In this document: positions 1 through 64,000 of the stretch, one piece after another
Numbering within the stretch: the first letter of the stretch is position 1
Layout of the letters: each line of letters opens with the position of its first letter
Assembly: GCF_016735595.1 (NCBI RefSeq)
Contig: NZ_JAERRB010000001.1
Coordinates: 930,001 to 994,000 of the forward strand
Origin: Chryseolinea lacunae
GTDB taxonomy: Bacteria; Bacteroidota; Bacteroidia; Cytophagales; Cyclobacteriaceae
DNA: 64,000 nucleotides
Reading direction: 5' to 3'
Program-made: the position numbers and the translations under genes
The notes under the pieces: generated by a model
The model's database searches: none
Seen by the model: only the letters and a program-made list of their open reading frames with translations
What the model was told of the DNA's origin: nothing

Positions 1-1
1 C

Positions 2-139
2 TGGTTCGGCACGCCGTTGTTGTATCTGTTCATTCGCATGGCGTATGTTTTTCCCGCACTGATCGTCTTCATGTATCAAAGACGGTCGCTGGTCGATCAG
101 GATGAACGGAAGAGGAATCGGTCGATGAGGCTTGGTTAG
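2..139 (+). CDS. C-terminal end of a membrane protein (partial)
   Basis: The frame is open from the window edge and ends at a TAG at 137-139. The 45 visible residues begin with a hydrophobic stretch rich in aromatic and aliphatic residues (WFGTPLLYLFIRMAYVFPA, then LIVFMYQ) and end in a very basic tail (RRSLVDQDERKRNRSMRLG). This is the pattern of a last transmembrane helix followed by a cytoplasmic positive tail. The family cannot be told from this fragment. The stop overlaps the stop of the convergent toxin gene by four bases. Confidence 0.55.
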   Translation, partial: WFGTPLLYLFIRMAYVFPALIVFMYQRRSLVDQDERKRNRSMRLG

Positions 140-420
140 TAGTGATATCGAACCTGGAGGATGCAAAGGTTTTGGATACTCTTTTTTGTTCTCGAATCGA
201 TTGTTGTTTCGATCCTGTAAACGATCCGATGTTCATCGGTGATTCGTCGCGACCAGTATCCTGAAAGATTTCCTTTAAGCGCTTCAGGTTTGCCAATACC
301 CTTAAAAGGATCTCTGCAGATATCCCTGATCAAATCATTCACCCGGTTTAGAATCTTTGCGTCGTTAGCCTGCCAATGGGAATAATCTCCCCAGCCTGTC
401 GGGGTAAACTTGATGTTCAT
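136..420 (-). CDS. yoeB: YoeB/Txe-family mRNA endoribonuclease toxin
   Basis: Toxin of a type II pair; the family binds the ribosomal A site and cleaves mRNA. The 94-residue protein shows the family core with GKPEALKG and YWSRRITDEHRIVYRI. The residues matching the catalytic Glu46, Arg65 and the C-terminal His-Tyr of E. coli YoeB are present as E46, R65 and H93-Y94. It is about ten residues longer than E. coli YoeB because of an insertion before the last strand (about residues 71-83). Its ATG directly follows the antitoxin stop with no gap, as expected for antitoxin-first operons. Family assignment is strong; activity is inferred. Confidence 0.92.
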   Translation of the reverse strand: MNIKFTPTGWGDYSHWQANDAKILNRVNDLIRDICRDPFKGIGKPEALKGNLSGYWSRRITDEHRIVYRIETTIDSRTKKSIQNLCILQVRYHY

Positions 421-756
421 TTACTTCTTCTTTCGGTTAACGCGGCCTTCGCCGGATTTCTTTGCCACAACACCAACCTTTTTCTTTGGGACACGAACGC
501 CGGCAGGCTTTGGATTGTCCATTTCAACATACTCACCACGCTGATCCTGCGCGATGGCCTCCATCAGGCGAGTGGTGTTGGCTGGTGTTGACAGAAGATA
601 ATTCGTTTCCTCCATAGCGTTGTATTGTTCCAGCGTCAATACAACGAAATTTCTGTTTTTAGGTCCAGACAAGATAAGAATGTCCTTGTCGTCCTCGAGT
701 TTTTTGAGTTGTTCTTTCATGTTCGCACGGAATTGTGTTACAGTTGCTGTTTTCAT
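421..756 (-). CDS. yefM: YefM/Phd-family antitoxin with long basic tail
   Basis: Antitoxin that should bind YoeB through its C-terminal half and repress its own promoter through its N-terminal half. The N-terminus (MKTATVTQFRANMKEQL) and LSGPKNRNFVVLTLEQYNAME match the Phd/YefM fold. Residues 82-111 form an extra tail with about eleven Lys or Arg (PKKK, VAKKSGEGRVNRKKK); classical YefM ends near residue 83-92. The tail could add DNA or RNA affinity, but that is inference. It is the first gene of the pair, upstream of the toxin, with GTAC-centred repeats just before its start. Confidence 0.88.
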   Translation of the reverse strand: MKTATVTQFRANMKEQLKKLEDDKDILILSGPKNRNFVVLTLEQYNAMEETNYLLSTPANTTRLMEAIAQDQRGEYVEMDNPKPAGVRVPKKKVGVVAKKSGEGRVNRKKK

Positions 757-777
757 GTGTAATAGCCCCTCAAATAA

Positions 778-808
778 ACGTACGTAAATATATACAAAAA
801 AAAGTACA
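778..808 (-). promoter_or_regulatory. Possible YefM operator
   Basis: An 8-base palindrome ACGTACGT (778-785) and a second GTAC core (804-807) sit 22 to 52 bases before the antitoxin ATG in an A/T-rich stretch. E. coli YefM recognises palindromes with a TGTACA core, so the position and the core fit autoregulation. The match is short and could be chance. Confidence 0.35.
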
Positions 809-888
809 TATTTAACAAAGACAAAATCAGGTTCCTCCTGTAATTATCTTTCTCTACCTTCGACCTATCTATCAAAGACATTTTCTCC

Positions 889-1380
889 TTGGAGACTGCA
901 GAAGAAAAAAGATTCATTAACCTCATCAACGAGCACCAGGGACTCATCCACAAGGTCTGCATCATGTATGAGAACGACCCCGATGTGCGCAACGACCTGT
1001 TTCAGGAAATTGTGCTGCAACTGTGGAAATCGTTTGCCTCGTTTCGCGGCGAAGCCAAGATCACCACGTGGATGTATCGCATTGCCCTGAACACGGCCAT
1101 TTCGGGGTTCCGAAAGCAAACCCGGCATGTGAAAACCGAAGACCTCAAAGAACTGCACCTCAACATCTCCGACGGCTGGGCCGACGATCGTGAAGAAGAA
1201 GTGCAACGCCTCCACTGGGCCATCCGGCAACTGTCGGAAATTGAGCGGGCCATGATCATGATGGCCCTCGAAGAAGTGCCGTATGAAGAGATTGCCGAAA
1301 CCATTGGCATAACACAAAACAATGTGCGGGTCAGAATGAACCGCATCCGTGAAAAACTCAAAAAACTTATGTGCCCCTGA
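889..1380 (+). CDS. ECF RNA polymerase sigma factor
   Basis: Group 4 (ECF) sigma-70 of 163 residues. Region 2 is seen as DLFQEIVLQLWKSF with AKITTWMYRIALNTA (about residues 35-72) and region 4 as LSEIERAMIMMALEEVPYEE followed by IAETIGITQNNVRVRMNRI (about 115-155). There is no ATG in front of region 2: the frame is open from 844 and the best start is a TTG at 889, with ATT at 880 an alternative. Three bases separate it from the next gene, a membrane protein that is probably its regulatory partner. Target genes are unknown. Confidence 0.88.
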   Translation: METAEEKRFINLINEHQGLIHKVCIMYENDPDVRNDLFQEIVLQLWKSFASFRGEAKITTWMYRIALNTAISGFRKQTRHVKTEDLKELHLNISDGWADDREEEVQRLHWAIRQLSEIERAMIMMALEEVPYEEIAETIGITQNNVRVRMNRIREKLKKLMCP

Positions 1381-1383
1381 CCC

Positions 1384-1995
1384 ATGGAACTCGAAGATTT
1401 GAAAAGCATATGGAAAAGCAGCGAGCCGTCCTTTCAACCAAAGGACGCCTCCGAAATTGCGTCCATGTTAACGGGAAAAAGCCGCTCCATCATCGACAAG
1501 CTGAAACGCAACGTGTGGTTCGAACTTATCCTGACCCTGGCATTGAGCGTGGGTCTGCTGGTGTATTCGCTCACACTTCCCTCCGGGTTGCTGAAGTGGG
1601 CTTTCATCTCCGTCTTGCTCATTTGCCTGGCCTACACATTCTACTACATTAAAAAGCTGATGTTGCTGAACCGGTTCAACCCCGCCACCGGCAACATACA
1701 CGCCAACCTCGTGTCGCTCATCGACAACCTCACCGGCTACCTGAAGTTCTACAAACGCAGCTATTCCATTCTCTATCCGATTTACTTTGTGCTGGTGCTT
1801 CTCTTGGGCCTTATCGAGCGGGGCGCCGATCAGTTTCTCGACCACCTGGCTAAAACCAAAACCATTGTCTCGCTGGTGTCTATGGCGGGCCTTGTGTTTT
1901 TTCTCAGCACATCGTTCACCAACTGGTATCTCAAAAAACTGTATGGCAATCACCTCGACAAACTGAAAGGGTTGCTGCGCGATCTCGAACAATAA
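1384..1995 (+). CDS. Membrane protein, possible anti-sigma partner of the ECF factor
   Basis: 203 residues with a soluble N-terminus (MELEDLKSIWKSSEP) and four likely membrane segments: about 43-60, 66-88, 127-146 and 160-180. The N-terminal segment of about 40 residues starting with an LKxxWK motif is common in Bacteroidota proteins encoded directly behind ECF sigma factors, some annotated as anti-sigma or as unknown. I see no zinc-binding HxxxCxxC motif. The three-base spacing to the sigma factor supports one transcript. The anti-sigma role is inferred from position only. Confidence 0.6.
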   Translation: MELEDLKSIWKSSEPSFQPKDASEIASMLTGKSRSIIDKLKRNVWFELILTLALSVGLLVYSLTLPSGLLKWAFISVLLICLAYTFYYIKKLMLLNRFNPATGNIHANLVSLIDNLTGYLKFYKRSYSILYPIYFVLVLLLGLIERGADQFLDHLAKTKTIVSLVSMAGLVFFLSTSFTNWYLKKLYGNHLDKLKGLLRDLEQ

Positions 1996-2037
1996 AAAAA
2001 TCAACTTTCATTTCACACTTCCAGTAATCACAACTCT

Positions 2038-2931
2038 ATGAAGCGTCATCACGTCTACCTCGTTGTTCTTTTCATGTCCGTTGTTTGTCAATCTGCCGTG
2101 GCCCAGAAGCCTGTGGAGAACGCCGTGTTTTGGGAAGTGAGCGGCAATGGTCTGACAAAGCCGTCGTATCTCTTTGGCACCTTTCACCTGAAGGGCGCGC
2201 ACTATGTAGACAGCCTAACACAGGTGATGGACAAATTTAAAAGCAGCTCCGCCCTGGTAGGAGAATTGCTGATCGACAGCACCCTCACCATGAAGATGAT
2301 GAGCGCCTCGATCATGAAAGACACCACTCTCGACAAACTGCTGGGTGCCGACGACTATCAAAAGACTGCCGTCTGGCTAAAAGAAGTATCGGGCTACGAC
2401 CTGAAACTTTTCAACACCATGAACCCCATGACCATCCAGATTGTGTTGATGAGCATGGTGCAACAAAAATATTTCCCCATGAACGGGCCACAAGACGCTC
2501 CCATGGACATCTACTTTCAGCAAGAGGCCAAGAAATCAAATAAGAAACTTGTGGGCCTCGAAACTTTCGACGACCAGCTGAAGGCCCTCTTCGGTCAGTT
2601 CACCCTGAAACGTCAGGCCGAAATGCTGATGGAGTTTGTGAATGAAAAAGACAAAGCAAAAGACGAAATCATTGCCATGAACCGCCACTATCGCGAAGGC
2701 AACCTGATGAAGCTGGAAGAGCTGATGGCTAAACAAACCTACACCGAAAAGGAAGCCACGGTGATGCTCTACGACCGGAACGCAAAATGGATGGAACAAT
2801 TGCCGCAGCTCATGAAAACACAACAGACTTTTGTGGCCGTGGGCGCGCTTCACCTCGCCGGCAAAATGGGACTGGTCTCATTGCTGCGCAAGGCGGGCTA
2901 CACTGTGAAACCGCTGAAGACGTTATTATAG
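2038..2931 (+). CDS. TraB/GumN family secreted protein
   Basis: 297 residues with a signal peptide ending near AVAQ (residue 23). The family hallmarks are both present: LFGTFHLKGAHYVD near residue 45 (GTxH motif) and FVAVGALHLAGKMGLV near residue 275 (GxxH motif). TraB/GumN/PrgY proteins resemble Tiki-type metallopeptidases, so a periplasmic peptidase role is plausible but not proven. It stands alone downstream of the ECF pair and its stop overlaps the convergent downstream gene by six bases. Confidence 0.85.
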   Translation: MKRHHVYLVVLFMSVVCQSAVAQKPVENAVFWEVSGNGLTKPSYLFGTFHLKGAHYVDSLTQVMDKFKSSSALVGELLIDSTLTMKMMSASIMKDTTLDKLLGADDYQKTAVWLKEVSGYDLKLFNTMNPMTIQIVLMSMVQQKYFPMNGPQDAPMDIYFQQEAKKSNKKLVGLETFDDQLKALFGQFTLKRQAEMLMEFVNEKDKAKDEIIAMNRHYREGNLMKLEELMAKQTYTEKEATVMLYDRNAKWMEQLPQLMKTQQTFVAVGALHLAGKMGLVSLLRKAGYTVKPLKTLL

Positions 2932-3621
2932 CCCTGCGTGGTACGTTGCCAACACTTCCGTTAACCCGTTTTTCATGGCCGTGGCGATATCGTCCCACAC
3001 GGGTGTGCCGATATATTTTTGATTGAGTTCAATTTCGATGCCTGCATACTTCCGATCATTGAAAACAGTGCGGAGGTAGGTTGGAAACCCATCGTCAATT
3101 CCCTTATACGGTTCATTAAACTGAATTACCAATCCCGGTAAATGTGGGGCTAGAGCTTCGGCATAGCGTTCGCAGAATGTGGCCTCGCTGCTGCGGGCCG
3201 GATCGAACAACAGGCCAACATCAACCGTGCGCACAACGTTGTTCAGCACGGGGGTGAAGGAATGGATGGCCAGGTGAAGGGTGGTTTCGGATGCGCGCTG
3301 AATGAGGTCTTCCACGCTGGACCGGTGCGGATGATAATACTCCTCCAAAATGCGCAGGCGCTCGTCGTCGGTGAGGTGTTGCACATATTCCGAAAACAGG
3401 GCCGAATGATGCAGCGACCTGTTGGGCTCCACCAGCAGGCGTGTGGTTTCACAAATCCACAACGGCGCGGCCAACTGGCCCGATAGGTAACGGGCCATCT
3501 CCAACGCGCCAGGGTCCCAGCCCCGGTGCGACTGCAACACGTCGTGGCGTCCCTCAAAAAAGTGGCTGTAGGCCGTGGGCACTGCATTGCCCGCATGCTC
3601 GCAAGTGAAGATGAGGTTCAT
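2926..3621 (-). CDS. N-formylglutamate amidohydrolase-like protein
   Basis: 231 residues. FTCEHAGNAVP at the N-terminus, LLVEPNRSLHH near 65, LAIHSFTPVLN near 118 and the late YAGIEIELNQKYI segment match the N-formylglutamate amidohydrolase (FGase) family, zinc-type enzymes of the peptidase M14-like fold that release formate or another acyl group from an amino acid. No histidine degradation gene is nearby, so HutG function is unlikely. Members of this family are sometimes linked with ATP-grasp/GCS2 peptide ligase loci, and such an operon lies 2 kb away on the same strand. The substrate is unknown. Confidence 0.8.
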   Translation of the reverse strand: MNLIFTCEHAGNAVPTAYSHFFEGRHDVLQSHRGWDPGALEMARYLSGQLAAPLWICETTRLLVEPNRSLHHSALFSEYVQHLTDDERLRILEEYYHPHRSSVEDLIQRASETTLHLAIHSFTPVLNNVVRTVDVGLLFDPARSSEATFCERYAEALAPHLPGLVIQFNEPYKGIDDGFPTYLRTVFNDRKYAGIEIELNQKYIGTPVWDDIATAMKNGLTEVLATYHAGL

Positions 3622-3831
3622 AATTTATTTCAACAAAAATAAGGATGCGAAGGTTATTCGCACACCGTGGGCGGGCACATCGCCCTGTTCACCGCTTAAC
3701 TTTTCGCCCCGGTGCTCATCTTTTCACCACAACCTTCGTTCAAATCAAAGCCTTACCCGTGGTTTTTGCATTTAAACGGGGGTCTGACTTGTCCGATTTT
3801 TAATTTCACGTTTTGAAACCGAATTTTGGAA
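3622..3831. other. Divergent intergenic region, no clear feature
   Basis: About 210 bases separate two divergently transcribed genes. It is A/T-rich close to both starts, which fits promoters in both directions, but no TAnnTTTG box of good quality, hairpin or repeat could be supported. Confidence 0.4.
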
Positions 3832-4734
3832 ATGCGTTTACGCGAAAAACTTGAAGCCCCGTTTCCGTATTACCTGAACGACGAACGCAAGAACGTTGTG
3901 TTCATTCTGTTTGTGAGCGCGTTTGTGGTCTTCTTCCTGCAGGTCTATCATGTGTCGCATCACCACCACATCATCACCATCGGGCACAAATTCATTTTCG
4001 GAGGCATCACCTTTCTGGTGCTCATAGTCGACATTGTTGTGCTGCCCCGTTTTTTCCCAAAAGCCTTTGACCCGGCACACTGGACGGTAGGGAAATACAT
4101 CCTGCTCACGCTGTTGCATTGTGTAGGCATCGGGGCCGTCATTCCCGTAGTGGAGAAGCTCTTCCTGTTTCCCGAGATGCCGTTTTGGGAACTGGTGGAG
4201 GGATCTAACCGACAGATCGCCCAAACCGGGGTGATCACCATCACCATCATGACCCTGTTTCTGCGCAACAATGTGCTGAAGCAGAATCTGCGCAGCGCCA
4301 CCAAAGCCAACCAGGAACTGGACAAGATCAAAACCCTGAAAAAGGAGAACCTGGCCGGCAACGGACAAAACCTCCACCTGACCCTGCATTCAGAGACCAC
4401 CGAAACCCTGAGCTTCCACCTCCCCGACCTGCTCTACATCGAGGCCGACGACAACTATTCTACCGTGGTGTGGCGCGATGGCAAGGGCATACACAAAAAA
4501 CTGCTGCGGGCAAACCTCAAGAACATAGAAGGGCAGATCGACAACAACTTTGCCATCCGGTGTCACCGCTCCTATCTCGTGAACGTGAACGCCATCGGGA
4601 ACATCAGTGGCAACGCCAACGGCTACAAACTCCAGATTCTGGACACCGACATCTCCATTCCCGTGTCGCGGGCCAAGGGCAAAGAGCTCATCGACAAGAT
4701 CCAGCAGCTGCGCAACGCCATGGAAGTGGCCTGA
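3832..4734 (+). CDS. Membrane-anchored LytTR transcription regulator
   Basis: 300 residues from ATG 3832; a TTG two codons earlier is possible. Four transmembrane helices lie in the first 150 residues (roughly 22-40, 48-71, 86-110, 130-148), then a short coiled linker (KANQELDKIKTLKKENL) and a LytTR DNA-binding domain from about 180 to 290 (LLYIEADDNYSTVVW, FAIRCHRSYLVNVNAI, ISGNANGYKLQI). There is no receiver domain, so the signal probably enters through the membrane part. Such 4TM-LytTR proteins are common in Bacteroidota. Ligand and regulon are unknown. Confidence 0.88.
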   Translation: MRLREKLEAPFPYYLNDERKNVVFILFVSAFVVFFLQVYHVSHHHHIITIGHKFIFGGITFLVLIVDIVVLPRFFPKAFDPAHWTVGKYILLTLLHCVGIGAVIPVVEKLFLFPEMPFWELVEGSNRQIAQTGVITITIMTLFLRNNVLKQNLRSATKANQELDKIKTLKKENLAGNGQNLHLTLHSETTETLSFHLPDLLYIEADDNYSTVVWRDGKGIHKKLLRANLKNIEGQIDNNFAIRCHRSYLVNVNAIGNISGNANGYKLQILDTDISIPVSRAKGKELIDKIQQLRNAMEVA

Positions 4735-4882
4735 CCGGCATCGCCATTCACCCCAAAACGCTTCTGGCTCACCCCAAGCTTGCACACTTGGCCACAAGTT
4801 CGGCGCCGTTCGCTCCATTGCGCGGCATCGGGGCAGCCTCTTGCCGTTCTTCGCGTTGCTATTTCTAATAAATGACAACGCT

Positions 4883-5302
4883 ATGAAAAAATCTATCCTC
4901 TTCTTGATTGTGCTGGCCGGTTGTGCGATCCACGCCGTGGCCCAGGAAAAAGCTGCTCCCCGTTCCGAATTTCTCATCGAGCTCTCGGCGTCGGCCGTGG
5001 ATGTGAAGGCCGGAGAATCGCGCGATGTGACCTTGCAGGTGAACCGCTCGAAAGCCTATTCCAAATTCAAAGGAGTTTTGGGCGTGTCGTCAGGATTGCC
5101 CGAGGGTGTTACCGTGTCGTTTGCGCCTGCGCAGGATGTGGATGGAAGCAGCGTGGTGACCATCGCCGCCGATGCCACCGCCAAACCCGGCACCTATACG
5201 TTGATTCTCAACGGCACACTGCAACATAAAACCAAGGGCGCCACACTCGCCCTCACCGTGCAGGAAGGTGCAGGCCACACCGTGACCTCCATTCACGAAT
5301 AA
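4883..5302 (+). CDS. Small secreted protein with a predicted beta-sandwich
   Basis: 139 residues from ATG 4883, chosen because it begins a clear signal peptide (MKKSILFLIVLAGCAIHAVAQ). The longer open frame upstream overlaps the LytTR gene and reads like a shadow. The mature part alternates short hydrophobic strands (SVDVKAGESRDVTLQVNRS, VTVSFAPAQDVDG, PGTYTLILNGT) as in Ig-like or NPCBM-associated extracellular domains. The gap to the preceding regulator is 148 bases. I do not recognise a named family. Confidence 0.7.
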   Translation: MKKSILFLIVLAGCAIHAVAQEKAAPRSEFLIELSASAVDVKAGESRDVTLQVNRSKAYSKFKGVLGVSSGLPEGVTVSFAPAQDVDGSSVVTIAADATAKPGTYTLILNGTLQHKTKGATLALTVQEGAGHTVTSIHE

Positions 5303-5328
5303 GACATTAACCTAGATTGCGTTCTGCG

Positions 5329-5354
5329 GCCTTTGCGGGGAAACCTGCAAAGGC
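5329..5354. terminator. Hairpin terminator between convergent genes
   Basis: An 11-base-pair stem (one G-T pair) closes a GAAA tetraloop: GCCTTTGCGGG pairs with the CCTGCAAAGGC half. It lies between the stop of the secreted protein and the stop of the GCS2 ligase, where a bidirectional terminator is expected. No long T-run follows on either side. Confidence 0.55.
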
Positions 5355-5370
5355 GCAAATGCGCGATGGA

Positions 5371-6609
5371 TCACGGCCTGAACATTTCGTTCGCGGCCAG
5401 ACACTGCGCCAGTTGTTTGTAGACTTCCACCACGCGTTCATGCGTAGGTTCTGCACCCGTGGCTTTCACCATGCGTTGTGCCAATGGACCATCTTCCAGA
5501 ATAACATCCAGTGGTTTTTTCCATTCTCCCAGTTTGCCCTGGGCAATCATCCGTTCCACAAGGTGCTTCAATATTTCTTGTGCTGTGGCTGCCTTGGCGG
5601 GCATGCCCAGCAAGGCCAGGTATTCGGCATTGGCAATGATGGCCTGCTGCCCTTTCTCTACCGTCTGGTCGAGCAACTGTGCCAGCACTTCCGTTTTCCA
5701 TTTCATTTGCGCTTCATGATCGATGAACTTCCCAGCCACCAGGGCCTTGATGAGTTCGATCACAAACGACACCACCGCGAGATCGGCCGACGGACATTCC
5801 TGTATGTCCATGATCCTGATTTCGATGGAGCCACGATCGAAGCGTGGTATGGCGCCGCGCGAGTTCACCCAGATGGGATTCAACTCCCCTTCCGGATCGA
5901 ACGGCGTGATGTCGGTCTTGATCTTTTCGTAGATGGTATTGAAATAGTTGCGCCGCGAGAACACCGCTTCGGGAATCACTTTGCCCGTGATGCAGGGAAT
6001 GCGCGATTGGTTTGTCTTATAATATTTCAACCGTGTGTCGAGCAGGCCGGTGAGGCGACCATCCAGAATGGGCGAGCTTGCACAGAGCGCGGGCAGCAAC
6101 GGCAACACCAGCCGGATTGCCGCATGAAGACGTGCAAACTCTTCGTCGTCATAGAACGGCAGGTTCAGGTGGGTGCTTTGCAGGTTTGACCAACCGTGAC
6201 CACGACAGTCGAATATTTTATTGTAGATCGTATAGACTTCGTTGTTCTCGTGAGGCCACAGTTTTGTTTCCGTCATCGGGTTCATGAACGGGTGGGCCGC
6301 AGACGGCAGCAGCATGGCATTCCACGACGCGAGAATGGTGTTGATGTCGGTCACGTTTTTGGCAAACTCTTTATCCAGCGCCACAAAGTCCGACTCGGGC
6401 TTGGTAGATTTTAATTCCACCACGTGCATCACCAGTTCGTTCGACCAGGTGACCATGCCTTTGTCTACGTCGCTGCCATAGTGGCCCAGCACGTGCTTCA
6501 GCAAGTCGTCGGTGATGGGTTTCACCTGCAGGGTGGTGCGGTCCACCAGCATGTATTCCAGTTCCACACCGTAGCCCTGGAAGAGGTGTATGCGTGAGGG
6601 TTGCGTCAT
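5371..6609 (-). CDS. GCS2-type carboxylate-amine ligase
   Basis: 412 residues of the glutamate-cysteine ligase GCS2 (YbdK-like) superfamily, which joins a carboxylate to an amine using ATP. Visible motifs are GVELEYMLVD (14-23), SAAHPFMNPM (about 102-111), NLQSTHLNLPF (about 142-152), CASSPILDGR (about 176-185) and IPRFDRGSIEIRIMDIQEC (about 255-273). It is the last gene of a four-gene minus-strand operon; its start is one base from the stop of the ATP-grasp ligase. No second glutathione gene (gshB) is visible, so classical glutathione synthesis is not supported. Both ligases in one operon suggest a small peptide or amide with at least two bonds. Confidence 0.85.
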   Translation of the reverse strand: MTQPSRIHLFQGYGVELEYMLVDRTTLQVKPITDDLLKHVLGHYGSDVDKGMVTWSNELVMHVVELKSTKPESDFVALDKEFAKNVTDINTILASWNAMLLPSAAHPFMNPMTETKLWPHENNEVYTIYNKIFDCRGHGWSNLQSTHLNLPFYDDEEFARLHAAIRLVLPLLPALCASSPILDGRLTGLLDTRLKYYKTNQSRIPCITGKVIPEAVFSRRNYFNTIYEKIKTDITPFDPEGELNPIWVNSRGAIPRFDRGSIEIRIMDIQECPSADLAVVSFVIELIKALVAGKFIDHEAQMKWKTEVLAQLLDQTVEKGQQAIIANAEYLALLGMPAKAATAQEILKHLVERMIAQGKLGEWKKPLDVILEDGPLAQRMVKATGAEPTHERVVEVYKQLAQCLAANEMFRP

Positions 6610-6610
6610 G

Positions 6611-8056
6611 TTACTTGTCGGCTTTGATCTTGTTTAGAAACACCTCCATGATGGTGGCATAGAGTTTATCTTTCAATATTTTGTCTTCCATGCCCGAGTC
6701 AATGTTGGGATTGTCGTTGATCTCGATCACATAGAACTTGCCGTCCACTTCTTTCATGTCCACACCATAGAGGCTGCGTCCAATGAGCGCGGTGGCTTTC
6801 AAGGCCGTGCGGATCAGCCCTGCCGGCGCGTTGTCTACTGCCACAGACTCAACATCGCCTTCGCGGTTTTGTTTTTCCGAATTCCAGTTCACGATCTGCC
6901 AGTGTTCGGTCGCCATAAAATATTTACACACATACAATGGCTTGCCGTCGATGATGCCCACGCGCCAGTCGAACGTGGTGGGCAGAAATTCCTGCGCAAT
7001 CAGCAACTCCGATTTCTGAAACATGTCGCCACACACCTTCTTGTATTCATCCGCATCCTTGATCTTGAACACCCCTTTGCTAAAAGCACCATCGGGTTGT
7101 TTGAGAATGAACGGATAGGGCAGCTTTTCGGGAAGCGTTTTATGATTTTCTTTGCTCACCACAAACGACTTGGGTGTGAGTATTTTGTTGGACGTAAGCA
7201 ATTCGTCCAGATACACCTTGTTGGTACACTTGAGTATGGATTCCGGATCGTCGATGACCGACAACCCCAGCGACTGGGCTTTCTTGGCAAAGCGAAACGT
7301 GTGATGGTTCACATACGTGGTTTCGCGAATGAACAGCGCGTCGTATTGAATAAGCTCGTCGAAGTCGTCGCGCGTGATGAGTTCCACATTGAAGCCCGCC
7401 TGGTCGCCGGCCTTGATAAATTTCTGAATGGCCTTTTCGTCAGAAGGCGGGTTGGGATCGTTCGGATCGACCAAAATGGCCAGGTCGTATTTTTTCTTGT
7501 CGGGCACCACGTCGCGTTTGCGCGACAGGTATCGTTCTACAGACGATCGCAGCAACGGCCAATCGCCTTCGGGCACCTCGCCCAAACTCAACGGCTTGAT
7601 GCTGTGCAAGGCCCACTTGCTTCGCTTGGTGAACTTGGCGTGCAGACATGGCGCCTGTATGTATTGAAAAAGCTGCTTGGCCAATTTGTTCAGGCGTTCC
7701 TCCTGCGTGCTGCCAAAGTAGATATCAAACTCCACCTTGTCTTTGTCCGACACGTTCTTGAATGCAGTTTGAATGAGGGCATCAAAGTCTTCAGACTCTT
7801 CCCGCAGAATGGACGGGAACCGCAGGTCCTGGATGGTCGACACGCCGGGCAGCACCTTGTGTTTGCGCGCTTCGGCCAGCAACGACACATAATAGCCCAG
7901 ACTTTGGTATTGATAGGACTTGCAAAGGTTAATCACCTTCAATCCACGCTCGGGATAATCGTCACTCTCGATGTAGTGTGACGGTGTGACCACCTTCACA
8001 TCTTCGAGGTTGAACTTCCAGAGTGCGGGGTTTTCAACGATTATGAGTTTTGGCAT
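6611..8056 (-). CDS. RimK-like ATP-grasp ligase with RLAN N-terminal domain
   Basis: 481 residues. The first about 190 match the RimK-like ATP-grasp N-terminal (RLAN) domain (MPKLIIVENPALWKF, INLCKSYQYQSLGYYVSLLA). The rest is an ATP-grasp fold with YPFILKQPDGAFSKGVFKI, LIAQEFLPTTFDWRVGIIDG and the Mg-binding VIEINDNPNIDSG near residue 443-455. RimK relatives add glutamate or other amino acids to a carboxylate through an acyl phosphate. It overlaps the upstream peptidase gene by 23 bases and abuts the GCS2 gene, so the three are surely co-expressed. The substrate is not predictable from sequence. Confidence 0.88.
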   Translation of the reverse strand: MPKLIIVENPALWKFNLEDVKVVTPSHYIESDDYPERGLKVINLCKSYQYQSLGYYVSLLAEARKHKVLPGVSTIQDLRFPSILREESEDFDALIQTAFKNVSDKDKVEFDIYFGSTQEERLNKLAKQLFQYIQAPCLHAKFTKRSKWALHSIKPLSLGEVPEGDWPLLRSSVERYLSRKRDVVPDKKKYDLAILVDPNDPNPPSDEKAIQKFIKAGDQAGFNVELITRDDFDELIQYDALFIRETTYVNHHTFRFAKKAQSLGLSVIDDPESILKCTNKVYLDELLTSNKILTPKSFVVSKENHKTLPEKLPYPFILKQPDGAFSKGVFKIKDADEYKKVCGDMFQKSELLIAQEFLPTTFDWRVGIIDGKPLYVCKYFMATEHWQIVNWNSEKQNREGDVESVAVDNAPAGLIRTALKATALIGRSLYGVDMKEVDGKFYVIEINDNPNIDSGMEDKILKDKLYATIMEVFLNKIKADK

Positions 8057-8777
8057 GGGTCTTTTTTTCTTTCGGTTCGATCACCAATAAGTTGGCGTCG
8101 TAGGTAACGATGCCGAGCATGATGCTGTTGATGAGGCGTGCAAAACTCACGCCATACAATTGTCCCTTACCCAGCGGGTTGGGTTCCATCGGGTCGGCAA
8201 TGTAGGCGCAGTTCTTCGCTTCATCATAGCCGGTAATGACCACGAAGTGTCCCGAAGGTTCGCCTTTAATGCTGTCGTAAATATCAAACTGGGGAATTTC
8301 GCGGGCCGTGCCATAGAGGTGTGTGGCACTGAGCCCGGCCAGCAGGGGGATGGACCGGTTAAGGTAGTCCTTTATTAAATGCTCATCCAATTCCGTGTTG
8401 CGCAGCTCGCCACCGGCTTCCAGAAATTTGATGTAGGCCTTGGAGGCTACCTGCAGCTTGCGTCGCTTTGTTTTGAACTCCATCTGGGCCTGGAGCTGCT
8501 GCACCATTTTCTTCGACGAGCTTTTGAACCACGTGGGATCAAACACATTGAGGTTGTAGGTATAAATGTGCGCATTGTAGCCGCGTTCCAGTGCGTGATG
8601 TCCCAGCAGCACAGCCAGTGTGCCGCCAAACTTGAGCTGCTTCACTTCCTTGATCACCTCCTTCAGCGGCACCTGGTCGCCAAAATAATTATACAGCGCG
8701 TGCAGGCAGGTGGGTCCGCAGGTCACTTCGTCGGGTTGGGCCTGGATGTCGAAACCCAGAACAAGTTCTTTCTTCAT
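8034..8777 (-). CDS. C39-like cysteine peptidase of a ligase operon
   Basis: 247 residues without signal peptide, so cytoplasmic. The papain-like triad is visible: C20 in EVTCGPTCLHALYNYFG, H177 in SGHFVVITGYD and D195 in YIADPMEPNP. Unlike classical C39 domains it is not fused to an ABC transporter. It overlaps the ATP-grasp gene by 23 bases. In operons with amidoligases a peptidase of this type could hydrolyse, trim or transfer the bond the ligases make; which of these applies here is inference. Confidence 0.82.
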   Translation of the reverse strand: MKKELVLGFDIQAQPDEVTCGPTCLHALYNYFGDQVPLKEVIKEVKQLKFGGTLAVLLGHHALERGYNAHIYTYNLNVFDPTWFKSSSKKMVQQLQAQMEFKTKRRKLQVASKAYIKFLEAGGELRNTELDEHLIKDYLNRSIPLLAGLSATHLYGTAREIPQFDIYDSIKGEPSGHFVVITGYDEAKNCAYIADPMEPNPLGKGQLYGVSFARLINSIMLGIVTYDANLLVIEPKEKKTHAKTHNR

Positions 8778-8813
8778 AGGGGATGCTTTGGCTTTTGGCT
8801 TGGCTGTTCTTTT

Positions 8814-9611
8814 TCAGGTGAGCCTTAACAATTTTGTGATCAGCAAATCAAAAACCTCCACAAGAATGAGTATGATAATGATCCATTCCAGCAAGTTGCT
8901 TTCACGTTGATTGATAATCTCTCTGAAAACGGAAAGATTATCTTCAATGATACGCAACGTATATTCTATTTCACTGAAACGCACGCGCAGGTCAAAATGT
9001 TTGATCAATCCCTGGTGCAGTTTGTCCAGGTAGGCATCGTCCCACACCTGGTCGGGCGCGTCGAAGATGTAGATGTTTTCGGCAATGTCGTTTTGTGTGT
9101 TGAGGGCGCGGCCCAGGAAGCGCATCATGTTCTTGCGGCTGATCTTGAGCTTGCCGGTTTGTTCCAGCTGATTGGTGAACACCTTGGCTTCGGTGAGCAG
9201 GTTTTCGGTGATGGCGTGATAATGGTCGAGCGCCACCGACTGGGCGAGGTTGAACATGGTGATGCGAATCACTTTGTCGTCGATCTTTTCAAGAATCAGC
9301 TCGTCAAAGTCGAAGCGCAGTTCGCTGCCTTCGGTGGCGTGCACAATGTGGTCGTCGCGCAGCCAGGGCGTCACCTCGTTGCGTTGAAACGGTTGCACGG
9401 TTTTGATGGCCCACTTCATTTCGTCTTCGGTGTAGCCGGCAAACACCACCACACCAAAGTTGAAATAGTATTGAAACTTCTTCTCATCGAAAACATAAAA
9501 GAGTTCGGAAGAGGAATCGGCCAGCGGCTTGATATCGAAAAAGGTTTTGATGGCCTTGATGTCGAACTGGTTGGCCACCAGGAAAGCGGAGAGTTTTACC
9601 GTTTGGGGCAT
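8814..9611 (-). CDS. RMD1/DUF155 family tail-anchored protein
   Basis: 265 residues from ATG 9611; a GTG five codons upstream (9626) is the longer alternative. The body matches the RMD1/Sif2 (DUF155) family: ELFYVFDEKKFQYYFNFGVV, VFAGYTEDEM, and the late ALNTQNDIAENIYIFD and LRVRFSEIEYTLRIIEDNLS segments. The C-terminus has one hydrophobic helix (LLEWIIIILILVEVFDLLI), a tail anchor. Fungal members are mitochondrial proteins tied to meiosis and translation; bacterial function is unknown. It heads the C39-RimK-GCS2 operon with a 36-base gap, a link I do not know to be described. Confidence 0.82.
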   Translation of the reverse strand: MPQTVKLSAFLVANQFDIKAIKTFFDIKPLADSSSELFYVFDEKKFQYYFNFGVVVFAGYTEDEMKWAIKTVQPFQRNEVTPWLRDDHIVHATEGSELRFDFDELILEKIDDKVIRITMFNLAQSVALDHYHAITENLLTEAKVFTNQLEQTGKLKISRKNMMRFLGRALNTQNDIAENIYIFDAPDQVWDDAYLDKLHQGLIKHFDLRVRFSEIEYTLRIIEDNLSVFREIINQRESNLLEWIIIILILVEVFDLLITKLLRLT

Positions 9612-9706
9612 AGATCGGCCTTTCACTAAAGATATAAATTTAAATTCATGGCCCGTTCATTTGCGTTTGTGGGAAATGTGAGAAATTGCCGCCCATTAAT
9701 TCGAAT

Positions 9707-10468
9707 ATGAAAAAAGTCATTCTCACACTGTCCTTTTTTGCCATCGCCCTCAGCGCCTGGGCCTGGGGCGCCACCGGCCACCGCGCCATCGGTTTTGTGG
9801 CCGACAAATACCTTTCTAAAAAAGCACAAAAGGAACTGCAACGCATCCTGGCCGGCCAGTCTACCGCCATGGCCTCCACGTGGATGGACGAGATCCGGTC
9901 CGATTCGACCTATGACTATGCCGGCGACTGGCATTGGGTGACTATTCAAGACGGGCAGACCTATGAACAATCGGAAAAGAATCCGCATGGCGACCTCATT
10001 CAAACCATTGAGCGCCTCATCACCGAACTGAAATCAAAAAAACTCAACGCCAAAGACGAAGCCGAACATCTGAAAATGCTGATCCACCTCGTGGGCGATG
10101 TTCACCAACCCCTGCACGTGGGCCAGGGCACCGACGCGGGCGGCAACAAGGTGAAAGTGACGTGGTTCAGAGGCGACAGCAACCTGCACACGGTGTGGGA
10201 CAGCGAGATGATTGACGACACACACCTGAGCTATACCGAACTGGGCGAATCGCTTGAGAAACCCGACGCCGTGAAGATTGCCGCATGGCAGAAAAAATCA
10301 GTACGCGACTGGGCCTACGAAAGCATGACCTACCGTCCCCAGGTATACGCTATCGGCAATGGCAAACTGAGCTACAAATACGCCTACCTCAACATGCCCG
10401 TTGTGCGCCAGCGGTTGGTGCAGGCTGGTGTGCGGCTCGCCGGAATTTTGAACGAGATATATAAATAA
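9707..10468 (+). CDS. S1/P1-type secreted nuclease
   Basis: 253 residues from ATG 9707. The signal peptide ends at AWA, leaving Trp20 as the mature N-terminus, which in this family itself binds zinc (WGATGHRAIG). Other zinc ligands are visible in YAGDWHWVTI, HLVGDVHQPLHVG and SNLHTVWDSEM. The family cleaves single-stranded DNA, RNA and 3'-phosphomononucleotides outside the cytoplasm, here probably for nucleotide or phosphate scavenging. A longer in-frame start at 9686 would put residues before the signal peptide and is not preferred. Confidence 0.92.
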   Translation: MKKVILTLSFFAIALSAWAWGATGHRAIGFVADKYLSKKAQKELQRILAGQSTAMASTWMDEIRSDSTYDYAGDWHWVTIQDGQTYEQSEKNPHGDLIQTIERLITELKSKKLNAKDEAEHLKMLIHLVGDVHQPLHVGQGTDAGGNKVKVTWFRGDSNLHTVWDSEMIDDTHLSYTELGESLEKPDAVKIAAWQKKSVRDWAYESMTYRPQVYAIGNGKLSYKYAYLNMPVVRQRLVQAGVRLAGILNEIYK

Positions 10469-10489
10469 ACACCACCGTCTCACAAAAAG

Positions 10490-10527
10490 CGAAGGCGCGG
10501 GTTCATCACCCGCGCCTTCGTTGTTTC
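10490..10527. terminator. Rho-independent terminator between convergent genes
   Basis: A perfect 12-base stem, CGAAGGCGCGGG with its complement at 10509-10520, and a 7-base loop. TTGTTTC follows on the plus side and an A-rich run precedes it, so it can stop both the nuclease and the convergent rhamnosidase transcripts. Confidence 0.85.
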
Positions 10528-10556
10528 ATGCCCATTGAATTTCTACAACGAACTGC

Positions 10557-13292
10557 CTAGGGCTTCCAGCCATAGGTAAACGTGTAGGCCCCGGAGCCCA
10601 GCTGCAACTTTCCGTCACCACCTTCGGCTGCCAACGGCGACAACGACTTCAGCTTACTGATGTCGATGCCCCCTTCCGTTATTTTGGCATCGGCGGCACG
10701 CGGCAATATTACCTGTGCCGTGGTGTTGGCGGGAATGGTGATGGCCAGAATAAAATTACCATTCTCAATTTTCCACGCCGACTTTGCCGGGCCGTATTGT
10801 GTGTTCAGTTCTGCCGTGGCGTGCTTGAAGTTGCCGCCCGGCTGTGGCGCGATAATGATTTCTTTATAGCCCGGCGCGGCCTCGCGCAAACCAGTCACCC
10901 TTCTGTACATCCAGTCGCCGATGGCGCCGTAGGCATAGTGGTTAAACGAGTTCATGCCCGGCGTTTGAAACGTGCTGTCGGTTTTGATACCGTCCCAACG
11001 TTCCCATATGGTGGTGGCGCCCATCTTCACCGGATAGAGCCACGAAGGATAGGTTTCCTGTAACAACAGGTTGTACGCCACGTCCAGGTAGCCATAGCGT
11101 GTCAGCACTTCACAGAGATAGGGTGTTCCCAGAAAGCCTGTGGTGAGGTGGTTGCCATAATCTTTCACATTTTGCGCCAACCGATCGGCAGCCTGGGCGC
11201 GCAGATTTTCGGGAAGCATGTCGAAGTTCAGGGCCAGCACATAGGCCGTTTGTGTGCCAGCCACCAATCTTCCGTTGGGCGTCATGTATTCCTGCACAAA
11301 AGCGTCTTTGATTTTTTTGAGCGACTCCGTGTAGCGTTTCGCGTCATCTTCTTTGCCCAATACTTTTGCCGTGTTGGCCATGATCTGGGTAGAGTTGGCG
11401 AAGAAGCATTGTGCAATCAGGTATTTGTCAGTCACTGCCGAGCGACCATCGGTGTCGTCGTTGGGGCGATAGAAGAGCCAGTCGCCAAAGTGAAAACCTT
11501 TGTTCCAAAGATTGTTGGTGCTGTTTTTTTCCATAAAGCCCACCCAGGCTTTCATGCTCTCGTATTGTGTTTCGAGAATACGTTTGTCGCCATAGGCATT
11601 ATAGATGTTCCAGGGAATGATGGTGGCCGCATCGGCCCATCCCGCAGAGGCGGATGCATTTTCGCCCAGCACGTTGGGGATCACAAACGGCACACGTCCA
11701 TCGGCTACCTGATCGGCCGCCAGGTCTTTCAACCACTTGTGAAAGAAGGTGGCCACGTTCATGTTGTAGGCAGCGGTGCGCGCAAAGGCCTGTGCGTCGC
11801 CGGTCCAGCCGAGGCGCTCGTCGCGCTGCGGGCAGTCGGTGGGCACATCCACAAAGTTGCCTTTCTGTCCCCATTGAATGTTGTGTTGCAACTGGTTGAT
11901 GAGGGCATTGGACGATGTGAACGTTCCTGTTGACGCCATATCGGAATAGAGCGTGGTGGCCACAATGTTTTCGGGGGCGATTTTGGTTTTGCTTTTGATG
12001 CGGATGTAACGAAAACCAAAGAAGCTGAAGTGCGGCTCAAAAGTTTCTTCCACGCCACCTTTCAACGTATAGATCACCTCGGCCTGTGCGGCGCGAAGGT
12101 TGTCGAGATAGAAGTTTCCTTTTTTGTCGAGCACCTCGGCGTGGTGAATCACCACCTGGTCGCCGGCATTGCCTTTCACTTTAAAGGTTACAAAGCCCAC
12201 CAGGTTCTGACCAAAGTCGTAGATCACTTCGCCGGCGGCTGTGGTGCTCACCGGTTTGGCTTTGAAGGTTTCGTGTTTTTTCACGGGAGGCGAATAAGAA
12301 GCCACCAGGTTGTCGTTCGGGACCTTGATCACGCGCACACCGCGCCAGTCGTTGGGGGCGTACGATGCCAGGGTCCAGTCTTTTTTCTCAAGACGCGCGT
12401 CGTAGGCTTCGCCATAGTAGATACCGGCCTGCACAACGGCACCGGTACTGCTCTTCCACTGATCGTTGGACGCGATGGTTTCTTTGGTGCCGTCGGTATA
12501 GGTCACCTCCAGTTGAAACAGTAGTGCGAGGTTTTTGCCATAGATATTCCGGTTGTTTTCCCATGCCAGGTTGCCCCGATACCAGCCATCGCTAAGAATG
12601 ACGCCCGTGGCATTGCGCCCGTTGGTAAGCAACGTGGTGACATTGTAGGTTTGATATTGCAGACGCTTGTTGTAGCTGGTCCAGCCGGGCGTGAGGTATT
12701 GATCGCCCACGCGCTGGCCGTTGATGAAACATTCGTAGATGCCGTGCGACGTGATGTAGAGGCGCGCGTTCTTTACCATCTTTTTCAAATCGAACGCGTT
12801 GCGCAGCATGGGTGCGGGACTGTGCACACTGTCGCCGGGAAGATCGGGTTCGACCCACGCGGCAGTCCAGTCGGATGACTGCAACAAACCGGTTTCCCAC
12901 CACTTCATTTCGCTCCAGGCCGACGTGTTGCCCTTGTTGTCAACCACCCGCACCTGCCAGTAATAACGTTGACGCGACGTGAGCGCCGGGCCACCATAGT
13001 TCACCAGCACCGACTGATCGGACGGCACCACGCCGCTCTGCCAGAGAATGTTTGCTCCCTTGGCAAGCGCCTTGTCGTCGAAGCCGACGCGAAGCTCATA
13101 GGATTTTTGTGTCACCCCCCGCTGCTCCGACACTAGCTTCCACGACAAGCGAGGAACTTTGACATCGATGCCCAGGGGATTGTTTTGATACTCGCACGTA
13201 GGTTCGCCCACGCTGAGTTTGGGTGCTGGTTGTGCCAGCAGCGAAGTGGCTGTGGCGGCCAGCAGGCAGAAAAGAAAAACGAAAATGCGCAT
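10557..13292 (-). CDS. Secreted alpha-L-rhamnosidase (GH78)
   Basis: 911 residues with signal peptide (cleavage after SLLAQ, about residue 21). Domain order is the GH78 one: an N-terminal Ig-like part (PRLSWKLVSEQRGV, about 45-140), a rhamnose-binding-like part (ARLYITSHGIYECFINGQRV, about 170-330), a beta-sandwich, the (alpha/alpha)6 catalytic barrel and a C-terminal beta domain. The catalytic acid region reads DCPQRDERLGWTGDAQ (about 485-500), with the Glu of RDE the likely general acid. It should release rhamnose from plant or microbial glycans in the periplasm or outside. No SusC/SusD genes are nearby, so it is not in a classical polysaccharide utilisation locus. Confidence 0.92.
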   Translation of the reverse strand: MRIFVFLFCLLAATATSLLAQPAPKLSVGEPTCEYQNNPLGIDVKVPRLSWKLVSEQRGVTQKSYELRVGFDDKALAKGANILWQSGVVPSDQSVLVNYGGPALTSRQRYYWQVRVVDNKGNTSAWSEMKWWETGLLQSSDWTAAWVEPDLPGDSVHSPAPMLRNAFDLKKMVKNARLYITSHGIYECFINGQRVGDQYLTPGWTSYNKRLQYQTYNVTTLLTNGRNATGVILSDGWYRGNLAWENNRNIYGKNLALLFQLEVTYTDGTKETIASNDQWKSSTGAVVQAGIYYGEAYDARLEKKDWTLASYAPNDWRGVRVIKVPNDNLVASYSPPVKKHETFKAKPVSTTAAGEVIYDFGQNLVGFVTFKVKGNAGDQVVIHHAEVLDKKGNFYLDNLRAAQAEVIYTLKGGVEETFEPHFSFFGFRYIRIKSKTKIAPENIVATTLYSDMASTGTFTSSNALINQLQHNIQWGQKGNFVDVPTDCPQRDERLGWTGDAQAFARTAAYNMNVATFFHKWLKDLAADQVADGRVPFVIPNVLGENASASAGWADAATIIPWNIYNAYGDKRILETQYESMKAWVGFMEKNSTNNLWNKGFHFGDWLFYRPNDDTDGRSAVTDKYLIAQCFFANSTQIMANTAKVLGKEDDAKRYTESLKKIKDAFVQEYMTPNGRLVAGTQTAYVLALNFDMLPENLRAQAADRLAQNVKDYGNHLTTGFLGTPYLCEVLTRYGYLDVAYNLLLQETYPSWLYPVKMGATTIWERWDGIKTDSTFQTPGMNSFNHYAYGAIGDWMYRRVTGLREAAPGYKEIIIAPQPGGNFKHATAELNTQYGPAKSAWKIENGNFILAITIPANTTAQVILPRAADAKITEGGIDISKLKSLSPLAAEGGDGKLQLGSGAYTFTYGWKP

Positions 13293-13445
13293 GTCTGGTA
13301 ATAGGGTTTAGTGAGACTAAGATACGGACATTCTGGAGGATGGCCGACCTGTACCGTCATGATGGCTCGGCGCTGGCTTCGTCTTGCGTTGGGGATGAGC
13401 ATAGGGTGAGTGAGGGGTGCCTGTACTGACATCAAAGGCAATGCC

Positions 13446-13512
13446 TGCCCGGGGTCGGCGAAGCTGACGCCCAACACCGGGCATGGTGTGGATGGTGGCG
13501 GAGGCCGCCATC
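13446..13512. repeat. Two adjacent GC-rich hairpins
   Basis: Hairpin one pairs GCCCGG (13447-13452) with CCGGGC (13477-13482) and contains an inner GTCGGC/GCTGAC stem (13454-13459 and 13463-13468) with a GAA loop. Hairpin two is a 9-bp stem with one wobble, GATGGTGGC (13491-13499) with GCCGCCATC (13504-13512). Neither has a T-run. They lie in the 254-base gap between nudK and the rhamnosidase gene and resemble a REP-type element more than a terminator. Confidence 0.5.
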
Positions 13513-13546
13513 ACGTTCCTTTTTACGAAGGAGAAATCTAAATCGC

Positions 13547-14116
13547 TTAGAGCAGATTATTCAGCTTTGCGTATTGCAGGAGCATGATGGTTTTCGCGTC
13601 TTTGATTTCGCCGGTGGTGATCATACCATACGCTTTTTCGAAATCAAGTTCCAGCACTTCAATGTTTTCGTCTTCGTCAACACCTCCGCCTTCGGTCACT
13701 TTTTGGGCGGCAGTGTATTCTCCGGTGAAGAAGTAGAGGATTTCGGTTACGGAGCCGGGCGACATGTAGACATCGAAGATCTTTTTCACGTGGGTGATGC
13801 GGTAGCCGGTTTCTTCTTCGGTTTCGCGGCGGATGCAGTCTTCGGGATTGTCGAGGTCGAGCAGGCCCGCGCAGGCTTCAATGAGCATGCCGTCGGCGTT
13901 GCCGTTCACAAACGTGGGGAGGCGGAACTGGCGTGTGAGCACCACGGTGCGTTGTTCCTTATTGTAGAGCAGGATGGTGGCACCGTTGCCGCGGTCGTAG
14001 GCCTCGCGGCTTTGGATGCGTTCTTCGCCGCTGCGTGTAAGAAAAGAAAAGGTGTACTTGTAGAGTTTGTACCAGTTGGCCGACAGCGTTTGCTTGTCGA
14101 TGATTTTGGGGGTCAT
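13547..14116 (-). CDS. nudK: Nudix hydrolase, GDP-mannose pyrophosphatase (NudK) type
   Basis: 189 residues, same length as E. coli NudK (191). EACAGLLDLDNPEDCIRRE followed by TEEETGYRI is the NudK form of the Nudix box, and VYMSPGSVTEILYFFTGEY follows as in GDP-mannose/ADP-sugar pyrophosphatases. It would hydrolyse a nucleotide sugar to sugar phosphate and NMP. It is transcribed in the same direction as the rhamnosidase but 254 bases and two hairpins separate them. Confidence 0.88.
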   Translation of the reverse strand: MTPKIIDKQTLSANWYKLYKYTFSFLTRSGEERIQSREAYDRGNGATILLYNKEQRTVVLTRQFRLPTFVNGNADGMLIEACAGLLDLDNPEDCIRRETEEETGYRITHVKKIFDVYMSPGSVTEILYFFTGEYTAAQKVTEGGGVDEDENIEVLELDFEKAYGMITTGEIKDAKTIMLLQYAKLNNLL

Positions 14117-14137
14117 TGCGAAAGGGTTAGCCCTTGT

Positions 14138-14770
14138 TTACGCTTTCACATGAAAGTAGTTGCGCAGCAGGTGATGATAAATTTCCAGGCACACCCAGGC
14201 GTCGGTGGCAGCGTAGTCGATTTGTTTCTCGGTGAGCGTGGGCGCTTCCCAGTTCGACGTTTGCGCACTTTTGGAAATGCGGAAGCCCAGCAGCAGGCCC
14301 GCCAGTTTTTTCACACTCTCCACCTGCAGTCCCGAGGCCTTGGCCATGGTAGACAGTTCGATGAACGAGGTGGGTTGAAAGCGACTGAGCTTTTGCAAAG
14401 CCTTGATGTCGTCGTGGATGGCCACGCCGGCTTTGATGATGTTGGTGTTTTCGAAGATGGATACAATTTCTTCGGGCAGCCCGGTTTGGTGCAGGCGCAG
14501 GAGGAAAACTTTGCCGGGAATGGCCAGTTGCAGCAACGCCACCTTATAGGACTGTCCGCGCTTAAAGCTGGGACGCGTCTCGGTGTCGAAGCCCACCACG
14601 TCGTGCTTCTCGATTTCGCGCTGCATGGCCGCCAGCTTGGAAGGCTCGGTGATGACGCTCACTTTTCCTTCGAAGGCTTTTAGGGGAAGCTGGTTCACTT
14701 CCTCTGCTGTGATGGTGACTTTGGGACCCTGGTGCGCTGGTTCCGGATGCTCTTCTTTCGGTAAATGCAT
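14138..14770 (-). CDS. DEDDy 3'-5' exonuclease
   Basis: 210 residues with the RNase D/WRN-exonuclease fold. The four acidic residues and Tyr are seen in VVGFDTETRP (ExoI), VAIHDDIKAL (ExoII) and DYAATDAWVCLEIY (ExoIII, Y-x3-D). There is no HRDC or helicase domain, so it is a stand-alone exonuclease; RNA or DNA preference cannot be told. The N-terminal 35 residues (MHLPKEEHPEPAHQG and after) are charged and probably disordered. It is followed by nudK after 21 bases, likely one operon. Confidence 0.87.
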   Translation of the reverse strand: MHLPKEEHPEPAHQGPKVTITAEEVNQLPLKAFEGKVSVITEPSKLAAMQREIEKHDVVGFDTETRPSFKRGQSYKVALLQLAIPGKVFLLRLHQTGLPEEIVSIFENTNIIKAGVAIHDDIKALQKLSRFQPTSFIELSTMAKASGLQVESVKKLAGLLLGFRISKSAQTSNWEAPTLTEKQIDYAATDAWVCLEIYHHLLRNYFHVKA

Positions 14771-14872
14771 TAAAAAATCGAGGTAAACAGGTGTTAAAAA
14801 AATCCCCTACTAATGGGTGCTCTAATTTAAGTCAAAAAAATCAACTATTTTGAGGCCCCTAACTCAAATTGA

Positions 14873-16537
14873 ATGTCGAATTCCCTTTTCCGAAAAAAAT
14901 CGCTCTCTTCCATCCTTAGTGACGCCTCTGAACGCGACAGCCACGGCTCGCCGGAACTGAGAAAAATATTGGGTGTGAAGGACCTGACGGCGATGGGAAT
15001 TGCAGCCGTGATCGGCGCCGGCATCTTTTCTACCATTGGCCAGGCGGCCTACGACGGCGGCCCGGGCGTTATCTTCCTGTTCATAATCACCGCGGTGACC
15101 TGCGGGTTCACCGCCCTTTGTTATGCCGAATTTGCCTCGCGCGTGCCCGTGGCGGGCAGTGCCTACACCTACTCCTATGTCACCTTTGGAGAAATCACCG
15201 CCTGGGTCATTGGCTGGGCACTGATCCTGGAATATGGCATCGGCAACGTGGTGGTGTCCATTTCGTGGAGCAGCTATTTTGTGAACCTGCTCGAAGGCGT
15301 GGGCATGCACCTGCCCGCATGGCTTGCCACCGATCCCTCCACCGCCCGGTCGGCCTATGAATCGGCTGTGCAGGCGGGTACCCCTACCGATGCGTTGGCC
15401 TGGACCACCGCGCCGCTGGTGGCCGGCTACAAATTCATTTGCAATGTGCCCGCCTTTGTCATCATCATACTCATCACCATCCTGGCATACATCGGCATCC
15501 GCGAAAGCCGCAGCAGCGCCAATTTCATGGTGGGGCTGAAGCTGGTGGTGCTGGTGTTTATTGTAGGCATCGGGGTGTTTTATATCGACACCAACAACTG
15601 GACGCCCTTCATGCCTAACGGCTTCAGCGGCGTGCTCAAGGGCGTGTCGGCCGTGTTCTTTGCCTACATCGGCTTCGACGCCATTTCAACCACCGCCGAA
15701 GAATGCGCCAACCCGCAACGCGACCTCCCACGGGGCATGATCTACTCGCTTATTATCTGCACCATAATTTATGTGGTGGTGACGCTGGTCATCACCGGCA
15801 TGGTGAACTATTCGGAATTCGATTCAGTAGCCGATCCGTTGGCCTATGTATTCGAAAAAATCAACCAGGGCAAAATCGGGTTCTTCATTTCGGTTAGTGC
15901 TGTGGTGGCGGCCACCAGCGTGTTGCTGGTGTTCCAGATTGGCCAGCCCCGCATCTGGATGAGCATGAGCCGCGATGGTCTTATGCCCCGCCGCTTCGGC
16001 AAGATCCACCCCAAATATCAGACACCCGGTTTCTCCACCGTCATGACCGGCATCATTGTGGCCATTCCCTCCCTGTTTGTGGAGAGTGCACTCATGACCG
16101 ACCTCACCAGCATCGGCACCTTGTTTGCCTTCGCCATTGTGTGCGGCGGCGTACTGGTATTGCCCAAACGCGAGAAAACCGCAGAGAAACGATTCAACCT
16201 CCCCTACATCAACGGACAGTGGATTGTACCGGTGTTGTTCATTGTTTTCCTCTACGGCTTCCGCGAGCGCTTCATGGACTCGCTCACAAACCTGTCGCAC
16301 GAGTCGCACCAGGAGATTTTGTTTCTGGTGTTCATTTTGGTAACACTGGTGGTAACCGTGTTTTCGTTTCTGAAGAAGCTGTCGCTCATTCCCATTCTCG
16401 GCCTCCTTTGCTGCTGCTACCTGATGATTGAAATTCCGACCCGCAGCTGGGCGGTGTTCTTCGGATGGATGGCGTTTGGACTGGTGATCTACTTCAGCTA
16501 CGGCTATTGGAAGAGCAAACTTGCCACCAAATCGTAG
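14873..16537 (+). CDS. APC-superfamily amino acid permease (cationic amino acid transporter type)
   Basis: 554 residues, about 12-14 transmembrane helices. GIAAVIGAGIFSTIGQAA in helix 1 is the unwound substrate-binding motif of APC transporters, and VFFAYIGFDAISTTAEE in helix 6 matches the cationic amino acid transporter (CAT/YfnA) branch. The loop of about 45 residues between helices 4 and 5 (ATDPSTARSAYE and after) is usual in Bacteroidota members. It is monocistronic and divergent from the exonuclease gene. Substrate is probably an amino acid; which one is not resolved. Confidence 0.9.
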   Translation: MSNSLFRKKSLSSILSDASERDSHGSPELRKILGVKDLTAMGIAAVIGAGIFSTIGQAAYDGGPGVIFLFIITAVTCGFTALCYAEFASRVPVAGSAYTYSYVTFGEITAWVIGWALILEYGIGNVVVSISWSSYFVNLLEGVGMHLPAWLATDPSTARSAYESAVQAGTPTDALAWTTAPLVAGYKFICNVPAFVIIILITILAYIGIRESRSSANFMVGLKLVVLVFIVGIGVFYIDTNNWTPFMPNGFSGVLKGVSAVFFAYIGFDAISTTAEECANPQRDLPRGMIYSLIICTIIYVVVTLVITGMVNYSEFDSVADPLAYVFEKINQGKIGFFISVSAVVAATSVLLVFQIGQPRIWMSMSRDGLMPRRFGKIHPKYQTPGFSTVMTGIIVAIPSLFVESALMTDLTSIGTLFAFAIVCGGVLVLPKREKTAEKRFNLPYINGQWIVPVLFIVFLYGFRERFMDSLTNLSHESHQEILFLVFILVTLVVTVFSFLKKLSLIPILGLLCCCYLMIEIPTRSWAVFFGWMAFGLVIYFSYGYWKSKLATKS

Positions 16538-16618
16538 CAACCTGCACGGCGCAGCGCGCTTTGAAATCTGAAATCCAAACACGATCTTCCGATCACCATC
16601 CCGGTGCAGGAAAAATCC

Positions 16619-16660
16619 AAACTCCTAAGAAACTCCTTAGAAACTCCCTAGAAAGTCCCT
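16619..16660. repeat. 11-bp tandem repeat, 3.8 copies
   Basis: Units AAACTCCTAAG, AAACTCCTTAG, AAACTCCCTAG and a partial AAAGTCCCT follow each other without gap. They lie in the 246-base gap between the permease and a convergent gene. The rest of the gap shows no gene or clear terminator. Confidence 0.75.
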
Positions 16661-16783
16661 TCCCTGGGCAGGGTAAGGGCGGAGTATATGCAGGGTAAAG
16701 ACGGATGTAAAGCACCCATAAGCCGACGCCATGCGCACCGCCACAACCACACCCCGCACAACAGAATGGGTTCGCGCTTTTCC

Positions 16784-17908
16784 CTACGACTCCGTAACGC
16801 GATAGTTCACGTTGCGTGTCTTCAGGTAGTTCACCACAAAATTGAAATGTTCTTCCTGTTCGCCCAGATATTCGGGAGGGCAAATGCCTTTGCGGGTAAA
16901 CTTGCCGTCGGCAATAAGGTGCAGGGCCGCGGTGCAGGTGTAGCCTGTGGTGCGGGCCATCGACAGGGTGCTGGTGGCGTTGTCGGTGCGGTCAAGCAAA
17001 TTGTATTCGTACGTTTTTGTCTTGCCGTTTTCTTCGCCGGTCATGCGGATGCGCATCACGGTGAATTCTTCTTCGCCCGGCTTCAGCTTCCATTTGGGAA
17101 ACAGCAGCTTGGCGGTGACGTCGATGGGGCGAACTTTCACGCCTTTGATGTCGACCGCTTCATAGGAGAAAAATCCGGATTCACGCAACACGCGCAGGTA
17201 TTCGATGCAGCCCGGATAGCGCAGCGTTTTCTCGATCATGTTGGGAATGTTGGGCATGGTTTTGATGAGCGACCGCAGGCCGTCAGAATTCCACGACTCC
17301 AACGTGCCCACACCGTCGAAGTGAATGAGTTCCGGATCGGACAAAGCTTCTTTTATGATCACAGCTCCCTGCTGCACATAGCGCGCGGGGCGAATGTATT
17401 CTTCAATGACGTCGATGGGTGAGAACACTGCCTTGTATTCATAGGGCCACTCGCGCACCACGGGCAGACCGCCCACCAGACATTCGTAGTCGGTAATTTT
17501 CATGCGCCGGTTGTGATAGCCCAGAATGATGTTTCCCATGCCGGGGGCCACACCGCAGTCGGTCACCACCGTCACGTTGTTCTTTTTGGCGAGGTCGTCG
17601 AGTTGAAAGGGATCTTCGGGAAAGAAGGAAATGTCGGCAATGTTTTTTCCGGCCTCAATCACCGTGCGCACGGTTTGCAACCCCATGAAGCCGGGCACCG
17701 CGCCAACCACCAGGTCGAAAGGTTCCAGGGTTTGGGTGAGCTGGCTCAGGTTGGTGAAATCAACCTGCTGTGTTTTGATGCCGTGCTGCGCTACAAACTT
17801 GAGGGCTTCTTCGTTGATATCGACAGACGTCACATCAAAGGTTTTTGCCAGGTCAATGGCCATGGCTTTTCCAACAAGACCTGCACCGAGAACGACTACT
17901 TTTTTCAT
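16784..17908 (-). CDS. Saccharopine dehydrogenase family oxidoreductase
   Basis: 374 residues. The N-terminal Rossmann motif is VVVLGAGLVGKAMAIDLA, and VTVVTDCGVAPGMGNIILGY near residue 115-134 is typical of the lysine-epsilon/saccharopine dehydrogenase-like branch. The C-terminal half holds the substrate domain (LDRTDNATSTLSMARTTGYT). Related proteins in many bacteria are annotated L-lysine dehydrogenase or saccharopine dehydrogenase-like without proof. A 28-codon membrane peptide gene ends three bases before its start, so the two are probably co-transcribed. Confidence 0.82.
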   Translation of the reverse strand: MKKVVVLGAGLVGKAMAIDLAKTFDVTSVDINEEALKFVAQHGIKTQQVDFTNLSQLTQTLEPFDLVVGAVPGFMGLQTVRTVIEAGKNIADISFFPEDPFQLDDLAKKNNVTVVTDCGVAPGMGNIILGYHNRRMKITDYECLVGGLPVVREWPYEYKAVFSPIDVIEEYIRPARYVQQGAVIIKEALSDPELIHFDGVGTLESWNSDGLRSLIKTMPNIPNMIEKTLRYPGCIEYLRVLRESGFFSYEAVDIKGVKVRPIDVTAKLLFPKWKLKPGEEEFTVMRIRMTGEENGKTKTYEYNLLDRTDNATSTLSMARTTGYTCTAALHLIADGKFTRKGICPPEYLGEQEEHFNFVVNYLKTRNVNYRVTES

Positions 17909-17911
17909 GGG

Positions 17912-17998
17912 TTAATGAATTGATATGAAGCCGTAAATTAATGCGATTACGGCAGGAAGCATTAACACGAGGTCGAGGAAATTAAATTTCTTTTTCAT
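17912..17998 (-). CDS. 28-residue membrane micropeptide upstream of the saccharopine dehydrogenase gene
   Basis: ATG at 17998, TAA at 17914-17912, three bases before the dehydrogenase ATG. The peptide starts MKKKFNFLDLVLMLPAVIA and ends LIYGFISIH: a basic N-terminus followed by a single hydrophobic helix. Size, charge pattern and tight spacing look like a real small membrane protein or a translated leader. The ORF is too short for statistical support, so this is a candidate only. Confidence 0.45.
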   Translation of the reverse strand: MKKKFNFLDLVLMLPAVIALIYGFISIH

Positions 17999-18010
17999 GA
18001 TGAGGGGAAA

Positions 18011-18044
18011 TAAAAGGTCTGTACAGGAAGACTCCCGCACAGAC
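18011..18044 (-). terminator. Hairpin after the globin gene
   Basis: A 12-bp stem with two G-T pairs (18017-18028 with 18033-18044) and an AGAC loop; on the minus strand it is followed by CTTTTATTT. It lies 59 bases after the globin stop and 12 bases before the micropeptide start, so it may end the globin transcript or sit in the leader of the next one. Confidence 0.55.
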
Positions 18045-18102
18045 AAGAGAGGGGACTTTTTTTGCTCCAGAGAGGGGCTCCAAATAAAATTCTTTTTAAA
18101 AA

Positions 18103-18519
18103 TCAGGCAGCAACTTCCAGCTGGCCTTTAATCATGGCCGACGAAAGTGTGAGATACACGGCGGTCCAGGCTTCCATAAGCTCTTCGTTCCACTGTTCGC
18201 CAAGACCTTGTTCGAGGGTCCACAGCAGGCATTCACCCACCACCTGATAGTGTTCGGGTTTGGCGCCATAGCGGCCGTGGCGTTGCGCCAGCAGCTTCAC
18301 TTCGTTCATGATGTCGTCAAGCTTGTTGAGCTTGGTCACAATGAGGGTCACCATGTTCATGAGCTTGCGGGCCTGCTCTTTCTGGTCGTGCTTGAACAGG
18401 GATTTCACAGCGGGCGCTACGTGAAACAAGCGGCTGTAGAAAAGCTCACCGGCTTCTTGCGCATTGATTACTACATAGGTCCACGAGTTCCTTACGAGAA
18501 CAATTTGTCTTTCGGTCAT
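18103..18519 (-). CDS. Single-domain bacterial globin
   Basis: 138 residues, matching the globin domain of flavohaemoglobins and Vitreoscilla haemoglobin. The proximal haem ligand is H81 in LLAQRHGRYGAKPEHYQVVG, and the B10 tyrosine is probably Y28 in GELFYSRLF. No FAD or NAD reductase domain follows, so it depends on another reductase. Roles of such globins include NO dioxygenation and oxygen delivery; NO detoxification is a guess here. It appears to be transcribed alone. Confidence 0.9.
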   Translation of the reverse strand: MTERQIVLVRNSWTYVVINAQEAGELFYSRLFHVAPAVKSLFKHDQKEQARKLMNMVTLIVTKLNKLDDIMNEVKLLAQRHGRYGAKPEHYQVVGECLLWTLEQGLGEQWNEELMEAWTAVYLTLSSAMIKGQLEVAA

Positions 18520-18653
18520 ACGATACTGAAACGGGTTAGGGATGAAGATTTTGAATACTGCATCCTTGTACCGAAAGCGGTTGAAAAAGGTTGGGCGTTT
18601 GCTAAAAAAGGGACGTCTACAATAGGTTTACACTTTCCCTAAAACATTGTTGG

Positions 18654-20327
18654 TCAAGCGCTTTTGAACGACGCCACGAAGTCAGAAAGATTTTCTTCGG
18701 TGGGCAGATTCAGTTTTTTGCGCAACCGGTGTCGTGCCATCTTCACGCTTTCCGGGGATATGCCCATGAGTTCGGCCATCTCTTTCATACTCAAATTGAG
18801 GCTGATGAGCGAACAAAGCTTGAGGTCGCCCTGGCTCAGGTCGGGATATTGTTGCCGGAGCCGGTCGAAAAAGGAAGAGTGCACCTTTTCGAAATACATC
18901 CTGAATTCGTCCCAATCCTTTTCCGACTCCAGGCTGTAGTCGATCACCTTCAGCAGTTTCGAGATTTTGGTCTTTGCCGTTTTGTCGCCCGTGGCCGCCA
19001 GCTCCTGGATGCCTTCGCGCAATCCTTCCATCACGGTGTTTTTCTGCACCAGGTTCAGCGTGTAGGTGAGCAATTCCTTGTGGCGAAATTCCAGGTCGTG
19101 TTGCAGCTGGTCCTCCACCAGCTTTTTGTTTTCGATCTCCACCCGCAACAACGCCTGCTGCGCCTGGTGCACCTCCAGGTTTTTTTCGAGCAGCTCCTTT
19201 TTTGTGCGGATGGTCTTTCGTTGATAATAGATCACCACGCCACCAATAAACAACGCCAACGCCAGGCCTGCATAGGTCACCTTTTGCCGGAACACACTCC
19301 AGGCTTGTTCTTTTTTCAAAAAGTCGATCTCCTGTTCTTTGCGTTCTGTTTCGATAAGCGTTTTCAGCTGGGCATATTGCATGCGGCTGCGCAGGCTTGT
19401 CACCGAATCTTTCACGGTGACACGGCGCTGCAAAAATTCGAATGCCTTCTGATAGTCTTTGCGCGCCGCATAGATGTCGGTGTGCAGCTGATACGATTCG
19501 ATCAGCGCCATGCGGTTGTCGGCTTTCTCGGCAATGGGCAGACCTTGGCTGGCCAGTTGCAGGGCGCGGTCCACGTTGCCTTGCGCCAGCCACACGCGCG
19601 ACTGGTTGTGATAAGCCGCGGGCAGGCGGTTCAGGTTGTTGGTTTCGCGAAACAACGCCATCGACGGTTCATAATAGCGCAATGCTTTTTCATACTGCCC
19701 CATCTCATAATAGATCACCCCGATGTTGTTGAGCAGGTTCGCGATGCCTTCCTTGTTATTGTTTTCACGCTCCAGCGCGAGTGCCTCTTCAAACCGGGCA
19801 AGTGCGGCATCATAGTCGAGCAGGTCCGATTCCAGCACGCCGATTTTCCGGAGCGTGAGCGCCATGCCCGGTCTATCGCGAAATGCTTTCTGAATGCCAA
19901 GAGCTTTGCTGTATTGTTCGCGCGCGGCATCAAAGTCGCCTTCCTGCTGGTGGGCGGCGCCCATCTCGGTGAAGGTTTCGGCCATGCGCAGGGAATCTTT
20001 CAGATCTTGAAACAACTCAAGCGCGCGACGCAGGTTTTCCAGCTCGCGCACGTTCTCGCCTTTGAGGCGGTGCAGCAGGCTTTTGTTTTTGTAGGCCTCT
20101 GCCAGCCCCAATGCATACTGAAGCGAGTCGGCAAGATGCAGGGCATGTTCTGTATAAAAGCGTGTCTTTTCAGGTGTGGTGAGGTAGTGCAGCCGCGCGA
20201 GACGGTTCAGCACGTTCACACGCTGGGTGTCGCGGGGAAGACTTTGGAGTTTGCGTTCCAACGGCTCCACCTGGGCGTGAAGCGACGCAACAACGCCGAG
20301 CAAAACAACTAAGAGAAGGTTTTTCAT
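18654..20327 (-). CDS. TPR-containing membrane-bound transcription regulator
   Basis: 557 residues from ATG 20327, which begins a signal peptide (MKNLLLVVLLGVVASLHAQ); the longer frame to 20483 runs into the divergent gene and is rejected. Residues about 40-345 form tetratricopeptide repeats (GDFDAAREQYSKALGIQ, GQYEKALRYYEPSMALF). A transmembrane helix follows (about 380-397), then a coiled coil and a C-terminal LuxR-type helix-turn-helix (LNLSMKEMAELMGISPESVK). The layout means periplasmic sensing and cytoplasmic DNA binding, a common Bacteroidota architecture. Targets are unknown. Confidence 0.87.
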   Translation of the reverse strand: MKNLLLVVLLGVVASLHAQVEPLERKLQSLPRDTQRVNVLNRLARLHYLTTPEKTRFYTEHALHLADSLQYALGLAEAYKNKSLLHRLKGENVRELENLRRALELFQDLKDSLRMAETFTEMGAAHQQEGDFDAAREQYSKALGIQKAFRDRPGMALTLRKIGVLESDLLDYDAALARFEEALALERENNNKEGIANLLNNIGVIYYEMGQYEKALRYYEPSMALFRETNNLNRLPAAYHNQSRVWLAQGNVDRALQLASQGLPIAEKADNRMALIESYQLHTDIYAARKDYQKAFEFLQRRVTVKDSVTSLRSRMQYAQLKTLIETERKEQEIDFLKKEQAWSVFRQKVTYAGLALALFIGGVVIYYQRKTIRTKKELLEKNLEVHQAQQALLRVEIENKKLVEDQLQHDLEFRHKELLTYTLNLVQKNTVMEGLREGIQELAATGDKTAKTKISKLLKVIDYSLESEKDWDEFRMYFEKVHSSFFDRLRQQYPDLSQGDLKLCSLISLNLSMKEMAELMGISPESVKMARHRLRKKLNLPTEENLSDFVASFKSA

Positions 20328-20388
20328 AACGGAAAGGGTTGTTAAAGGAATATATTTTTCCGCTAACTTCCGAGGTAATTTATGCAAC

Positions 20389-20904
20389 ATGGACATCCGT
20401 AAATTTCTTGAGCGCGCAAAAACATCGGCCTTCCACCTGTGGGTGTTGAACCAGGGATTGCTGCGCATGGTGCCGTTCAACAAGCCGCATCATTTCAGCG
20501 TGGTGGCGCTGGAAGACTATCGCGTCAAAATAAAGATCCCGTTCCGCCGCAAAAACCTCAACCACATCCGGGGGCTGCACGCCTGCGCACTGGCCACCCT
20601 GTCGGAATATGCCACGGGTCTGCTGTTGCTTTCACGCCTCGGCTTCGACGCCTACCGCATCATCATGCAACGCTTCGAAATGGACTATCACTACCAGGGC
20701 AAAATGGAAGCCTTCGCCGACTTTGCACTCACACCCGAATGGATCGACCAAAACATTATCCAACCCCTCAACGGCCCGGAAGAAGCCGTGGTCATCACCC
20801 TCGACGTGAAAATTCACGACGCCCAGGGCAAGCACCTCAGCACGGGAAAAGTATATTGGCAGATTAAAAAATGGGCGAACGTAAAAACGCGTGTAGCCGC
20901 CTGA
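20389..20904 (+). CDS. DUF4442 hotdog-fold protein
   Basis: 171 residues. NQGLLRMVPFNKPHHFSVVAL, RRKNLNHIRGLHACALATLS and the following YATGLLLL match DUF4442, a hotdog-fold family related to acyl-CoA thioesterases. The central helix segment HACALATLSEYATG occupies the place of the catalytic hotdog helix. Substrate is unknown. It is divergent from the TPR regulator and followed after 58 bases by the Mpo1-like gene. Confidence 0.82.
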   Translation: MDIRKFLERAKTSAFHLWVLNQGLLRMVPFNKPHHFSVVALEDYRVKIKIPFRRKNLNHIRGLHACALATLSEYATGLLLLSRLGFDAYRIIMQRFEMDYHYQGKMEAFADFALTPEWIDQNIIQPLNGPEEAVVITLDVKIHDAQGKHLSTGKVYWQIKKWANVKTRVAA

Positions 20905-20962
20905 TGCAATCGTTTGAAAGATTTGACCGGATCGCGTAAATTACTTCCCTAAACCTGAGGTT

Positions 20963-21442
20963 ATGCGCAAAATCGATCAGCTTCTTTCGGAGTATGGCGA
21001 AAGCCACCAGAACGCCACCAACAAAAGCATTCACTGGATTTGTGTGCCCCTGATTTTTCTCAGTGTGGTGGGTCTCATCGCGTCCATTCCGGCACAGCCC
21101 GTGCAGTCGGTTTTGGGCGAAGGCAATCCCTATGCCAACTGGGCCGGCGTGCTGCTGGTGCTGGTGCTTATTTATTATGTGTCGCTTTCCATACCTTTGA
21201 GCATTGGCATGGCCCTGTTCGGCGCATTTTGCATGATGGTAGTGAACCTGCTGGTGCGCATCAACCTGGCCCCGCTGTGGGTGATGAGCCTCATCATTTT
21301 TGCCGTGGCCTGGGTGGGACAATTTTATGGACACAAGATCGAAGGCAAAAAACCGTCGTTCCTGAAAGACATCCAGTTTCTGCTCATCGGTCCGGCGTGG
21401 CTCATGCACTTTATTTATAAACGCATTGGAATTCCATACTGA
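20963..21442 (+). CDS. Mpo1/DUF962-like membrane protein
   Basis: 159 residues with four transmembrane helices. The family signature near the N-terminus is intact: YGESHQNATNKSIHWICVPL, with H15 and H24, and a further His in QFYGHKIEGKKPSF. Yeast Mpo1 is an Fe-dependent 2-hydroxy fatty acid dioxygenase of phytosphingosine breakdown and its catalytic residues are such histidines. Sphingolipid-making Bacteroidota often carry homologues. Together with the neighbouring hotdog protein this hints at acyl chain metabolism, which is inference. Confidence 0.85.
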   Translation: MRKIDQLLSEYGESHQNATNKSIHWICVPLIFLSVVGLIASIPAQPVQSVLGEGNPYANWAGVLLVLVLIYYVSLSIPLSIGMALFGAFCMMVVNLLVRINLAPLWVMSLIIFAVAWVGQFYGHKIEGKKPSFLKDIQFLLIGPAWLMHFIYKRIGIPY

Positions 21443-22381
21443 TTGGGAGATTACATTTTTCACGAAGCCCCTTTACCCGCAGATTTCACTTTTGATTTCG
21501 AAGAGTCGTTGTTCAACACGGCGGCCTATCGGCTGATGCAGTTTCCACAAGGGTGGCACTCGTTCTATGCCGTGGACCGGAAACAACAAACCATAGTCGC
21601 CTCCTTTCACCTTCACCTGGCACAAGACTTCGCCCAGAGCCCGGCCCGCGCGCCGTTCGGGTCGGTGGAATGTGCCGACAGCATCCCTCCCGTCATCCTG
21701 TTTCAATTCATCGGATTTGTCGACTCGCGCATAAAAACGTTTGGCGCGGCACGCATCCAGGTGAAACAACCACCCGCGGGCTACGCGCCACAACACGCCG
21801 CCCTGCTTCAAACATTTTTCCTTAACCTGGGCTACACCGTGGTGGATGCCGAGGTGGGCACGATGATTCCGATCTCCCAAGACTTTTCCACACACCTCCA
21901 CACCTGGGAGAATCGGAAGCTGAAGCAGGCACAATCGTCGGGACTGGTGTTCCGTCAGGTGGCCTCCGCCGAAATCGACGCGATCTATCTTTTCATCCTG
22001 GCGTGTCGCAAGCAAAAAGGATATGCGTTGTCTATGTCGCTGCCCGAGGTTCGTGCCGTCGCTGAGAAACTGCCACAGCACTATCTTTTGTTTGGCGTTT
22101 ACGAAGCCGAGATCTTAGTGGCCGCTTCCATTGCCATTGTCGTGAACAAGCGCGTGCTCTACAATTTCTATTCGGCCCACGACAACGCCTTCGATCACCT
22201 CAGCCCCGTGGTGCTGTTGCTGCAGGGGATGTATGACTACGCGGCAGCGCACGGCATGCAACACCTCGACCTGGGCACTTCGGCCATTGACGGCAAACCC
22301 AACTTCGGACTGCTCGATTTCAAACTTCGCCTCGGCGGTGTGCCCTCTTCAAAATTCACGTTCCAAAAAATTCTGGTGTAA
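21443..22381 (+). CDS. GNAT/FemAB-like acyltransferase
   Basis: 312 residues. The start is TTG 21443, immediately after the TGA of the Mpo1-like gene; no ATG lies in front of the first conserved part. The C-terminal half resembles GNAT_6/FemAB-type proteins (YLLFGVYEAEILVAASIAIV, LYNFYSAHDNAFDHLSPVVL, LDLGTSAIDGKPNFGLLDFK), often involved in cell-surface aminoacylation or acylation. It is joined to the downstream glycosyltransferase by a TAATG overlap. The acceptor is unknown. Confidence 0.72.
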   Translation: MGDYIFHEAPLPADFTFDFEESLFNTAAYRLMQFPQGWHSFYAVDRKQQTIVASFHLHLAQDFAQSPARAPFGSVECADSIPPVILFQFIGFVDSRIKTFGAARIQVKQPPAGYAPQHAALLQTFFLNLGYTVVDAEVGTMIPISQDFSTHLHTWENRKLKQAQSSGLVFRQVASAEIDAIYLFILACRKQKGYALSMSLPEVRAVAEKLPQHYLLFGVYEAEILVAASIAIVVNKRVLYNFYSAHDNAFDHLSPVVLLLQGMYDYAAAHGMQHLDLGTSAIDGKPNFGLLDFKLRLGGVPSSKFTFQKILV

Positions 22382-23340
22382 TGGATCAGCCGCTGGTGTC
22401 GGTCATTTGTCTTTGCTACAACCACGCGCCCTTTGTGGTGGAAGCGCTCGAGTCTGTCTTCCACCAAACCTACCTGAACCTGCAAATTATTATTGTGGAC
22501 GACGCCAGCACCGACAACAGCGTGGCCGTGATTGAACGCATGCTGGGCACGCAGTCCAGCCCAAACCTGCAATTCCTTTCCCTGCCTCAGAACATAGGCA
22601 ACTGCAAGGCCTTCAACCAGGGCTTGCAACATGCCACCGGCGCGTATGTGGTAGACTTCGCAACCGACGACGTGATGCTGCCCACACGCATCGAGCAACA
22701 GGTGAAACTATTCCTCCAACTCGACAACTCCTATGGCGTGGTGTTCACCGACGCATTCTACATCGATCCACAAAGCCAGGTGTTCCGACAGCACTATGCC
22801 TATCTGTTTTCAAAGAAACTGCTCACCCACGTGCCACAAGGCGATGTGTATCGCGATGTGCTCAGCACCTACTTTGTTTCTTCACCGAGCATGCTGGTGC
22901 GCAAAAATGTTTTGGATGAATTGGGTGGCTACGACGAAACGCTTGCCTATGAAGATTTTGATTTCTGGGTAAGGTCCGCACGCCGCTATAAATATGCCTT
23001 CATCAACGAAGCCCTCACCAAAGTGCGTCGTAAACATCAATCACTTTCGTCGGGTTGGTATGTGCCGGGCGATCCTCAACTGCATTCCACCTATCTGGTT
23101 TGTCGCAAAGCGCAAAAGCTCAATCGCGATGAAGGCGACAACGAGGCCTTATTAAAACGCGTGCGTTATGAGCTTCGCCAGTCGGTATTTTCTCAAAACT
23201 ATGAAGAGGCGGAAAGATTCTATTTGTTGTTGAAAGAACTGGCAACACCCCGCGGCACAGATTTGATTCTCGGTCGGCTCATCCAATGGAAACCTCCCCT
23301 GGCCCGCCTGCGACAACTCTACCATCACCTGCGCTACTAA
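22381..23340 (+). CDS. Family 2 glycosyltransferase
   Basis: 319 residues with a GT-A fold. VSVICLCYNHAPFVVEALES, IIVDDASTDNS and VVDFATDDVMLP (DxD-type) occupy the first 100 residues, and GGYDETLAYEDFDFWVRSAR is the ED-containing acceptor site around residue 180-200. The ATG overlaps the stop of the acyltransferase by one base (TAATG), so translation is coupled. It likely adds a sugar to a surface glycan or lipid. Its stop overlaps the convergent dioxygenase gene by three bases. Confidence 0.88.
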   Translation: MDQPLVSVICLCYNHAPFVVEALESVFHQTYLNLQIIIVDDASTDNSVAVIERMLGTQSSPNLQFLSLPQNIGNCKAFNQGLQHATGAYVVDFATDDVMLPTRIEQQVKLFLQLDNSYGVVFTDAFYIDPQSQVFRQHYAYLFSKKLLTHVPQGDVYRDVLSTYFVSSPSMLVRKNVLDELGGYDETLAYEDFDFWVRSARRYKYAFINEALTKVRRKHQSLSSGWYVPGDPQLHSTYLVCRKAQKLNRDEGDNEALLKRVRYELRQSVFSQNYEEAERFYLLLKELATPRGTDLILGRLIQWKPPLARLRQLYHHLRY

Positions 23341-24143
23341 CGCTTCCACAAACGCATCTCGATGGAGATGCGCGTCTGGTCTTTGTTCAGGTTCGCCGCG
23401 CCGCCGTGAATGAGGTAGGGAGAAAAAATCAGCACTTCATTTTCTTTCGGATCAGGCCGCTCCACGGTGTAGTCGCCGCGAATGTCGGTAACGGCCGGCA
23501 CGTTAAACTTCACGCCGTTGATGTGCGCCCCGGCTTCCGTTTTCTCAATGCGCGACTCAGGCCACCGATGACTTCCCGGAACAAGAATGAGCGACGAGTT
23601 TGCATTGCTACCCGCCACGGGAATGTAGAGGTTGATGCAGTCGTCATAGTCTTCCAGCCACACATCGCGATGCAAGGGATTGTTGTCGGCTTGCTGCGGA
23701 CGGATCACACGAAAGTGAAAAACAGATTGATTATCGTAAGGATTGCACGCCACCAACGACACGCGGCACAACTCAGAAATGCGCGCTTCAACATCAGCAA
23801 TGGCAATGGGAAAATCGGCAACATTGAGCAGCTTGGTTTTATCTACAGCGCGAAGGTGTGTAGTGAAGTCAGGAACAAGGCGATGATAGTTTTCAAGTAA
23901 AAAATTTTCATCCACCGTCAATCCGGCTTCCTGCCAAAGTCTCAACAACAACGCACGGGTTCGTTTGGAAAATTCAGCAAAGAGGTCGGGCGAAAAAAGT
24001 TGCTGCACACCAAATCCCGTTTCAGCCCACGAAGTCGCAGCCGTCAGATCAACCGCCGCATCCAACAAAACGTTTGCCTCACCCCACGCGCGACTACCCA
24101 CAGGCTCGTATGAAAGCGCCACACCGTTGACTTTATATTCCAT
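23337..24143 (-). CDS. PhyH-like Fe(II)/2-oxoglutarate dioxygenase
   Basis: 268 residues. The facial triad is visible as H158 and D160 in NPLHRDVWLED and H246 in SPYLIHGGAANLN, with R258 in DQTRISIEMR for 2-oxoglutarate. This fits the phytanoyl-CoA dioxygenase superfamily, which hydroxylates small molecules. The gene sits back to back with the glycosyltransferase and acyltransferase genes and may act on the same surface product, but they are on opposite strands so this is weak. Confidence 0.83.
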   Translation of the reverse strand: MEYKVNGVALSYEPVGSRAWGEANVLLDAAVDLTAATSWAETGFGVQQLFSPDLFAEFSKRTRALLLRLWQEAGLTVDENFLLENYHRLVPDFTTHLRAVDKTKLLNVADFPIAIADVEARISELCRVSLVACNPYDNQSVFHFRVIRPQQADNNPLHRDVWLEDYDDCINLYIPVAGSNANSSLILVPGSHRWPESRIEKTEAGAHINGVKFNVPAVTDIRGDYTVERPDPKENEVLIFSPYLIHGGAANLNKDQTRISIEMRLWKR

Positions 24144-24173
24144 GCCCCGTCACTAAATACTTTTTTTTACCAT

Positions 24174-24208
24174 GACTAAAGACTCAAGACTTAAGACTCA
24201 AGACTAAA
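24174..24208. repeat. Heptanucleotide tandem repeat GACTNAA, five copies
   Basis: Five units in a row read GACTAAA, GACTCAA, GACTTAA, GACTCAA, GACTAAA; the set is symmetrical around the middle unit. It ends two bases before the rsgA stop codon (24211-24213) in the 67-base gap between the dioxygenase and rsgA genes. Confidence 0.85.
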
Positions 24209-24210
24209 TT

Positions 24211-25125
24211 CTACTTCCGGTTGTCTTCTCCCAACATCATGCTCAAATAACTCTCATAGCGACTCAACGCAATTTCACCGGCACGAATAGCGTCGAGCAC
24301 GGCGCATTGGGGTTCGTTAATGTGCACGCAGCGCGCACCAAACTTGCAGTCGAGGCGCACATCGCGCATCTCGGGAAAATAGTCGGAAATTTCCTGTTCG
24401 TTCATGTCCACCAGTCCCCATTCTTTTATGCCCGGCGTGTCGATCACAAAGGTGTTGTTGCCCAGAGGAAACATTTCGGCAAAGGTGGTGGTGTGTGTGC
24501 CCTTCGATGAAAAGTCAGACACCTCGCCCACCGTCTGTTTGATGTGCGGGGCAATCTTGTTCAGCAGCGTGGACTTACCTACGCCCGAATGACCCGCCAC
24601 GAGGGTTGTTTTGCCCTGAAGAATTTCGTGCACCACGTGCTGATCTTCCTCCTGTGCCGAAAGCAGAAAACAGGTGACACCGATTTTAGTATACAAAGCC
24701 ATCACCGCTTCGGCCTGTTGCAGACCTTCTGCGTCGAGCAGATCTTTTTTGTTGATGATGAGCACCTGTGGAATGCGAAACGATTCGGCCGTCACCAAAA
24801 AGCGGTCGATGAAACCCAGCGATGTGCGGGGAAAGGCCAGCGTCATCACCAGCAATGCCTGGTCGATGTTGGCGGCCAGCACATGCGAGTGGCCCGTCTT
24901 CTTCACCGACTTGCGCAGGATGTGATTTTTGCGGGGGAGGATGGCCGTGATGGATCCCACGTTGTGCTCCAGGTCGAAGGCCACGGAGTCGCCCACGGCC
25001 ACGGGGTTGGTTTCCTTGATGCCTTCCAGCCTGATCTTGCCCCGCACGCGACAGGTATGCACCGTACCGTCGGAGGTTTGCACTTCGTAGAATGAGCCGG
25101 TGGAGCGTAGAACGATGCCTTCCAT
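24211..25125 (-). CDS. rsgA: Ribosome small-subunit GTPase RsgA
   Basis: 304 residues from ATG 25125. An N-terminal OB fold (MEGIVLRSTGSFYEVQTSDG) is followed by a circularly permuted GTPase: G4 INKKDLL, then G1 GHSGVGKSTLLN, then G3 DTPGIKEWG. The C-terminal zinc motif CKFGARCVHINEPQCAV is present. RsgA helps 30S maturation. The ATG shares one base with the waaA stop (TAATG), so the two genes are coupled. Confidence 0.95.
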   Translation of the reverse strand: MEGIVLRSTGSFYEVQTSDGTVHTCRVRGKIRLEGIKETNPVAVGDSVAFDLEHNVGSITAILPRKNHILRKSVKKTGHSHVLAANIDQALLVMTLAFPRTSLGFIDRFLVTAESFRIPQVLIINKKDLLDAEGLQQAEAVMALYTKIGVTCFLLSAQEEDQHVVHEILQGKTTLVAGHSGVGKSTLLNKIAPHIKQTVGEVSDFSSKGTHTTTFAEMFPLGNNTFVIDTPGIKEWGLVDMNEQEISDYFPEMRDVRLDCKFGARCVHINEPQCAVLDAIRAGEIALSRYESYLSMMLGEDNRK

Positions 25126-26360
25126 TAGGCCAGCAAAGTACGGCAATACTTCATGATCTTTTCGGTAGCCCCCAGGTTTTCCTCCACATAGAGCTTGGTG
25201 ACGGCGCACGCCAGCAAAAAGCTCTCGGGCGAGTTCAGCAATTCATACTTGGCTTTCAGGTCGGTATAGTCGCGCACTTCGAAGGCGCCCCCCAGGTTGA
25301 TGAGGTCCACCGCCTCCTGGTATTTCTCGTAGTCTTTGTTTCCAAAAAAAATAGGCACACCATAACACGCCGCTTCCAGGATGTTGTGAAGTCCTTTGCC
25401 AAACGCTCCCCCCACAAAGGCAAACTCGCCATAGCGATAGAGCCGCGACAGCATGCCGATGTTGTCGATGATGAGCACCTGGTAATCTTCCAGCGTCTTG
25501 CCCTGCGCCTGCGAATAGCGAACCGACTTCACCTGCAACGCACCCTCCATGGTGGCGATGAACGGCTCGGTGATTTCATGTGGCGCGATGATGAACTTCA
25601 CGTTGTTTTCGTTTATCAACGGTGCCAGCACATCAAAGTCTTCGGGCCAGCAGCTTCCCACCACAACGGTTTTTTGGTCGTTCTTGAACTGGCGCGCCAC
25701 GGCAATGTCGTCGCCTTGTTTCACAATGTCGAACACCCGGTCGAAACGCGTGTCGCCCACCACCGAGCAGGTGTTGATGCCGATGGATTTCAGCAGGCGA
25801 AGCGATGCATCGTTTTGCACAAAAAACCACGAGAAGTTCTTCAGAATGTTCTTGTAGAAACCGCCGTAGGGCTTGAAGAAAAGCTGGTCTTCGCGAAAGA
25901 TAGACGACACGGAAAGCAACGGTATGTTTCGGTTTTTCAACGTGCGGGCATAGTGATGCCAGAACTCATACTTCACAAAAATGGCCATCACAGGCTTCAC
26001 GATGTCGACAAATTGCCGGGCATGGGCGGCGCTATCCCACGGCAGGTAGCAAACATGATCGGCCAGTTCATAATGTTTCCGAACTTCATAGCCCGAAGGC
26101 GAAAAGAACGTGAGCAGGATGTTGACGCGGGGGTATTCTTTCTTCAACGCCTCGATGATGGGACGCCCCTGCTCAAACTCGCCCAGCGACGCGCAATGCA
26201 CCCACACCACCGGCGCCGTGTTGGACCCGTAGCGGGACTGAAGTATTGAAAAGACATCTTTCCTTCCGGTTACAAATGCATTGGCTTTATTATGAACAAG
26301 GGCCGCCACACGATAGGTCGCGCGCATGCACAAGAGCAGGAGATTGTAGAAGACGATCAT
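25125..26360 (-). CDS. waaA: Kdo transferase (3-deoxy-D-manno-octulosonic-acid transferase)
   Basis: 411 residues from ATG 26360; a GTG at 26402 would add 14 residues. An N-terminal membrane anchor (MIVFYNLLLLCM) precedes a GT30/GT-B fold: VWVHCASLGEFEQGRPII holds the catalytic Glu region, ILLTFFSPSGYEVRKHY and FVKYEFWHHY follow, and the C-terminal donor domain shows FVGGAFGKGLHNILEAACYG. It transfers Kdo, or here possibly 8-amino-Kdo, to lipid A precursor. The kdn/kds genes for the sugar lie 20 kb downstream. Confidence 0.94.
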   Translation of the reverse strand: MIVFYNLLLLCMRATYRVAALVHNKANAFVTGRKDVFSILQSRYGSNTAPVVWVHCASLGEFEQGRPIIEALKKEYPRVNILLTFFSPSGYEVRKHYELADHVCYLPWDSAAHARQFVDIVKPVMAIFVKYEFWHHYARTLKNRNIPLLSVSSIFREDQLFFKPYGGFYKNILKNFSWFFVQNDASLRLLKSIGINTCSVVGDTRFDRVFDIVKQGDDIAVARQFKNDQKTVVVGSCWPEDFDVLAPLINENNVKFIIAPHEITEPFIATMEGALQVKSVRYSQAQGKTLEDYQVLIIDNIGMLSRLYRYGEFAFVGGAFGKGLHNILEAACYGVPIFFGNKDYEKYQEAVDLINLGGAFEVRDYTDLKAKYELLNSPESFLLACAVTKLYVEENLGATEKIMKYCRTLLA

Positions 26361-26479
26361 GCAAGCGTAAAAATAGACAACTTGACGTGAACCACAGAAC
26401 ACCTCATTTTTAATTTGAAGACGCCCACCTGCGGGTAACTAATAAATTTTTACTTTTAGGATTAAAAAACACCTCAAAC

Positions 26480-27502
26480 ATGATGCGATCACTACTCCAA
26501 AAGCTTTCCATCCTCCTTCTCATCACACTTCCCTTTGCAGGCCACGCACAAACCGAGAGCGACATTGGCAAGTTTCTCAACGCCGGCGCCGACGACGCGG
26601 GCAAACTGATGAACGCCTACCTCACCCCCATGATTGAAGGCACATCCTATGGATTCAACGGTGGCTGGTTCACCACGGCAAAGGCACACAAAACACTCGG
26701 CTTCGACATCGGCGTTTCCATGAATGCCGTCTTTATCCCCTCCTCCAAAAACACCTTTCGCCCCGACGAGCTGGGCCTGTCGCAAACGCGGCTCATATCG
26801 CCCCTCGACGGCAACGCGCCCACCATTGTGGGACCCAAAACAGCCACAACCTACGTCAGCGATTTTGGCGGCGGGTCAACCGCCAGGTTCTCCGGTCCCG
26901 AAGGCCTGGACTTCAAAGAGAATTTCAAGATCAGCGGCGTGCTGGCTCCCACCGTTCAGGTTGGGGTGGGCATCTATAAAAATACAGACCTGAAAATCCG
27001 GTGGATGCCCGAAGTGAAAGCGGGTGTCACCAAAGTGAAGTATCTTGGCTTCGGTGTTTTGCACGATGTGAAACAACACATCCCCGGCATCAAACACCTG
27101 CCCTTCGACCTGTCCGTGTTGGTAGGCTACACAAACATCAAAGGCACCACAAACCTCGCGGGCTATGTGCCGTCGGGCGATGCCAGCCGCGCACAGCAAA
27201 TCGAATACACCATGAACGCCTGGCTCATGCAGGCACTCATTTCCAAGAAACTTGCCATGGTAACATTCTATGGTGGTTTCGGCTACAACGCCGTGAAGAC
27301 AAAAGCCAACGTGACGGGCTCCTATGTATTTGAGGCTTCCGCTCCGGCCGTCAGCGATCCCATTGCCATGTCCTTCAAAAACAACGGCCTGCGTGCCACC
27401 GCCGGCATGCGCCTCAACCTGGGCCCGATCTATATTTCGGGCGACTATTCATTGCAGTCCTACAACCTGCTGACCGTAGGTTTGGGTGTGACCCTCCGCT
27501 AA
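26480..27502 (+). CDS. Outer membrane beta-barrel-type protein (DUF6588-like)
   Basis: 340 residues, signal peptide ending GHAQ (about residue 24). The mature part has alternating amphipathic strands (SYGFNGGWFTTAKAHKTLGF, APTVQVGVGIYKNTDLKIRW, RATAGMRLNLGPIYISGDYS) and ends in an aromatic/hydrophobic strand YNLLTVGLGVTLR, as in outer membrane barrels. The pattern matches a family known mainly from Bacteroidota (DUF6588). Function is unknown. Confidence 0.75.
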   Translation: MMRSLLQKLSILLLITLPFAGHAQTESDIGKFLNAGADDAGKLMNAYLTPMIEGTSYGFNGGWFTTAKAHKTLGFDIGVSMNAVFIPSSKNTFRPDELGLSQTRLISPLDGNAPTIVGPKTATTYVSDFGGGSTARFSGPEGLDFKENFKISGVLAPTVQVGVGIYKNTDLKIRWMPEVKAGVTKVKYLGFGVLHDVKQHIPGIKHLPFDLSVLVGYTNIKGTTNLAGYVPSGDASRAQQIEYTMNAWLMQALISKKLAMVTFYGGFGYNAVKTKANVTGSYVFEASAPAVSDPIAMSFKNNGLRATAGMRLNLGPIYISGDYSLQSYNLLTVGLGVTLR

Positions 27503-27511
27503 GCAACAACC

Positions 27512-28285
27512 TTATTTTCCGGTATAGAGAGGCTTTCGTTTTTCAACGAAAGCCTTCATGCCTTCCTTCTGATCGGCCGACGCAAACGTGAGGTAAAAGT
27601 TCTTGCGCTCAAAAGCCAATCCTTCGTCCAGCAACGTTTCGAACGACCGGTTCACGGCCTCCTTGGCAAGCTGCACAGCAATGGGCGACATGCGGGCAAT
27701 TTCCGTGGCGAGAGCCACCGCTTCCTGCAGATACATTTCGATGGGAACAATCTTCGTGATGAGGCCATGGGCCAGGGCTTCCGTGGCCGGCATGAAACGT
27801 CCGGTCAAAATCAACTCCATGGCTTTGGCTTTGCCCAACGCCTTGGTTAGACGCTGTGTGCCACCGGCACCGGGCAACGTGCCGATCTTGATTTCGGGTT
27901 GACCAAACGTGGCGGTTTCAGAGGCAATAATCATGTCGCATGTCATGGCAAACTCACAGCCACCTCCCAACGCAAAACCCGACACGGCCGCAATCACGGG
28001 CTTCTTGGTTTTCCGGATCTGGTCCCACGTGCTGAACTGGTCAATAAGCAACATGTCTATCGCCGACATATCGGCCATTTGTTTGATGTCGGCGCCGGCG
28101 GCAAAGGCCTGGTCGTTGCCGGTGATGATGATAACGCGCACGGCGGCGTTGCCGTCGAGCTGCTTCAGGGCATCGCGCACTTCTTCCATCAATTGCCGGT
28201 TCAGGGCGTTCAGTTCTTTCGGACGGTTCAGTTGAATGAGGGCTACGGCGGGAGCATATTGCTCGGTCACAAGGATGAATTCCAT
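27512..28285 (-). CDS. Enoyl-CoA hydratase/isomerase family protein
   Basis: 257 residues, full crotonase length. The oxyanion hole is formed by FAAGADIKQM and GFALGGGCEFAMTCDMI, and both catalytic glutamates of short-chain enoyl-CoA hydratases are present (GGGCEFAM and FGQPEIKIGTLPGAGGTQRL). It should hydrate short 2-enoyl-CoA in beta-oxidation or amino acid breakdown. No other beta-oxidation genes are close by. Confidence 0.93.
   Translation of the reverse strand: MEFILVTEQYAPAVALIQLNRPKELNALNRQLMEEVRDALKQLDGNAAVRVIIITGNDQAFAAGADIKQMADMSAIDMLLIDQFSTWDQIRKTKKPVIAAVSGFALGGGCEFAMTCDMIIASETATFGQPEIKIGTLPGAGGTQRLTKALGKAKAMELILTGRFMPATEALAHGLITKIVPIEMYLQEAVALATEIARMSPIAVQLAKEAVNRSFETLLDEGLAFERKNFYLTFASADQKEGMKAFVEKRKPLYTGK
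27530..27555. terminator. Perfect hairpin inside the 3' end of the crotonase gene
   Basis: AGGCTTTCGTT (27530-27540) and its exact complement (27545-27555) enclose a TTTC loop. It encodes the conserved AFVEKRKP end of the crotonase and lies 28 bases past the stop of the convergent outer membrane protein gene, so it could end that transcript. It may also be a by-product of codon choice. Confidence 0.4.
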
Positions 28286-28336
28286 AGGGCGGCGGTGTTT
28301 GGAAACAAAGCTAAAAAGAATCGCGCCTATAAAATA

Positions 28337-28369
28337 GAAAAGCCACCTCCTGAGCGAGAGGGGCTTTTC
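28337..28369. terminator. Hairpin in a divergent intergenic region
   Basis: GAAAAGCC (28337-28344) pairs with GGCTTTTC (28362-28369), extended by CCTC/GAGG past one bulged base. On the minus strand it is followed by CTATTTTAT. It sits between the divergent crotonase and phosphatase genes, where a terminator is unexpected; the 215-base gap holds no recognisable gene. Confidence 0.4.
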
Positions 28370-28500
28370 AAATCAAAAGGTAACTTATAAAAGTATACTA
28401 ATGCAGGGATTAATATCGCGAACGCTTCCATCGTAACCGCGCAGGTATTTATTTTGGGAGGAGTTTACTAAAAAAGCAGTTTTTCTGCCGTTTTCGCCCT

Positions 28501-28983
28501 ATGACTAAAGTAAAAGTTCTTTTTGTGTGCCTGGGAAATATTTGCCGCTCGCCCCTGGCGGAAGCCATTTTCAAGGACAAGATCAAACGCCGCAACCTCG
28601 ATCACCTGTTTGTGGTAGACTCGTGCGGCACGGCCAACTATCACGTGGGCGACACACCCGACCCGCGCACCATCGCCAACGCAAAAAAGAACGGCGTCGA
28701 AATCGACCACCTGGGGCGGCAGTTTGGAACGCGCGACTTCAAAGACTTCGATCACATTCTGGTGATGGACAGCAGCAACCACAGCAACGTGATGCGCCTG
28801 CTTGGCGACCCGGCCCACGCCGGCAAGGTGGCCATGATGCGCAACTTCGACCCTACAGGTTTTGGCCACGATGTGCCCGATCCCTACTATGGCCAGGAGC
28901 GCCACTTCCAGGAAGTGTTCGACATCCTCGACCGCTCTACCGAAAACTTTTTAGATCACCTGGAGAAAGAACTGAAACGCTAA
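28501..28983 (+). CDS. Low molecular weight protein-tyrosine phosphatase
   Basis: 160 residues. The P-loop is VCLGNICRSPLAEAIF with nucleophile C10 and R16, and the general acid loop is VPDPYYGQERHF near residue 124-135. This is the typical two-part active site of arsenate reductase-like LMW-PTPs acting on phosphotyrosine proteins, sometimes linked to polysaccharide export. It overlaps the convergent DUF4202 gene by four bases. Confidence 0.95.
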   Translation: MTKVKVLFVCLGNICRSPLAEAIFKDKIKRRNLDHLFVVDSCGTANYHVGDTPDPRTIANAKKNGVEIDHLGRQFGTRDFKDFDHILVMDSSNHSNVMRLLGDPAHAGKVAMMRNFDPTGFGHDVPDPYYGQERHFQEVFDILDRSTENFLDHLEKELKR

Positions 28984-29582
28984 GGTTTCTCGGTGACAGC
29001 ACGGCCAATGAGCGCGCTGATCTTTTCAGACACGGCAATCTTGCCCGCGTCTTCAATGGCCTTGCCCGACATTTTCTTTAGCGTCTTGCGGAGAATATCC
29101 ACCACTTTGTCGTCGTCGTGGCGGGCGGCAAAGTCTTCGAGATAATATTCTATAAACACCAGGCAGATCACGTCTTCCAGCACTTGCGTGTCGGGGTGAT
29201 GTTGCAGCAGTTCTTTTTTCAAGAGGAGGAACTTCACTTTCTCTATGGTGTCCGTGTCATAGCCACACCTCGTCAACACCTCTTCCGCGATTTTGGCGTG
29301 ATGCGCCTTCAGGCTGTTGCGCCATTGCAGGTAGCCTTTGCGATCCATCGGGTAGGTGTTCCGTGGTATTTCCCATCGGCCAATGTGCTGGCAGCGTGCG
29401 GCAAGCTTCATATACTCCGGCCCCAAGGGCAGAAAGCGCTTGAGCCGTTCGCTCATGCGTTGAGCATACAGCAGTTCTTTGGGAAGGCTCTCGCCGTTCC
29501 ATTCTTCCAGGTGAGGGTCGTTCTGGTTATAGGCATCAAACATAACGATGGCTTTGTCGAAACGTTCGGAAGTGAAGGCCAT
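28980..29582 (-). CDS. DUF4202 family protein
   Basis: 200 residues from ATG 29582, which gives the family start MAFTSERFDKAIVMFDAYNQ; the longer frame adds 47 unlikely residues. Conserved patches are AARCQHIGRWEIPRNTYP and MDRKGYLQWRNSLKAHHAKI, rich in His and Arg, and VICLVFIEYYLEDFAARHDD, which suggests an HD-like metal site. DUF4202 is uncharacterised. The 220 bases upstream of its start hold no gene I can support. Confidence 0.82.
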   Translation of the reverse strand: MAFTSERFDKAIVMFDAYNQNDPHLEEWNGESLPKELLYAQRMSERLKRFLPLGPEYMKLAARCQHIGRWEIPRNTYPMDRKGYLQWRNSLKAHHAKIAEEVLTRCGYDTDTIEKVKFLLLKKELLQHHPDTQVLEDVICLVFIEYYLEDFAARHDDDKVVDILRKTLKKMSGKAIEDAGKIAVSEKISALIGRAVTEKP

Positions 29583-29804
29583 AGCGTGAAATTTTTGCCA
29601 CAAGGTAAGGCATTTCACCGACATGCCGATTGGGAAGCATGGTCCACCGATGTGTTCGCCGACGCCAACAGGTTTCGGTGAACCGGCAGACGATTTTTTC
29701 ACCGACGCCAATCCGCTGTTCACCTACCGGCCACCGGCCCCGGCCTTTTAGCGATGGCCCTGCAGCCAAAAGGTGCCGTTATTTGAATCATAATCAAACA
29801 CAAC

Positions 29805-30605
29805 ATGGAAACAATCGATAAAAATACAGGCACTCCAGGCAACACCACCCCTACCCCTCCTTCACAAGATTGGGAAAGCGGCAACAACCGTGGACGCATA
29901 GCAGGCGGCATCTTTGTGGTAGGCGTAGGCAGCGTGTTGCTGGCGCGCCAACTGGGTGCAGACATTCCCGAGTGGGTATTTTCATGGCCCATGATCCCCA
30001 TTGTGATCGGTCTTTTTGTGGGCATCAAACATTCGTTCCGTCAAATGGGCTGGCTCATACCCGTGGCTATCGGCACGTTCTTTCTGATGAAAGACTTCAT
30101 AGGCTTCGACCTGTTGCCCTTCTGGCCCGTCATCATCATCATCGTCGGTCTGGCCATCATGATCAAACCCCGGCGCAACCGCCACTGGCGCCATGCCCGG
30201 CACGAAGAGCGTTGGAAGCGCCGCTGGGAGAGTCACCATAGCTCCAACACCACCAGCGACGGCGACCACATAAGCTCGGTATCTATTTTTGGAGGAACAA
30301 AAAAAAACGTGATCAGCAAAGACTTTAAAGGTGGCGAAACGGTGTGTCTGTTCGGCGGTCTTGAATTGAACATGATCCAGGCCGACGTGACCAACCGCGT
30401 GAAACTGGATGTGGTGCAACTCTTTGGTGCCACCAAAATTGTGGTGCCCGCACACTGGAAAATAGTATCAGACGACCTGGTGACCGTGTTCGGCTCCATT
30501 GAAGATAAACGTGTGTTTCAACCCGGCATGGTGTATGACGATGCCAAAGTCCTCGTGCTCGAAGGTACCTGTGTCTTCGGGGGAATAGAACTGAGAAGTT
30601 ACTAG
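29805..30605 (+). CDS. LiaF-like membrane protein
   Basis: 266 residues. The N-terminal half holds about four short hydrophobic helices (IAGGIFVVGVGSVLLARQLG, WPMIPIVIGLFVGI, LIPVAIGTFFLMKDF, FWPVIIIIVGLAIM), a DUF5668-like unit. After a His/Arg-rich linker comes a beta-helical C-terminal domain (VSIFGGTKKNVISKDFKGG, TVCLFGGLELNMIQADV, VFGSIEDKR) like LiaF of Gram-positive cell envelope stress systems. A LytS/LytTR two-component pair begins 400 bases downstream, which fits an envelope-response group. Confidence 0.85.
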   Translation: METIDKNTGTPGNTTPTPPSQDWESGNNRGRIAGGIFVVGVGSVLLARQLGADIPEWVFSWPMIPIVIGLFVGIKHSFRQMGWLIPVAIGTFFLMKDFIGFDLLPFWPVIIIIVGLAIMIKPRRNRHWRHARHEERWKRRWESHHSSNTTSDGDHISSVSIFGGTKKNVISKDFKGGETVCLFGGLELNMIQADVTNRVKLDVVQLFGATKIVVPAHWKIVSDDLVTVFGSIEDKRVFQPGMVYDDAKVLVLEGTCVFGGIELRSY

Positions 30606-30648
30606 TAGTAGTATGCAAATTATTATCATCATCCTTCAAGCAATCCTT

Positions 30649-30993
30649 ATGAACTGGTATATCACAAAAATCGTATTCAGCATCTCTGCCGAGCAAAGCG
30701 CCAAGGCACAATTCGACGAACAACTCCGGCTGGTGGCCGCCGAATCGAAAGAAGAAGCGTTTCTGAAAGCGCGCGTGATCGGGCTTCACGAAGAAGACAC
30801 GTTCTATAACGACAACATGAAAAAAGTGAAGTGGGAATTCATCAACGTGTCGGAAGTGGTGGCCCTCAAAAACCTGGAAGACGGTGCGGAAGTATATTCC
30901 CGCATCCACGAAATGGAAGAAGGAACATCGTACATAAATTTTGTACACCAAAAAGCCATCGCGCTTCGTCTCAACGCCATGCCTTTATTCTAA
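30649..30993 (+). CDS. DUF4288 family protein
   Basis: 114 residues from ATG 30649 (MNWYITKIVFSISAEQSAKA); an ATG at 30613 would add 12 hydrophobic residues and is less likely. The sequence FDEQLRLVAAESKEEAFLKA, VIGLHEEDTFYND and KVKWEFINVSEVVAL matches DUF4288, small cytoplasmic proteins of unknown function common in Bacteroidota. It lies between the LiaF-like gene and the sensor kinase in the same direction. Confidence 0.8.
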   Translation: MNWYITKIVFSISAEQSAKAQFDEQLRLVAAESKEEAFLKARVIGLHEEDTFYNDNMKKVKWEFINVSEVVALKNLEDGAEVYSRIHEMEEGTSYINFVHQKAIALRLNAMPLF

Positions 30994-31017
30994 CTTAGGC
31001 GTTCATAACCGGCCCCT

Positions 31018-32061
31018 ATGCAGACGAACCTTACAACCTCAAGAGTAATACTCGCAACCTTTGGCTGGTGCTCGATGCTGGTGCTCTTTGAAACCTATGC
31101 ACTCATGAGCACCTTCTCGTTCGACCTGACGGTTGCCCTGGCCGACTCCGTCAACTTCAACCTGTTGGTGTTCACCGCCGGCTATGTCATGTTCAACACG
31201 TTGAAATTTTATCAGCCTGCCCCCAAAAATGGTTTCTATCTGCTGGTGTGGAGCGTCGCGTTGGCCAGCCTTTGCGCCGTGTTGCACCGCTATGCCATGG
31301 CACACTATTTCTTTCAGGACAACGTTGCCTATCAAGAATATCTAGTAGGATCGCACGTGATCCGCGGATTGTTCGCCTGGCTTTTCATTGCCCTCATCGG
31401 CATGCAAACCTGGATCTGGTTCTACATCCAGGATCAACGCGCCAGCGAAAAGCGCGAACAGGAAACCCTGAAGTTTTCGCGTGAAGCCGAACTCGCTTCG
31501 CTGCGTCAACAACTTCAACCCCATTTTCTTTTCAACAGCCTCAACTCCATCAGCGCCCTGGCCGGTTCCAGACCGGAAGAAGCGCGCAAGATGATTCAAC
31601 AACTCTCCGACTTTCTGCGCGGAACCATCAAAAAAGATGACCAGCAGCTGGTGAGCCTCGAAGAAGAACTCAAACATTTGCAACTATACCTCGACATCGA
31701 GAAGGTGCGCTTCGGTCACCGCCTCAAAACCGAAATCATCAGCAACGAAAACACCGCCACGATGGTGCTACCCGCACTGTTGCTGCAGCCCGTGGTAGAA
31801 AACGCCATCAAGTTTGGCCTCTACGACACCATCGGCGAAATCACGATACGCATCCAGGCCAGATCAACCGACAGGAACCTGATCATCGTCGTAGAAAATC
31901 CATTCGATCCCGAAACATCACACCCCCGGCAAGGCACAGGCTTCGGCCTCAACTCGGTGCAACGCAGGCTCTCCCTGCTCTATGCAAGACAGGATCTTCT
32001 GACAACCCAGGCCGTGGGCACACTCTTCAGAACCGAAATCAAAATTCCCCAACCCGCATGA
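31018..32061 (+). CDS. LytS-type sensor histidine kinase
   Basis: 347 residues. Four transmembrane helices (about 10-32, 40-60, 73-95, 115-135) lead to a His_kinase domain with LRQQLQPHFLFNSLNSISAL (phospho-acceptor His of QPHFLFN) near residue 165 and an HATPase region with LLQPVVENAIKFGLYD (N box) and GTGFGLNSVQRRL (G box). It overlaps the response regulator gene by four bases (ATGA), so they form one two-component system. Confidence 0.93.
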   Translation: MQTNLTTSRVILATFGWCSMLVLFETYALMSTFSFDLTVALADSVNFNLLVFTAGYVMFNTLKFYQPAPKNGFYLLVWSVALASLCAVLHRYAMAHYFFQDNVAYQEYLVGSHVIRGLFAWLFIALIGMQTWIWFYIQDQRASEKREQETLKFSREAELASLRQQLQPHFLFNSLNSISALAGSRPEEARKMIQQLSDFLRGTIKKDDQQLVSLEEELKHLQLYLDIEKVRFGHRLKTEIISNENTATMVLPALLLQPVVENAIKFGLYDTIGEITIRIQARSTDRNLIIVVENPFDPETSHPRQGTGFGLNSVQRRLSLLYARQDLLTTQAVGTLFRTEIKIPQPA

Positions 32062-32801
32062 TCAACGTAATCCTCATCGACGACGAACCGTTGGCCCGCA
32101 GCATCGTGGCCGAATACCTGCGCGACTTCCCCGAGTTTTCGATCGTGCAGGAATGCAACGATGGCTTTGAAGGCGTGAAAGCCATTGGCATCCACAAACC
32201 CGAACTGATTTTCCTCGACATACAAATGCCCAAAATCAACGGCTTCGAAATGCTGGAGCTGCTGGAACAACCTCCGGCCGTGATCTTCACCACAGCGTTC
32301 GACGAATACGCCATCAAAGCATTTGAAGCACATGCCACAGACTATCTGCTGAAGCCGTTCAGCAAAGACCGCTTTGGCAAAGCCATTCAGAAATGGTTGA
32401 GCCAGCGACAGAACACCGAACCAAAAGCCGAAACGTCGGCGCTCATTCATCAGGAAGTGCGCCAGCCCGACGAGCGCAACCGCGTGGTGGTGAAAGAAGG
32501 CAGCAACATCCGAATCATTCCCGTACACGACATGACATACCTGGAAGCGTATGACGACTACGTGAAGATCTTCACGCAAAAGGAAATGTTCCTGAAAAAG
32601 AAAACCATGAGCTTCTACGAACAAAGCCTTGACCCGGCCCAGTTCGTGCGCGTGCACCGGTCCTACATTGTGGCCGTCTCACAGATCACCCGCATCGAGC
32701 CGCTCGAAAAAGATACACACCTCGCGTTATTGAAAACAGGTGCCAAAATTCCATTGAGCAAAACGGGCTATGCCAAATTGAAAAGTGTGCTGGGACTATA
32801 G
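32058..32801 (+). CDS. LytTR response regulator
   Basis: 247 residues. The receiver domain shows VILIDDEPLARSIVAEYL, phospho-acceptor Asp in LIFLDIQMPKINGFEML, TTAFDEY and LLKPFSKDRF. A LytTR DNA-binding domain occupies about 140-245 (DMTYLEAYDDYVKIFTQKE, FVRVHRSYIVAVSQITRIE). Regulated by phosphotransfer from the upstream kinase. LytTR targets are direct repeats near promoters; I could not find a convincing pair here. Confidence 0.93.
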   Translation: MINVILIDDEPLARSIVAEYLRDFPEFSIVQECNDGFEGVKAIGIHKPELIFLDIQMPKINGFEMLELLEQPPAVIFTTAFDEYAIKAFEAHATDYLLKPFSKDRFGKAIQKWLSQRQNTEPKAETSALIHQEVRQPDERNRVVVKEGSNIRIIPVHDMTYLEAYDDYVKIFTQKEMFLKKKTMSFYEQSLDPAQFVRVHRSYIVAVSQITRIEPLEKDTHLALLKTGAKIPLSKTGYAKLKSVLGL

Positions 32802-32832
32802 GTTATAAAATAATAATAAAAAAAACGTTGGG

Positions 32833-34080
32833 CTAGTGTCCCGTTGCCATCGGTTTGGTGTGGGGCACTCCTTTCAAATTTTTCTTCAGGCTTGCCCGCG
32901 CCAGCACCGACGCCAAAATGGTGAGAACCGCCCCCAAAAACATGGGCGCTCCCGGCAGATAGAGTGTGGCAGGATCCTTTGTGAAATAATGAAAGATGCT
33001 CGACATAAGAATCGGGCCGATAATGGAAGTAACGCTCATCAAACTGGTAAGTGCCCCTTGCAATTCGCCTTGCTCGTTTGCCGGCACTTGTGTCGAAATG
33101 ATGCCTTGTATGGCCGGATTGGCAATGCCACCCATGCAATACACCATCGTGAACGCAAACATCATCCAAGATTGCGTAGCCACGGCAAAGAGCACCAGTC
33201 CCAACGCGCTAAGACCAAGTCCGATATAGATGCTGCGCATGTTGCCGAGCTTGGGAAGTATGATGCGGATCAATCCACCCTGCACAATGCCCACTGCTAA
33301 ACCTACAACGGCGAGAGAAATGCCCACCATGGTTTCATTCCACTTGAATTTTTCTTCGGTATAATAAACCCAGTTGCTTTGCACGGCATGCGCCGAAATA
33401 AAAACCAGCACAAGCGACGCAACCAGTCCCAAAATCACAGGATAACGCTTCAGGTTAAGCAACGAACTGATGGGATTGGCACGCGACCATTCAAACTTGC
33501 GCCGGTTCTCGGGACTGAGTGATTCGGGCAAAATAAAAAATCCATACACACAATTCACCAGGGTAAGTCCCCCCGACACAATGAACGGAACCCGCGAACC
33601 ATAGGGCGCAAGAAACCCGCCCAGCATGGGGCCAATAATAAAGCCCAATCCAAACGCCGCCCCAATCAATCCAAAATTTTGCGCTCTCTTTTCCGGAGGA
33701 CTAACGTCGGCAATATACGCCGCCGCGGTAGTAAAGCTCGCGCCCATCATGCCGGCCACGAGGCGTCCCACAAACAGCCAGCCTATGGAGGGCGCCAACG
33801 CCAGCAGCGCATAGTCCAGGCCAAAGCCCAGCAACGAAAGCAACAACACGGGTCTGCGACCAAAACGGTCGCTTAGTCCGCCCACAATGGGGGCACAAAG
33901 AAATTGCATTGTGGCATACGCCGCCAGAAGCCATCCGCCATACGAAGCCGCCTCGCTCACCGTGCCGCCAATCAATTCCCGGATCAGGGTGGGCGTTACC
34001 GGGATGATGATTCCCAGGCCGATAATATCAATGAGGAGGGTGGCAAAGATGAATCCCAGAGCGGGCCTTCTGCTAGACAT
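32833..34080 (-). CDS. MFS drug/tetracycline-type efflux transporter
   Basis: 415 residues with 12 transmembrane helices. Motif A is [19 protein letters not shown] between helices 2 and 3, and [20 protein letters not shown] in helix 4 to 5 is typical of the TetA/TCR branch of 12-TM exporters. Substrate is probably a drug or metabolite; resistance to tetracycline should not be assumed. It is convergent with the two-component system and stands alone. Confidence 0.87.
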
Positions 34081-34454
34081 AGAACGGTGGTTTTGCCGTC
34101 AAAGTAAGTTGATTTTTCCCAAATCTGCTGTTGCCTATGCCGGGGATGCCGATAATTTAATAAGCTTCTAAATAGGAGGAAAAGTAATACAAGTCCCTTT
34201 CCGTCAAGGTCCGGCATCAACGCCCGTAACCTTTCGTCTATCCGATCGCCCCCGTGCGTTTATCGGCGATCACTGATCAGGTGATCCCTGCACGTACTCG
34301 CCAACCCAATTCCACCCGTTTAGAGAAAGTTTTGTCCTGTAATGGGAAGGACCATAAAACCAAAGCGCGTTTTTGAGGTTTCTGGAGCGTTCGGGCCGGT
34401 GGCACAGGGTTTGGAATATTGCCATCAACAAACCAACGCTAACCGCTTAAAATT
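34081..34454. other. Intergenic region, no gene
   Basis: About 370 bases with no supported ORF. Near the end, TGGCAC (34400-34405) followed five bases later by TTGGA resembles a sigma-54 element but the -12 GC is replaced by GG. Otherwise I see nothing. Confidence 0.4.
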
Positions 34455-34658
34455 ATGAAACCCATTTCCATCATCTTCTTCTTTATCATCATCGCTTCTG
34501 CACTTGTGTTTGCCGGAATCTATATGTTTTCTCCTGAAGTGGTGGAATCTAACCCCGCAGTGTTTGCCGTGGGCCTGGTGTCGATCCTGATTGTATGCAT
34601 GTTTGGTATGATGCACTACATCCCTTCGACTGTAGCTGAGAAAAATCAAAATTACTAA
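34455..34658 (+). CDS. Small two-helix membrane protein
   Basis: 67 residues. Two hydrophobic helices (ISIIFFFIIIASALVFAGIY and FAVGLVSILIVCMFGMMHYI) flank a short polar loop (SPEVVESNP) and the tail is PSTVAEKNQNY. A strong terminator follows, which supports a short monocistronic transcript and thus a real gene. I do not recognise a family. Confidence 0.7.
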   Translation: MKPISIIFFFIIIASALVFAGIYMFSPEVVESNPAVFAVGLVSILIVCMFGMMHYIPSTVAEKNQNY

Positions 34659-34732
34659 TACAAACAAACCTATCCGGTCCATCCTACCGGAGCCGACCGG
34701 AAAAAATATTGTTGTGCGCTTTAATCTACTTG

Positions 34733-34764
34733 AACCCAGGCCAAAAGCCTGGGTTTCTTGTTTT
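34733..34764 (+). terminator. Rho-independent terminator
   Basis: A perfect 9-bp stem AACCCAGGC/GCCTGGGTT with a CAAAA loop, followed by TCTTGTTTT. It lies 75 bases after the small membrane protein gene. Confidence 0.85.
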
Positions 34765-34808
34765 GTGTCTATCCGCAGAAGAACAGTCGATTTTCGCGGG
34801 TTGTTACC

Positions 34809-35387
34809 TTATGCCGGTTGACGCATCGGCTTCAGCGCCTTGGCCCAGCGCTCCAGCTCGCCGAGCATCACCTGCGTGGCTTTTACCAGGGCATCGTCGC
34901 CTTTAAAGTTTTCCTGATCGTCGAAATATTTGGTAAAGAAGGGAATGTTCACAGCCTCGGTGAGGGGCACCATCTTCAACGATGTCACCACACCCTTTAT
35001 CATTTGCAGCGACCGCGTGCCGCCCGACAATCCGCCATAGCTAACAAAACCTACAGGTTTATAGGCCCACTCGTGAAACAAAAAGTCGATCGCGTTTTTG
35101 ATCGGCGCGGGAAAGCCATAGTTGTATTCTCCCAACACAATCACAAAGGCATCGGCCTCGTCAATCTTTGCACTCCATGCTTTGGTATGCGCATGTTTGT
35201 AGTCCTTTAATCGGGGATGGGCTGCTTCGTCCATAAAGGGAAGATTGATCGCGGCGAGGTCCAGCAGTTCCACATCGAAAACGGGGTTGGCTTTTAGGGT
35301 CTCGAGGGCCCAGGTGGCAATGGGTTCGCCCTTTCTTCCAGGGCGTGTAGTGGACGTGATGATCTTCAACTTAAGCGGTGTGTTCAT
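34809..35387 (-). CDS. NADPH-dependent FMN reductase family protein
   Basis: 192 residues with a flavodoxin-like fold. ITSTTRPGRKGEPIATWAL binds the FMN phosphate, VLGEYNYGFPAPIKNAIDF and GFVSYGGLSGGTRSLQMIK are the conserved flavin and dimer loops of the YhdA/chromate or azo reductase family. It likely reduces FMN or quinones with NADPH. It is divergent from a Crp/Fnr regulator 176 bases away, which may control it. Confidence 0.9.
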   Translation of the reverse strand: MNTPLKLKIITSTTRPGRKGEPIATWALETLKANPVFDVELLDLAAINLPFMDEAAHPRLKDYKHAHTKAWSAKIDEADAFVIVLGEYNYGFPAPIKNAIDFLFHEWAYKPVGFVSYGGLSGGTRSLQMIKGVVTSLKMVPLTEAVNIPFFTKYFDDQENFKGDDALVKATQVMLGELERWAKALKPMRQPA

Positions 35388-35563
35388 AGGTTTGTGTTGG
35401 CGTTATCTAAATTCACCCATAACAACCCCGTGTCATTTCAAAAAGTTTGGCGTGCCAGGTTAATAATTCAGACGGCATCACACACAAACCTTGTCGGCCT
35501 TGTGCAAGTAGGCTGTGTTTTCTAATTTGTTCCCGATAGGATACAGACCCCCTGCCTTGCGCC

Positions 35564-36142
35564 ATGTACGATCTCATCCTCGACCATATTTCAAGACACA
35601 TCCGGCTCACACCCGCCGAGGCAAACCGCTTCACCAGCGTGTTGCGTCACCGGAAAATTCGCAGGCGGCAGTACCTGCTCCAGGTCGGCGACGTGAGTCA
35701 GTACGAAAACTTCATCACCAAGGGATGTCTGCGTGCCTACACAGTCGACGCTCAGGGCGGTGAGCACATTGCCATGTTTGGTGTGGAAGGCTGGTGGATC
35801 TCCGACCTGTTCAGTTTCCTCACCAACACCCCCGCCACCCAAAACATCGATGCCCTGGAAGACAGCGAGGTGCTTTCCATAGAGAAGAGCGACCTGGAAA
35901 AATTATACATCGACGTTCCCGAATTCAACAGACTGTTCCGGATCCTGTTGCAAAACGCGTTTGTGGCACATCAAAAAAGAATTCTCGCCTCCATCAGCCA
36001 GACGGCCGAAGAGCAGTACATGTCTTTCATTGCCCGCTATCCCACGCTCGACCAACGCGTGCCACAACATCAAATCGCTTCCTACCTGGGCCTCACGCCG
36101 GAGACCCTCAGCCGCATCCGCAAGCTGCAGGCAAAAAAATAG
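35564..36142 (+). CDS. Crp/Fnr family transcription regulator
   Basis: 192 residues. A cyclic-nucleotide-binding-type beta barrel occupies about 20-115 (YLLQVGDVSQYENFITKGCL, IAMFGVEGWWISDLFSFLT) and an HTH is at the C-terminus (IASYLGLTPETLSRIRKLQA). The phosphate-binding Arg of cAMP receptors is not obvious, so the ligand is open. The frame and length fit the short Bacteroidota Crp-like group. It may act on the divergent FMN reductase. Confidence 0.88.
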   Translation: MYDLILDHISRHIRLTPAEANRFTSVLRHRKIRRRQYLLQVGDVSQYENFITKGCLRAYTVDAQGGEHIAMFGVEGWWISDLFSFLTNTPATQNIDALEDSEVLSIEKSDLEKLYIDVPEFNRLFRILLQNAFVAHQKRILASISQTAEEQYMSFIARYPTLDQRVPQHQIASYLGLTPETLSRIRKLQAKK

Positions 36143-36258
36143 CCCGGCACTGCGGGCTTCCAGATCTTGATCTACATCAACGTGCTTTCTTGCGCTACGT
36201 CAATGCACAGGCCCGGGCCAGTGCGCAATTTTGTGTCATCATTAAAAACACAAAAATC

Positions 36259-36612
36259 ATGAACACCATCAAAGACAAACTCGCAGACCTCAACCAGCTG
36301 GTTGTTTCCGGCAACCTTCTCGAAGCATTTGAAAAGTATTATCACGACGACGTGCAGATGCAGGAAAATGCCAACGCACCCACAGTGGGCAAAGCCGCCA
36401 ATCGCCTGCGCGAACAGGAGTTCATTGGCAACATCGCCGAATTCAGAAGCGCCACCGTGCACGGCCTCGCCACCGACAACAACATCTCGTTTGTGATCTG
36501 GCACTATGACTATACGCACAAGGAATGGGGCGTAAAGAACTACACACAAGTGTCGGTGCAACACTGGCAGGATGGCAAGATCATCAAAGAACATTTTTAT
36601 TATGGCAGCTGA
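36259..36612 (+). CDS. SnoaL/NTF2-like protein
   Basis: 117 residues from ATG 36259 (MNTIKDKLADLNQLVVSGNL); the longer open frame overlaps the regulator gene and is a shadow. LLEAFEKYYHDDVQMQENAN and the last strands YTQVSVQHWQDGKIIKEHFY are typical of the cone-shaped SnoaL/NTF2 fold found in small ligand-binding or isomerase-like proteins. No catalytic site can be named. Its stop overlaps the convergent kinase gene by 13 bases. Confidence 0.82.
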   Translation: MNTIKDKLADLNQLVVSGNLLEAFEKYYHDDVQMQENANAPTVGKAANRLREQEFIGNIAEFRSATVHGLATDNNISFVIWHYDYTHKEWGVKNYTQVSVQHWQDGKIIKEHFYYGS

Positions 36613-39600
36613 TTTGGAAAACGAATCGTGAACAACGCGCCTTGCCCGGGAAGGCTTTTGATATCGATCGATCCGTTGAGCGCATTGACTTGTGTCTTCA
36701 CCATGTGCAGCCCAATGCCTTTGCCCTCCACTTCCAGGTGAAAGCGCTGATAGAGGGTAAAGATTTTCTCGCCATACTTCTCCAGGTCTATGCCCATGCC
36801 ATTGTCCTGAATCCGGATGCCGCAAACCGACTGTGTGCGAAACGTGCTCACATCGATAACCGGCCGGCGTTTGGATGAACGATACTTGATGGCATTCGAT
36901 ATCAGATTATACAACACGCTGTAGTAATAGCTTTTGATTGTGTAAAAAGAATCCATGGCCGATGTATTGACCATGATCTCGGCACCACTTTCATCGATCT
37001 GCGATTGCAGCGCCTGCCGTATAGACTGGATCGTATCGTTTGTCGACACCCATTCCTTGGCGTGCACCTCGTGGCTTCGCATCTCCAGAATGGCCGACAG
37101 GTCTTTGATGACCTCGTCGAGCCGGCTGGCGGAGTTCACCACCATGCCCAGCATGCGCCGGGTTTCTTCAGGCATTTGTTCCATGCCCATCAGGTTGAGC
37201 AAGCCCAGAATGGAAGCCACCGGTCCGCGAAGGTTGTGTGAGGCAATGAAGGAGAACTGAAGCAAATCGTTGTTGCGTTCAATAAGCTGCGACAACAGGT
37301 TGTTGCGTTCTTGTTCAGACTGCCGCCGGCTGGTGACATCGCGAAAGTTGGTGACGATGCTGCGCACGCTTTCCACTTCGAGCATGTTGATGGCCGTGCC
37401 TTCCATCCATTGCCAGTTGCCGTTTTTGTGTCGTGAGCGAAAGCTGGTACTGATCAGTTTGTTGGGGTTGTTGCGCACATCGGCAAAAAAACGATCATAG
37501 TCGTTTTTATTTTCAGGATTTATGATCGACTCCAGGTTCATCACCAGAAAATCTTCCGGCGAATAGCCGGTCACACGTTCCACCCCGGGGTTCACATAGG
37601 TCATGCGACCGGCGGGTTCCATAAGACCCACCACATCTTCGCTGTTCTCGATGAGCGCGCGGAACCGCTCTTCGCTTTCACGCAACGAAATGCCGGCGCG
37701 TTTAATGGCCGTGTAGTCGTGCACGGTCACGCAGTAGCCCGCCAGGTGTTGATCGGTGCGAACCGCTTCAATCGTGATTTGATACCACAGATGACCGGCT
37801 GCCGCATCGTATTCAATTTCATATTCAATAAGCTCGCCCTTCGCCGCGCGTTGTAACGAAAGCAGAAATTGATCACGATGTTCTACCGGCAAATGCTGAA
37901 GAATGATGTCGCCTGTTTTAAAGGTCGACGAAAACGCCATCCGGTTTCCCTGGTTAAACATCACAATGGCATAGCGATCGTCGAGCAACGTAAGAATGTC
38001 ATTGGTGTGATTGATGATGGCCATCATGTGGGCTTGCGAACGCCTCAGGTCGGTCTCTTTCTTTTTCTTTTCAGTGATGTCGATGGAAATAATGGTGACA
38101 TACTTCACCTTGCCATCGATAAAAACAGGGCTATAGCGCAGCTCATGCACCACCTCGTTGCCGGGCAAATGCACGATAGCTTCGACGGTGACGGATTCGC
38201 CACGACGCACCCGCATAAAAAGGTCGAGCGCAGCCTCACGCCGCTCGGCCACGGTCATGTCCCACACAAACATGCCGATTTCCGGTTTTCTACCGGTGCT
38301 TTGGGTGATAAAGTTTTCCAGCGCCGCGTTAAACATCACAATCCGCCCATCGCTGTCGAGCAATAAAATTTCTTCGACTGTGTTACTGAAAATAATTTGC
38401 AGGTTTTCCTTGTACCTGAAAATCGCTTCGTCCTGTGCCCGTTTTTCCGTCACGTCCATAGCAAAACCTTCGCGGCGCAAGGGCTTGCCGGCGTCATCGC
38501 GAACGATGCGCATGTGAAAATTGAACCAGCGCACCTCGCCCCCTTTGCTCTGCAAGCGATAGGTTGCTTCGGAAGTCCCCTGTGTTTGCAACAGTCGCAG
38601 CGAGGCTTCACGAATCGGCCTGTCTTCCGGAACCACAAACTCCATCCAGCGTTCGTACTGACCATAAACGTTCTGCAGGCTGTCGCCCAGCAAGTTTTCG
38701 ACGGTGCGGCTAATAAAATGCCGGTGGTTGCCCGTCATGTCGAACGACCACACCAGCACATTCATCGTGTCTAGCACCTGGTTCAGTTGCTCATCGCGTT
38801 GTTTCATGATGATGTCGGACTGCTCGCGAATGGTTTCGGAGGCGGTGTGCAGCTGGTCGTTCAGCGCAGTAAGCTCTTCGTTTGTAGCAGTGAGTTCTTC
38901 GTTGGAGGCACGCAGTTCTTCATTGAGGGCATTCACCTCATCATTCTTTTCCCGGAACGCGCGATTGAGACGACGCAACTCTTCTTCGGCTTGCCGGCGT
39001 TGTTCATCGCGCACGTTAACGAGGCGGATGGTCATCCACGTGATGATGGCCAACAGAAACGTGATGGCCGACACAAACAGTGCCACCCCAAACTCGGTTG
39101 AAATAAATTTCTGCCACGACATCCAAAGCCACAAGTAGCCCAATGTGAGCGGCAACAGGAAAATGGCCGGGAGCAAAACACGCCCGATTTCACCGCCCGG
39201 GCCATGCCGGCTCACATCGCGTATAAAGCCATCGTCGGGGTTCAGGTTCAACCACGAAAGTGCAATGAGCATGAAACACGCGGCCGTTTGAATGGCCATG
39301 GGGGTGAAGGGCATACCACCATAAAATTCAGGCAGCCGGAACATATATCCCAGAATAGAGAACCAGGCCGTCAACCCAATCCAGCACGCAAGACCTTGGG
39401 TAACATAGCGGTTATCGCCAACGCTGAACGGCAGTAACAAGCCACCCAAAATCAGAAAATTCACACCCGACAACAACGCCATCCGGGTACCCGGCTCCTG
39501 CGTCATAACGTCGGGATACAACACCGTGTCTACGGACAAAAGGCTTGGAATCGCACTGCACAACACCCGCCAGAAGCCTATACTAAGGCACACCAACGCC

Positions 39601-39833
39601 ATGACAACCACCACCCTGCGGTGAGGCATGCGAGGCGATCGTCGAAACCATAGCGCCAGCGACGCGCACAAGAACGACAACGCCGTCATGGGATTCATGG
39701 CTGCTAGTCCTGGCAGAGGTCGCTTAAAGATTTCAACATCGAAATGCCAACCCAACAACACCAGCGATGCTAGCAGAAGGCATGTTCCTGAAAAATAGCG
39801 CGACCATCTCGGTGTGTAGGGAGACAGTACCAT
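36600..39833 (-). CDS. Multi-PAS membrane sensor histidine kinase
   Basis: 1077 residues. An N-terminal membrane region has about seven or eight helices (1-275), then a coiled coil with a repeat of the type NEELRASNEELTATNEELTA (about 300-325), at least four PAS/PAC units (about 345-470, 470-590, 595-720, 725-850), a dimerisation domain with FSFIASHNLRGPVASILGL (His of SHNLRG near residue 870) and an HATPase with LISNAIKYRS, IQDNGMGIDL and GKGIGLHMVKTQV. No response regulator gene is adjacent, so its partner is elsewhere. Signal unknown. Confidence 0.9.
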   Translation of the reverse strand: MVLSPYTPRWSRYFSGTCLLLASLVLLGWHFDVEIFKRPLPGLAAMNPMTALSFLCASLALWFRRSPRMPHRRVVVVMALVCLSIGFWRVLCSAIPSLLSVDTVLYPDVMTQEPGTRMALLSGVNFLILGGLLLPFSVGDNRYVTQGLACWIGLTAWFSILGYMFRLPEFYGGMPFTPMAIQTAACFMLIALSWLNLNPDDGFIRDVSRHGPGGEIGRVLLPAIFLLPLTLGYLWLWMSWQKFISTEFGVALFVSAITFLLAIITWMTIRLVNVRDEQRRQAEEELRRLNRAFREKNDEVNALNEELRASNEELTATNEELTALNDQLHTASETIREQSDIIMKQRDEQLNQVLDTMNVLVWSFDMTGNHRHFISRTVENLLGDSLQNVYGQYERWMEFVVPEDRPIREASLRLLQTQGTSEATYRLQSKGGEVRWFNFHMRIVRDDAGKPLRREGFAMDVTEKRAQDEAIFRYKENLQIIFSNTVEEILLLDSDGRIVMFNAALENFITQSTGRKPEIGMFVWDMTVAERREAALDLFMRVRRGESVTVEAIVHLPGNEVVHELRYSPVFIDGKVKYVTIISIDITEKKKKETDLRRSQAHMMAIINHTNDILTLLDDRYAIVMFNQGNRMAFSSTFKTGDIILQHLPVEHRDQFLLSLQRAAKGELIEYEIEYDAAAGHLWYQITIEAVRTDQHLAGYCVTVHDYTAIKRAGISLRESEERFRALIENSEDVVGLMEPAGRMTYVNPGVERVTGYSPEDFLVMNLESIINPENKNDYDRFFADVRNNPNKLISTSFRSRHKNGNWQWMEGTAINMLEVESVRSIVTNFRDVTSRRQSEQERNNLLSQLIERNNDLLQFSFIASHNLRGPVASILGLLNLMGMEQMPEETRRMLGMVVNSASRLDEVIKDLSAILEMRSHEVHAKEWVSTNDTIQSIRQALQSQIDESGAEIMVNTSAMDSFYTIKSYYYSVLYNLISNAIKYRSSKRRPVIDVSTFRTQSVCGIRIQDNGMGIDLEKYGEKIFTLYQRFHLEVEGKGIGLHMVKTQVNALNGSIDIKSLPGQGALFTIRFPNQLP

Positions 39834-40047
39834 AACTTTTATTCCGGGTATATCAGCTATCTATTCTAACGTATTCAATTATTGAGTTTCCCTTCAATGC
39901 AATCGAATACGAGAAGTTAAGGGTTTTCGGGGACTTCGGAAACGCCGTCTGTCAAATCACGGTTTTATTGTCCACCCCAAGCCTGCAACAAAACCACCGC
40001 GGGCGTCACATTTCGAGACGCTTCGGCGGGCATACCAATCTTTTGCC

Positions 40048-40055
40048 TACCTTTG
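40048..40055 (+). promoter_or_regulatory. Probable -7 promoter box of the riboswitch-metE transcript
   Basis: TACCTTTG is a full match to the Bacteroidota -7 consensus TAnnTTTG, 39 bases before the riboswitch P1 stem. The -33 region (TTCGG around 40022) is only a weak match. Confidence 0.5.
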
Positions 40056-40093
40056 GAGCTCAGTACGTTCTTTGCATTTTTAAAACATCATCG

Positions 40094-40279
40094 CCGTTGC
40101 AAGGTTTCCCGTAAGGGGAATTAATAAGGAACCGTGTGCAAATCACGGGCTGTCGCGCAACTGTAATCCCGATCTCGACCTTTGTCGAGGTCCAGCTTTT
40201 ATTCACACATGCCATTGCCTGCCGTTGCAGTCGAGAAGGCGAATAAGAGTCGGGAGAGCCAGGAGACTTGCCTTCAACG
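40094..40279 (+). ncRNA. Cobalamin riboswitch
   Basis: The B12 box is AGCCAGGAGACTTGCC at 40257-40272. Upstream lie AGGAACCGTGTGCAAATCAC and GCGCAACTGTAA, the usual core of the class. P1 can form between CGTTGCAAGG (40094-40103) and CCTTCAACG (40271-40279). It precedes metE by 183 bases and should switch off the B12-independent enzyme when cobalamin is present. A small hairpin AACCC/GGGTT near 40340 followed by T-rich sequence could be the expression platform. Confidence 0.93.
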
Positions 40280-40462
40280 CATTGACATTGCTTTCGCGAA
40301 CTGGAGCATCTGTCGGGCATGAGATCATCTACTATAACAACCCAGGGTTTGTTGTGTTCATGCTTTTCTTCCTGTTTATTTTCCATTTCACGTAAGCATC
40401 GTTTTGAGCTGCCGAAGGGCTTGCTGGTTTAACTATTTGTTCAACCTTAAAAAAGCAAACTC

Positions 40463-42778
40463 ATGCTTACAAACATCCTCGGCTACCCGCGCATTGGTAG
40501 CCAACGCGAACTGAAGAAGGCTTGCGAACTCTATTGGTCCGGCAAGTCCACCTTCAAGAATTTGTTTCAGGTGGGCCGCAACCTGCGCCAGCAAAACTGG
40601 CAACTTCAAAAAGATGCCGGCATCGACCTCATCCCCTGCAACGACTTTTCGTTCTACGATCATGTGCTCGACATGTCGCTTATGGTCAGCGCCATTCCCG
40701 AACGCTATCACGAGGTGATCCTCAACAAGAGCAACACCGAAACCGACCTCTACTTTGCGATGGCCCGCGGCTATCAGAAAGAAGGGCTCGACATCACCGC
40801 CATGGAAATGACCAAGTGGTTCGACACAAACTATCACTACATCGTGCCCGAATTTCAGAAGGACCAACAGTTCCGGATGCTCTCCACGAAAGTGATCGAT
40901 GAATTTTATGAAGCAAAACAATTGGGCATCCTCACCAAACCCGTGCTGATCGGTCCCGTGTCTTATCTGCTGCTGGGCAAAGAAAAATCGGAAGGATTCC
41001 ATCGCATCGACCTCATCAAAAACCTGCTGCCGGTCTACATCGAGCTGTTGAAACGACTCGACAGCCTGAACGTGCAATGGGTGCAATTTGACGAACCGTT
41101 TCTCGCGCTGGATTTGTCTGAGAAAGAGAAGCAGGCCTTTACTTATGTATACTCCGAAATCAGAAAGGAATTTCCAACACTCAAAACCATCGTGGCCACC
41201 TATTTCGATGGCTTGCGCGACAACGTGAAACTTGCCACATCGCTCCCGGTATGTGCCCTTCACCTTGACCTTGTGCGGAACCCTGCGCAACTCGACGACG
41301 TGCTGGAAAACATCTCAGACAAAATGACCCTTTCGCTGGGTGTGGTAGACGGGCGAAACATCTGGATCAACGACTACGCCAAATCGCTTACCCTCATCGA
41401 AAAAGCAACGGCCCGGATAACCGCCGACCGCATCATGATCGCCCCCTCCTGTTCATTGATTCATTCGCCCTGCGATCTCACGCTGGAAACAAACGACACC
41501 GTGTTGCTTCCGGAAATTAAACGATGGATGGCTTTTGCTCGTCAAAAGCTGCATGAAGTGTCCACCCTGAAGCAGCTCGCCACACCCGGTGCTGCCTCCC
41601 CGGCGTTGCAGGAGAATCAGCAGGCGCTTGAAAACCGGAAAACCTCCACACGCATCCACCACAACGATGTGAAACGCAGGGTTGCGGCCATTACCGATGC
41701 CGATGCGCGTCGCACAAATCCGTTTGCTACGCGTCGGAAAAAACAAACGGCATCCCTGAAACTGCCGCTCTATCCCACCACCACCATCGGCTCGTTTCCA
41801 CAAACCGCCGACGTGCGCAACTGGCGCGCTCAATGGAAGAAGGGTGAACTCACCCAAACACAATACGACGATCTGCTGAAAGCCGAAACAAAAAAAACGG
41901 TCTATTGGCAGGAAGATATCGGCATCGATGTGCTGGTGCACGGCGAGTTTGAGCGAAATGACATGGTGGAATATTTCGGCGAACAACTGGACGGATACAC
42001 CTTTTCGAAAAACGGCTGGGTGCAAAGCTATGGCTCGCGCTGTGTGAAACCGCCCATCGTGTTTGGCGACGTGTCGCGACCAAAACCAATGACCGTGGCC
42101 TGGACAAAGTATGCGCAATCGCTCACACCAAAACCGGTGAAAGGAATGCTCACCGGGCCCGTCACCATTTTGCAATGGTCGTTTGTGCGCGATGATCAGC
42201 CCCGTTCCGAAACGGCGTTTCAGATTGCGCTGGCCATCCGCGACGAAGTGGTGGACCTGGAGCGCGCCGGCATCAAAGTGATTCAGATCGACGAGCCCGC
42301 CATTCGTGAAGGCTTGCCGTTGCGTCGTGCCGAGTGGCAACAATATTTGCAGTGGGCTGTTAAAGCATTCAGGATCTCGGCCAGCGGCGTGCGCGACGAA
42401 ACCCAGATCCACACCCACATGTGCTACTCTGAATTTAACGACATCATTCAGAACATTGCCGACATGGATGCCGACGTGATCACCATAGAATGTTCGCGTT
42501 CGCAAATGGAATTGCTCGATGCCTTTGCCGACTTCAACTATCCCAACGAAATCGGACCGGGGGTCTACGACATCCATTCGCCGCGTGTGCCATCGCGCGA
42601 AGAAATGGTGTCGCTCATGCGCAAGGCCAGCGCCGTGGTGCCGGCCGAACAACTTTGGGTGAATCCGGATTGTGGCTTGAAGACCCGCCATTGGGATGAA
42701 ACCAAACGGGCCCTCATCGAAATGGTGGAAGCCGCCAAAGAACTGAGAGCTGCTGTCAACGCCAGCACTATTGCTTAA
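40463..42778 (+). CDS. metE: Cobalamin-independent methionine synthase
   Basis: 771 residues, usual MetE length (about 755). The N-terminal half begins LTNILGYPRIGSQRELKKAC; the catalytic C-terminal half begins near 430 (TTTIGSFPQTADVRNWRAQW). Zinc ligands are visible in QIHTHMCYSEFND (His and Cys), VITIECSRS (Glu) and WVNPDCGLKTR (Cys). It moves a methyl group from polyglutamyl 5-methyl-THF to homocysteine. Control by the upstream cobalamin riboswitch implies a B12-dependent MetH also exists in the genome. Two small genes follow in the same direction. Confidence 0.97.
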   Translation: MLTNILGYPRIGSQRELKKACELYWSGKSTFKNLFQVGRNLRQQNWQLQKDAGIDLIPCNDFSFYDHVLDMSLMVSAIPERYHEVILNKSNTETDLYFAMARGYQKEGLDITAMEMTKWFDTNYHYIVPEFQKDQQFRMLSTKVIDEFYEAKQLGILTKPVLIGPVSYLLLGKEKSEGFHRIDLIKNLLPVYIELLKRLDSLNVQWVQFDEPFLALDLSEKEKQAFTYVYSEIRKEFPTLKTIVATYFDGLRDNVKLATSLPVCALHLDLVRNPAQLDDVLENISDKMTLSLGVVDGRNIWINDYAKSLTLIEKATARITADRIMIAPSCSLIHSPCDLTLETNDTVLLPEIKRWMAFARQKLHEVSTLKQLATPGAASPALQENQQALENRKTSTRIHHNDVKRRVAAITDADARRTNPFATRRKKQTASLKLPLYPTTTIGSFPQTADVRNWRAQWKKGELTQTQYDDLLKAETKKTVYWQEDIGIDVLVHGEFERNDMVEYFGEQLDGYTFSKNGWVQSYGSRCVKPPIVFGDVSRPKPMTVAWTKYAQSLTPKPVKGMLTGPVTILQWSFVRDDQPRSETAFQIALAIRDEVVDLERAGIKVIQIDEPAIREGLPLRRAEWQQYLQWAVKAFRISASGVRDETQIHTHMCYSEFNDIIQNIADMDADVITIECSRSQMELLDAFADFNYPNEIGPGVYDIHSPRVPSREEMVSLMRKASAVVPAEQLWVNPDCGLKTRHWDETKRALIEMVEAAKELRAAVNASTIA

Positions 42779-42821
42779 CTTTACCGCAGGCCGGCCCTGA
42801 ACCGGCCTGCTCTTTTTTATT

Positions 42822-43055
42822 ATGATCAAACACGAAGAAAAAAAATGTCCCCGCTGCCACGCACCGTTCGAGTGCAAGGTGGGGTCGATCGTGCTCTGTC
42901 AATGCAGTGCAGTGAAACTGAACGACGACGAACGTCACTACATGCAGCAATGTTTTAACGATTGCCTGTGTGCCAGCTGCATGAAAGAAATGAAATCGGA
43001 ATTTCAATTGCACCGTTTCAAGACGCGATTGAAACGACTGTTGCGCATGTCCTGA
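42822..43055 (+). CDS. Cysteine-rich CWC family protein
   Basis: 77 residues. KCPRCHAPFECKVG, LCQCSAVKL and the CNDxxxxC-like part FNDCLCASCM give eight cysteines arranged like the CWC family of small zinc-binding proteins. It begins 43 bases after metE and ends 10 bases before the next gene, so it is probably part of the metE transcript and under the same cobalamin control. Function unknown. Confidence 0.82.
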   Translation: MIKHEEKKCPRCHAPFECKVGSIVLCQCSAVKLNDDERHYMQQCFNDCLCASCMKEMKSEFQLHRFKTRLKRLLRMS

Positions 43056-43065
43056 TTTCCGACAC

Positions 43066-43542
43066 ATGAAAACCGACCATCCAACATTTCGATTCCATCC
43101 CCTCCTGTGCTGGGACATTGTGGCGCAAGGCCTCTATCAGAAAAGAAACCGCCTGGCCCTGGAAAGCCTCCGAAAGTTTGCAGCCAAACATCAGCTTCAC
43201 ATCGACCTGCACGCCGTGGCCGAAAAAGATTTCGAAGCCCTCGTGATCACCGATGCCGATCAAACCATTCAATGGGTGAGCCACGGTTTCAAAAGCATGA
43301 CGGGCTATCCGGCAGCCTACGCCAAACAACGAAAACCCTCATTCCTTCAAGGTCCTGCCACCCGCGCGGCCGACCGCCAACACATTCGCGACGCCGTGTT
43401 GCGACATCAACCCTGTTCGGCCACCATCCTGAACTACCGCAAAGACGGCACGTCCTATCAGTGCCACATCGAACTCATTCCACTCTTCACCTCCAACCAT
43501 ATTCTCACGCACTTCCTGGCACTGGAGAAAGAAGCCCGCTGA
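43066..43542 (+). CDS. LOV-like PAS protein lacking the photoactive cysteine
   Basis: 158 residues, the C-terminal 100 being one PAS domain of the LOV type: ITDADQTIQWVSHGF, then PSFLQGPATRAADRQHIRDA and ILNYRKDGTSYQCHIELIPL. In LOV photoreceptors the third segment reads NCRFLQGP; here the position of the flavin-bonding Cys is Pro91, and the conserved C-terminal Gln is replaced in FLALEKE. It therefore cannot form the flavin-cysteine adduct. There is no output domain; residues 1-50 are unique. Likely the third gene of the metE transcript. Confidence 0.8.
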   Translation: MKTDHPTFRFHPLLCWDIVAQGLYQKRNRLALESLRKFAAKHQLHIDLHAVAEKDFEALVITDADQTIQWVSHGFKSMTGYPAAYAKQRKPSFLQGPATRAADRQHIRDAVLRHQPCSATILNYRKDGTSYQCHIELIPLFTSNHILTHFLALEKEAR

Positions 43543-43573
43543 ACGTCAATCAAGGCAAGTCATTTTCGCGACG

Positions 43574-43612
43574 ACAAAAAAATTCCCGAAAGGATTTTCA
43601 CCTTCCGGGAAT
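43574..43612 (-). terminator. Rho-independent terminator of the lipoprotein gene
   Basis: Read on the minus strand, a 12-bp stem with one mismatch (ATTCCCGGAAGG against CCTTTCGGGAAT) is followed by a run of seven T. It lies 22 bases after the lipoprotein stop and can also act on the convergent PAS gene. Confidence 0.85.
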
Positions 43613-43633
43613 GTTCAATCAGACAGATCTGAC

Positions 43634-44269
43634 TTATTTCACATCGATGGTGAACGTGATGTCAAGATCCGATTCTCCCGTGTTGGAGTCTGAAACATCG
43701 GACTTCAAATTGGGCTGGTGCTTCAACAACACCCGGAACGTGCCCGACGCTGCGGCCGACGACGCGGTCCACGTAGTGGTTAGCCCCAGCGGCAGATCGT
43801 TGGCATCTTTCGAATCGGCACCGCCCGAATAGTTGACGGCATCGTTCCGGTTGTCAACATTGCCGTTGCCCGAAGGATCCGAAAACACATTGTTGGTCCA
43901 CCCAAAAAAGAACATGTGTTCGTCGCCTTCCTGACGCACTTCGGACGTGATGTCAAATTCGGGGTCGGACGACGCAGCCAGTTCGTTTATCAGTTGAATG
44001 CCCAGTGTATAGGTTTTGCCTGTGGCCAATTCGATAGGGCCGTCAACGGTAATGCTTTTATAACCTTCTCCGTCGGGGTCGGTTGCCGTTACCACCGTGG
44101 GGGTTCCTCCTCCCGCAGGAGTGAAGGTGAGCGTTGCTTTGGTAATGAGTTCGGGTGTGTCTTCTTTCACCGGATCGTTGTTGCTGCAACTGCTGATGAA
44201 TGCCGCAGCGGCAATAAGACAAACCAGGGTGAGGACGGGACGTGCTATAGTGAATGATACAAATTTCAT
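43634..44269 (-). CDS. Bacteroidota beta-sandwich lipoprotein of the TonB-receptor-associated type
   Basis: 211 residues with a lipoprotein signal (lipobox FISSC, Cys about 28). The body TATLTFTPAGGG-like strands, SITVDGPIELATGKTYTLGI, QEGDEHMFFFGWTN, NDLPLGLTTTW and GTFRVLLKHQP followed by a DIAVTF-like end (LDITFTIDVK) match a lipoprotein family that in many Bacteroidota sits next to a TonB-dependent receptor and is sometimes labelled a type 1 periplasmic binding fold protein. No receptor is adjacent here. Preceded by a His/Cys-rich protein gene in the same direction. Confidence 0.75.
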   Translation of the reverse strand: MKFVSFTIARPVLTLVCLIAAAAFISSCSNNDPVKEDTPELITKATLTFTPAGGGTPTVVTATDPDGEGYKSITVDGPIELATGKTYTLGIQLINELAASSDPEFDITSEVRQEGDEHMFFFGWTNNVFSDPSGNGNVDNRNDAVNYSGGADSKDANDLPLGLTTTWTASSAAASGTFRVLLKHQPNLKSDVSDSNTGESDLDITFTIDVK

Positions 44270-44399
44270 ATTGAAAAGAAGATTAGGAAGTGTTGAGTGC
44301 TGTAAATAAATGTTTCTTCAAAAAGGATGAAGCCATCCTTTCTGATTAAAGGAAACCTACGGGCGTCAAGGCCGGTAGCTTGATGAACAAGAAAGATTT

Positions 44400-44810
44400 T
44401 TACGACAGCACGGGAGGTGCGCGGGAGGGCAATTGCAGGGCCGAAGTGTGCCATAGAAATACGCACGTGGCCATCGGCACAGCAGAAACAAATTCAACGT
44501 TGTCGGTATGGGCTTCCTGGCTGAGCCATTGATCGGCATGAAACGAGAACTGACACAGGGGGCACTTTCTTAACTTGGCAACGTGCGTTTTGTGCTCACA
44601 ACTTTTGTTGTCCTGGTGAAAGATGTTTCGGTGACAAGGGTCTTTCTCCTCTTGCACCGTGTGGAGCGCCACTTCGTTGTTGTGAAAAAAGGCGTGAATC
44701 CCTTCGTTGGAAAGCGAACCGACACCATAGAGCAAAAGCCAAAGCAGAACACATCCGCTTTTCAACGTGGCGAGAATGTTTGTGCCGTTATGGTTCTGGA
44801 TACCCTTCAA
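44400..44810 (-). CDS. Histidine/cysteine-rich secreted protein, probably metal related
   Basis: 136 residues. An N-terminal hydrophobic segment (SGCVLLWLLLYGVGSL) is followed by a part with many His and Cys: IHAFFHNNEVALH, DPCHRNIFHQDNKSCEHKTH and LRKCPLCQFSFHADQ. Proteins with a CPLCQF-type motif after a signal sequence are found beside metal TonB systems in Bacteroidota. It is 130 bases upstream of the lipoprotein gene and probably shares its transcript. The metal and role are unknown. Confidence 0.65.
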   Translation of the reverse strand: MKGIQNHNGTNILATLKSGCVLLWLLLYGVGSLSNEGIHAFFHNNEVALHTVQEEKDPCHRNIFHQDNKSCEHKTHVAKLRKCPLCQFSFHADQWLSQEAHTDNVEFVSAVPMATCVFLWHTSALQLPSRAPPVLS

Positions 44811-44900
44811 AGTTGCCGGTGCCTGAAAGGCAAAAGTAGGTAGCCCGCCTCACTTATGCAACACAATTGCATTTAGTTCACAGCGGGAATATGCCGTTCC

Positions 44901-45317
44901 TCACTCGATCCGGCGACGCCACTGTTTCTTCTCGGATGCTTTTTTCTTTTTGTTGATCCGGTTTTGGACCGACGTTTTGGAAGGTTTGGTGGCTTTGCGC
45001 GCCTTTTTCTTCGCGAACGCTTTTGTTAACCAGGCGTCGAGTTTGGCCACGGCCTCTTCCTTGTTCTGTAGCTGCGAACGTTTGTCTTGCGAGGTGATGA
45101 TCAGCACACCGTCGGTTGTCATTTTGGTGGCGAGCTTGGCCGCGATGATTTCTTTTTCTTCGGGCGTGAGCACGAGCGATTGGGTCACGTCAAATTTCAG
45201 CGTCACTTTCGTGTTCACCTTGTTCACGTTCTGTCCGCCCGGGCCGCTGCTGCGCGAGGTGGTGAAGGTTAGTTCGCTGCCAAGTAGTGCAGCCGTTATC
45301 GGACGTTGAGCAGACAT
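44901..45317 (-). CDS. arfB: Alternative ribosome-rescue peptidyl-tRNA hydrolase ArfB
   Basis: 138 residues from ATG 45317; the longer frame adds 21 residues with no family match. The catalytic GGQ loop is SRSSGPGGQNVNKVNTKVTL, as in release factor class proteins, and the tail is highly basic (KKKARKATKPSK, NKKKKASEKKQWRRR), as ArfB needs to enter the empty mRNA channel. It frees peptides from stalled ribosomes. Transcribed alone. Confidence 0.93.
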   Translation of the reverse strand: MSAQRPITAALLGSELTFTTSRSSGPGGQNVNKVNTKVTLKFDVTQSLVLTPEEKEIIAAKLATKMTTDGVLIITSQDKRSQLQNKEEAVAKLDAWLTKAFAKKKARKATKPSKTSVQNRINKKKKASEKKQWRRRIE

Positions 45318-45454
45318 GCGGGATAAAACTTTTCGTGAAGATAAAACAAATATTTCTCCGCGATCGAAATGCAACATCATAAATCCGCCAGCAGCCGTGA
45401 CTATTCTCTCACCGCGGAATTATAAGCATACATCAAACCTAAACACATACGATT

Positions 45455-45958
45455 ATGGCCATGATCAACACGTCCGACGAGACGCGCGGCAAAGTGCGTC
45501 GTTCAAAAGCCTCCACACACATCGATATGACACCAATGGTAGACCTTGCCTTCCTGCTGTTAACGTTCTTCATGCTCACCACATCTTTTTTCAAGCCCTA
45601 CACCATGCAGGTAGACATGCCCGAGAAAGTAGAAAATCCCATACAACAACGTCCTGTTCAAGCCGACAAAGTGCTGACACTGGTGCTGGGCGAAAACAAT
45701 AAAATCTATTCGTATGTAGGCCTGCCCAAACCCCCACTCCAGGTCACTGACTATTCCACCAAGGGTGTGCGCAAACTGCTGCGCGAAAAAAATGCTTCCG
45801 TGAAAGGGTTGTATGTTCTCATCAAACCATCTGTCAAAGCCAAGTATCAAAACATTGTGGACGTGCTCGACGAAATGTCGATCGCCGCGGTTCCCCACTA
45901 TGCTATCGTGAAGATCACCGACGAAGACACACAGTTGATGAACGGGGTCATCCACTAA
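45455..45958 (+). CDS. ExbD/TolR family protein
   Basis: 167 residues. After a basic N-terminus comes HIDMTPMVDLAFLLLTFFML, the ExbD/TolR transmembrane helix with the essential Asp, then a periplasmic domain. The family transmits proton motive force together with an ExbB/TolQ subunit. No exbB or tonB is adjacent, so this copy must pair with a distant partner or act in another motor. It has its own hairpin at the 3' end. Confidence 0.88.
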   Translation: MAMINTSDETRGKVRRSKASTHIDMTPMVDLAFLLLTFFMLTTSFFKPYTMQVDMPEKVENPIQQRPVQADKVLTLVLGENNKIYSYVGLPKPPLQVTDYSTKGVRKLLREKNASVKGLYVLIKPSVKAKYQNIVDVLDEMSIAAVPHYAIVKITDEDTQLMNGVIH

Positions 45959-45980
45959 CACCTTGCTGACCTCATCTTAC

Positions 45981-46015
45981 ATTTTCTAAGGACGCAAATG
46001 GCGTCCTTAGAAAAT
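45981..46015. terminator. Perfect 15-bp hairpin after the ExbD gene
   Basis: ATTTTCTAAGGACGC (45981-45995) and its exact complement (46001-46015) enclose an AAATG loop, 22 bases after the stop. The A/T ends of the stem give U-rich sides in both directions, so it probably ends transcription. Confidence 0.75.
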
Positions 46016-46265
46016 TTGAATACCCATCCCTCCTGCTGCGCGGCACCGCGCTTCTGCCCACCATCCCAATCCTGCCAATAAGGCCTCCAAACCGTCAAAA
46101 AATGCCCTTATATGGCGAGGGTGACCTGAAAGTTTAATATTATTGTGGGGAATTTGGAACGCTGAAAAGGTGTTCTTCCCGTCTATAGTCTAGCCAAAGT
46201 TGGTAAATGGTCATTTCGTCCTAAATTCTACCTATTTCATAGTAAAAAACCATATCCATAACTAT
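46016..46265. other. Leader region of the kdn operon, no gene
   Basis: 250 bases between the terminator and kdnA. It must hold the kdnA promoter, but no convincing TAnnTTTG box was found. The open frame from 46200 in front of kdnA has no family match and is treated as leader. Confidence 0.4.
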
Positions 46266-47474
46266 ATGCCAGGAACTGAATTATTCGGTTACGAAGAAAA
46301 AAAAGAAGTGAATGACGTGCTCGAAACCGGCGTTTTGTTTCGCTATGGTCACGATGCCCAGCGGAACAACCAATGGAAAGCACGCGATTTTGAAGCGGAA
46401 GTGAAGAAAATCACGGGCGCAAAGTTTGCCCATGCCGTGTCGAGCGGGTCCACCGCCGTGGCGTGTGCGCTGGCCGGTGCCGGCATTGGCGCAGGCGACG
46501 AAGTGATTGTTCCTCCCTTCACCTTCATTGCTTCTGTGGAAGCGGTGTTGTTCGCCGGAGCACTCCCCGTGTTTGCCGAAGTAGACGAAACCCTTTGCCT
46601 CAGTGCCGACGGCATTCGCAAGGCGGTTACACCAAAAACAAAAGCCGTTCTGCTGGTGCACATGTGTGGCGGCATGGCCAACATGGACGAGATTCTGAAA
46701 GTTTGCAAAGAACATAACCTCGTGCTGGTGGAAGATGCAGGCCAGGCATTTGCAGCCTCCTACAAAGGCACCAGTGTGGGCCTCTTTGGAAAAACAGGTT
46801 GCTACTCCTTCGACTTCTTCAAGATCGCTACGGCGGGCGAAGGCGGTGTGCTGGTCACCAACGACGAGCAAGCCTATCATCATGCCGAAACCTATTCCGA
46901 TCACGGTCACGACCACATTGGCAACAACCGCGGCATGGAGAACCACCCCATCATTGGCTTCAACTTCCGCATCAGCGAAGTGCACGCTGCCATCGGCGCC
47001 GTGCAGACACGTCGCGTGCCCCACATCCGCGAAGTGAATCGCAAGAACAAAAAGTTTTTAACGGACGCCCTAAGCAAAACACCCGGCATCGGCTTTGCCA
47101 CCATCGTGGATCCCGAGGGAGACTCGGCTACGTTTCTCAACCTCCTGATGCCCGACACGGAAACCGCCAAGCGCACCGTGGAAGCACTCAACGCCAACGG
47201 CATCGGCGGCTTCAACTACTGGTTCACCAACATGTATCACTTCATCAACCAGTGGGATCATTTGAAAGATCTGAAAGTAGCGGCAAAACTTACCATCAAC
47301 GTGTTGGGCGCGCCGCAGGATTATAAAAACCTCCACCTGCCCAAATCGCAGGATGTGGTGGGCCGTCTCATTTCGTTTGGCATCCGTGTCACATGGACAC
47401 CGGAACAACTGAACGCTTTGGCGGAAGGAATTTCAAAAAGTGTTAACCAGGCTTTATCGACTGTACATGCATAA
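46266..47474 (+). CDS. kdnA: 8-amino-3,8-dideoxy-D-manno-octulosonate transaminase
   Basis: 402 residues from ATG 46266 (MPGTELFGYEEKKEVNDVLE). It is a DegT/DnrJ/EryC1-type PLP aminotransferase: D157 in VLVEDAGQAFAASYKG contacts the PLP ring and K186 in YSFDFFKIATAGEGG is the Schiff-base lysine. The identity as KdnA rests on close resemblance to the Kdo8N aminotransferase group and on the following KdnB and KdsA genes. It would convert 8-oxo-Kdo to 8-amino-Kdo with glutamate. Its end overlaps kdnB by eight bases. Confidence 0.88.
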   Translation: MPGTELFGYEEKKEVNDVLETGVLFRYGHDAQRNNQWKARDFEAEVKKITGAKFAHAVSSGSTAVACALAGAGIGAGDEVIVPPFTFIASVEAVLFAGALPVFAEVDETLCLSADGIRKAVTPKTKAVLLVHMCGGMANMDEILKVCKEHNLVLVEDAGQAFAASYKGTSVGLFGKTGCYSFDFFKIATAGEGGVLVTNDEQAYHHAETYSDHGHDHIGNNRGMENHPIIGFNFRISEVHAAIGAVQTRRVPHIREVNRKNKKFLTDALSKTPGIGFATIVDPEGDSATFLNLLMPDTETAKRTVEALNANGIGGFNYWFTNMYHFINQWDHLKDLKVAAKLTINVLGAPQDYKNLHLPKSQDVVGRLISFGIRVTWTPEQLNALAEGISKSVNQALSTVHA

Positions 47475-48546
47475 GAATTTCAAAGGAATAGAAAAGACCG
47501 TCTTCGGCCGTGGATCGTTTGCCCAGCTGGGCGACATTCTGAACGAACGACGAAACGACAACGACAAGTTCATGCTTTTTGTCGTGGACAATTATTTCAA
47601 GGACAAACCGCTCGCATCACAAATTCCGCAGAAGCCGGGCGACGTGGTCATGTTTATCGACGTTGATCAATACGAACCCACCACCGAACAAATCGACACC
47701 ATCCGCGATCAGGTGCTGGCCAAAAATGGTTTGCCCGCCGGCGTTGTCGGCATTGGTGGCGGCAGCATCATGGACATCGCCAAGGCGTCGTCGCTGATGT
47801 TTACCAACGAAGGATCTTCCACCCTATATCAAGGCCTGAACCTGGTGAAGAAGCCGGGCATCTATCACGTGGGTGTCCCCACCATCTCCGGAACAGGTGC
47901 GGAAGTTTCGATGACCGCCGTGTTGACAGGTCCTGTGAAAAAGCTGGGGCTGAAATGTGAGTGGACGGTGTTTAATCAAGTGGTGCTCGATCCGGATCTC
48001 ATTGCCAGCGTTCCCACCGACTGGTGGTTCTATACCGGCATGGACACCTACATCCACTGCATCGAATCCGAGAACGGCATCTACAACAATGTCTATAGCC
48101 ACGCATTTGCCGAACAGGCACTGAAACTTTGTGAAGACGTTTACCTCAACGAAGGCAGCGGCCAGACACCCGATAACGATGAGAAACTTATGGTGGCATC
48201 GTTGATGGGCGGACTCAGCCTCACCTACTCCGAAGTGGGTGTATGCCATGCGTTGTCCTACGGGCTTTCAAAAATTCTGGGCACCCGTCATTGCTATGCA
48301 AACTGTCTTGCATTCAATCATCTCCAGGACTATTATCCCGAAGGCGTAGCCGATTTCAAAAAGATGTTGAAGAAACACAACATCACCCTGCCCCAAGGAA
48401 TCGCCAAAGGATGGACCGAAGAGCAAATCACCCGGATGGCCGAAGTGTCATACAATCTTCCGCACATGTGGAACCACGCCATCGGTCTGGATTGGAAAGA
48501 CAAGATCACCCTCGATACGATCAAGGATTTATTCAAACGCTTATAA
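47467..48546 (+). CDS. kdnB: 3-deoxy-D-manno-octulosonate 8-oxidase
   Basis: 359 residues from ATG 47467, which overlaps kdnA; a GTG at 47440 is less likely. It is an iron-type (group III) alcohol dehydrogenase: GVVGIGGGSIMDIAKASSL binds NAD(P), and metal ligands are in GMDTYIHCIES, GVCHALSYGLS and RHCYANCLAF. KdnB oxidises the C8 hydroxyl of Kdo to the aldehyde used by KdnA. In Shewanella the two genes form the Kdo8N pathway, which strengthens the lipid A region. Confidence 0.88.
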   Translation: MHKNFKGIEKTVFGRGSFAQLGDILNERRNDNDKFMLFVVDNYFKDKPLASQIPQKPGDVVMFIDVDQYEPTTEQIDTIRDQVLAKNGLPAGVVGIGGGSIMDIAKASSLMFTNEGSSTLYQGLNLVKKPGIYHVGVPTISGTGAEVSMTAVLTGPVKKLGLKCEWTVFNQVVLDPDLIASVPTDWWFYTGMDTYIHCIESENGIYNNVYSHAFAEQALKLCEDVYLNEGSGQTPDNDEKLMVASLMGGLSLTYSEVGVCHALSYGLSKILGTRHCYANCLAFNHLQDYYPEGVADFKKMLKKHNITLPQGIAKGWTEEQITRMAEVSYNLPHMWNHAIGLDWKDKITLDTIKDLFKRL

Positions 48547-48570
48547 TATCAACCTTTAAATCTCGCAGCC

Positions 48571-49422
48571 ATGAGCAAAAAAATAGTTAAAGTAGGAAAC
48601 ATTGAATGCGGTGCCGATGAGTTGTTCCTCATCTCCGGTCCCTGTGTGATTGAAGACGAGTTGATCATGATGAAAACTGCCGAGAAGCTGAAAGAAGTTT
48701 CGGAACGGTTGAACATCAAAATCATCTACAAGTCTTCATTCCAGAAAGACAATCGCAGCAGCTTGAAATATTACGACGGTCCCGGTCTTGACAAAGGCGT
48801 GAAGATGCTGGCAAAAATTCGCGAGCAGTTTGGATTTCCCATCCTCACCGACGTTCATTATCCCGACCAGGCAACCGCTGCCGGTCAAGTGGTGGATGTG
48901 ATTCAGATTCCCGCCTACTTGTGCATGCAATCTACGCTGATCGTGGCCGCTGCCAAAACAGGCAAGACCATCAACATCAAACACGGCCAGTTTCTGTCGC
49001 CCGAAAACATGAAGCACCCCGCAGCAAAATGCGTGGAAGCCGGCAACGACAACATCATTCTGACCGAGCGTGGCTACACGTTTGGCTACAACGATCTCAT
49101 TGTTGATCCCCGCAGCTTCTATCACATGGGCCGCATCGGCTACCCGGTGGTGTTTGACGTAACGCACTCGATCCGCAAGTATGGCATTCCCAGCGCCGAC
49201 GCAAAAGGTGGTGCACGCGAATTCCTTCCGGTCCTGTCGCGCGCCGGCGTAGCCTCGGGTGTTGATGGTGTTTTCATCGAAACACACCCCGAGCCTGAAA
49301 AGGCGTTGTGCGATGCCGCCAGCCAGCTGTGCGTATACGACCTGGAAGAATTCCTGAAACCCGTTCTCGAACTGCACGCCATTGAAGTGAAATATCGTAG
49401 CCGTGAAGTTGTGCTTGCCTGA
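48571..49422 (+). CDS. kdsA: Kdo-8-phosphate synthase
   Basis: 283 residues, standard KdsA length. LFLISGPCVIEDELIMMKTA, YKSSFQKDNRSSLKYYDGPG and VFDVTHSIRKYGIPSADAKG followed by GARE are the conserved TIM-barrel motifs for PEP and arabinose-5-phosphate. It condenses the two to Kdo-8-phosphate. It lies 24 bases after kdnB in the same transcript, and a strong terminator follows. Confidence 0.96.
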   Translation: MSKKIVKVGNIECGADELFLISGPCVIEDELIMMKTAEKLKEVSERLNIKIIYKSSFQKDNRSSLKYYDGPGLDKGVKMLAKIREQFGFPILTDVHYPDQATAAGQVVDVIQIPAYLCMQSTLIVAAAKTGKTINIKHGQFLSPENMKHPAAKCVEAGNDNIILTERGYTFGYNDLIVDPRSFYHMGRIGYPVVFDVTHSIRKYGIPSADAKGGAREFLPVLSRAGVASGVDGVFIETHPEPEKALCDAASQLCVYDLEEFLKPVLELHAIEVKYRSREVVLA

Positions 49423-49453
49423 GCACAGCCGTAGCTATACATTCTTCTGAACG

Positions 49454-49508
49454 AAGAGCCTGTATCAAAAGCAACACTTGCTTTCCGATGCAGGCTCTTT
49501 TAGTTTTA
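49454..49508 (+). terminator. Long terminator after kdsA
   Basis: Outer stem AAGAGCCTG/CAGGCTCTT with an inner AAAGCAA/TTGCTTT stem, followed by TTTTAGTTTT. It separates kdsA from the phosphatase-like gene, which starts 35 bases later, so read-through or a second promoter is needed for the latter. Confidence 0.85.
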
Positions 49509-49542
49509 CACAATTCCATCACACTTTTCTAAACTTCCGAAC

Positions 49543-50259
49543 ATGTCTCTCTCTTCCATCGAAAAAATTTTCAGCACGCCAGGCGGGCAATTTGTTACGC
49601 CCATTGAAGAATTGTCGAAGAAATTAAAAAACATCAAAGCCTTTGTGTTCGATTGGGATGGCGTGTTTAACGACGGCACAAAAAACGAACACGGCAGCAG
49701 CACCTTTAGCGAAACCGACGCCATGGGCACCAACCTGATGCGCCTGAGCCGTTGGATGCCGGAACAGAAAATGCCGTATGCGGCGGTGTTGTCGGGTGAG
49801 GAAAATAAAATATCATTCAAGTTCGGCGCACGCGAACATTTCCATCATGTCTATTTCAAAGTGAGGGACAAAACCATTGCCCTCTCCCACTTCAACAAAA
49901 CATTCGGACTCACCAACGAAAATATCCTCTTTGTTTTTGACGACGTGCTTGACCTCTCGCTCGCCCGCATCTGCGGCCTGCGCATGATGATCAGCCGGAA
50001 GGCCAACCCCATGTTTCGAAAATATGTGATCGACAACGGCCTGGCCGACTACATCACCGCACACGACGGATCACAATTCGGCGTGCGGGAAATCACCGAA
50101 CTTGTTATTGCCCTCAGTGGAAATTATGATGAAACGCTGGAGCATCGCATAACCTTCTCGCCGGACTACAAAACCTATTTTGAAGAACGACAAAACCTTC
50201 CCACTTCTTTTTTCACCGTGGTGAACAACGAGATTGCACGACAGGAAATTGTGCTGTAG
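49543..50259 (+). CDS. HAD phosphatase, KdsC-like with extensions
   Basis: 238 residues. The HAD motif I is VFDWDGVFNDGTKN and the late VFDDVLDLSLARICGLRMMI fits motif IV; these match the KdsC C0-type HAD group that removes phosphate from Kdo-8-phosphate. It is about 50-60 residues longer than usual KdsC, with an N-terminal helix (about 1-30) and a C-terminal tail (about 200-238). Position after kdsA supports the Kdo role. Some HADs of this type act on other sugar phosphates. Confidence 0.75.
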   Translation: MSLSSIEKIFSTPGGQFVTPIEELSKKLKNIKAFVFDWDGVFNDGTKNEHGSSTFSETDAMGTNLMRLSRWMPEQKMPYAAVLSGEENKISFKFGAREHFHHVYFKVRDKTIALSHFNKTFGLTNENILFVFDDVLDLSLARICGLRMMISRKANPMFRKYVIDNGLADYITAHDGSQFGVREITELVIALSGNYDETLEHRITFSPDYKTYFEERQNLPTSFFTVVNNEIARQEIVL

Positions 50260-50362
50260 TCTCTGAGTTTTGCCTATGAATCATAACGGTTGTTCGGTTT
50301 CGCAACTACATTATTTAGAAGCGTTATCAATTACCAGGATCTTCTTTGTTAAAAATTAACGG

Positions 50363-50381
50363 ATGTGTCATTCAGACACAT
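50363..50381 (+). other. Small hairpin in the leader of the GMC gene
   Basis: ATGTGTC (50363-50369) pairs with GACACAT (50375-50381) around ATTCA. No T-run follows. It lies in the 190-base gap before the GMC oxidoreductase gene, where no other feature is seen. Confidence 0.35.
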
Positions 50382-50450
50382 TTCCTACCCTTTGTGGGAT
50401 ACAACAATGACAAACAATTCGTAATATGCCTCTTTAAAATACCATAACTT

Positions 50451-52130
50451 ATGAGTGAGAATGTTTATGATGCCATTGTTGTCGGCTCGGGTATTAGCGG
50501 AGGCTGGGCAGCAAAGGAACTTTGTGAAAAAGGACTGAAGGTGATTATGCTGGAACGTGGCCAGAATATAGAACACGTGAAAGACTACACACAGACCAAT
50601 AAAGCGCCCTGGGAATTTCCCCATCGCGGCAAAGCACCCCTGAGTCTTGTGAAGGACTATCCTGTGCTGAAGCGCGATTATCCGCTGAACGAAATAAATA
50701 CCGACTGGTGGGCAAGCGACAAAGACTGTCCCTACACAGAAGTGAAGCGCTTCGACTGGTTTCGCGGCTATCACGTGGGAGGACGCTCACTGATGTGGGG
50801 CAAGCAAAGCTATCGCCTCAGCGATCTCGACTTTGAAGCCAATGCTAAAGAAGGCATCGCCGTAGACTGGCCCGTGCGCTACAAAGAAATTGCCCCCTGG
50901 TATGACTACGTAGAAAAATTTGCCGGCATCAGCGGGAACAAAGATGGCATCGACCACCTTCCCGACGGACAGTTCTTGCCTCCTATGGACATGACCTGTG
51001 TGGAGAAGGATGTCGCCGCCCGCATCAAAGAAACCTACAAAGGCAAACGCCACATGATTATCGGCCGCGCCGCGCACGTGACGGGTCCCTTGGCCGGACG
51101 CACGCAGTGTCAATACCGTAACAAATGCGGACTGGGCTGTCCCTTCGGTGGATATTTCAGCACACAATCGTCGACCTTGCCGGCTGCGGTGAAGACGGGC
51201 AACCTAACCCTGCGCCCCTGGAGCATCGTCACCAAAGTGCTCTACGACAAAGACAAGAAACAAGCAACCGGAGTGGAAGTGCTCGATGCACAGACCAACC
51301 AAACCTACGAATACAAAGCCAAAATTGTGTTCCTCAACGCTTCCACGCTAAACACAGCATGGATCATGATGAACTCTGCCACCGACATCTGGCCCGACGG
51401 ATTGGGCAGTGCCAGTGGCACACTGGGCCACAACCTGATGGACCACCACCTTGGCGTGTGGACCGGCGGCGATGTGGATGGCTATGAAGACAAATATGTT
51501 TTCGGAAATCGTCCCAATGGAATTTACATTCCACGCTACCGGAATATGTATGGCGAGAAGCGTGACTATCTGCGTGGCTTTGGCTACCAGGGAGGCGCAA
51601 GCCGCGAAGGCTGGGGTCGCAATGTGGCGGAATACAGCATCGGCGCCGAATATAAAGAGGCCCTGAGTGAACCCGGAAAATGGACTATGGGCATGGGTGG
51701 CTTCGGCGAAATATTGCCGTATCACGAAAACAAAGTGACGCTCGACAAAACCCGCAAAGACAAATGGGGATTGAATGTTCTCGCCATCGACTGCGAACTG
51801 AAAGACAATGAGAACAAGATGCGCAAAGACATGCTGGACGACGCCAAAGAAATGCTGGAAGCGGCCGGTGTGAAAAATGTGAAAGGCCACATAGGCGACG
51901 GCACTCCCGGACGTGGCATCCACGAAATGGGAACGGCCCGCATGGGCAAAGACCCGAAAACGTCGGTGCTCAACAAATGGAACCAGGTGTGGGATGCCAA
52001 GAACGTGTTCGTTACAGACGGATCGTTCATGACCTCAGCCGCATGTCAGAACCCTTCGCTTACCTACATGGCGTTCACCGCTCGCGCGGCTGACTATGCA
52101 GTGAGTGAGTTAAAGAAAAAGAACATCTAA
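50451..52130 (+). CDS. GMC-family oxidoreductase (sugar dehydrogenase type)
   Basis: 559 residues. The FAD Rossmann motif is AIVVGSGISGGWAAKELCEK. The C-terminal half has HEMGTARMGKDPKTSVLNKW and NVFVTDGSFMTSAACQNPSL followed by TYMA, typical of the gluconate 2-dehydrogenase/glucoside 3-dehydrogenase flavin subunit. No signal sequence is visible, so export would depend on the Tat-type partner subunit encoded 16 bases downstream. It likely oxidises a sugar or glycoside hydroxyl. Confidence 0.9.
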   Translation: MSENVYDAIVVGSGISGGWAAKELCEKGLKVIMLERGQNIEHVKDYTQTNKAPWEFPHRGKAPLSLVKDYPVLKRDYPLNEINTDWWASDKDCPYTEVKRFDWFRGYHVGGRSLMWGKQSYRLSDLDFEANAKEGIAVDWPVRYKEIAPWYDYVEKFAGISGNKDGIDHLPDGQFLPPMDMTCVEKDVAARIKETYKGKRHMIIGRAAHVTGPLAGRTQCQYRNKCGLGCPFGGYFSTQSSTLPAAVKTGNLTLRPWSIVTKVLYDKDKKQATGVEVLDAQTNQTYEYKAKIVFLNASTLNTAWIMMNSATDIWPDGLGSASGTLGHNLMDHHLGVWTGGDVDGYEDKYVFGNRPNGIYIPRYRNMYGEKRDYLRGFGYQGGASREGWGRNVAEYSIGAEYKEALSEPGKWTMGMGGFGEILPYHENKVTLDKTRKDKWGLNVLAIDCELKDNENKMRKDMLDDAKEMLEAAGVKNVKGHIGDGTPGRGIHEMGTARMGKDPKTSVLNKWNQVWDAKNVFVTDGSFMTSAACQNPSLTYMAFTARAADYAVSELKKKNI

Positions 52131-52146
52131 TTTTTTAAGAAGCATT

Positions 52147-52725
52147 ATGAACAGAAGAGATGCCATAGCCCGCGTAGGCCTTATCCTCGGCGGAACCGTG
52201 ATCGGCTCCGAGGTATTCCTCAGCGGATGCGCAAAAAAATCGGAAGTGGCTGCCACCGGCACAACGTTCACGCCGGAAACCATTTCGTTCCTCGACGAAG
52301 TGGGCGAAACCATTCTGCCCACCACGGCCGCATCGCCCGGCGCAAAAGAATCGAAGATCGGCGAGTTCATGAAGACCATCGTATCGGACTGCTATGAAGA
52401 AAAAGATCAGAAAATCTTTATGGAAGGCATTGGCAAACTGAATGCCGCCGCCGAGAAAAAATTCGCCAACGGTTTCATGGACCTTTCGGCCACCGAGAGA
52501 CATGACCTGCTGGTGGACGTTGACAAGGAAGCCAAAGACTATGCCGCAGCCAAAAAAGAAGAAGACCCTGCACACTATTTCACCATGGTGAAACAGCTCA
52601 CGCTGTGGGGATACTTCACATCTGAAGTAGGCTCAACAAAAGCGCTTCGCTTCCTGCCCGTACCCGGAAAATACGACGGCTGCTACCCTTACAAGAAAGG
52701 CGACAGAGCCTGGGCTGCAACCTGA
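52147..52725 (+). CDS. Gluconate 2-dehydrogenase subunit 3-type small subunit
   Basis: 192 residues. The N-terminus NRRDAIARVGLILGGTVIGS has a twin-arginine-like motif and ends in a possible lipobox (FLSGC), so it can bring the folded flavin subunit across the inner membrane. The body (FLDEVGETILPTTAASPGAK) matches the subunit 3 family. It is paired with the GMC gene and followed by a terminator; no cytochrome subunit gene is adjacent. Confidence 0.87.
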   Translation: MNRRDAIARVGLILGGTVIGSEVFLSGCAKKSEVAATGTTFTPETISFLDEVGETILPTTAASPGAKESKIGEFMKTIVSDCYEEKDQKIFMEGIGKLNAAAEKKFANGFMDLSATERHDLLVDVDKEAKDYAAAKKEEDPAHYFTMVKQLTLWGYFTSEVGSTKALRFLPVPGKYDGCYPYKKGDRAWAAT

Positions 52726-52746
52726 TCACAGAACTTGACCACAAAC

Positions 52747-52788
52747 AAAATGCTTGATGAGGGATAACTTCATCAAGCATTTTTTTTG
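52747..52788 (+). terminator. Rho-independent terminator of the GMC operon
   Basis: A 14-bp stem (AAAATGCTTGATGA against TCATCAAGCATTTT) with a 9-base loop and a run of eight T. It can also act on the convergent AhpD-like gene through its A-rich side. Confidence 0.92.
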
Positions 52789-52804
52789 CTCTTCCATTTT
52801 TTGC

Positions 52805-53248
52805 TTAGTCTTTCTTAGCAACCATGTGTGTTGCCACGGCCAGGCGATTCCAGGCATTGATGGTGACGATGGTGAAAATGATTTGCGCCACGGTTTGTTC
52901 ACCAAACAGTGTCACGGCGTGGTTGTAGGTTTTCTCCGAAACACCCTTCCGCGTCATGCGGGTCACTTCTTCTGTAAGCTTCAGGGCTACCTGTTCGGCT
53001 TCAGAAAAAAATGGTGTTTCCCACCATGCGCTCACGGCATAGACACGTTGCTCTGTTTCGCCGCCAGCCCGGGCGTCTTTGCTGTGCATGTTGATGCAAA
53101 AGCCACAGCCGTTCAGTTGTGAGGCGCGGATACGAATCAGCTCCGCCAATTTGGGATCGATCGAAAATGTTTTTAGCGCTTCTTCCGCAGCATCCATGGC
53201 CGTATAAATGCGCGGTTCAATTTTGCCGATGTTCATTCTGGATTTCAT
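52805..53248 (-). CDS. AhpD-like carboxymuconolactone decarboxylase family protein
   Basis: 147 residues from ATG 53248; the longer frame to 53332 overlaps the upstream gene and has no family match. The redox/proton relay motif is QLNGCGFCINMHSKDARAGG, the CxxC-xxxH of AhpD-like alkylhydroperoxidases. Such proteins act on peroxides or as small decarboxylases. It follows the DoxX gene by 58 bases and both are divergent from a MocR regulator. Confidence 0.9.
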   Translation of the reverse strand: MKSRMNIGKIEPRIYTAMDAAEEALKTFSIDPKLAELIRIRASQLNGCGFCINMHSKDARAGGETEQRVYAVSAWWETPFFSEAEQVALKLTEEVTRMTRKGVSEKTYNHAVTLFGEQTVAQIIFTIVTINAWNRLAVATHMVAKKD

Positions 53249-53306
53249 GGTGTATTCTATTTGTTTGAATTTTGAATTGTTGGTGATCTCGAATGGTCTG
53301 TAAAAA

Positions 53307-53738
53307 TCATGAACGGTTCTGCCATTCATCAAGGCTCCACCGGTAGGCAGGCATGGTGGCCAGCAGGAAGGCGGAAGTGCAGTCTACAAAAACAGCATAG
53401 TCAAGAGGAGCCTTCACGCCAAAGGAGTAGGTCATGGCCAGCGCAAACAATAGTGTCAACACAGATGCTCCCACCGCAGCCCATCGCGTCTTGTAGCCCA
53501 CCAGCAAGAGCAACGCAAACACAACCTCCAGCGTGGTGGCCACTACGGCAAGCAGGGGTACAACGGCCGTTGGTGCAAATGAATTTACTTCGCCTGTGTA
53601 GGCCACAAAATTCTGCCACGCATTTGCGTCACCATCCCAAAAGCCCAGCCGGCTGGCCACGGGCGACAGAAAGTTGGCCGCAGTGGCGACTCGCAAAAGC
53701 AAGATGGCGAGGTCCTGATATTTTTTCATAGTGTTCAT
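53307..53738 (-). CDS. DoxX family membrane protein
   Basis: 143 residues with four transmembrane helices (AILLLRVATAANFLSPVASR, AVVPLLAVVATTLEVVFALL, AAVGASVLTLLFALAMTYSF, DCTSAFLLATMPAY). The DoxX/DoxD-like family is linked with quinone-dependent oxidation and oxidative stress proteins. It is the first gene of the DoxX-AhpD pair next to the shared TGGACT operator region. Confidence 0.88.
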   Translation of the reverse strand: MNTMKKYQDLAILLLRVATAANFLSPVASRLGFWDGDANAWQNFVAYTGEVNSFAPTAVVPLLAVVATTLEVVFALLLLVGYKTRWAAVGASVLTLLFALAMTYSFGVKAPLDYAVFVDCTSAFLLATMPAYRWSLDEWQNRS

Positions 53739-53742
53739 GTTG

Positions 53743-53809
53743 TGGACTCAAAAATCTATCTTTATTGGACTATTTGAATAGTCCAGGGTAAAGAAGAAAG
53801 GTAGTCCAG
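53743..53809. promoter_or_regulatory. MocR operator between doxX and the regulator gene
   Basis: A perfect palindrome TGGACTAT-N4-ATAGTCCA spans 53766-53785, with further half-sites TGGACT at 53743-53748 and TAGTCCAG at 53802-53809, two bases before the regulator ATG. A -7-like box TATCTTTA (53757-53764) lies directly beside the palindrome. MocR proteins bind repeated half-sites in such divergent regions, so this should control both genes. Confidence 0.75.
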
Positions 53810-53811
53810 TC

Positions 53812-55281
53812 ATGAACGTCTTCCGCGAACTCATCACCATCGACAAACACCAGGATGTGCCGGTGTATCTGCAGATCAGCAACGCCATCATTCACAACAT
53901 CCGCCGGGGCACATTGCGCCGTGGGATGAAACTGCCGGGGTCGCGCGAGCTTGCCGGTTTGCTTAGCATTCATCGCAAGACCATGCTCGCCGCCTACGAC
54001 GAGCTGATGGCCCAGGGATGGATTGAAATGATTCCGCGCAAAGGCACGTTTGTGGTGCGCGACCTGCCCGACATCAAACCCAAAAAAATAAAGGCGGGCG
54101 AAGACGTGGGACAATACCCCACCAAAACACTTTTCGCCATCGACGAAAAAAGCATCGTTCATTTTCCACAGGGAAATTTTCCCGACCCCAACATACTCTG
54201 CATCAACGACGGCTTCCCCGACATACGACTGGCGCCCACAGAATTGTTTCTGCGCGAATTCAGAAGCCTGGCCCGGTTGCGTGCGTATAAAAAATATTAT
54301 CAATACGGAAGTGCGAAAGGTCCCACCTACCTGCGCGAAACACTCGCCCCATACCTGAGCGACACACGTGGACTCCCCATCACGCCCGCCAATGTGCTGG
54401 TAACAAAGGGCGCGCAAATGGGAATCTACCTGACGGCACGGCTGCTCATTAAACCCGGCGACAACGTGGTGGTGGGCGAACCCAGCTACTTCGCGGCAAC
54501 CCGCACCTTCCAGCACGTGGGCGCCCAGATCCTGCGCGTGCCGGTAGACGAAAATGGGATGGATGTGGAAGCCCTGGAGCGACTCTGCAAAAAGAAAAGA
54601 ATCCGGCTCATCTATGTCATACCCCACCACCATCACCCCACCACGGTGACCCTACCGCCCGACCGGCGCATCCGGTTGCTGGAGTTGGCTGCTCACTATA
54701 AGTTTGCCATCATTGAAGACGACTACGACTATGATTTTCATTATGCCAGCAACCCTATTCTGCCCATGGCAAGTCTCGATCATCATGGCAACGTGATCTA
54801 CATCGGCACACTCAGCAAAACGCTGGCGCCATCCATTCGCGTGGGGTTTATGGTGGCTCCCGAAAATTTTATCAACGCCGCCGCGCATTTGCGGCGGGCC
54901 ATGGACTGGCAAGGCGACAGCATGATGGAGGTTGCCATTGCAGAATTATATCGCAACGGCGTGATGGGACGACACATCAAGAAAGTGGTAAAAATCTATC
55001 ACGAACGACGCGATCATTTTTGCCAGCTCATGAAAGACTCGCTTGGCGAAAAGGTGACATTCAAAATTCCAGACGGCGGCATGTCGATCTGGACAACCTT
55101 CAACAGTGGCAAACTGACACAGATTGCAGAGAAGGCGGCAAAGAAGGGATTGGTGTTTGCGGATGGAACGCTCTACAACACGCACAAAACAGATTATAAT
55201 GCTTCGCGAATGGGATTTGCTTCGCTACAGCTGAAAGAACAGGAGAAGGCGATTGCCATTCTCAGCGAGGTGTTATCCTAA
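53812..55281 (+). CDS. MocR-type GntR/aminotransferase regulator
   Basis: 489 residues. A winged helix GntR domain at 1-75 (VPVYLQISNAIIHNIRRGTL, MKLPGSRELAGLLSIHRKTM) is fused to a fold-type I aminotransferase domain (about 115-485) with K336 in GTLSKTLAPSIRVGF as the PLP lysine and EDDYDYDFHY as the PLP Asp site. Such PdxR/GabR-like proteins sense PLP or an amino acid. Divergent from doxX-ahpD and probably their regulator as well as its own. Confidence 0.93.
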   Translation: MNVFRELITIDKHQDVPVYLQISNAIIHNIRRGTLRRGMKLPGSRELAGLLSIHRKTMLAAYDELMAQGWIEMIPRKGTFVVRDLPDIKPKKIKAGEDVGQYPTKTLFAIDEKSIVHFPQGNFPDPNILCINDGFPDIRLAPTELFLREFRSLARLRAYKKYYQYGSAKGPTYLRETLAPYLSDTRGLPITPANVLVTKGAQMGIYLTARLLIKPGDNVVVGEPSYFAATRTFQHVGAQILRVPVDENGMDVEALERLCKKKRIRLIYVIPHHHHPTTVTLPPDRRIRLLELAAHYKFAIIEDDYDYDFHYASNPILPMASLDHHGNVIYIGTLSKTLAPSIRVGFMVAPENFINAAAHLRRAMDWQGDSMMEVAIAELYRNGVMGRHIKKVVKIYHERRDHFCQLMKDSLGEKVTFKIPDGGMSIWTTFNSGKLTQIAEKAAKKGLVFADGTLYNTHKTDYNASRMGFASLQLKEQEKAIAILSEVLS

Positions 55282-55283
55282 CC

Positions 55284-55472
55284 TCAACACAAACTCTCTT
55301 CGATCACTTCCATAAAGAGCCTGTCAACATCGATGGTGACGCCCTTGAGCCGGCGGTAGTGTTCGGCCGTGTGATCCATCCAGCAGCGCAGCGCGGCCGA
55401 GGGCACGTGATGCACCAGCCAAAAAACGACCTTGCGGTCAACGGTTTCGAGTTTGAAAAATTCGGTGCGCAT
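55284..55472 (-). CDS. Small hypothetical protein
   Basis: 62 residues: FKLETVDRKVVFWLVHHVPS, then AALRCWMDHTAEHYRRLKGV and a charged end. It looks soluble and coding (no low-complexity, few rare codons), and it fits tightly behind the MocR stop with two bases between. No family recognised; a spurious frame cannot be excluded. Confidence 0.5.
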   Translation of the reverse strand: MRTEFFKLETVDRKVVFWLVHHVPSAALRCWMDHTAEHYRRLKGVTIDVDRLFMEVIEESLC

Positions 55473-55953
55473 GTATTTTTTAAGTACTCCTCACCCTACG
55501 CAACCGCCGTGCCATGGAATTTTACCGTCTCAGCGAAAGATCTGGTTCATTCGGACCGGGGTAGGGCTGTTTATCAACCCCGAATCGAACAACACGTGCC
55601 TAAAGTGTACTAATCCCCCGATATTCAGGGCAATTTTCCAAAAAACAGGGCCACCAACCCCGCAATACGGGTTTCCCTTAGGCCAAAGGCGTCCCTTTGC
55701 CGGGTACGAAGAACCTGGATACGCTTTTGACAAATCGAACAACGGTAGTTTTTGCCGACGAAATGCACGGCCTCGAAACAAACAACGCCGGCAGAACTTC
55801 AAGACCTTCTCACCAAGGGAAAACGAATTCCCGGAATCGACCTTAAGCCCCGAAACAGCGTTCCCTTTCATCACGTACTCGCGCTTCTGATGCGAAAATA
55901 CTATCTTCCCCCTCAACAAAATCCAGCGTATAGTCCCCAACCTTACCTCACCC
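55473..55953. other. 480-base region without a supported gene
   Basis: Long frames exist on both strands (55432-55890 plus, 55530-56123 minus) but their translations are poor in hydrophobic core patterns and match nothing I know. No hairpin, repeat or RNA gene is visible. It may be decayed sequence or a long leader of the DUF1080 gene. Confidence 0.4.
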
Positions 55954-56652
55954 ATGAAAACACTCGTCGGCGTCACCTTTATGTTGATCACTGCGTTTGC
56001 CGTTTCGAATGCGCAGACCCGTTCCCTTTTTAACGGGAAAGATTTTACGGGATGGCACATCGATGTTCCGGCCATGGACAACAACGACACCACCCGAAAT
56101 CCATTCATTGTTCGCAACGGCATGCTGGTGAGCCTGGCCGATCCGCAGGGTCATATCATAACCGACGCGGTCTATAAAAACTACAGGCTTCGGGTGGAGT
56201 ATCGCTTTGCGGGTGTGCCCGGCAATTGCGGCGTGCTGGTGCATGCCTCCACACCGCGGGCGCTCTATGGCATGTTCCCGAAATCGATCGAAGCCCAGTT
56301 GATGCACGAAAACGCCGGCGATTTCTGGTGCATTGTGGAAGACGTTGCCGTGCCCGACATGGAGAAACGACGCGGTCCCAAAAAAGACTGGGGCATCACC
56401 GAGGGCAAAGAAAGAAGAATCAAAAACCTGACCGACAAGTCTGAAAAGCCGTTGGGCGAATGGAACACCATGATTGTGGAATGCGTGGGCCGCGCCATAA
56501 GAGTGTGGGTGAACGGCGACCTGGTGAACTCCGGTTTCGACTGCACCGCCACCGAAGGCAACATTGCCCTGCAAGCCGAAGGATCGGAAGTGGAATTCCG
56601 GAAAGTGGAACTGACCCCCATCACAAAACTGACGGAGGGAAAAATAAAATAA
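55954..56652 (+). CDS. Secreted DUF1080 (3-keto-disaccharide hydrolase-like) protein
   Basis: 232 residues with a signal peptide ending SNAQ (about residue 21). RSLFNGKDFTGWHIDVP is the DUF1080 start motif, followed by a concanavalin-like jelly roll (YKNYRLRVEYRFAGVPGNCG, WNTMIVECVGRAIRVWVNGD, NIALQAEGSEVEFRKVEL). Members act on glycosides, some on 3-keto-glycosides. The GMC/subunit 3 pair 3 kb upstream could make such 3-keto sugars, but the two are not in one operon. Confidence 0.87.
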   Translation: MKTLVGVTFMLITAFAVSNAQTRSLFNGKDFTGWHIDVPAMDNNDTTRNPFIVRNGMLVSLADPQGHIITDAVYKNYRLRVEYRFAGVPGNCGVLVHASTPRALYGMFPKSIEAQLMHENAGDFWCIVEDVAVPDMEKRRGPKKDWGITEGKERRIKNLTDKSEKPLGEWNTMIVECVGRAIRVWVNGDLVNSGFDCTATEGNIALQAEGSEVEFRKVELTPITKLTEGKIK

Positions 56653-56766
56653 ACGCGCATGCGTCTTGTGAAGCAGGCTGAAAGGACTCCAGCGCAAACT
56701 TTAAAAGTCGTTTGCCTGTTTGTCGTTCTATCGGGCCGAATCTCTTCCACCTATCAGACTAACGCC

Positions 56767-57144
56767 ATGCGCAGCGAACAAATTTTCAACGACTACCTGT
56801 CCCTTCTCGATCGCCATCTCAACGATGTGCTGAACGGCACTTCTGAAGATATGTTTGAGCTTCGCGAACTGGCGGGGCAACTCTTCATTCATCCCACACA
56901 CCTCAGCAACGTTGTGAAAGCGTTGACGGGCAAACATCCATGCTATTTCTACGAACAAAAAATTCTCGCCATCGCCAAAGATCTTTTGCAGAACCCCGCC
57001 CTTTCCATCAATGAAGTGGCGCGCAAGCTCACCTACGATCCGTCCAATTTCACCAAATGGTTCAAGACCTATGGTGGCATGAGCCCTTCACAGTATCGCA
57101 AACAAATCCCGTTAGGGTCCATGAATCTGCGGGCCGTGGCCTGA
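56767..57144 (+). CDS. AraC-type helix-turn-helix protein
   Basis: 125 residues from ATG 56767; the longer frame from 56659 adds residues without family match. It is little more than the DNA-binding unit: FELRELAGQLFIHPTHLSNV is the first helix-turn-helix and LSINEVARKLTYDPSNFTKW with FKTYGGMSPSQYRKQ the second. There is no sensor domain. It follows the DUF1080 gene in the same direction after 114 bases. Confidence 0.85.
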   Translation: MRSEQIFNDYLSLLDRHLNDVLNGTSEDMFELRELAGQLFIHPTHLSNVVKALTGKHPCYFYEQKILAIAKDLLQNPALSINEVARKLTYDPSNFTKWFKTYGGMSPSQYRKQIPLGSMNLRAVA

Positions 57145-57211
57145 TATTTTTCTACTCCCTCGCGGGTTAGAACCACGCGCGGAATGACGTTTTGAATTTC
57201 GCTTTCCCCGC

Positions 57212-57241
57212 ATTGCGATTCCAACCTTCTTCTTACCTTTA
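57212..57241 (+). promoter_or_regulatory. Promoter of the thi operon
   Basis: ATTG (57212-57215) and TACCTTTA (57234-57241) are 18 bases apart, close to the Bacteroidota TTTG/TAnnTTTG arrangement, and the start point would fall right at the TPP riboswitch. Confidence 0.6.
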
Positions 57242-57249
57242 GCCCGGCT

Positions 57250-57320
57250 TTAGGGGTGTTCTGACGAGGAACTGAGATTAGACCCTTTGAACCTGATCCG
57301 GCTAATACCGGCGAAGGGAA
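57250..57320 (+). ncRNA. TPP riboswitch (THI element)
   Basis: The conserved parts are TAGGGGTGTTCTGACGAGGA, ACTGAGATTAGACCCTTTGA and ACCTGATCCGGCTAATACCG followed by GCGAAGGGA, the classical thi-box order. It ends 78 bases before thiM and should reduce expression when thiamine pyrophosphate is plentiful. The P1 stem pairs AGGGG with the final AGGGA region only partly on paper. Confidence 0.95.
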
Positions 57321-57398
57321 AAGTAATTCTTGAAACAATTGGTTTCCCGTTCCGGGGAACTCCTTCTGCCACATACATTCTATACCCTTGTAAAAAGC

Positions 57399-58196
57399 AT
57401 GAAGGAACAATTCTGGAAAAACATTTTGGCCGTACGGGAAACATCGCCCCTCGTGCACAGCATCACCAACTTTGTGGTGATGAACAATACTGCCAACGCC
57501 CTATTGGCTGCCGGCGCGTCGCCCATCATGGCGCATGCGCATGGCGAGATGCGCGACATGGTTTCTATCGTTGGCGCAGTCGTGATCAACATCGGCACGC
57601 TCGACGAATATTTTGTGAAGAGCATGTACCTTGCCGTAAAGCAGGCGCATGCGCTCAACAAGCCTTGGGTGCTCGACCCGGTGGGTGCAGGCGCCACACC
57701 CTATCGCGACGAAACATTGCAAGCCCTGTTGTTGCTGCGACCCACGGTGATCCGCGGCAACGCGTCGGAGATCATTGCCCTGGCAAAACACAACCACAAC
57801 AAAACAAAAGGCGTAGACAGCACACACCGAAGCGATGAAGCGCTTGATGCCGCCGCGTTTCTGCACAGCAAGTTTGGAAGCGTGGTTTGCATCTCGGGCG
57901 CAACCGACATCATCACAACACCAACCCAAACCATCAAACTTTCCAACGGCAGTCCGTTGATGGCAAAGGTGACGGGTTTGGGTTGCTCGGCCACGGCGTT
58001 GATTGGTGCATTTCTCGCCGTCAATCCGGACCAGGCACTGGAGGCAACCGCGTCGGCCATGGCCTTGCTCGGTGTTGCCGGCGAACTGGCAGCACTGGAA
58101 TCGAAAGGGCCAGGAAGTTTGCAGGTGAATATTCTCGATAAACTTCACACGCTGACTGCCGCTGAATTTTCTTCGCATGTGAAGGTGAGCGCATGA
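57399..58196 (+). CDS. thiM: Hydroxyethylthiazole kinase
   Basis: 265 residues from ATG 57399. ETSPLVHSITNFVVMNNTAN is the N-terminal thiazole-binding motif, KPWVLDPVGAGATPYR and VIRGNASEIIAL follow, and the active-site loop is VTGLGCSATALIGAFLAV with the conserved Cys. It phosphorylates salvaged thiazole alcohol. First gene after the TPP riboswitch; its stop overlaps thiE by four bases. Confidence 0.96.
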   Translation: MKEQFWKNILAVRETSPLVHSITNFVVMNNTANALLAAGASPIMAHAHGEMRDMVSIVGAVVINIGTLDEYFVKSMYLAVKQAHALNKPWVLDPVGAGATPYRDETLQALLLLRPTVIRGNASEIIALAKHNHNKTKGVDSTHRSDEALDAAAFLHSKFGSVVCISGATDIITTPTQTIKLSNGSPLMAKVTGLGCSATALIGAFLAVNPDQALEATASAMALLGVAGELAALESKGPGSLQVNILDKLHTLTAAEFSSHVKVSA

Positions 58197-58846
58197 CCCT
58201 GGCCTCCATCGCATTTCCCTATTCACTATACCTCATCACCGACGAAGCCGCGTGCCGCGGCCGCGACGTGATGGCGGTGACCGAAGCGGCCGTGAAAGGC
58301 GGCGTGGACCTGGTGCAGCTTCGCGAAAAAAATCTGGCCGACGATGCATTTCTGACGCGCGCCCTCCGCATGAAAGACATGCTCGATCGCTACGACGTGC
58401 CCCTCATCATCAACGACAACCTCGCCATTGCGCAGGCCTGCCACGCTGCGGGCCTGCATGTGGGAAACACCGACATGCCCCCGCGAACGGTGCGTGCGCG
58501 ATGGCCTGCCTGCACAGTGCTGGGCTATTCGCTGGAATATGAAAAACAAATTCAGAATGCCGAGGCCATGTGTTCCGACTACCTGGCCCTGAGCCCCGTG
58601 TTTGCCACACCAACCAAAACCAACACCATCACCGAATGGGGTCTTGCCGGCACACGAAAAGTGCGCGCACTCACCACCACACCGCTTGTGGCCATCGGTG
58701 GCATCAACCTGCACAACGCTGCCGATGTGATACGCGCCGGTGCCGACTGCCTCGCCGTGGTGTCGGCCATTTGTTCGGCCGACGATCCGGCGCGGGCAGC
58801 CGAAAGACTGAGAGAAGAAATAGAGAAATCAAAACAGAAACGATGA
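58193..58846 (+). CDS. thiE: Thiamine-phosphate synthase
   Basis: 217 residues. The TIM-barrel motifs GGVDLVQLREKNLADD, PLIINDNLAIAQAC with GLHVGNTDMPP, YLALSPVFATPTKTN and PLVAIGGINLHNAADVIRAG are complete for ThiE. It joins HMP-pyrophosphate and thiazole phosphate to thiamine phosphate. Overlaps thiM and thiD by four bases each (ATGA), so translation is coupled. Confidence 0.95.
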   Translation: MTLASIAFPYSLYLITDEAACRGRDVMAVTEAAVKGGVDLVQLREKNLADDAFLTRALRMKDMLDRYDVPLIINDNLAIAQACHAAGLHVGNTDMPPRTVRARWPACTVLGYSLEYEKQIQNAEAMCSDYLALSPVFATPTKTNTITEWGLAGTRKVRALTTTPLVAIGGINLHNAADVIRAGADCLAVVSAICSADDPARAAERLREEIEKSKQKR

Positions 58847-59703
58847 CACCGGAAGACACAACATACATCAGAAGAACCCACACCTACCGCAGTGTGCTCA
58901 CCATCGCCGGCTCCGACAGCGGTGGCGGCGCAGGCATTCAGGCCGACCTCAAAACATTTTCGGCGCTCGGTTGCTTTGGCACCAGCGCCATCACGGCCAT
59001 CACGGTGCAAAACACACGCGGCGTCACGGGCATTCACAGCGTGCCACCCGGCATTGTTCAACAGCAAATTGTGGCCGTGATGGACGACATCAAACCCGCG
59101 GCCATCAAAATCGGAATGGTGCACACCGCCGAGCTGGCGTTGGCCATTGCGTTTTCCATTATGCCCTACACGGTGCCCGTGATCTTCGATCCCGTGATGG
59201 TAGCCACCAGCGGCGACCGGCTCATCGAAAAACAAACCGTGAACGCGATGGAGCGAAGCCTGTTCCCCCACGCCACCCTGGTGACGCCCAACCTCGACGA
59301 AACCGAATGGCTCACCGGCCTGAAAGTGAGCAACCTGGAGGACATGAAAGTAGCCGCCACCAGGCTTCTCCAAAAGGGATGCCGCGCCGTGCTGGTTAAG
59401 GGTGGCCATTTGAAGGGCGAAACCCTGCACGACTACTTCCTCGACAACACTGGTCGCGAAGAAGTGTTCACCTCTACAAACATCAACACCCTCAACACCC
59501 ATGGCACGGGTTGCACGCTGGCATCGGCCATTGCCGCGTTCATGGCACGTGGTGCTGACCTTGTTCAGGCCATTGCCGCAGCACGATCGTATGTGCACGC
59601 TGCGCTCGACGAAGGCAAAGATGTTCAAACAGGCCTGGGTATTGGCCCGCTCAATCATTTTTACAATCCACATAAACTGATCAAATATGACCTGGAGTGT
59701 TAG
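58843..59703 (+). CDS. thiD: HMP/HMP-phosphate kinase
   Basis: 286 residues from ATG 58843, which overlaps the thiE stop; the longer frame upstream is a shadow of thiE. VLTIAGSDSGGGAGIQADLK, IKIGMVHTAELALAI, VTPNLDETEWLTGL and NTHGTGCTLASAIAAFMARG are the ribokinase-fold ThiD motifs. It phosphorylates hydroxymethylpyrimidine twice. It overlaps tenA by 17 bases. Confidence 0.96.
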   Translation: MTPEDTTYIRRTHTYRSVLTIAGSDSGGGAGIQADLKTFSALGCFGTSAITAITVQNTRGVTGIHSVPPGIVQQQIVAVMDDIKPAAIKIGMVHTAELALAIAFSIMPYTVPVIFDPVMVATSGDRLIEKQTVNAMERSLFPHATLVTPNLDETEWLTGLKVSNLEDMKVAATRLLQKGCRAVLVKGGHLKGETLHDYFLDNTGREEVFTSTNINTLNTHGTGCTLASAIAAFMARGADLVQAIAAARSYVHAALDEGKDVQTGLGIGPLNHFYNPHKLIKYDLEC

Positions 59704-60340
59704 TGCCTGGAAAACCGCAGAGCCCATCTATGCCGCCATCACACGCATGCCGTTCATTGAAGAACTGATGGCGGGCTCGCTGGCGCAGGAAAAATTCAAA
59801 TTCTACATCGCACAGGATTCGCACTACCTTGAACATTTTGGCAGAACCCTGTCGCTCATTGCCTCGCGGGCGCATGGCAAAGACACTGTGCTCGAATTTA
59901 TTCGTTTTGCCGAAGGTGCTTTAGTAGTGGAAAGCGCGTTACACGCCGGCTACTTCGAACAACTGGGCATTGCCGATAAGCCCGCGGTTTCTCCCTCCTG
60001 CCATCACTACAATGCTTTTCTGTATAGCACTGCTGCACAAGCTCAGGTAGAGACGGCCATGGCAGCGGTGTTGCCTTGTTTCTGGATCTACAAAGCTGTG
60101 GGCGATCACATTCTGCAGCATCAAAACAAAAACGGAAATCCCTATCAGCAATGGATCGATACCTATGGTGGCGAAGCCTTTGGTGTGCTGGTGCAAAAGG
60201 CCATCCGCATGTGTGATGAAGCAGCCGAAACCTGCACCCCGGCACAACGCGATGCCATGACCGAAGCGTTTGTCACGGCATGCCGGTTGGAGTGGTTATT
60301 TTGGGATAGCGCATGGCGACTGGAACACTGGAGCGTGTGA
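59687..60340 (+). CDS. tenA: TenA-family aminopyrimidine aminohydrolase
   Basis: 217 residues. FYIAQDSHYLEHFGRTLSLI and YNAFLYSTAA are conserved TenA helices; the catalytic Cys lies in AAVLPCFWIYKAVGDHI, and EWLFWDSAWRLEHW is the late Glu-containing motif. TenA salvages the pyrimidine of degraded thiamine. As last gene of the riboswitch operon it fits a salvage role together with thiM, thiE and thiD. Confidence 0.94.
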   Translation: MTWSVSAWKTAEPIYAAITRMPFIEELMAGSLAQEKFKFYIAQDSHYLEHFGRTLSLIASRAHGKDTVLEFIRFAEGALVVESALHAGYFEQLGIADKPAVSPSCHHYNAFLYSTAAQAQVETAMAAVLPCFWIYKAVGDHILQHQNKNGNPYQQWIDTYGGEAFGVLVQKAIRMCDEAAETCTPAQRDAMTEAFVTACRLEWLFWDSAWRLEHWSV

Positions 60341-60353
60341 GACAACCGTTGTT

Positions 60354-60797
60354 TTATTGCGGAAGCTCCCACGCATGCTGGTCGGGAAAGGGTTGACCTT
60401 TGCCGGTTTCGTGATACCGTTTCAGGCTTCGCAGAAACATTGCCCAGTCGTAGCTGCACTGGTAGAACATCCGTGAATAGGCCACCCACTTGTCGTGATT
60501 GAAGACCAGCGTGCACGCCTGCTCTGATGTTTTTATGATCTGAAACGTGATGATGGTGTCGATCCATTCCTCTACACCTTCGGTGCAGCGCCACACCACT
60601 TTTTCGGCAGGGTCGTTTTTCATCACCTGCATTTCCTTGTAGTAGTCGTCGAAGTAAAAACGGATGGTGCCACCTTCGTCGGGTTCGCCGTTCACATTGG
60701 GCGTCCACCATTGGGCGAGGCCATCGAGGGTGGTGAGCGATGCGTAGACAGGCCACGCTTGCTGTTGAATTGTGAGCAGGTGTTTGATGCTGCACAT
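60354..60797 (-). CDS. SRPBCC/AHSA1-like protein
   Basis: 147 residues. LTTLDGLAQWWTPNVNGEPD, GTIRFYFDDYYKEMQV, VVWRCTEGVEEWIDTIITFQ and YDWAMFLRSLKRYHETGKG show the helix-grip fold of AHSA1/START-like proteins, which bind hydrophobic ligands or assist chaperones. Transcribed convergent to tenA, 13 bases away, with no other partner. Ligand unknown. Confidence 0.87.
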   Translation of the reverse strand: MCSIKHLLTIQQQAWPVYASLTTLDGLAQWWTPNVNGEPDEGGTIRFYFDDYYKEMQVMKNDPAEKVVWRCTEGVEEWIDTIITFQIIKTSEQACTLVFNHDKWVAYSRMFYQCSYDWAMFLRSLKRYHETGKGQPFPDQHAWELPQ

Positions 60798-60820
60798 GGC
60801 GATGAACGTTTGGGGTTGTC

Positions 60821-60853
60821 TAAAAAGAAGGGAGATGTTTGCATCATCTCCCT
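60821..60853 (-). terminator. Rho-independent terminator of the NADH dehydrogenase gene
   Basis: On the minus strand a 9-bp stem (AGGGAGATG against CATCTCCCT) with a 7-base loop is followed by TTCTTTTTA. It lies 48 bases after the ndh stop. Confidence 0.85.
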
Positions 60854-60901
60854 GGTATACTAAGATACATCTTCCCGAAAACCTTTTCGCCTGTTATCGT
60901 C

Positions 60902-62173
60902 TCATTCCCGTTTTGAGGGACGAATAATCATACGCAGCGACTGATCGCGGGTGAAATAGGCCGCCGTCCAGTTGTAGAGTGTCTTCAGGCGGTTGCGATA
61001 GTTGATAAGCGACAGCAAGTGTATGAACAACCACATGGCCCATGCGATGAAGCCCCTGAAGAACAGACTGCCCGGCAAATCGGCCACGGCCTTGTTGCGC
61101 CGGATGATGGCCATGGACCCCTTGTCGTTATAGGCAAATGCTTTTAAGGGCTTCTGATGAAGTTGAGCTTTTAGATTTTTAGCCAACAGCTTTCCTTGCT
61201 GAATGGCCACCTGTGCCAGCTGCGGATGTCCTTCCGGAAAATTGGCGTCGGTGGTCTGAATGCTGGTGTCGCCAATGGCATAGATGGCATCAACACCGGT
61301 CACTTTGTTGTGTTCGTCCACGATGAGCCGGCGGCCGCGGCCATAACTTTCTTTGGGTATTCCTTCAAACACTTTGGACGTGACGCCGGCCGCCCAGATG
61401 AGAATGCGGGTTTCAATTTTTTCGCCGTTGCCCAAAATCACCGCGTTGTCCACATAGTCTTTCACTTGTGTGTTGAGCTTCACCACCACACCACTTTTCA
61501 CCAGGGTGTCGTAGGTGTATTGCTGCGACTTCTTGCTCATGGGTGGCAGCAGGGTAGGCGATGAATCGATGAGGTATATTTTGATTTCAGCGCCGCGAAG
61601 TTCGGGATAGTCCTTTGCAAAAATATACTTCTGCATCTCGGCCAGCATGCCCGATATTTCTACACCGGTTGGTCCGCCGCCCGCGATGACAATTGCCCCC
61701 AAACGCTTTCGCTGTATCAGGTCGGTGGAGCGTGTTGCCTGCTCGGCCACCTGCAACAGGTAGTTTCGCATTTCGATAGCGTCGTTGATAGTTTTCATGG
61801 GCATGGCGTTTTTCTTCACGTTTTCCATGCCAAAGAAATTTGTTTCGGTGCCAGTGGCCAGCACCAGATAATCGTAGTCTACCTCACCGGTAGACAGCAC
61901 GATCTTCTTCTGATCGGGAACAATTTTTTGAAGTTCGCCCATGCGATAGAACGTGTTCCGCTTTCCCTGAAAAAGCTTGCGGAAAGGGAAGCTGATGTTT
62001 GACGTTTCCAGAAAGCCCGTAGCCACCTGATAGAGCAACGGAGGAAAAAAGTTGTAGTTGTTCTGATCTACTACGGTGACTTTGAACTCGGGATTGTTGT
62101 AGAGCGACTGGGCAAGGTTGATGCCGGCAAAGCCTCCGCCGACGATCACGACATGTTTGCTATATTCTTTCAT
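60902..62173 (-). CDS. ndh: Type II NADH:quinone oxidoreductase
   Basis: 423 residues. FAD motif VVIVGGGFAGINLAQSL, NADH motif GAIVIAGGGPTGVEISGMLA, and AIYAIGDTSIQTTDANFPEG followed by HPQLAQVAIQQG as in NDH-2. The C-terminal part has an amphipathic or membrane helix (GFIAWAMWLFIHLLSLINY) for monotopic attachment. It passes electrons from NADH to quinone without pumping protons. A cysteine-ended micro-ORF lies 63 bases upstream on the same strand. Confidence 0.94.
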   Translation of the reverse strand: MKEYSKHVVIVGGGFAGINLAQSLYNNPEFKVTVVDQNNYNFFPPLLYQVATGFLETSNISFPFRKLFQGKRNTFYRMGELQKIVPDQKKIVLSTGEVDYDYLVLATGTETNFFGMENVKKNAMPMKTINDAIEMRNYLLQVAEQATRSTDLIQRKRLGAIVIAGGGPTGVEISGMLAEMQKYIFAKDYPELRGAEIKIYLIDSSPTLLPPMSKKSQQYTYDTLVKSGVVVKLNTQVKDYVDNAVILGNGEKIETRILIWAAGVTSKVFEGIPKESYGRGRRLIVDEHNKVTGVDAIYAIGDTSIQTTDANFPEGHPQLAQVAIQQGKLLAKNLKAQLHQKPLKAFAYNDKGSMAIIRRNKAVADLPGSLFFRGFIAWAMWLFIHLLSLINYRNRLKTLYNWTAAYFTRDQSLRMIIRPSKRE

Positions 62174-62770
62174 ATCAATACAAAATATATACTATAAATC
62201 CGGTGAACACGTCAACGGACGAAACAAAATTCTCCTCTAACAGAAGCACATCTCACATTGCTTAGGCGTCACGTTGACACCCGTCTTGATAACGTTTTGC
62301 ATGGTGATAAGATTTAGAAAACAAGATAATTTACCCACTCTTTTCACGCACGAATGCCCCGTCAGAACAAAGGTTGCATTGCTATCGTTAGCAATGAACA
62401 ATGGCTGAACACACCGAAGTTGAGCAAGGTCAAGTCACGCTATAGGCAGGAATTTTCTTCTGTAAAATGGCCAAATCCTGCTACCTTCCGTATATATCCA
62501 TCGTGATGTTTTCCCATACGAAAACCTTTATGGCTTTCGTTTTGTTATCCACGCGAGAGGAAGATTACGCGTCCAGTTCCCTGAAGCCTTTTCGCCGCGA
62601 GCGAACAATCTGGCCCCAAAAACACGCCTCCCCTTTCTCGACACCTCACTTGAGCTCCCTGGTCACAGCATAAAACCGGCGGTATCTTTCACAAAGAAGA
62701 TGCCCGGGCCGAGGCAAAGTGTGTCTTTTGAGCTACCTTATGAAGCAGAATAAAAAAAGAAAAAAGATAG
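62174..62770. other. 600-base region between ndh and the primary sigma gene
   Basis: Apart from the micro-ORF at 62237-62302, only a weak 68-codon frame (62467-62673) is open, with no recognisable pattern. The sequence just before the sigma gene is A-rich (AATAAAAAAAGAAAAAAGATAG), acting as an A-rich Bacteroidota translation start. TACCTTAT at about 62733 is a weak -7 box. Confidence 0.4.
62237..62302 (-). CDS. 21-residue micro-ORF ending CEMCFC
   Basis: ATG at 62302 and TAG at 62239-62237 enclose MQNVIKTGVNVTPKQCEMCF plus a final Cys. It ends 63 bases before the ndh start. A peptide with CxxCxC at its very end may be a cysteine- or redox-sensing leader or a tiny metal-binding peptide. Support is only the compact ORF and its odd sequence, so confidence is low. 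Confidence 0.3.
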   Translation of the reverse strand: MQNVIKTGVNVTPKQCEMCFC

Positions 62771-63634
62771 ATGAGACAGTTAAAAATCAGTAAACAGATC
62801 ACCAACCGTGAAAGCCAATCGCTCGACAAGTATTTGCAGGAGATTGGGAAAGTGGATCTGATCACCTCCGAAGACGAGGTGGAGTTAGCCAAGCGTATCC
62901 GCCAGGGCGACCCGATAGCCCTCGAAAAGCTCACCAAAGCCAACCTTCGTTTTGTGGTGTCGGTGGCCAAACAATATCAGAACAACGGCATGACCCTCGG
63001 CGACCTCATCAATGAAGGCAATGTGGGCCTCATCAAGGCGGCAAAGCGTTTCGATGAAACCCGTGGTTTCAAGTTCATATCCTATGCGGTGTGGTGGATC
63101 CGTCAGTCCATTCTGCAGGCACTGGCCGAGCAGTCGCGCATTGTGCGTTTGCCCCTGAACCGTGTGGGATCGCTCAACAAGATTTCGAAAACCTTATCGG
63201 AGCTGGAACAGAAATTTCAACGCGATCCGTCGAACGAAGAAGTGGCCACGGCCCTGGAAGTGTCTACAAAAGACGTGACCGACGCCATGATGCTGTCGGG
63301 CCGCCACGTGTCGATTGATGCGCCGTTTGTGCAGGGCGAAGAAAACAGCCTGCTCGACGTGATGGTGGATGGCAGCGAAGAAACCCCGGACTCGGGGTTG
63401 CTGGCCGATTCGCTGCAACGCGAAGTCGCCCGCGCGCTGGCCACGCTCACCGAACGCGAGTCGCAGGTGATCTCCTTCTACTTCGGCCTCAACGGATCGA
63501 ATGCCATGACGCTGGAAGAGATCGGCGAGATGTTGCACCTCACCCGCGAACGCGTGCGACAGATCAAAGAAAAAGCCACCCGACGCCTGCGACATACATC
63601 ACGCAGCAAATCGCTGAAAGCCTATCTGGGATAA
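62771..63634 (+). CDS. rpoD: Primary sigma factor RpoD (Bacteroidota short form)
   Basis: 287 residues, the short form typical of the phylum without a region 1.1. Region 1.2 is [20 protein letters not shown], region 2 is [15 protein letters not shown] with [20 protein letters not shown], region 3 is [20 protein letters not shown] and region 4 is [20 protein letters not shown]. It directs transcription of housekeeping genes from TTTG/TAnnTTTG promoters. A strong terminator follows. Confidence 0.96.
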
Positions 63635-63691
63635 CATGCGAAATGTGCCTGGAATTCCGGAGGATTAAATAGTATTCTTACCATAACGCAT

Positions 63692-63726
63692 AGCCGGTTT
63701 CTATAGAACCGGCTTCTTGCTTTTTA
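63692..63726 (+). terminator. Rho-independent terminator of rpoD
   Basis: An 8-bp stem AGCCGGTT/AACCGGCT with a 7-base loop, followed by TCTTGCTTTTTAT, 58 bases after the rpoD stop. Confidence 0.88.
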
Positions 63727-63728
63727 TC

Positions 63729-63736
63729 TATCTTTG
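63729..63736 (+). promoter_or_regulatory. -7 promoter box of the PgeF-like gene
   Basis: TATCTTTG is a full match to TAnnTTTG, 33 bases before the ATG and directly behind the rpoD terminator, so the following gene has its own promoter. A good -33 TTTG was not found. Confidence 0.6.
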
Positions 63737-63769
63737 AAACCATCGGGCATTTCCGGTCGAAGAAAAATT

Positions 63770-64000
63770 ATGAAGCGTATTCAAATCAACAAGCTGCACC
63801 TTTGGCAATTCGACACACTTACAAAAGAAAACGGTATCCGTCATTTTGTTACCGACCGCAGCACGAACGAAAACGGCGCCGAGTTCACCCTGAGTTATTC
63901 CAGCACACCCGACAAAGACCTGGTGCGTCGCAACCGGCACTTGCTGGCCGATGCCATGGGCGTGGCCGATGATCGGTTGTATATGCCCTCACAAATACAC
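63770..64000 (+). CDS. PgeF/YfiH laccase-domain protein, N-terminal part
   Basis: The first 77 codons are inside the window. The start MKRIQINKLHLWQFDTLTKE, the segment IRHFVTDRSTNENGAEFTLS, and NRHLLADAMGVADDRLYMPS followed by QIH match the polyphenol oxidase/purine nucleoside phosphorylase-like family (YfiH, DUF152), where the QxH is the start of the metal-site region. The rest lies beyond the edge, so active-site residues cannot be checked. Confidence 0.82.
   Translation, partial: MKRIQINKLHLWQFDTLTKENGIRHFVTDRSTNENGAEFTLSYSSTPDKDLVRRNRHLLADAMGVADDRLYMPSQIH

Follow-up and report, generated by a model that had tools for sequence, protein, structure and literature searches.

A recurrent bacterial amidoligase cassette that may make and turn over an N-capped small peptide

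Two unlike ATP-dependent ligases and a cysteine peptidase are encoded side by side, together with a DUF155 protein, in a stretch of 64,000 nucleotides from Chryseolinea lacunae (here called the window), which raises the question of what these proteins might make together. The four genes lie on the minus strand from 9611 to 5371, in the layout given by an earlier note on this DNA. The DUF155 (RMND1/Rmd1 family) protein carries a hydrophobic C-terminal anchor and spans 8814..9611 (265 aa from an ATG; a GTG start would give 8814-9626). After a gap of 36 bases follows a C39-type papain-like cysteine peptidase without a transporter part (8034..8777, 247 aa). Its gene overlaps by 23 bases (8034-8056) that of a 481-aa protein combining an RLAN domain with a RimK-like ATP-grasp ligase (6611..8056), and a single base (6610) separates the latter from a GCS2-family carboxylate-amine ligase of a divergent subfamily (5371..6609, 412 aa). 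Beyond a LytTR gene, the same strand encodes an FGase-family hydrolase (2926..3621, 231 aa), which had been suggested as a possible further member. The gene indeed belongs to the set, as FGase directly follows GCS2 in many relatives. Promoter and terminator scans stayed within one standard deviation of shuffles.

Pfam places these domains above their respective cut-offs: DUF155 (PF02582, 110.8 bits versus 27), Peptidase_C39_2 (PF13529, 49.2 versus 24), RLAN (PF14401, 147.5 versus 25), RimK (PF08443, 33 versus 21), GCS2 (PF04107, 80.7 versus 21) and FGase (PF05013, 79.2 versus 28.9). Presumed active-site residues, which the earlier note had read as present, are conserved in family alignments. 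In the peptidase, the presumed active-site residues Q14, C20 and H177, together with G21, are invariant in 37 of 37 alignment rows and D195 is nearly so, and 58 positions of RLAN-RimK are at least 97% identical across 170 homologues. Two general readings of the locus were rejected. The C39 protein comprises the peptidase domain only, and the ten proteins at 2038-14116 of the window that were scanned with Pfam include no ABC transporter, which argues against bacteriocin processing; PADLOC returned 0 families for all five proteins at E ≤ 0.01, which argues against anti-phage defence.

Among NCBIfam models, the best match of the window's RLAN-RimK protein is TIGR00768, the RimK family alpha-L-glutamate ligase (70.4 versus a cut-off of 143.4 bits). 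It likewise scored below cut-off for the LysX equivalog (65.3 versus 275.6) and for glutathione synthase models (26.4 and 35.8 versus 272 and 408). Foldseek gave 1245 rows for an AF2 model with a pLDDT of 88.2; among the best 50, the closest solved folds belong to D-Ala ligases, LysX/ArgX and RimK, with LysX/ArgX giving the highest TM-scores by target length within those 50 (0.75-0.84). These 50 rows were all ATP-grasp ligases, with TMq no higher than 0.49, and so they carry no information on the RLAN domain (residues 1-180). Nine GCS2-type NCBIfam models match the GCS2 protein, every one of them below its cut-off, including TIGR02048 for GshA (44.5 versus 249.05) and TIGR02050 for YbdK (54.7 versus 176.4). 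A profile search returned no solved structure for the cassette GCS2 at E ≤ 0.01, so its substrate pocket was not comparable with known ones. The window's genome has a second GCS2 gene, of higher score, at a separate site (C1:902104). That genome also encodes two FGases of different score, the cassette member at 76 bits and another, at C23, at 214.2 bits; across 13 genomes, cassette members scored 66-86 bits, one FGase outside the cassette 87, and the remaining members 214-257.

The gene families recur together in distantly related bacteria, so the objection that they might never be found together elsewhere does not apply. RLAN was present in 46 of 392 sampled genomes of Bacteroidota, the window's phylum, in 81 of 397 of Pseudomonadota and in 53 of 195 of Planctomycetota. 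GCS2 accompanies RLAN at 31 of the 46 Bacteroidota loci, 27 of these with C39 and 22 with FGase. The usual order there, C39-RLAN-GCS2-FGase, is also seen in many other phyla and is the conserved core, with DUF155 optional; at two planctomycete loci (L295 and L296), RLAN-RimK is fused to GCS2. We compiled 146 RLAN loci from the three phyla, scoring neighbours within 3 kb of RLAN, and counted 80 further GTDB loci separately. Within 3 kb (1102 kb over the 146 loci), profiles matched GNAT acetyltransferases 81 times, GCS2 67, C39 105 and FGase 46 times; the other 925 kb gave 0 matches for each, so the association exceeds chance. C39 is absent within 3 kb at 41 of the 146 loci (7 with GCS2, 32 with GNAT and 2 with neither).

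The two partner types are near-strictly exclusive. GCS2 occurs at 66 of the 146 loci and GNAT at 78, with none having both and two having neither. Among the 80 GTDB loci, two (L096 and L116) have both GCS2 and a GNAT within 3 kb and seven have neither, two of the seven ending at a contig end. FGase follows the same division: it lies within 3 kb of RLAN at 46 of the 66 GCS2 loci, is absent within that distance from the other 20, and is found at 0 of the 78 GNAT loci. On a FastTree phylogeny of RLAN, where some of the nodes near the switches are poorly supported (values of 5, 59 and 84), the GNAT/GCS2 label requires at least three changes, so one module can replace the other. No RLAN-RimK position separates GNAT-type from GCS2-type ligases at a 75%/75% criterion, as would be expected of a ligase with one and the same task in either setting. 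GCS2 and GNAT seem to be alternative modules for capping an amine, each combined with the one ligase, an equivalence supported by only about three switches.

Given these properties, we hypothesize that the job of this widespread amidoligase cassette is to build a small N-capped peptide and to turn it over, a reading to which we give a probability of roughly 45%. What follows on the reactions and their sequence, on the substrate and on what DUF155 does is our inference. RLAN-RimK would join an amino acid to a carboxylate at the expense of ATP, and GCS2 would add a gamma-glutamyl cap to an amine of that molecule; in other lineages, the corresponding cap would come from a GNAT acetyltransferase. 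FGase, whose gene accompanies GCS2 alone, would remove or edit the glutamyl or acyl cap, and the C39 hydrolase would cut the peptide. Where present, the tail-anchored DUF155 protein would tether these enzymes, or what they act on, to the inner membrane. Functionally characterised GCS2 enzymes use free glutamate and a small amine. The GTDB loci with both modules or neither, the RLAN loci without C39 and the GCS2 loci without FGase count against this reading. Flanking ORFs of 99 GCS2-bearing loci (at least 35 aa; blastp E 1e-5, half coverage, single linkage) yielded no conserved small carrier or precursor gene, although very short or diverged proteins could escape such clustering; on this result, we rejected a dedicated carrier protein or precursor peptide. 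The widest non-core cluster, covering 17 loci, links sensor-kinase-like proteins into a chain, and their distances vary; Pfam found PAS, HisKA and receiver domains in the one member tested.

The earlier note's view of the locus as a candidate peptide or amide pathway is partly borne out: the gene set recurs, but a peptide or amide metabolite, as opposed to a modified protein, is not established as its product. The main rival, somewhat unlikely in our judgement, is a ribosome- or nascent-chain-linked protein modification at the membrane, in which RLAN-RimK would extend the C-terminus of a target, GCS2 or GNAT would modify it, C39 (and FGase) would trim it, and DUF155 would anchor the ribosome or the target. 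LysX/ArgX and RimK, the near folds of the ligase, have protein-bound substrates, a point against a small peptide. RimK, a near relative by the TIGR00768 match, acts on ribosomal protein S6/RpsF (PMC12239564). For both of the GNAT partners that were tested, rimI is the best match, at scores short of its cut-off (69.4 and 76.8 versus 86.4 bits). RimI is, however, a frequent best match for generic GNATs, and we know of no GCS2 ligase that acts on proteins. Protein modification also draws on the recurrence of DUF155, whose human member RMND1 is linked to the mitochondrial ribosome (PMC5264221), which is a further point against a small peptide; yet DUF155 or a diverged relative lies near only 18 of the 146 RLAN loci, and the flanking-ORF clustering gave no conserved target gene nearby.

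To our knowledge, no clear molecular job has been assigned to the DUF155/RMND1 family. The hydrophobic C-terminal tail of the window's protein, LEWIIIILILVEVF, is common to its relatives, and the AF2 model (pLDDT 86.8) has a long C-terminal helix at 208-264; Foldseek gave no match at E ≤ 0.001, and its best rows (CorA/Mrs2 channels and TBP, none with E below 0.005) were not used. In the earlier note this gene headed the set. It proves to be a recurrent partner in other phyla, but an optional one outside the conserved core. A reading in which the core is one functional unit and DUF155 a mere neighbour, carried along in a few lineages, is improbable in our estimate. Such a neighbour would fit the 128 of 146 RLAN loci that have no DUF155-like gene nearby, and the 67 of 79 cassette genomes searched that lack DUF155 altogether. 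Among the 12 bearers, DUF155 adjoins the cassette in seven, all of the window's lineage, is separated from RLAN by unrelated genes and some 6 kb in a single one (L113), and falls outside the examined stretch in four; the eight DUF155 neighbours of the window's lineage form one clade on the RLAN tree. In 10 of 22 Pseudomonadota genomes with both genes they are far apart or on other contigs, but in 12 of 22 they are no more than 5 kb apart, against well under 1 expected, by our own arithmetic, for random placement; the p-values of this co-occurrence carry no correction for relatedness. The strand and side of DUF155 also differ between lineages, and its gain and loss require at least nine changes on the RLAN tree, counting diverged relatives. 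The latter, found at six planctomycete RLAN loci, have no Pfam DUF155 match, and neither has the hit of our own DUF155 profile in L138; the sequences and a profile-profile comparison (97.8% probability, E 1.2e-12), covering the C-terminal 91 columns only, show kinship with the C-terminal part of DUF155.

Glutathione synthesis by the usual GshA/GshB route is unlikely and was rejected as the simple reading: the NCBIfam cut-offs of both enzymes are not reached, and GshB-strength matches (PF02955, at least 132 bits) are mostly absent, the best in the window's genome reaching only 72.4 bits, to a 312-residue frame that we take for a RimK paralogue. A glutathione-like thiol route, with GCS2 making gamma-Glu-Cys and RLAN-RimK adding a third residue, is very improbable: it shares the enzyme logic of glutathione synthesis, and a GshB-strength match is missing from 45 of 50 RLAN-cassette genomes, so that RLAN-RimK could fill the GshB step, but the GshA-type and glutathione synthase cut-offs are far off, 5 of the 50 carry a strong GshB, and the pairing of the same kind of RLAN-RimK with GNAT at 78 of 146 loci is unexplained by glutathione synthesis.

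Because RLAN is common in the samples of Pseudomonadota, Planctomycetota and Bacteroidota, the amide or peptide concerned would be a common one among bacteria. The N-capped small peptide that we favour would, under the near-strict choice between GNAT and GCS2, exist in two capped forms of one product, a prediction that can guide chemists' search. Through the DUF155 link, a protein family with a human member that causes mitochondrial disease (PMC5264221) gains a bacterial setting open to experiment. As a long shot, DUF155/RMND1 proteins could be membrane partners of an old amidoligase system, from which mitochondrial RMND1 would descend: a RimK-like ligase of fixed chemistry, exchangeable N-capping enzymes (GNAT for an acetyl cap, GCS2 for a gamma-glutamyl cap that FGase would erase) and C39, acting on ribosome- or membrane-associated peptides.

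Among known systems, the amidoligase operons of Iyer, Abhiman, Burroughs and Aravind (2009) reportedly link an ATP-grasp ligase, a COOH-NH2 ligase or GNAT, and a peptidase, the same kind of gene set as the cassette. According to a later paper from that group (PMC4431377), ATP-grasp ligases were already known to be linked with COOH-NH2 ligases or GNATs, so the earlier note's term 'undescribed' holds only in part; the GNAT/GCS2 swap and the DUF155 link were not found in the literature searched, the full text of Iyer et al. 2009 aside. With GshA/YbdK and GshB, the cassette shares the GCS2 domain and the logic of two successive ATP-dependent ligations; it differs in its sub-cut-off GCS2, the general absence of GshB and the separate higher-scoring GCS2 elsewhere. 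The N-acetylglutaminylglutamine amide (NAGGN) synthetase and the NAT8L/RIMKL route to NAAG yield an N-capped dipeptide by means of an acetyltransferase and an ATP-grasp ligase, two enzyme types that the GNAT cassettes also have, and one domain of the GNAT-C39 protein of L220 weakly matches the NAGGN synthetase model TIGR03103 (28.9 bits). That match does not approach the 569-bit cut-off, and RLAN, C39, GCS2 and FGase are not known from those routes; TIGR03103 is also absent from the 25 NCBIfam families matching the window's ligase and from the best 25 of 34 for the GNAT-RLAN fusion of L062. LysX/ArgX resemble RLAN-RimK in fold, as described above, whereas the LysX cut-off is not reached and no LysW-like carrier gene was found among the ORFs flanking the cassette. 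Finally, RimK and the RimB/RimK pair (PMC12239564) match the ligase in fold and likewise encode a PF08443 ligase with a peptidase; the cassette ligase scores below the RimK family cut-off and has an additional RLAN domain, its peptidase is papain-like rather than a retropepsin, and GCS2 and FGase complete the set.

The window holds four minus-strand genes that encode, in transcription order, a DUF155 protein (9611–8814), a C39-type cysteine peptidase (8777–8034), an RLAN-RimK ATP-grasp ligase (8056–6611) and a GCS2 ligase (6609–5371), each above its Pfam cut-off. The 23-base overlap and one-base gap between genes described in an earlier note were both reproduced from the coordinates. Further along on the same strand lies an FGase gene (3621–2926), with a LytTR-type regulator on the plus strand (3826–4734) between it and GCS2. 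The FGase gene, suggested in the same note as a possible member of the set, does belong to it: in two relatives from the window's family (L067 and L070) the order is GCS2, FGase, LytTR, with FGase adjoining GCS2 downstream. The LytTR and FGase genes have swapped places in the window and in L078, the Chryseolinea serpens locus, relative to L067 and L070, a local rearrangement. Across 13 genomes, cassette FGases score 66–86 bits against PF05013, and one further low-scoring FGase (87 bits, genome G411) lies outside the cassette; the window's cassette gene scores 76 bits versus 214 for a second FGase of its genome, on another contig. At locus L141 (10705–11967), an HD-like domain follows the cassette FGase in frame, with a weak HD_4 match (20.9 bits, below the cut-off of 27.2). 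Elsewhere in the window, a YoeB-type toxin gene (136–420, minus) stands beside a Phd/YefM-type antitoxin gene (421–756, minus), both above their Pfam cut-offs.

The neighbourhood check across Bacteroidota that the earlier note had called for found the families recurring together. RLAN (PF14401) occurs in 46 of 392 sampled genomes of this phylum, and all 46 loci were inspected (45 plus the window). GCS2 lies near RLAN in 31 of them; C39 accompanies it in 27 of these 31 and FGase in 22, usually closely packed in the order C39-RLAN-GCS2-FGase. A scan of GTDB genomes matched at least 590 stretches, with at least 583 relatives; the best 80 of 583 were kept, which biases this set towards the window's type. 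Record titles among the matches listed include Bacteroidota, Planctomycetota, Verrucomicrobia, Omnitrophota, Desulfobulbaceae, Gammaproteobacteria, Thiobacillus, Spirochaetes, Leptospiraceae and Vicinamibacteraceae. The nearest named relative among them is C. serpens, whose ligase is 89% identical and whose gene order is that of the window, LytTR gene included. Both C39 and GCS2 lie within 2.5 kb on the ligase's strand in 65 of the 80 best loci; the other 15, some of which are truncated by contig ends, lack this arrangement. RLAN-RimK and GCS2 form a single protein of about 1000 residues in two planctomycete loci (L295, L296), and the RLAN-RimK genes of L133 and L153 have no usual partner detected in the flanks examined. 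At L077 (8186–9689), the RLAN and RimK parts are encoded by different ORFs that overlap, next to a GNAT-DUF3335 gene.

We compared 146 RLAN loci, comprising the 46 from Bacteroidota, 60 of 84 Pseudomonadota matches and 40 of 55 planctomycete matches, the latter two sets not drawn at random; among the genomes sampled, 81 of 397 from Pseudomonadota and 53 of 195 from Planctomycetota carry RLAN. Counting partners on both strands up to 3 kb from RLAN, we found GNAT in 78 loci, GCS2 in 66, both in none and neither in two (L243, L270). FGase lies near RLAN in 46 of 66 GCS2 loci versus 0 of 78 GNAT loci, while C39 is present in 59 and 46, respectively, and absent from 41 of 146 overall. The partner profiles gave zero matches in the 925 kb of flanks more than 3 kb from RLAN. 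Fusions of GNAT with the peptidase (DUF3335 type) are common in Pseudomonadota, and 14 of 46 Bacteroidota loci have GNAT joined to RLAN itself. Beyond the 146 loci the exclusivity is not absolute: among the best 80 GTDB loci, 68 have GCS2 alone, three GNAT alone, two both (L096, L116) and seven neither; of the seven, L127 and L146 stop no more than 100 bases from the ligase gene. The GNAT genes at L096 (5302–6027) and L116 (1990–2667), the only cases within 3 kb in GCS2-type cassettes among the loci examined, score 78 and 54 bits against a profile median of 118.

Mapping the GNAT/GCS2 label onto a FastTree phylogeny of 170 ligases requires a minimum of three changes, around which some nodes are weak; the partner has thus been swapped occasionally rather than frequently. 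At a threshold of 75% within each type, no residue position of the ligase distinguishes the two, while 58 positions show at least 97% identity across all the sequences; ten of these fall within RLAN domain residues 43–70. We interpret these results as a single ligase reaction combined with interchangeable capping enzymes.

DUF155 (PF02582) is an optional but recurrent partner of the cassette, as judged from co-occurrence, proximity, varied arrangement and changes on the tree. It is found in 40 of the 397 Pseudomonadota genomes, 22 of which also have RLAN versus 8.2 expected (Fisher p 3e-7, relatedness ignored); DUF155 and RLAN are no more than 5 kb apart in 12 of the 22 and not in the other ten, and eight DUF155 neighbours were confirmed by Pfam. 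In Bacteroidota, 19 of the 392 genomes have DUF155 and six have both versus 2.2 expected (p 0.016, relatedness ignored); it heads the cassette in four of the six, all of the window's family. In a mixed set, 12 of 79 cassette genomes have it. Six planctomycete loci and L138 carry an ORF that flanks the cassette on its peptidase side, of 360–390 residues in five of the seven and longer in L267 and L277, for which Pfam makes no DUF155 call. Five of these tail-anchored ORFs (L138:5911–7089, L279:4012–5175, L287:4095–5186, L281:7411–8559 and L271:3861–5000), which match no Pfam model at cut-off, align with DUF155 over the C-terminal 91 columns (hhalign 97.8%, E 1.2e-12), and that part has the LEWII-type tail; L267 and L277 were assigned by custom profiles alone. 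Overall, DUF155 or such a relative lies near RLAN in 18 of 146 loci, on varying strand and side, and its presence changes at least nine times on the 170-row tree versus 18–23 in 100 label shuffles. The predicted DUF155 model has a weak, non-significant fold likeness to CorA/Mrs2 magnesium channels (best E 0.0046, TMq 0.27–0.38). Upstream of DUF155 in the window, an S1/P1-type nuclease gene (9704–10468, plus) is divergently oriented, as in nine relatives (L064, L067, L070, L078–L083); where DUF155 is missing, this gene stands upstream of C39 instead.

The enzyme families, and the fact that no carrier or target gene was found nearby, lead us to favour a small-peptide system, at somewhat under even odds (about 0.45). 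RLAN-RimK would form an amide bond, and GCS2 would gamma-glutamylate an amine of the same molecule; in other lineages an acetyl group would be added instead. FGase and C39 may undo or trim the product, and DUF155 could locate the process at the membrane. Catalytic roles of the conserved cassette residues are presumed by analogy. That the cassette instead modifies proteins, as the kinship with RimK and with RMND1 would suggest, is the main rival reading and seems somewhat less likely to us. As for glutathione, named in the earlier note as an alternative product, the scores of the window's GCS2 and ligase fall far below the GshA and GshB cut-offs, and another GCS2 gene of the same genome, outside the cassette (C1:902104), scores higher. 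Of 50 genomes that carry an RLAN cassette, five have a PF02955 match as strong as that of a GshB (at least 132 bits); 30 have only matches of at most 82 bits, mostly in frames of about 300 residues that are taken for RimK paralogues, and 15 have none.

The general kind of operon was reportedly described already by Iyer et al. in 2009. The pathway had been put forward as undescribed, which does not hold for that general kind and appears to hold for this particular cassette, on which the titles, abstracts and matched passages of the open-access literature searched (including PMC12239564, PMC5264221, PMC4431377 and PMC2922099) yielded no paper. A matched passage of one later paper states linkages of ATP-grasp ligases with COOH-NH2 ligases or GNATs (PMC4431377).

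Profile searches of the PDB returned LysX and RimK among the best matches for the ligase, C39 domains of transporters for the peptidase, the FGase-family protein 2odf for FGase, and nothing at E ≤ 0.01 for GCS2. In the predicted ligase model (pLDDT 88.2), the RLAN domain has no fold match among the rows listed. The ATP-grasp part resembles D-Ala ligases, LysX/ArgX and RimK, with TM scores by target of 0.75–0.84 to LysX/ArgX.
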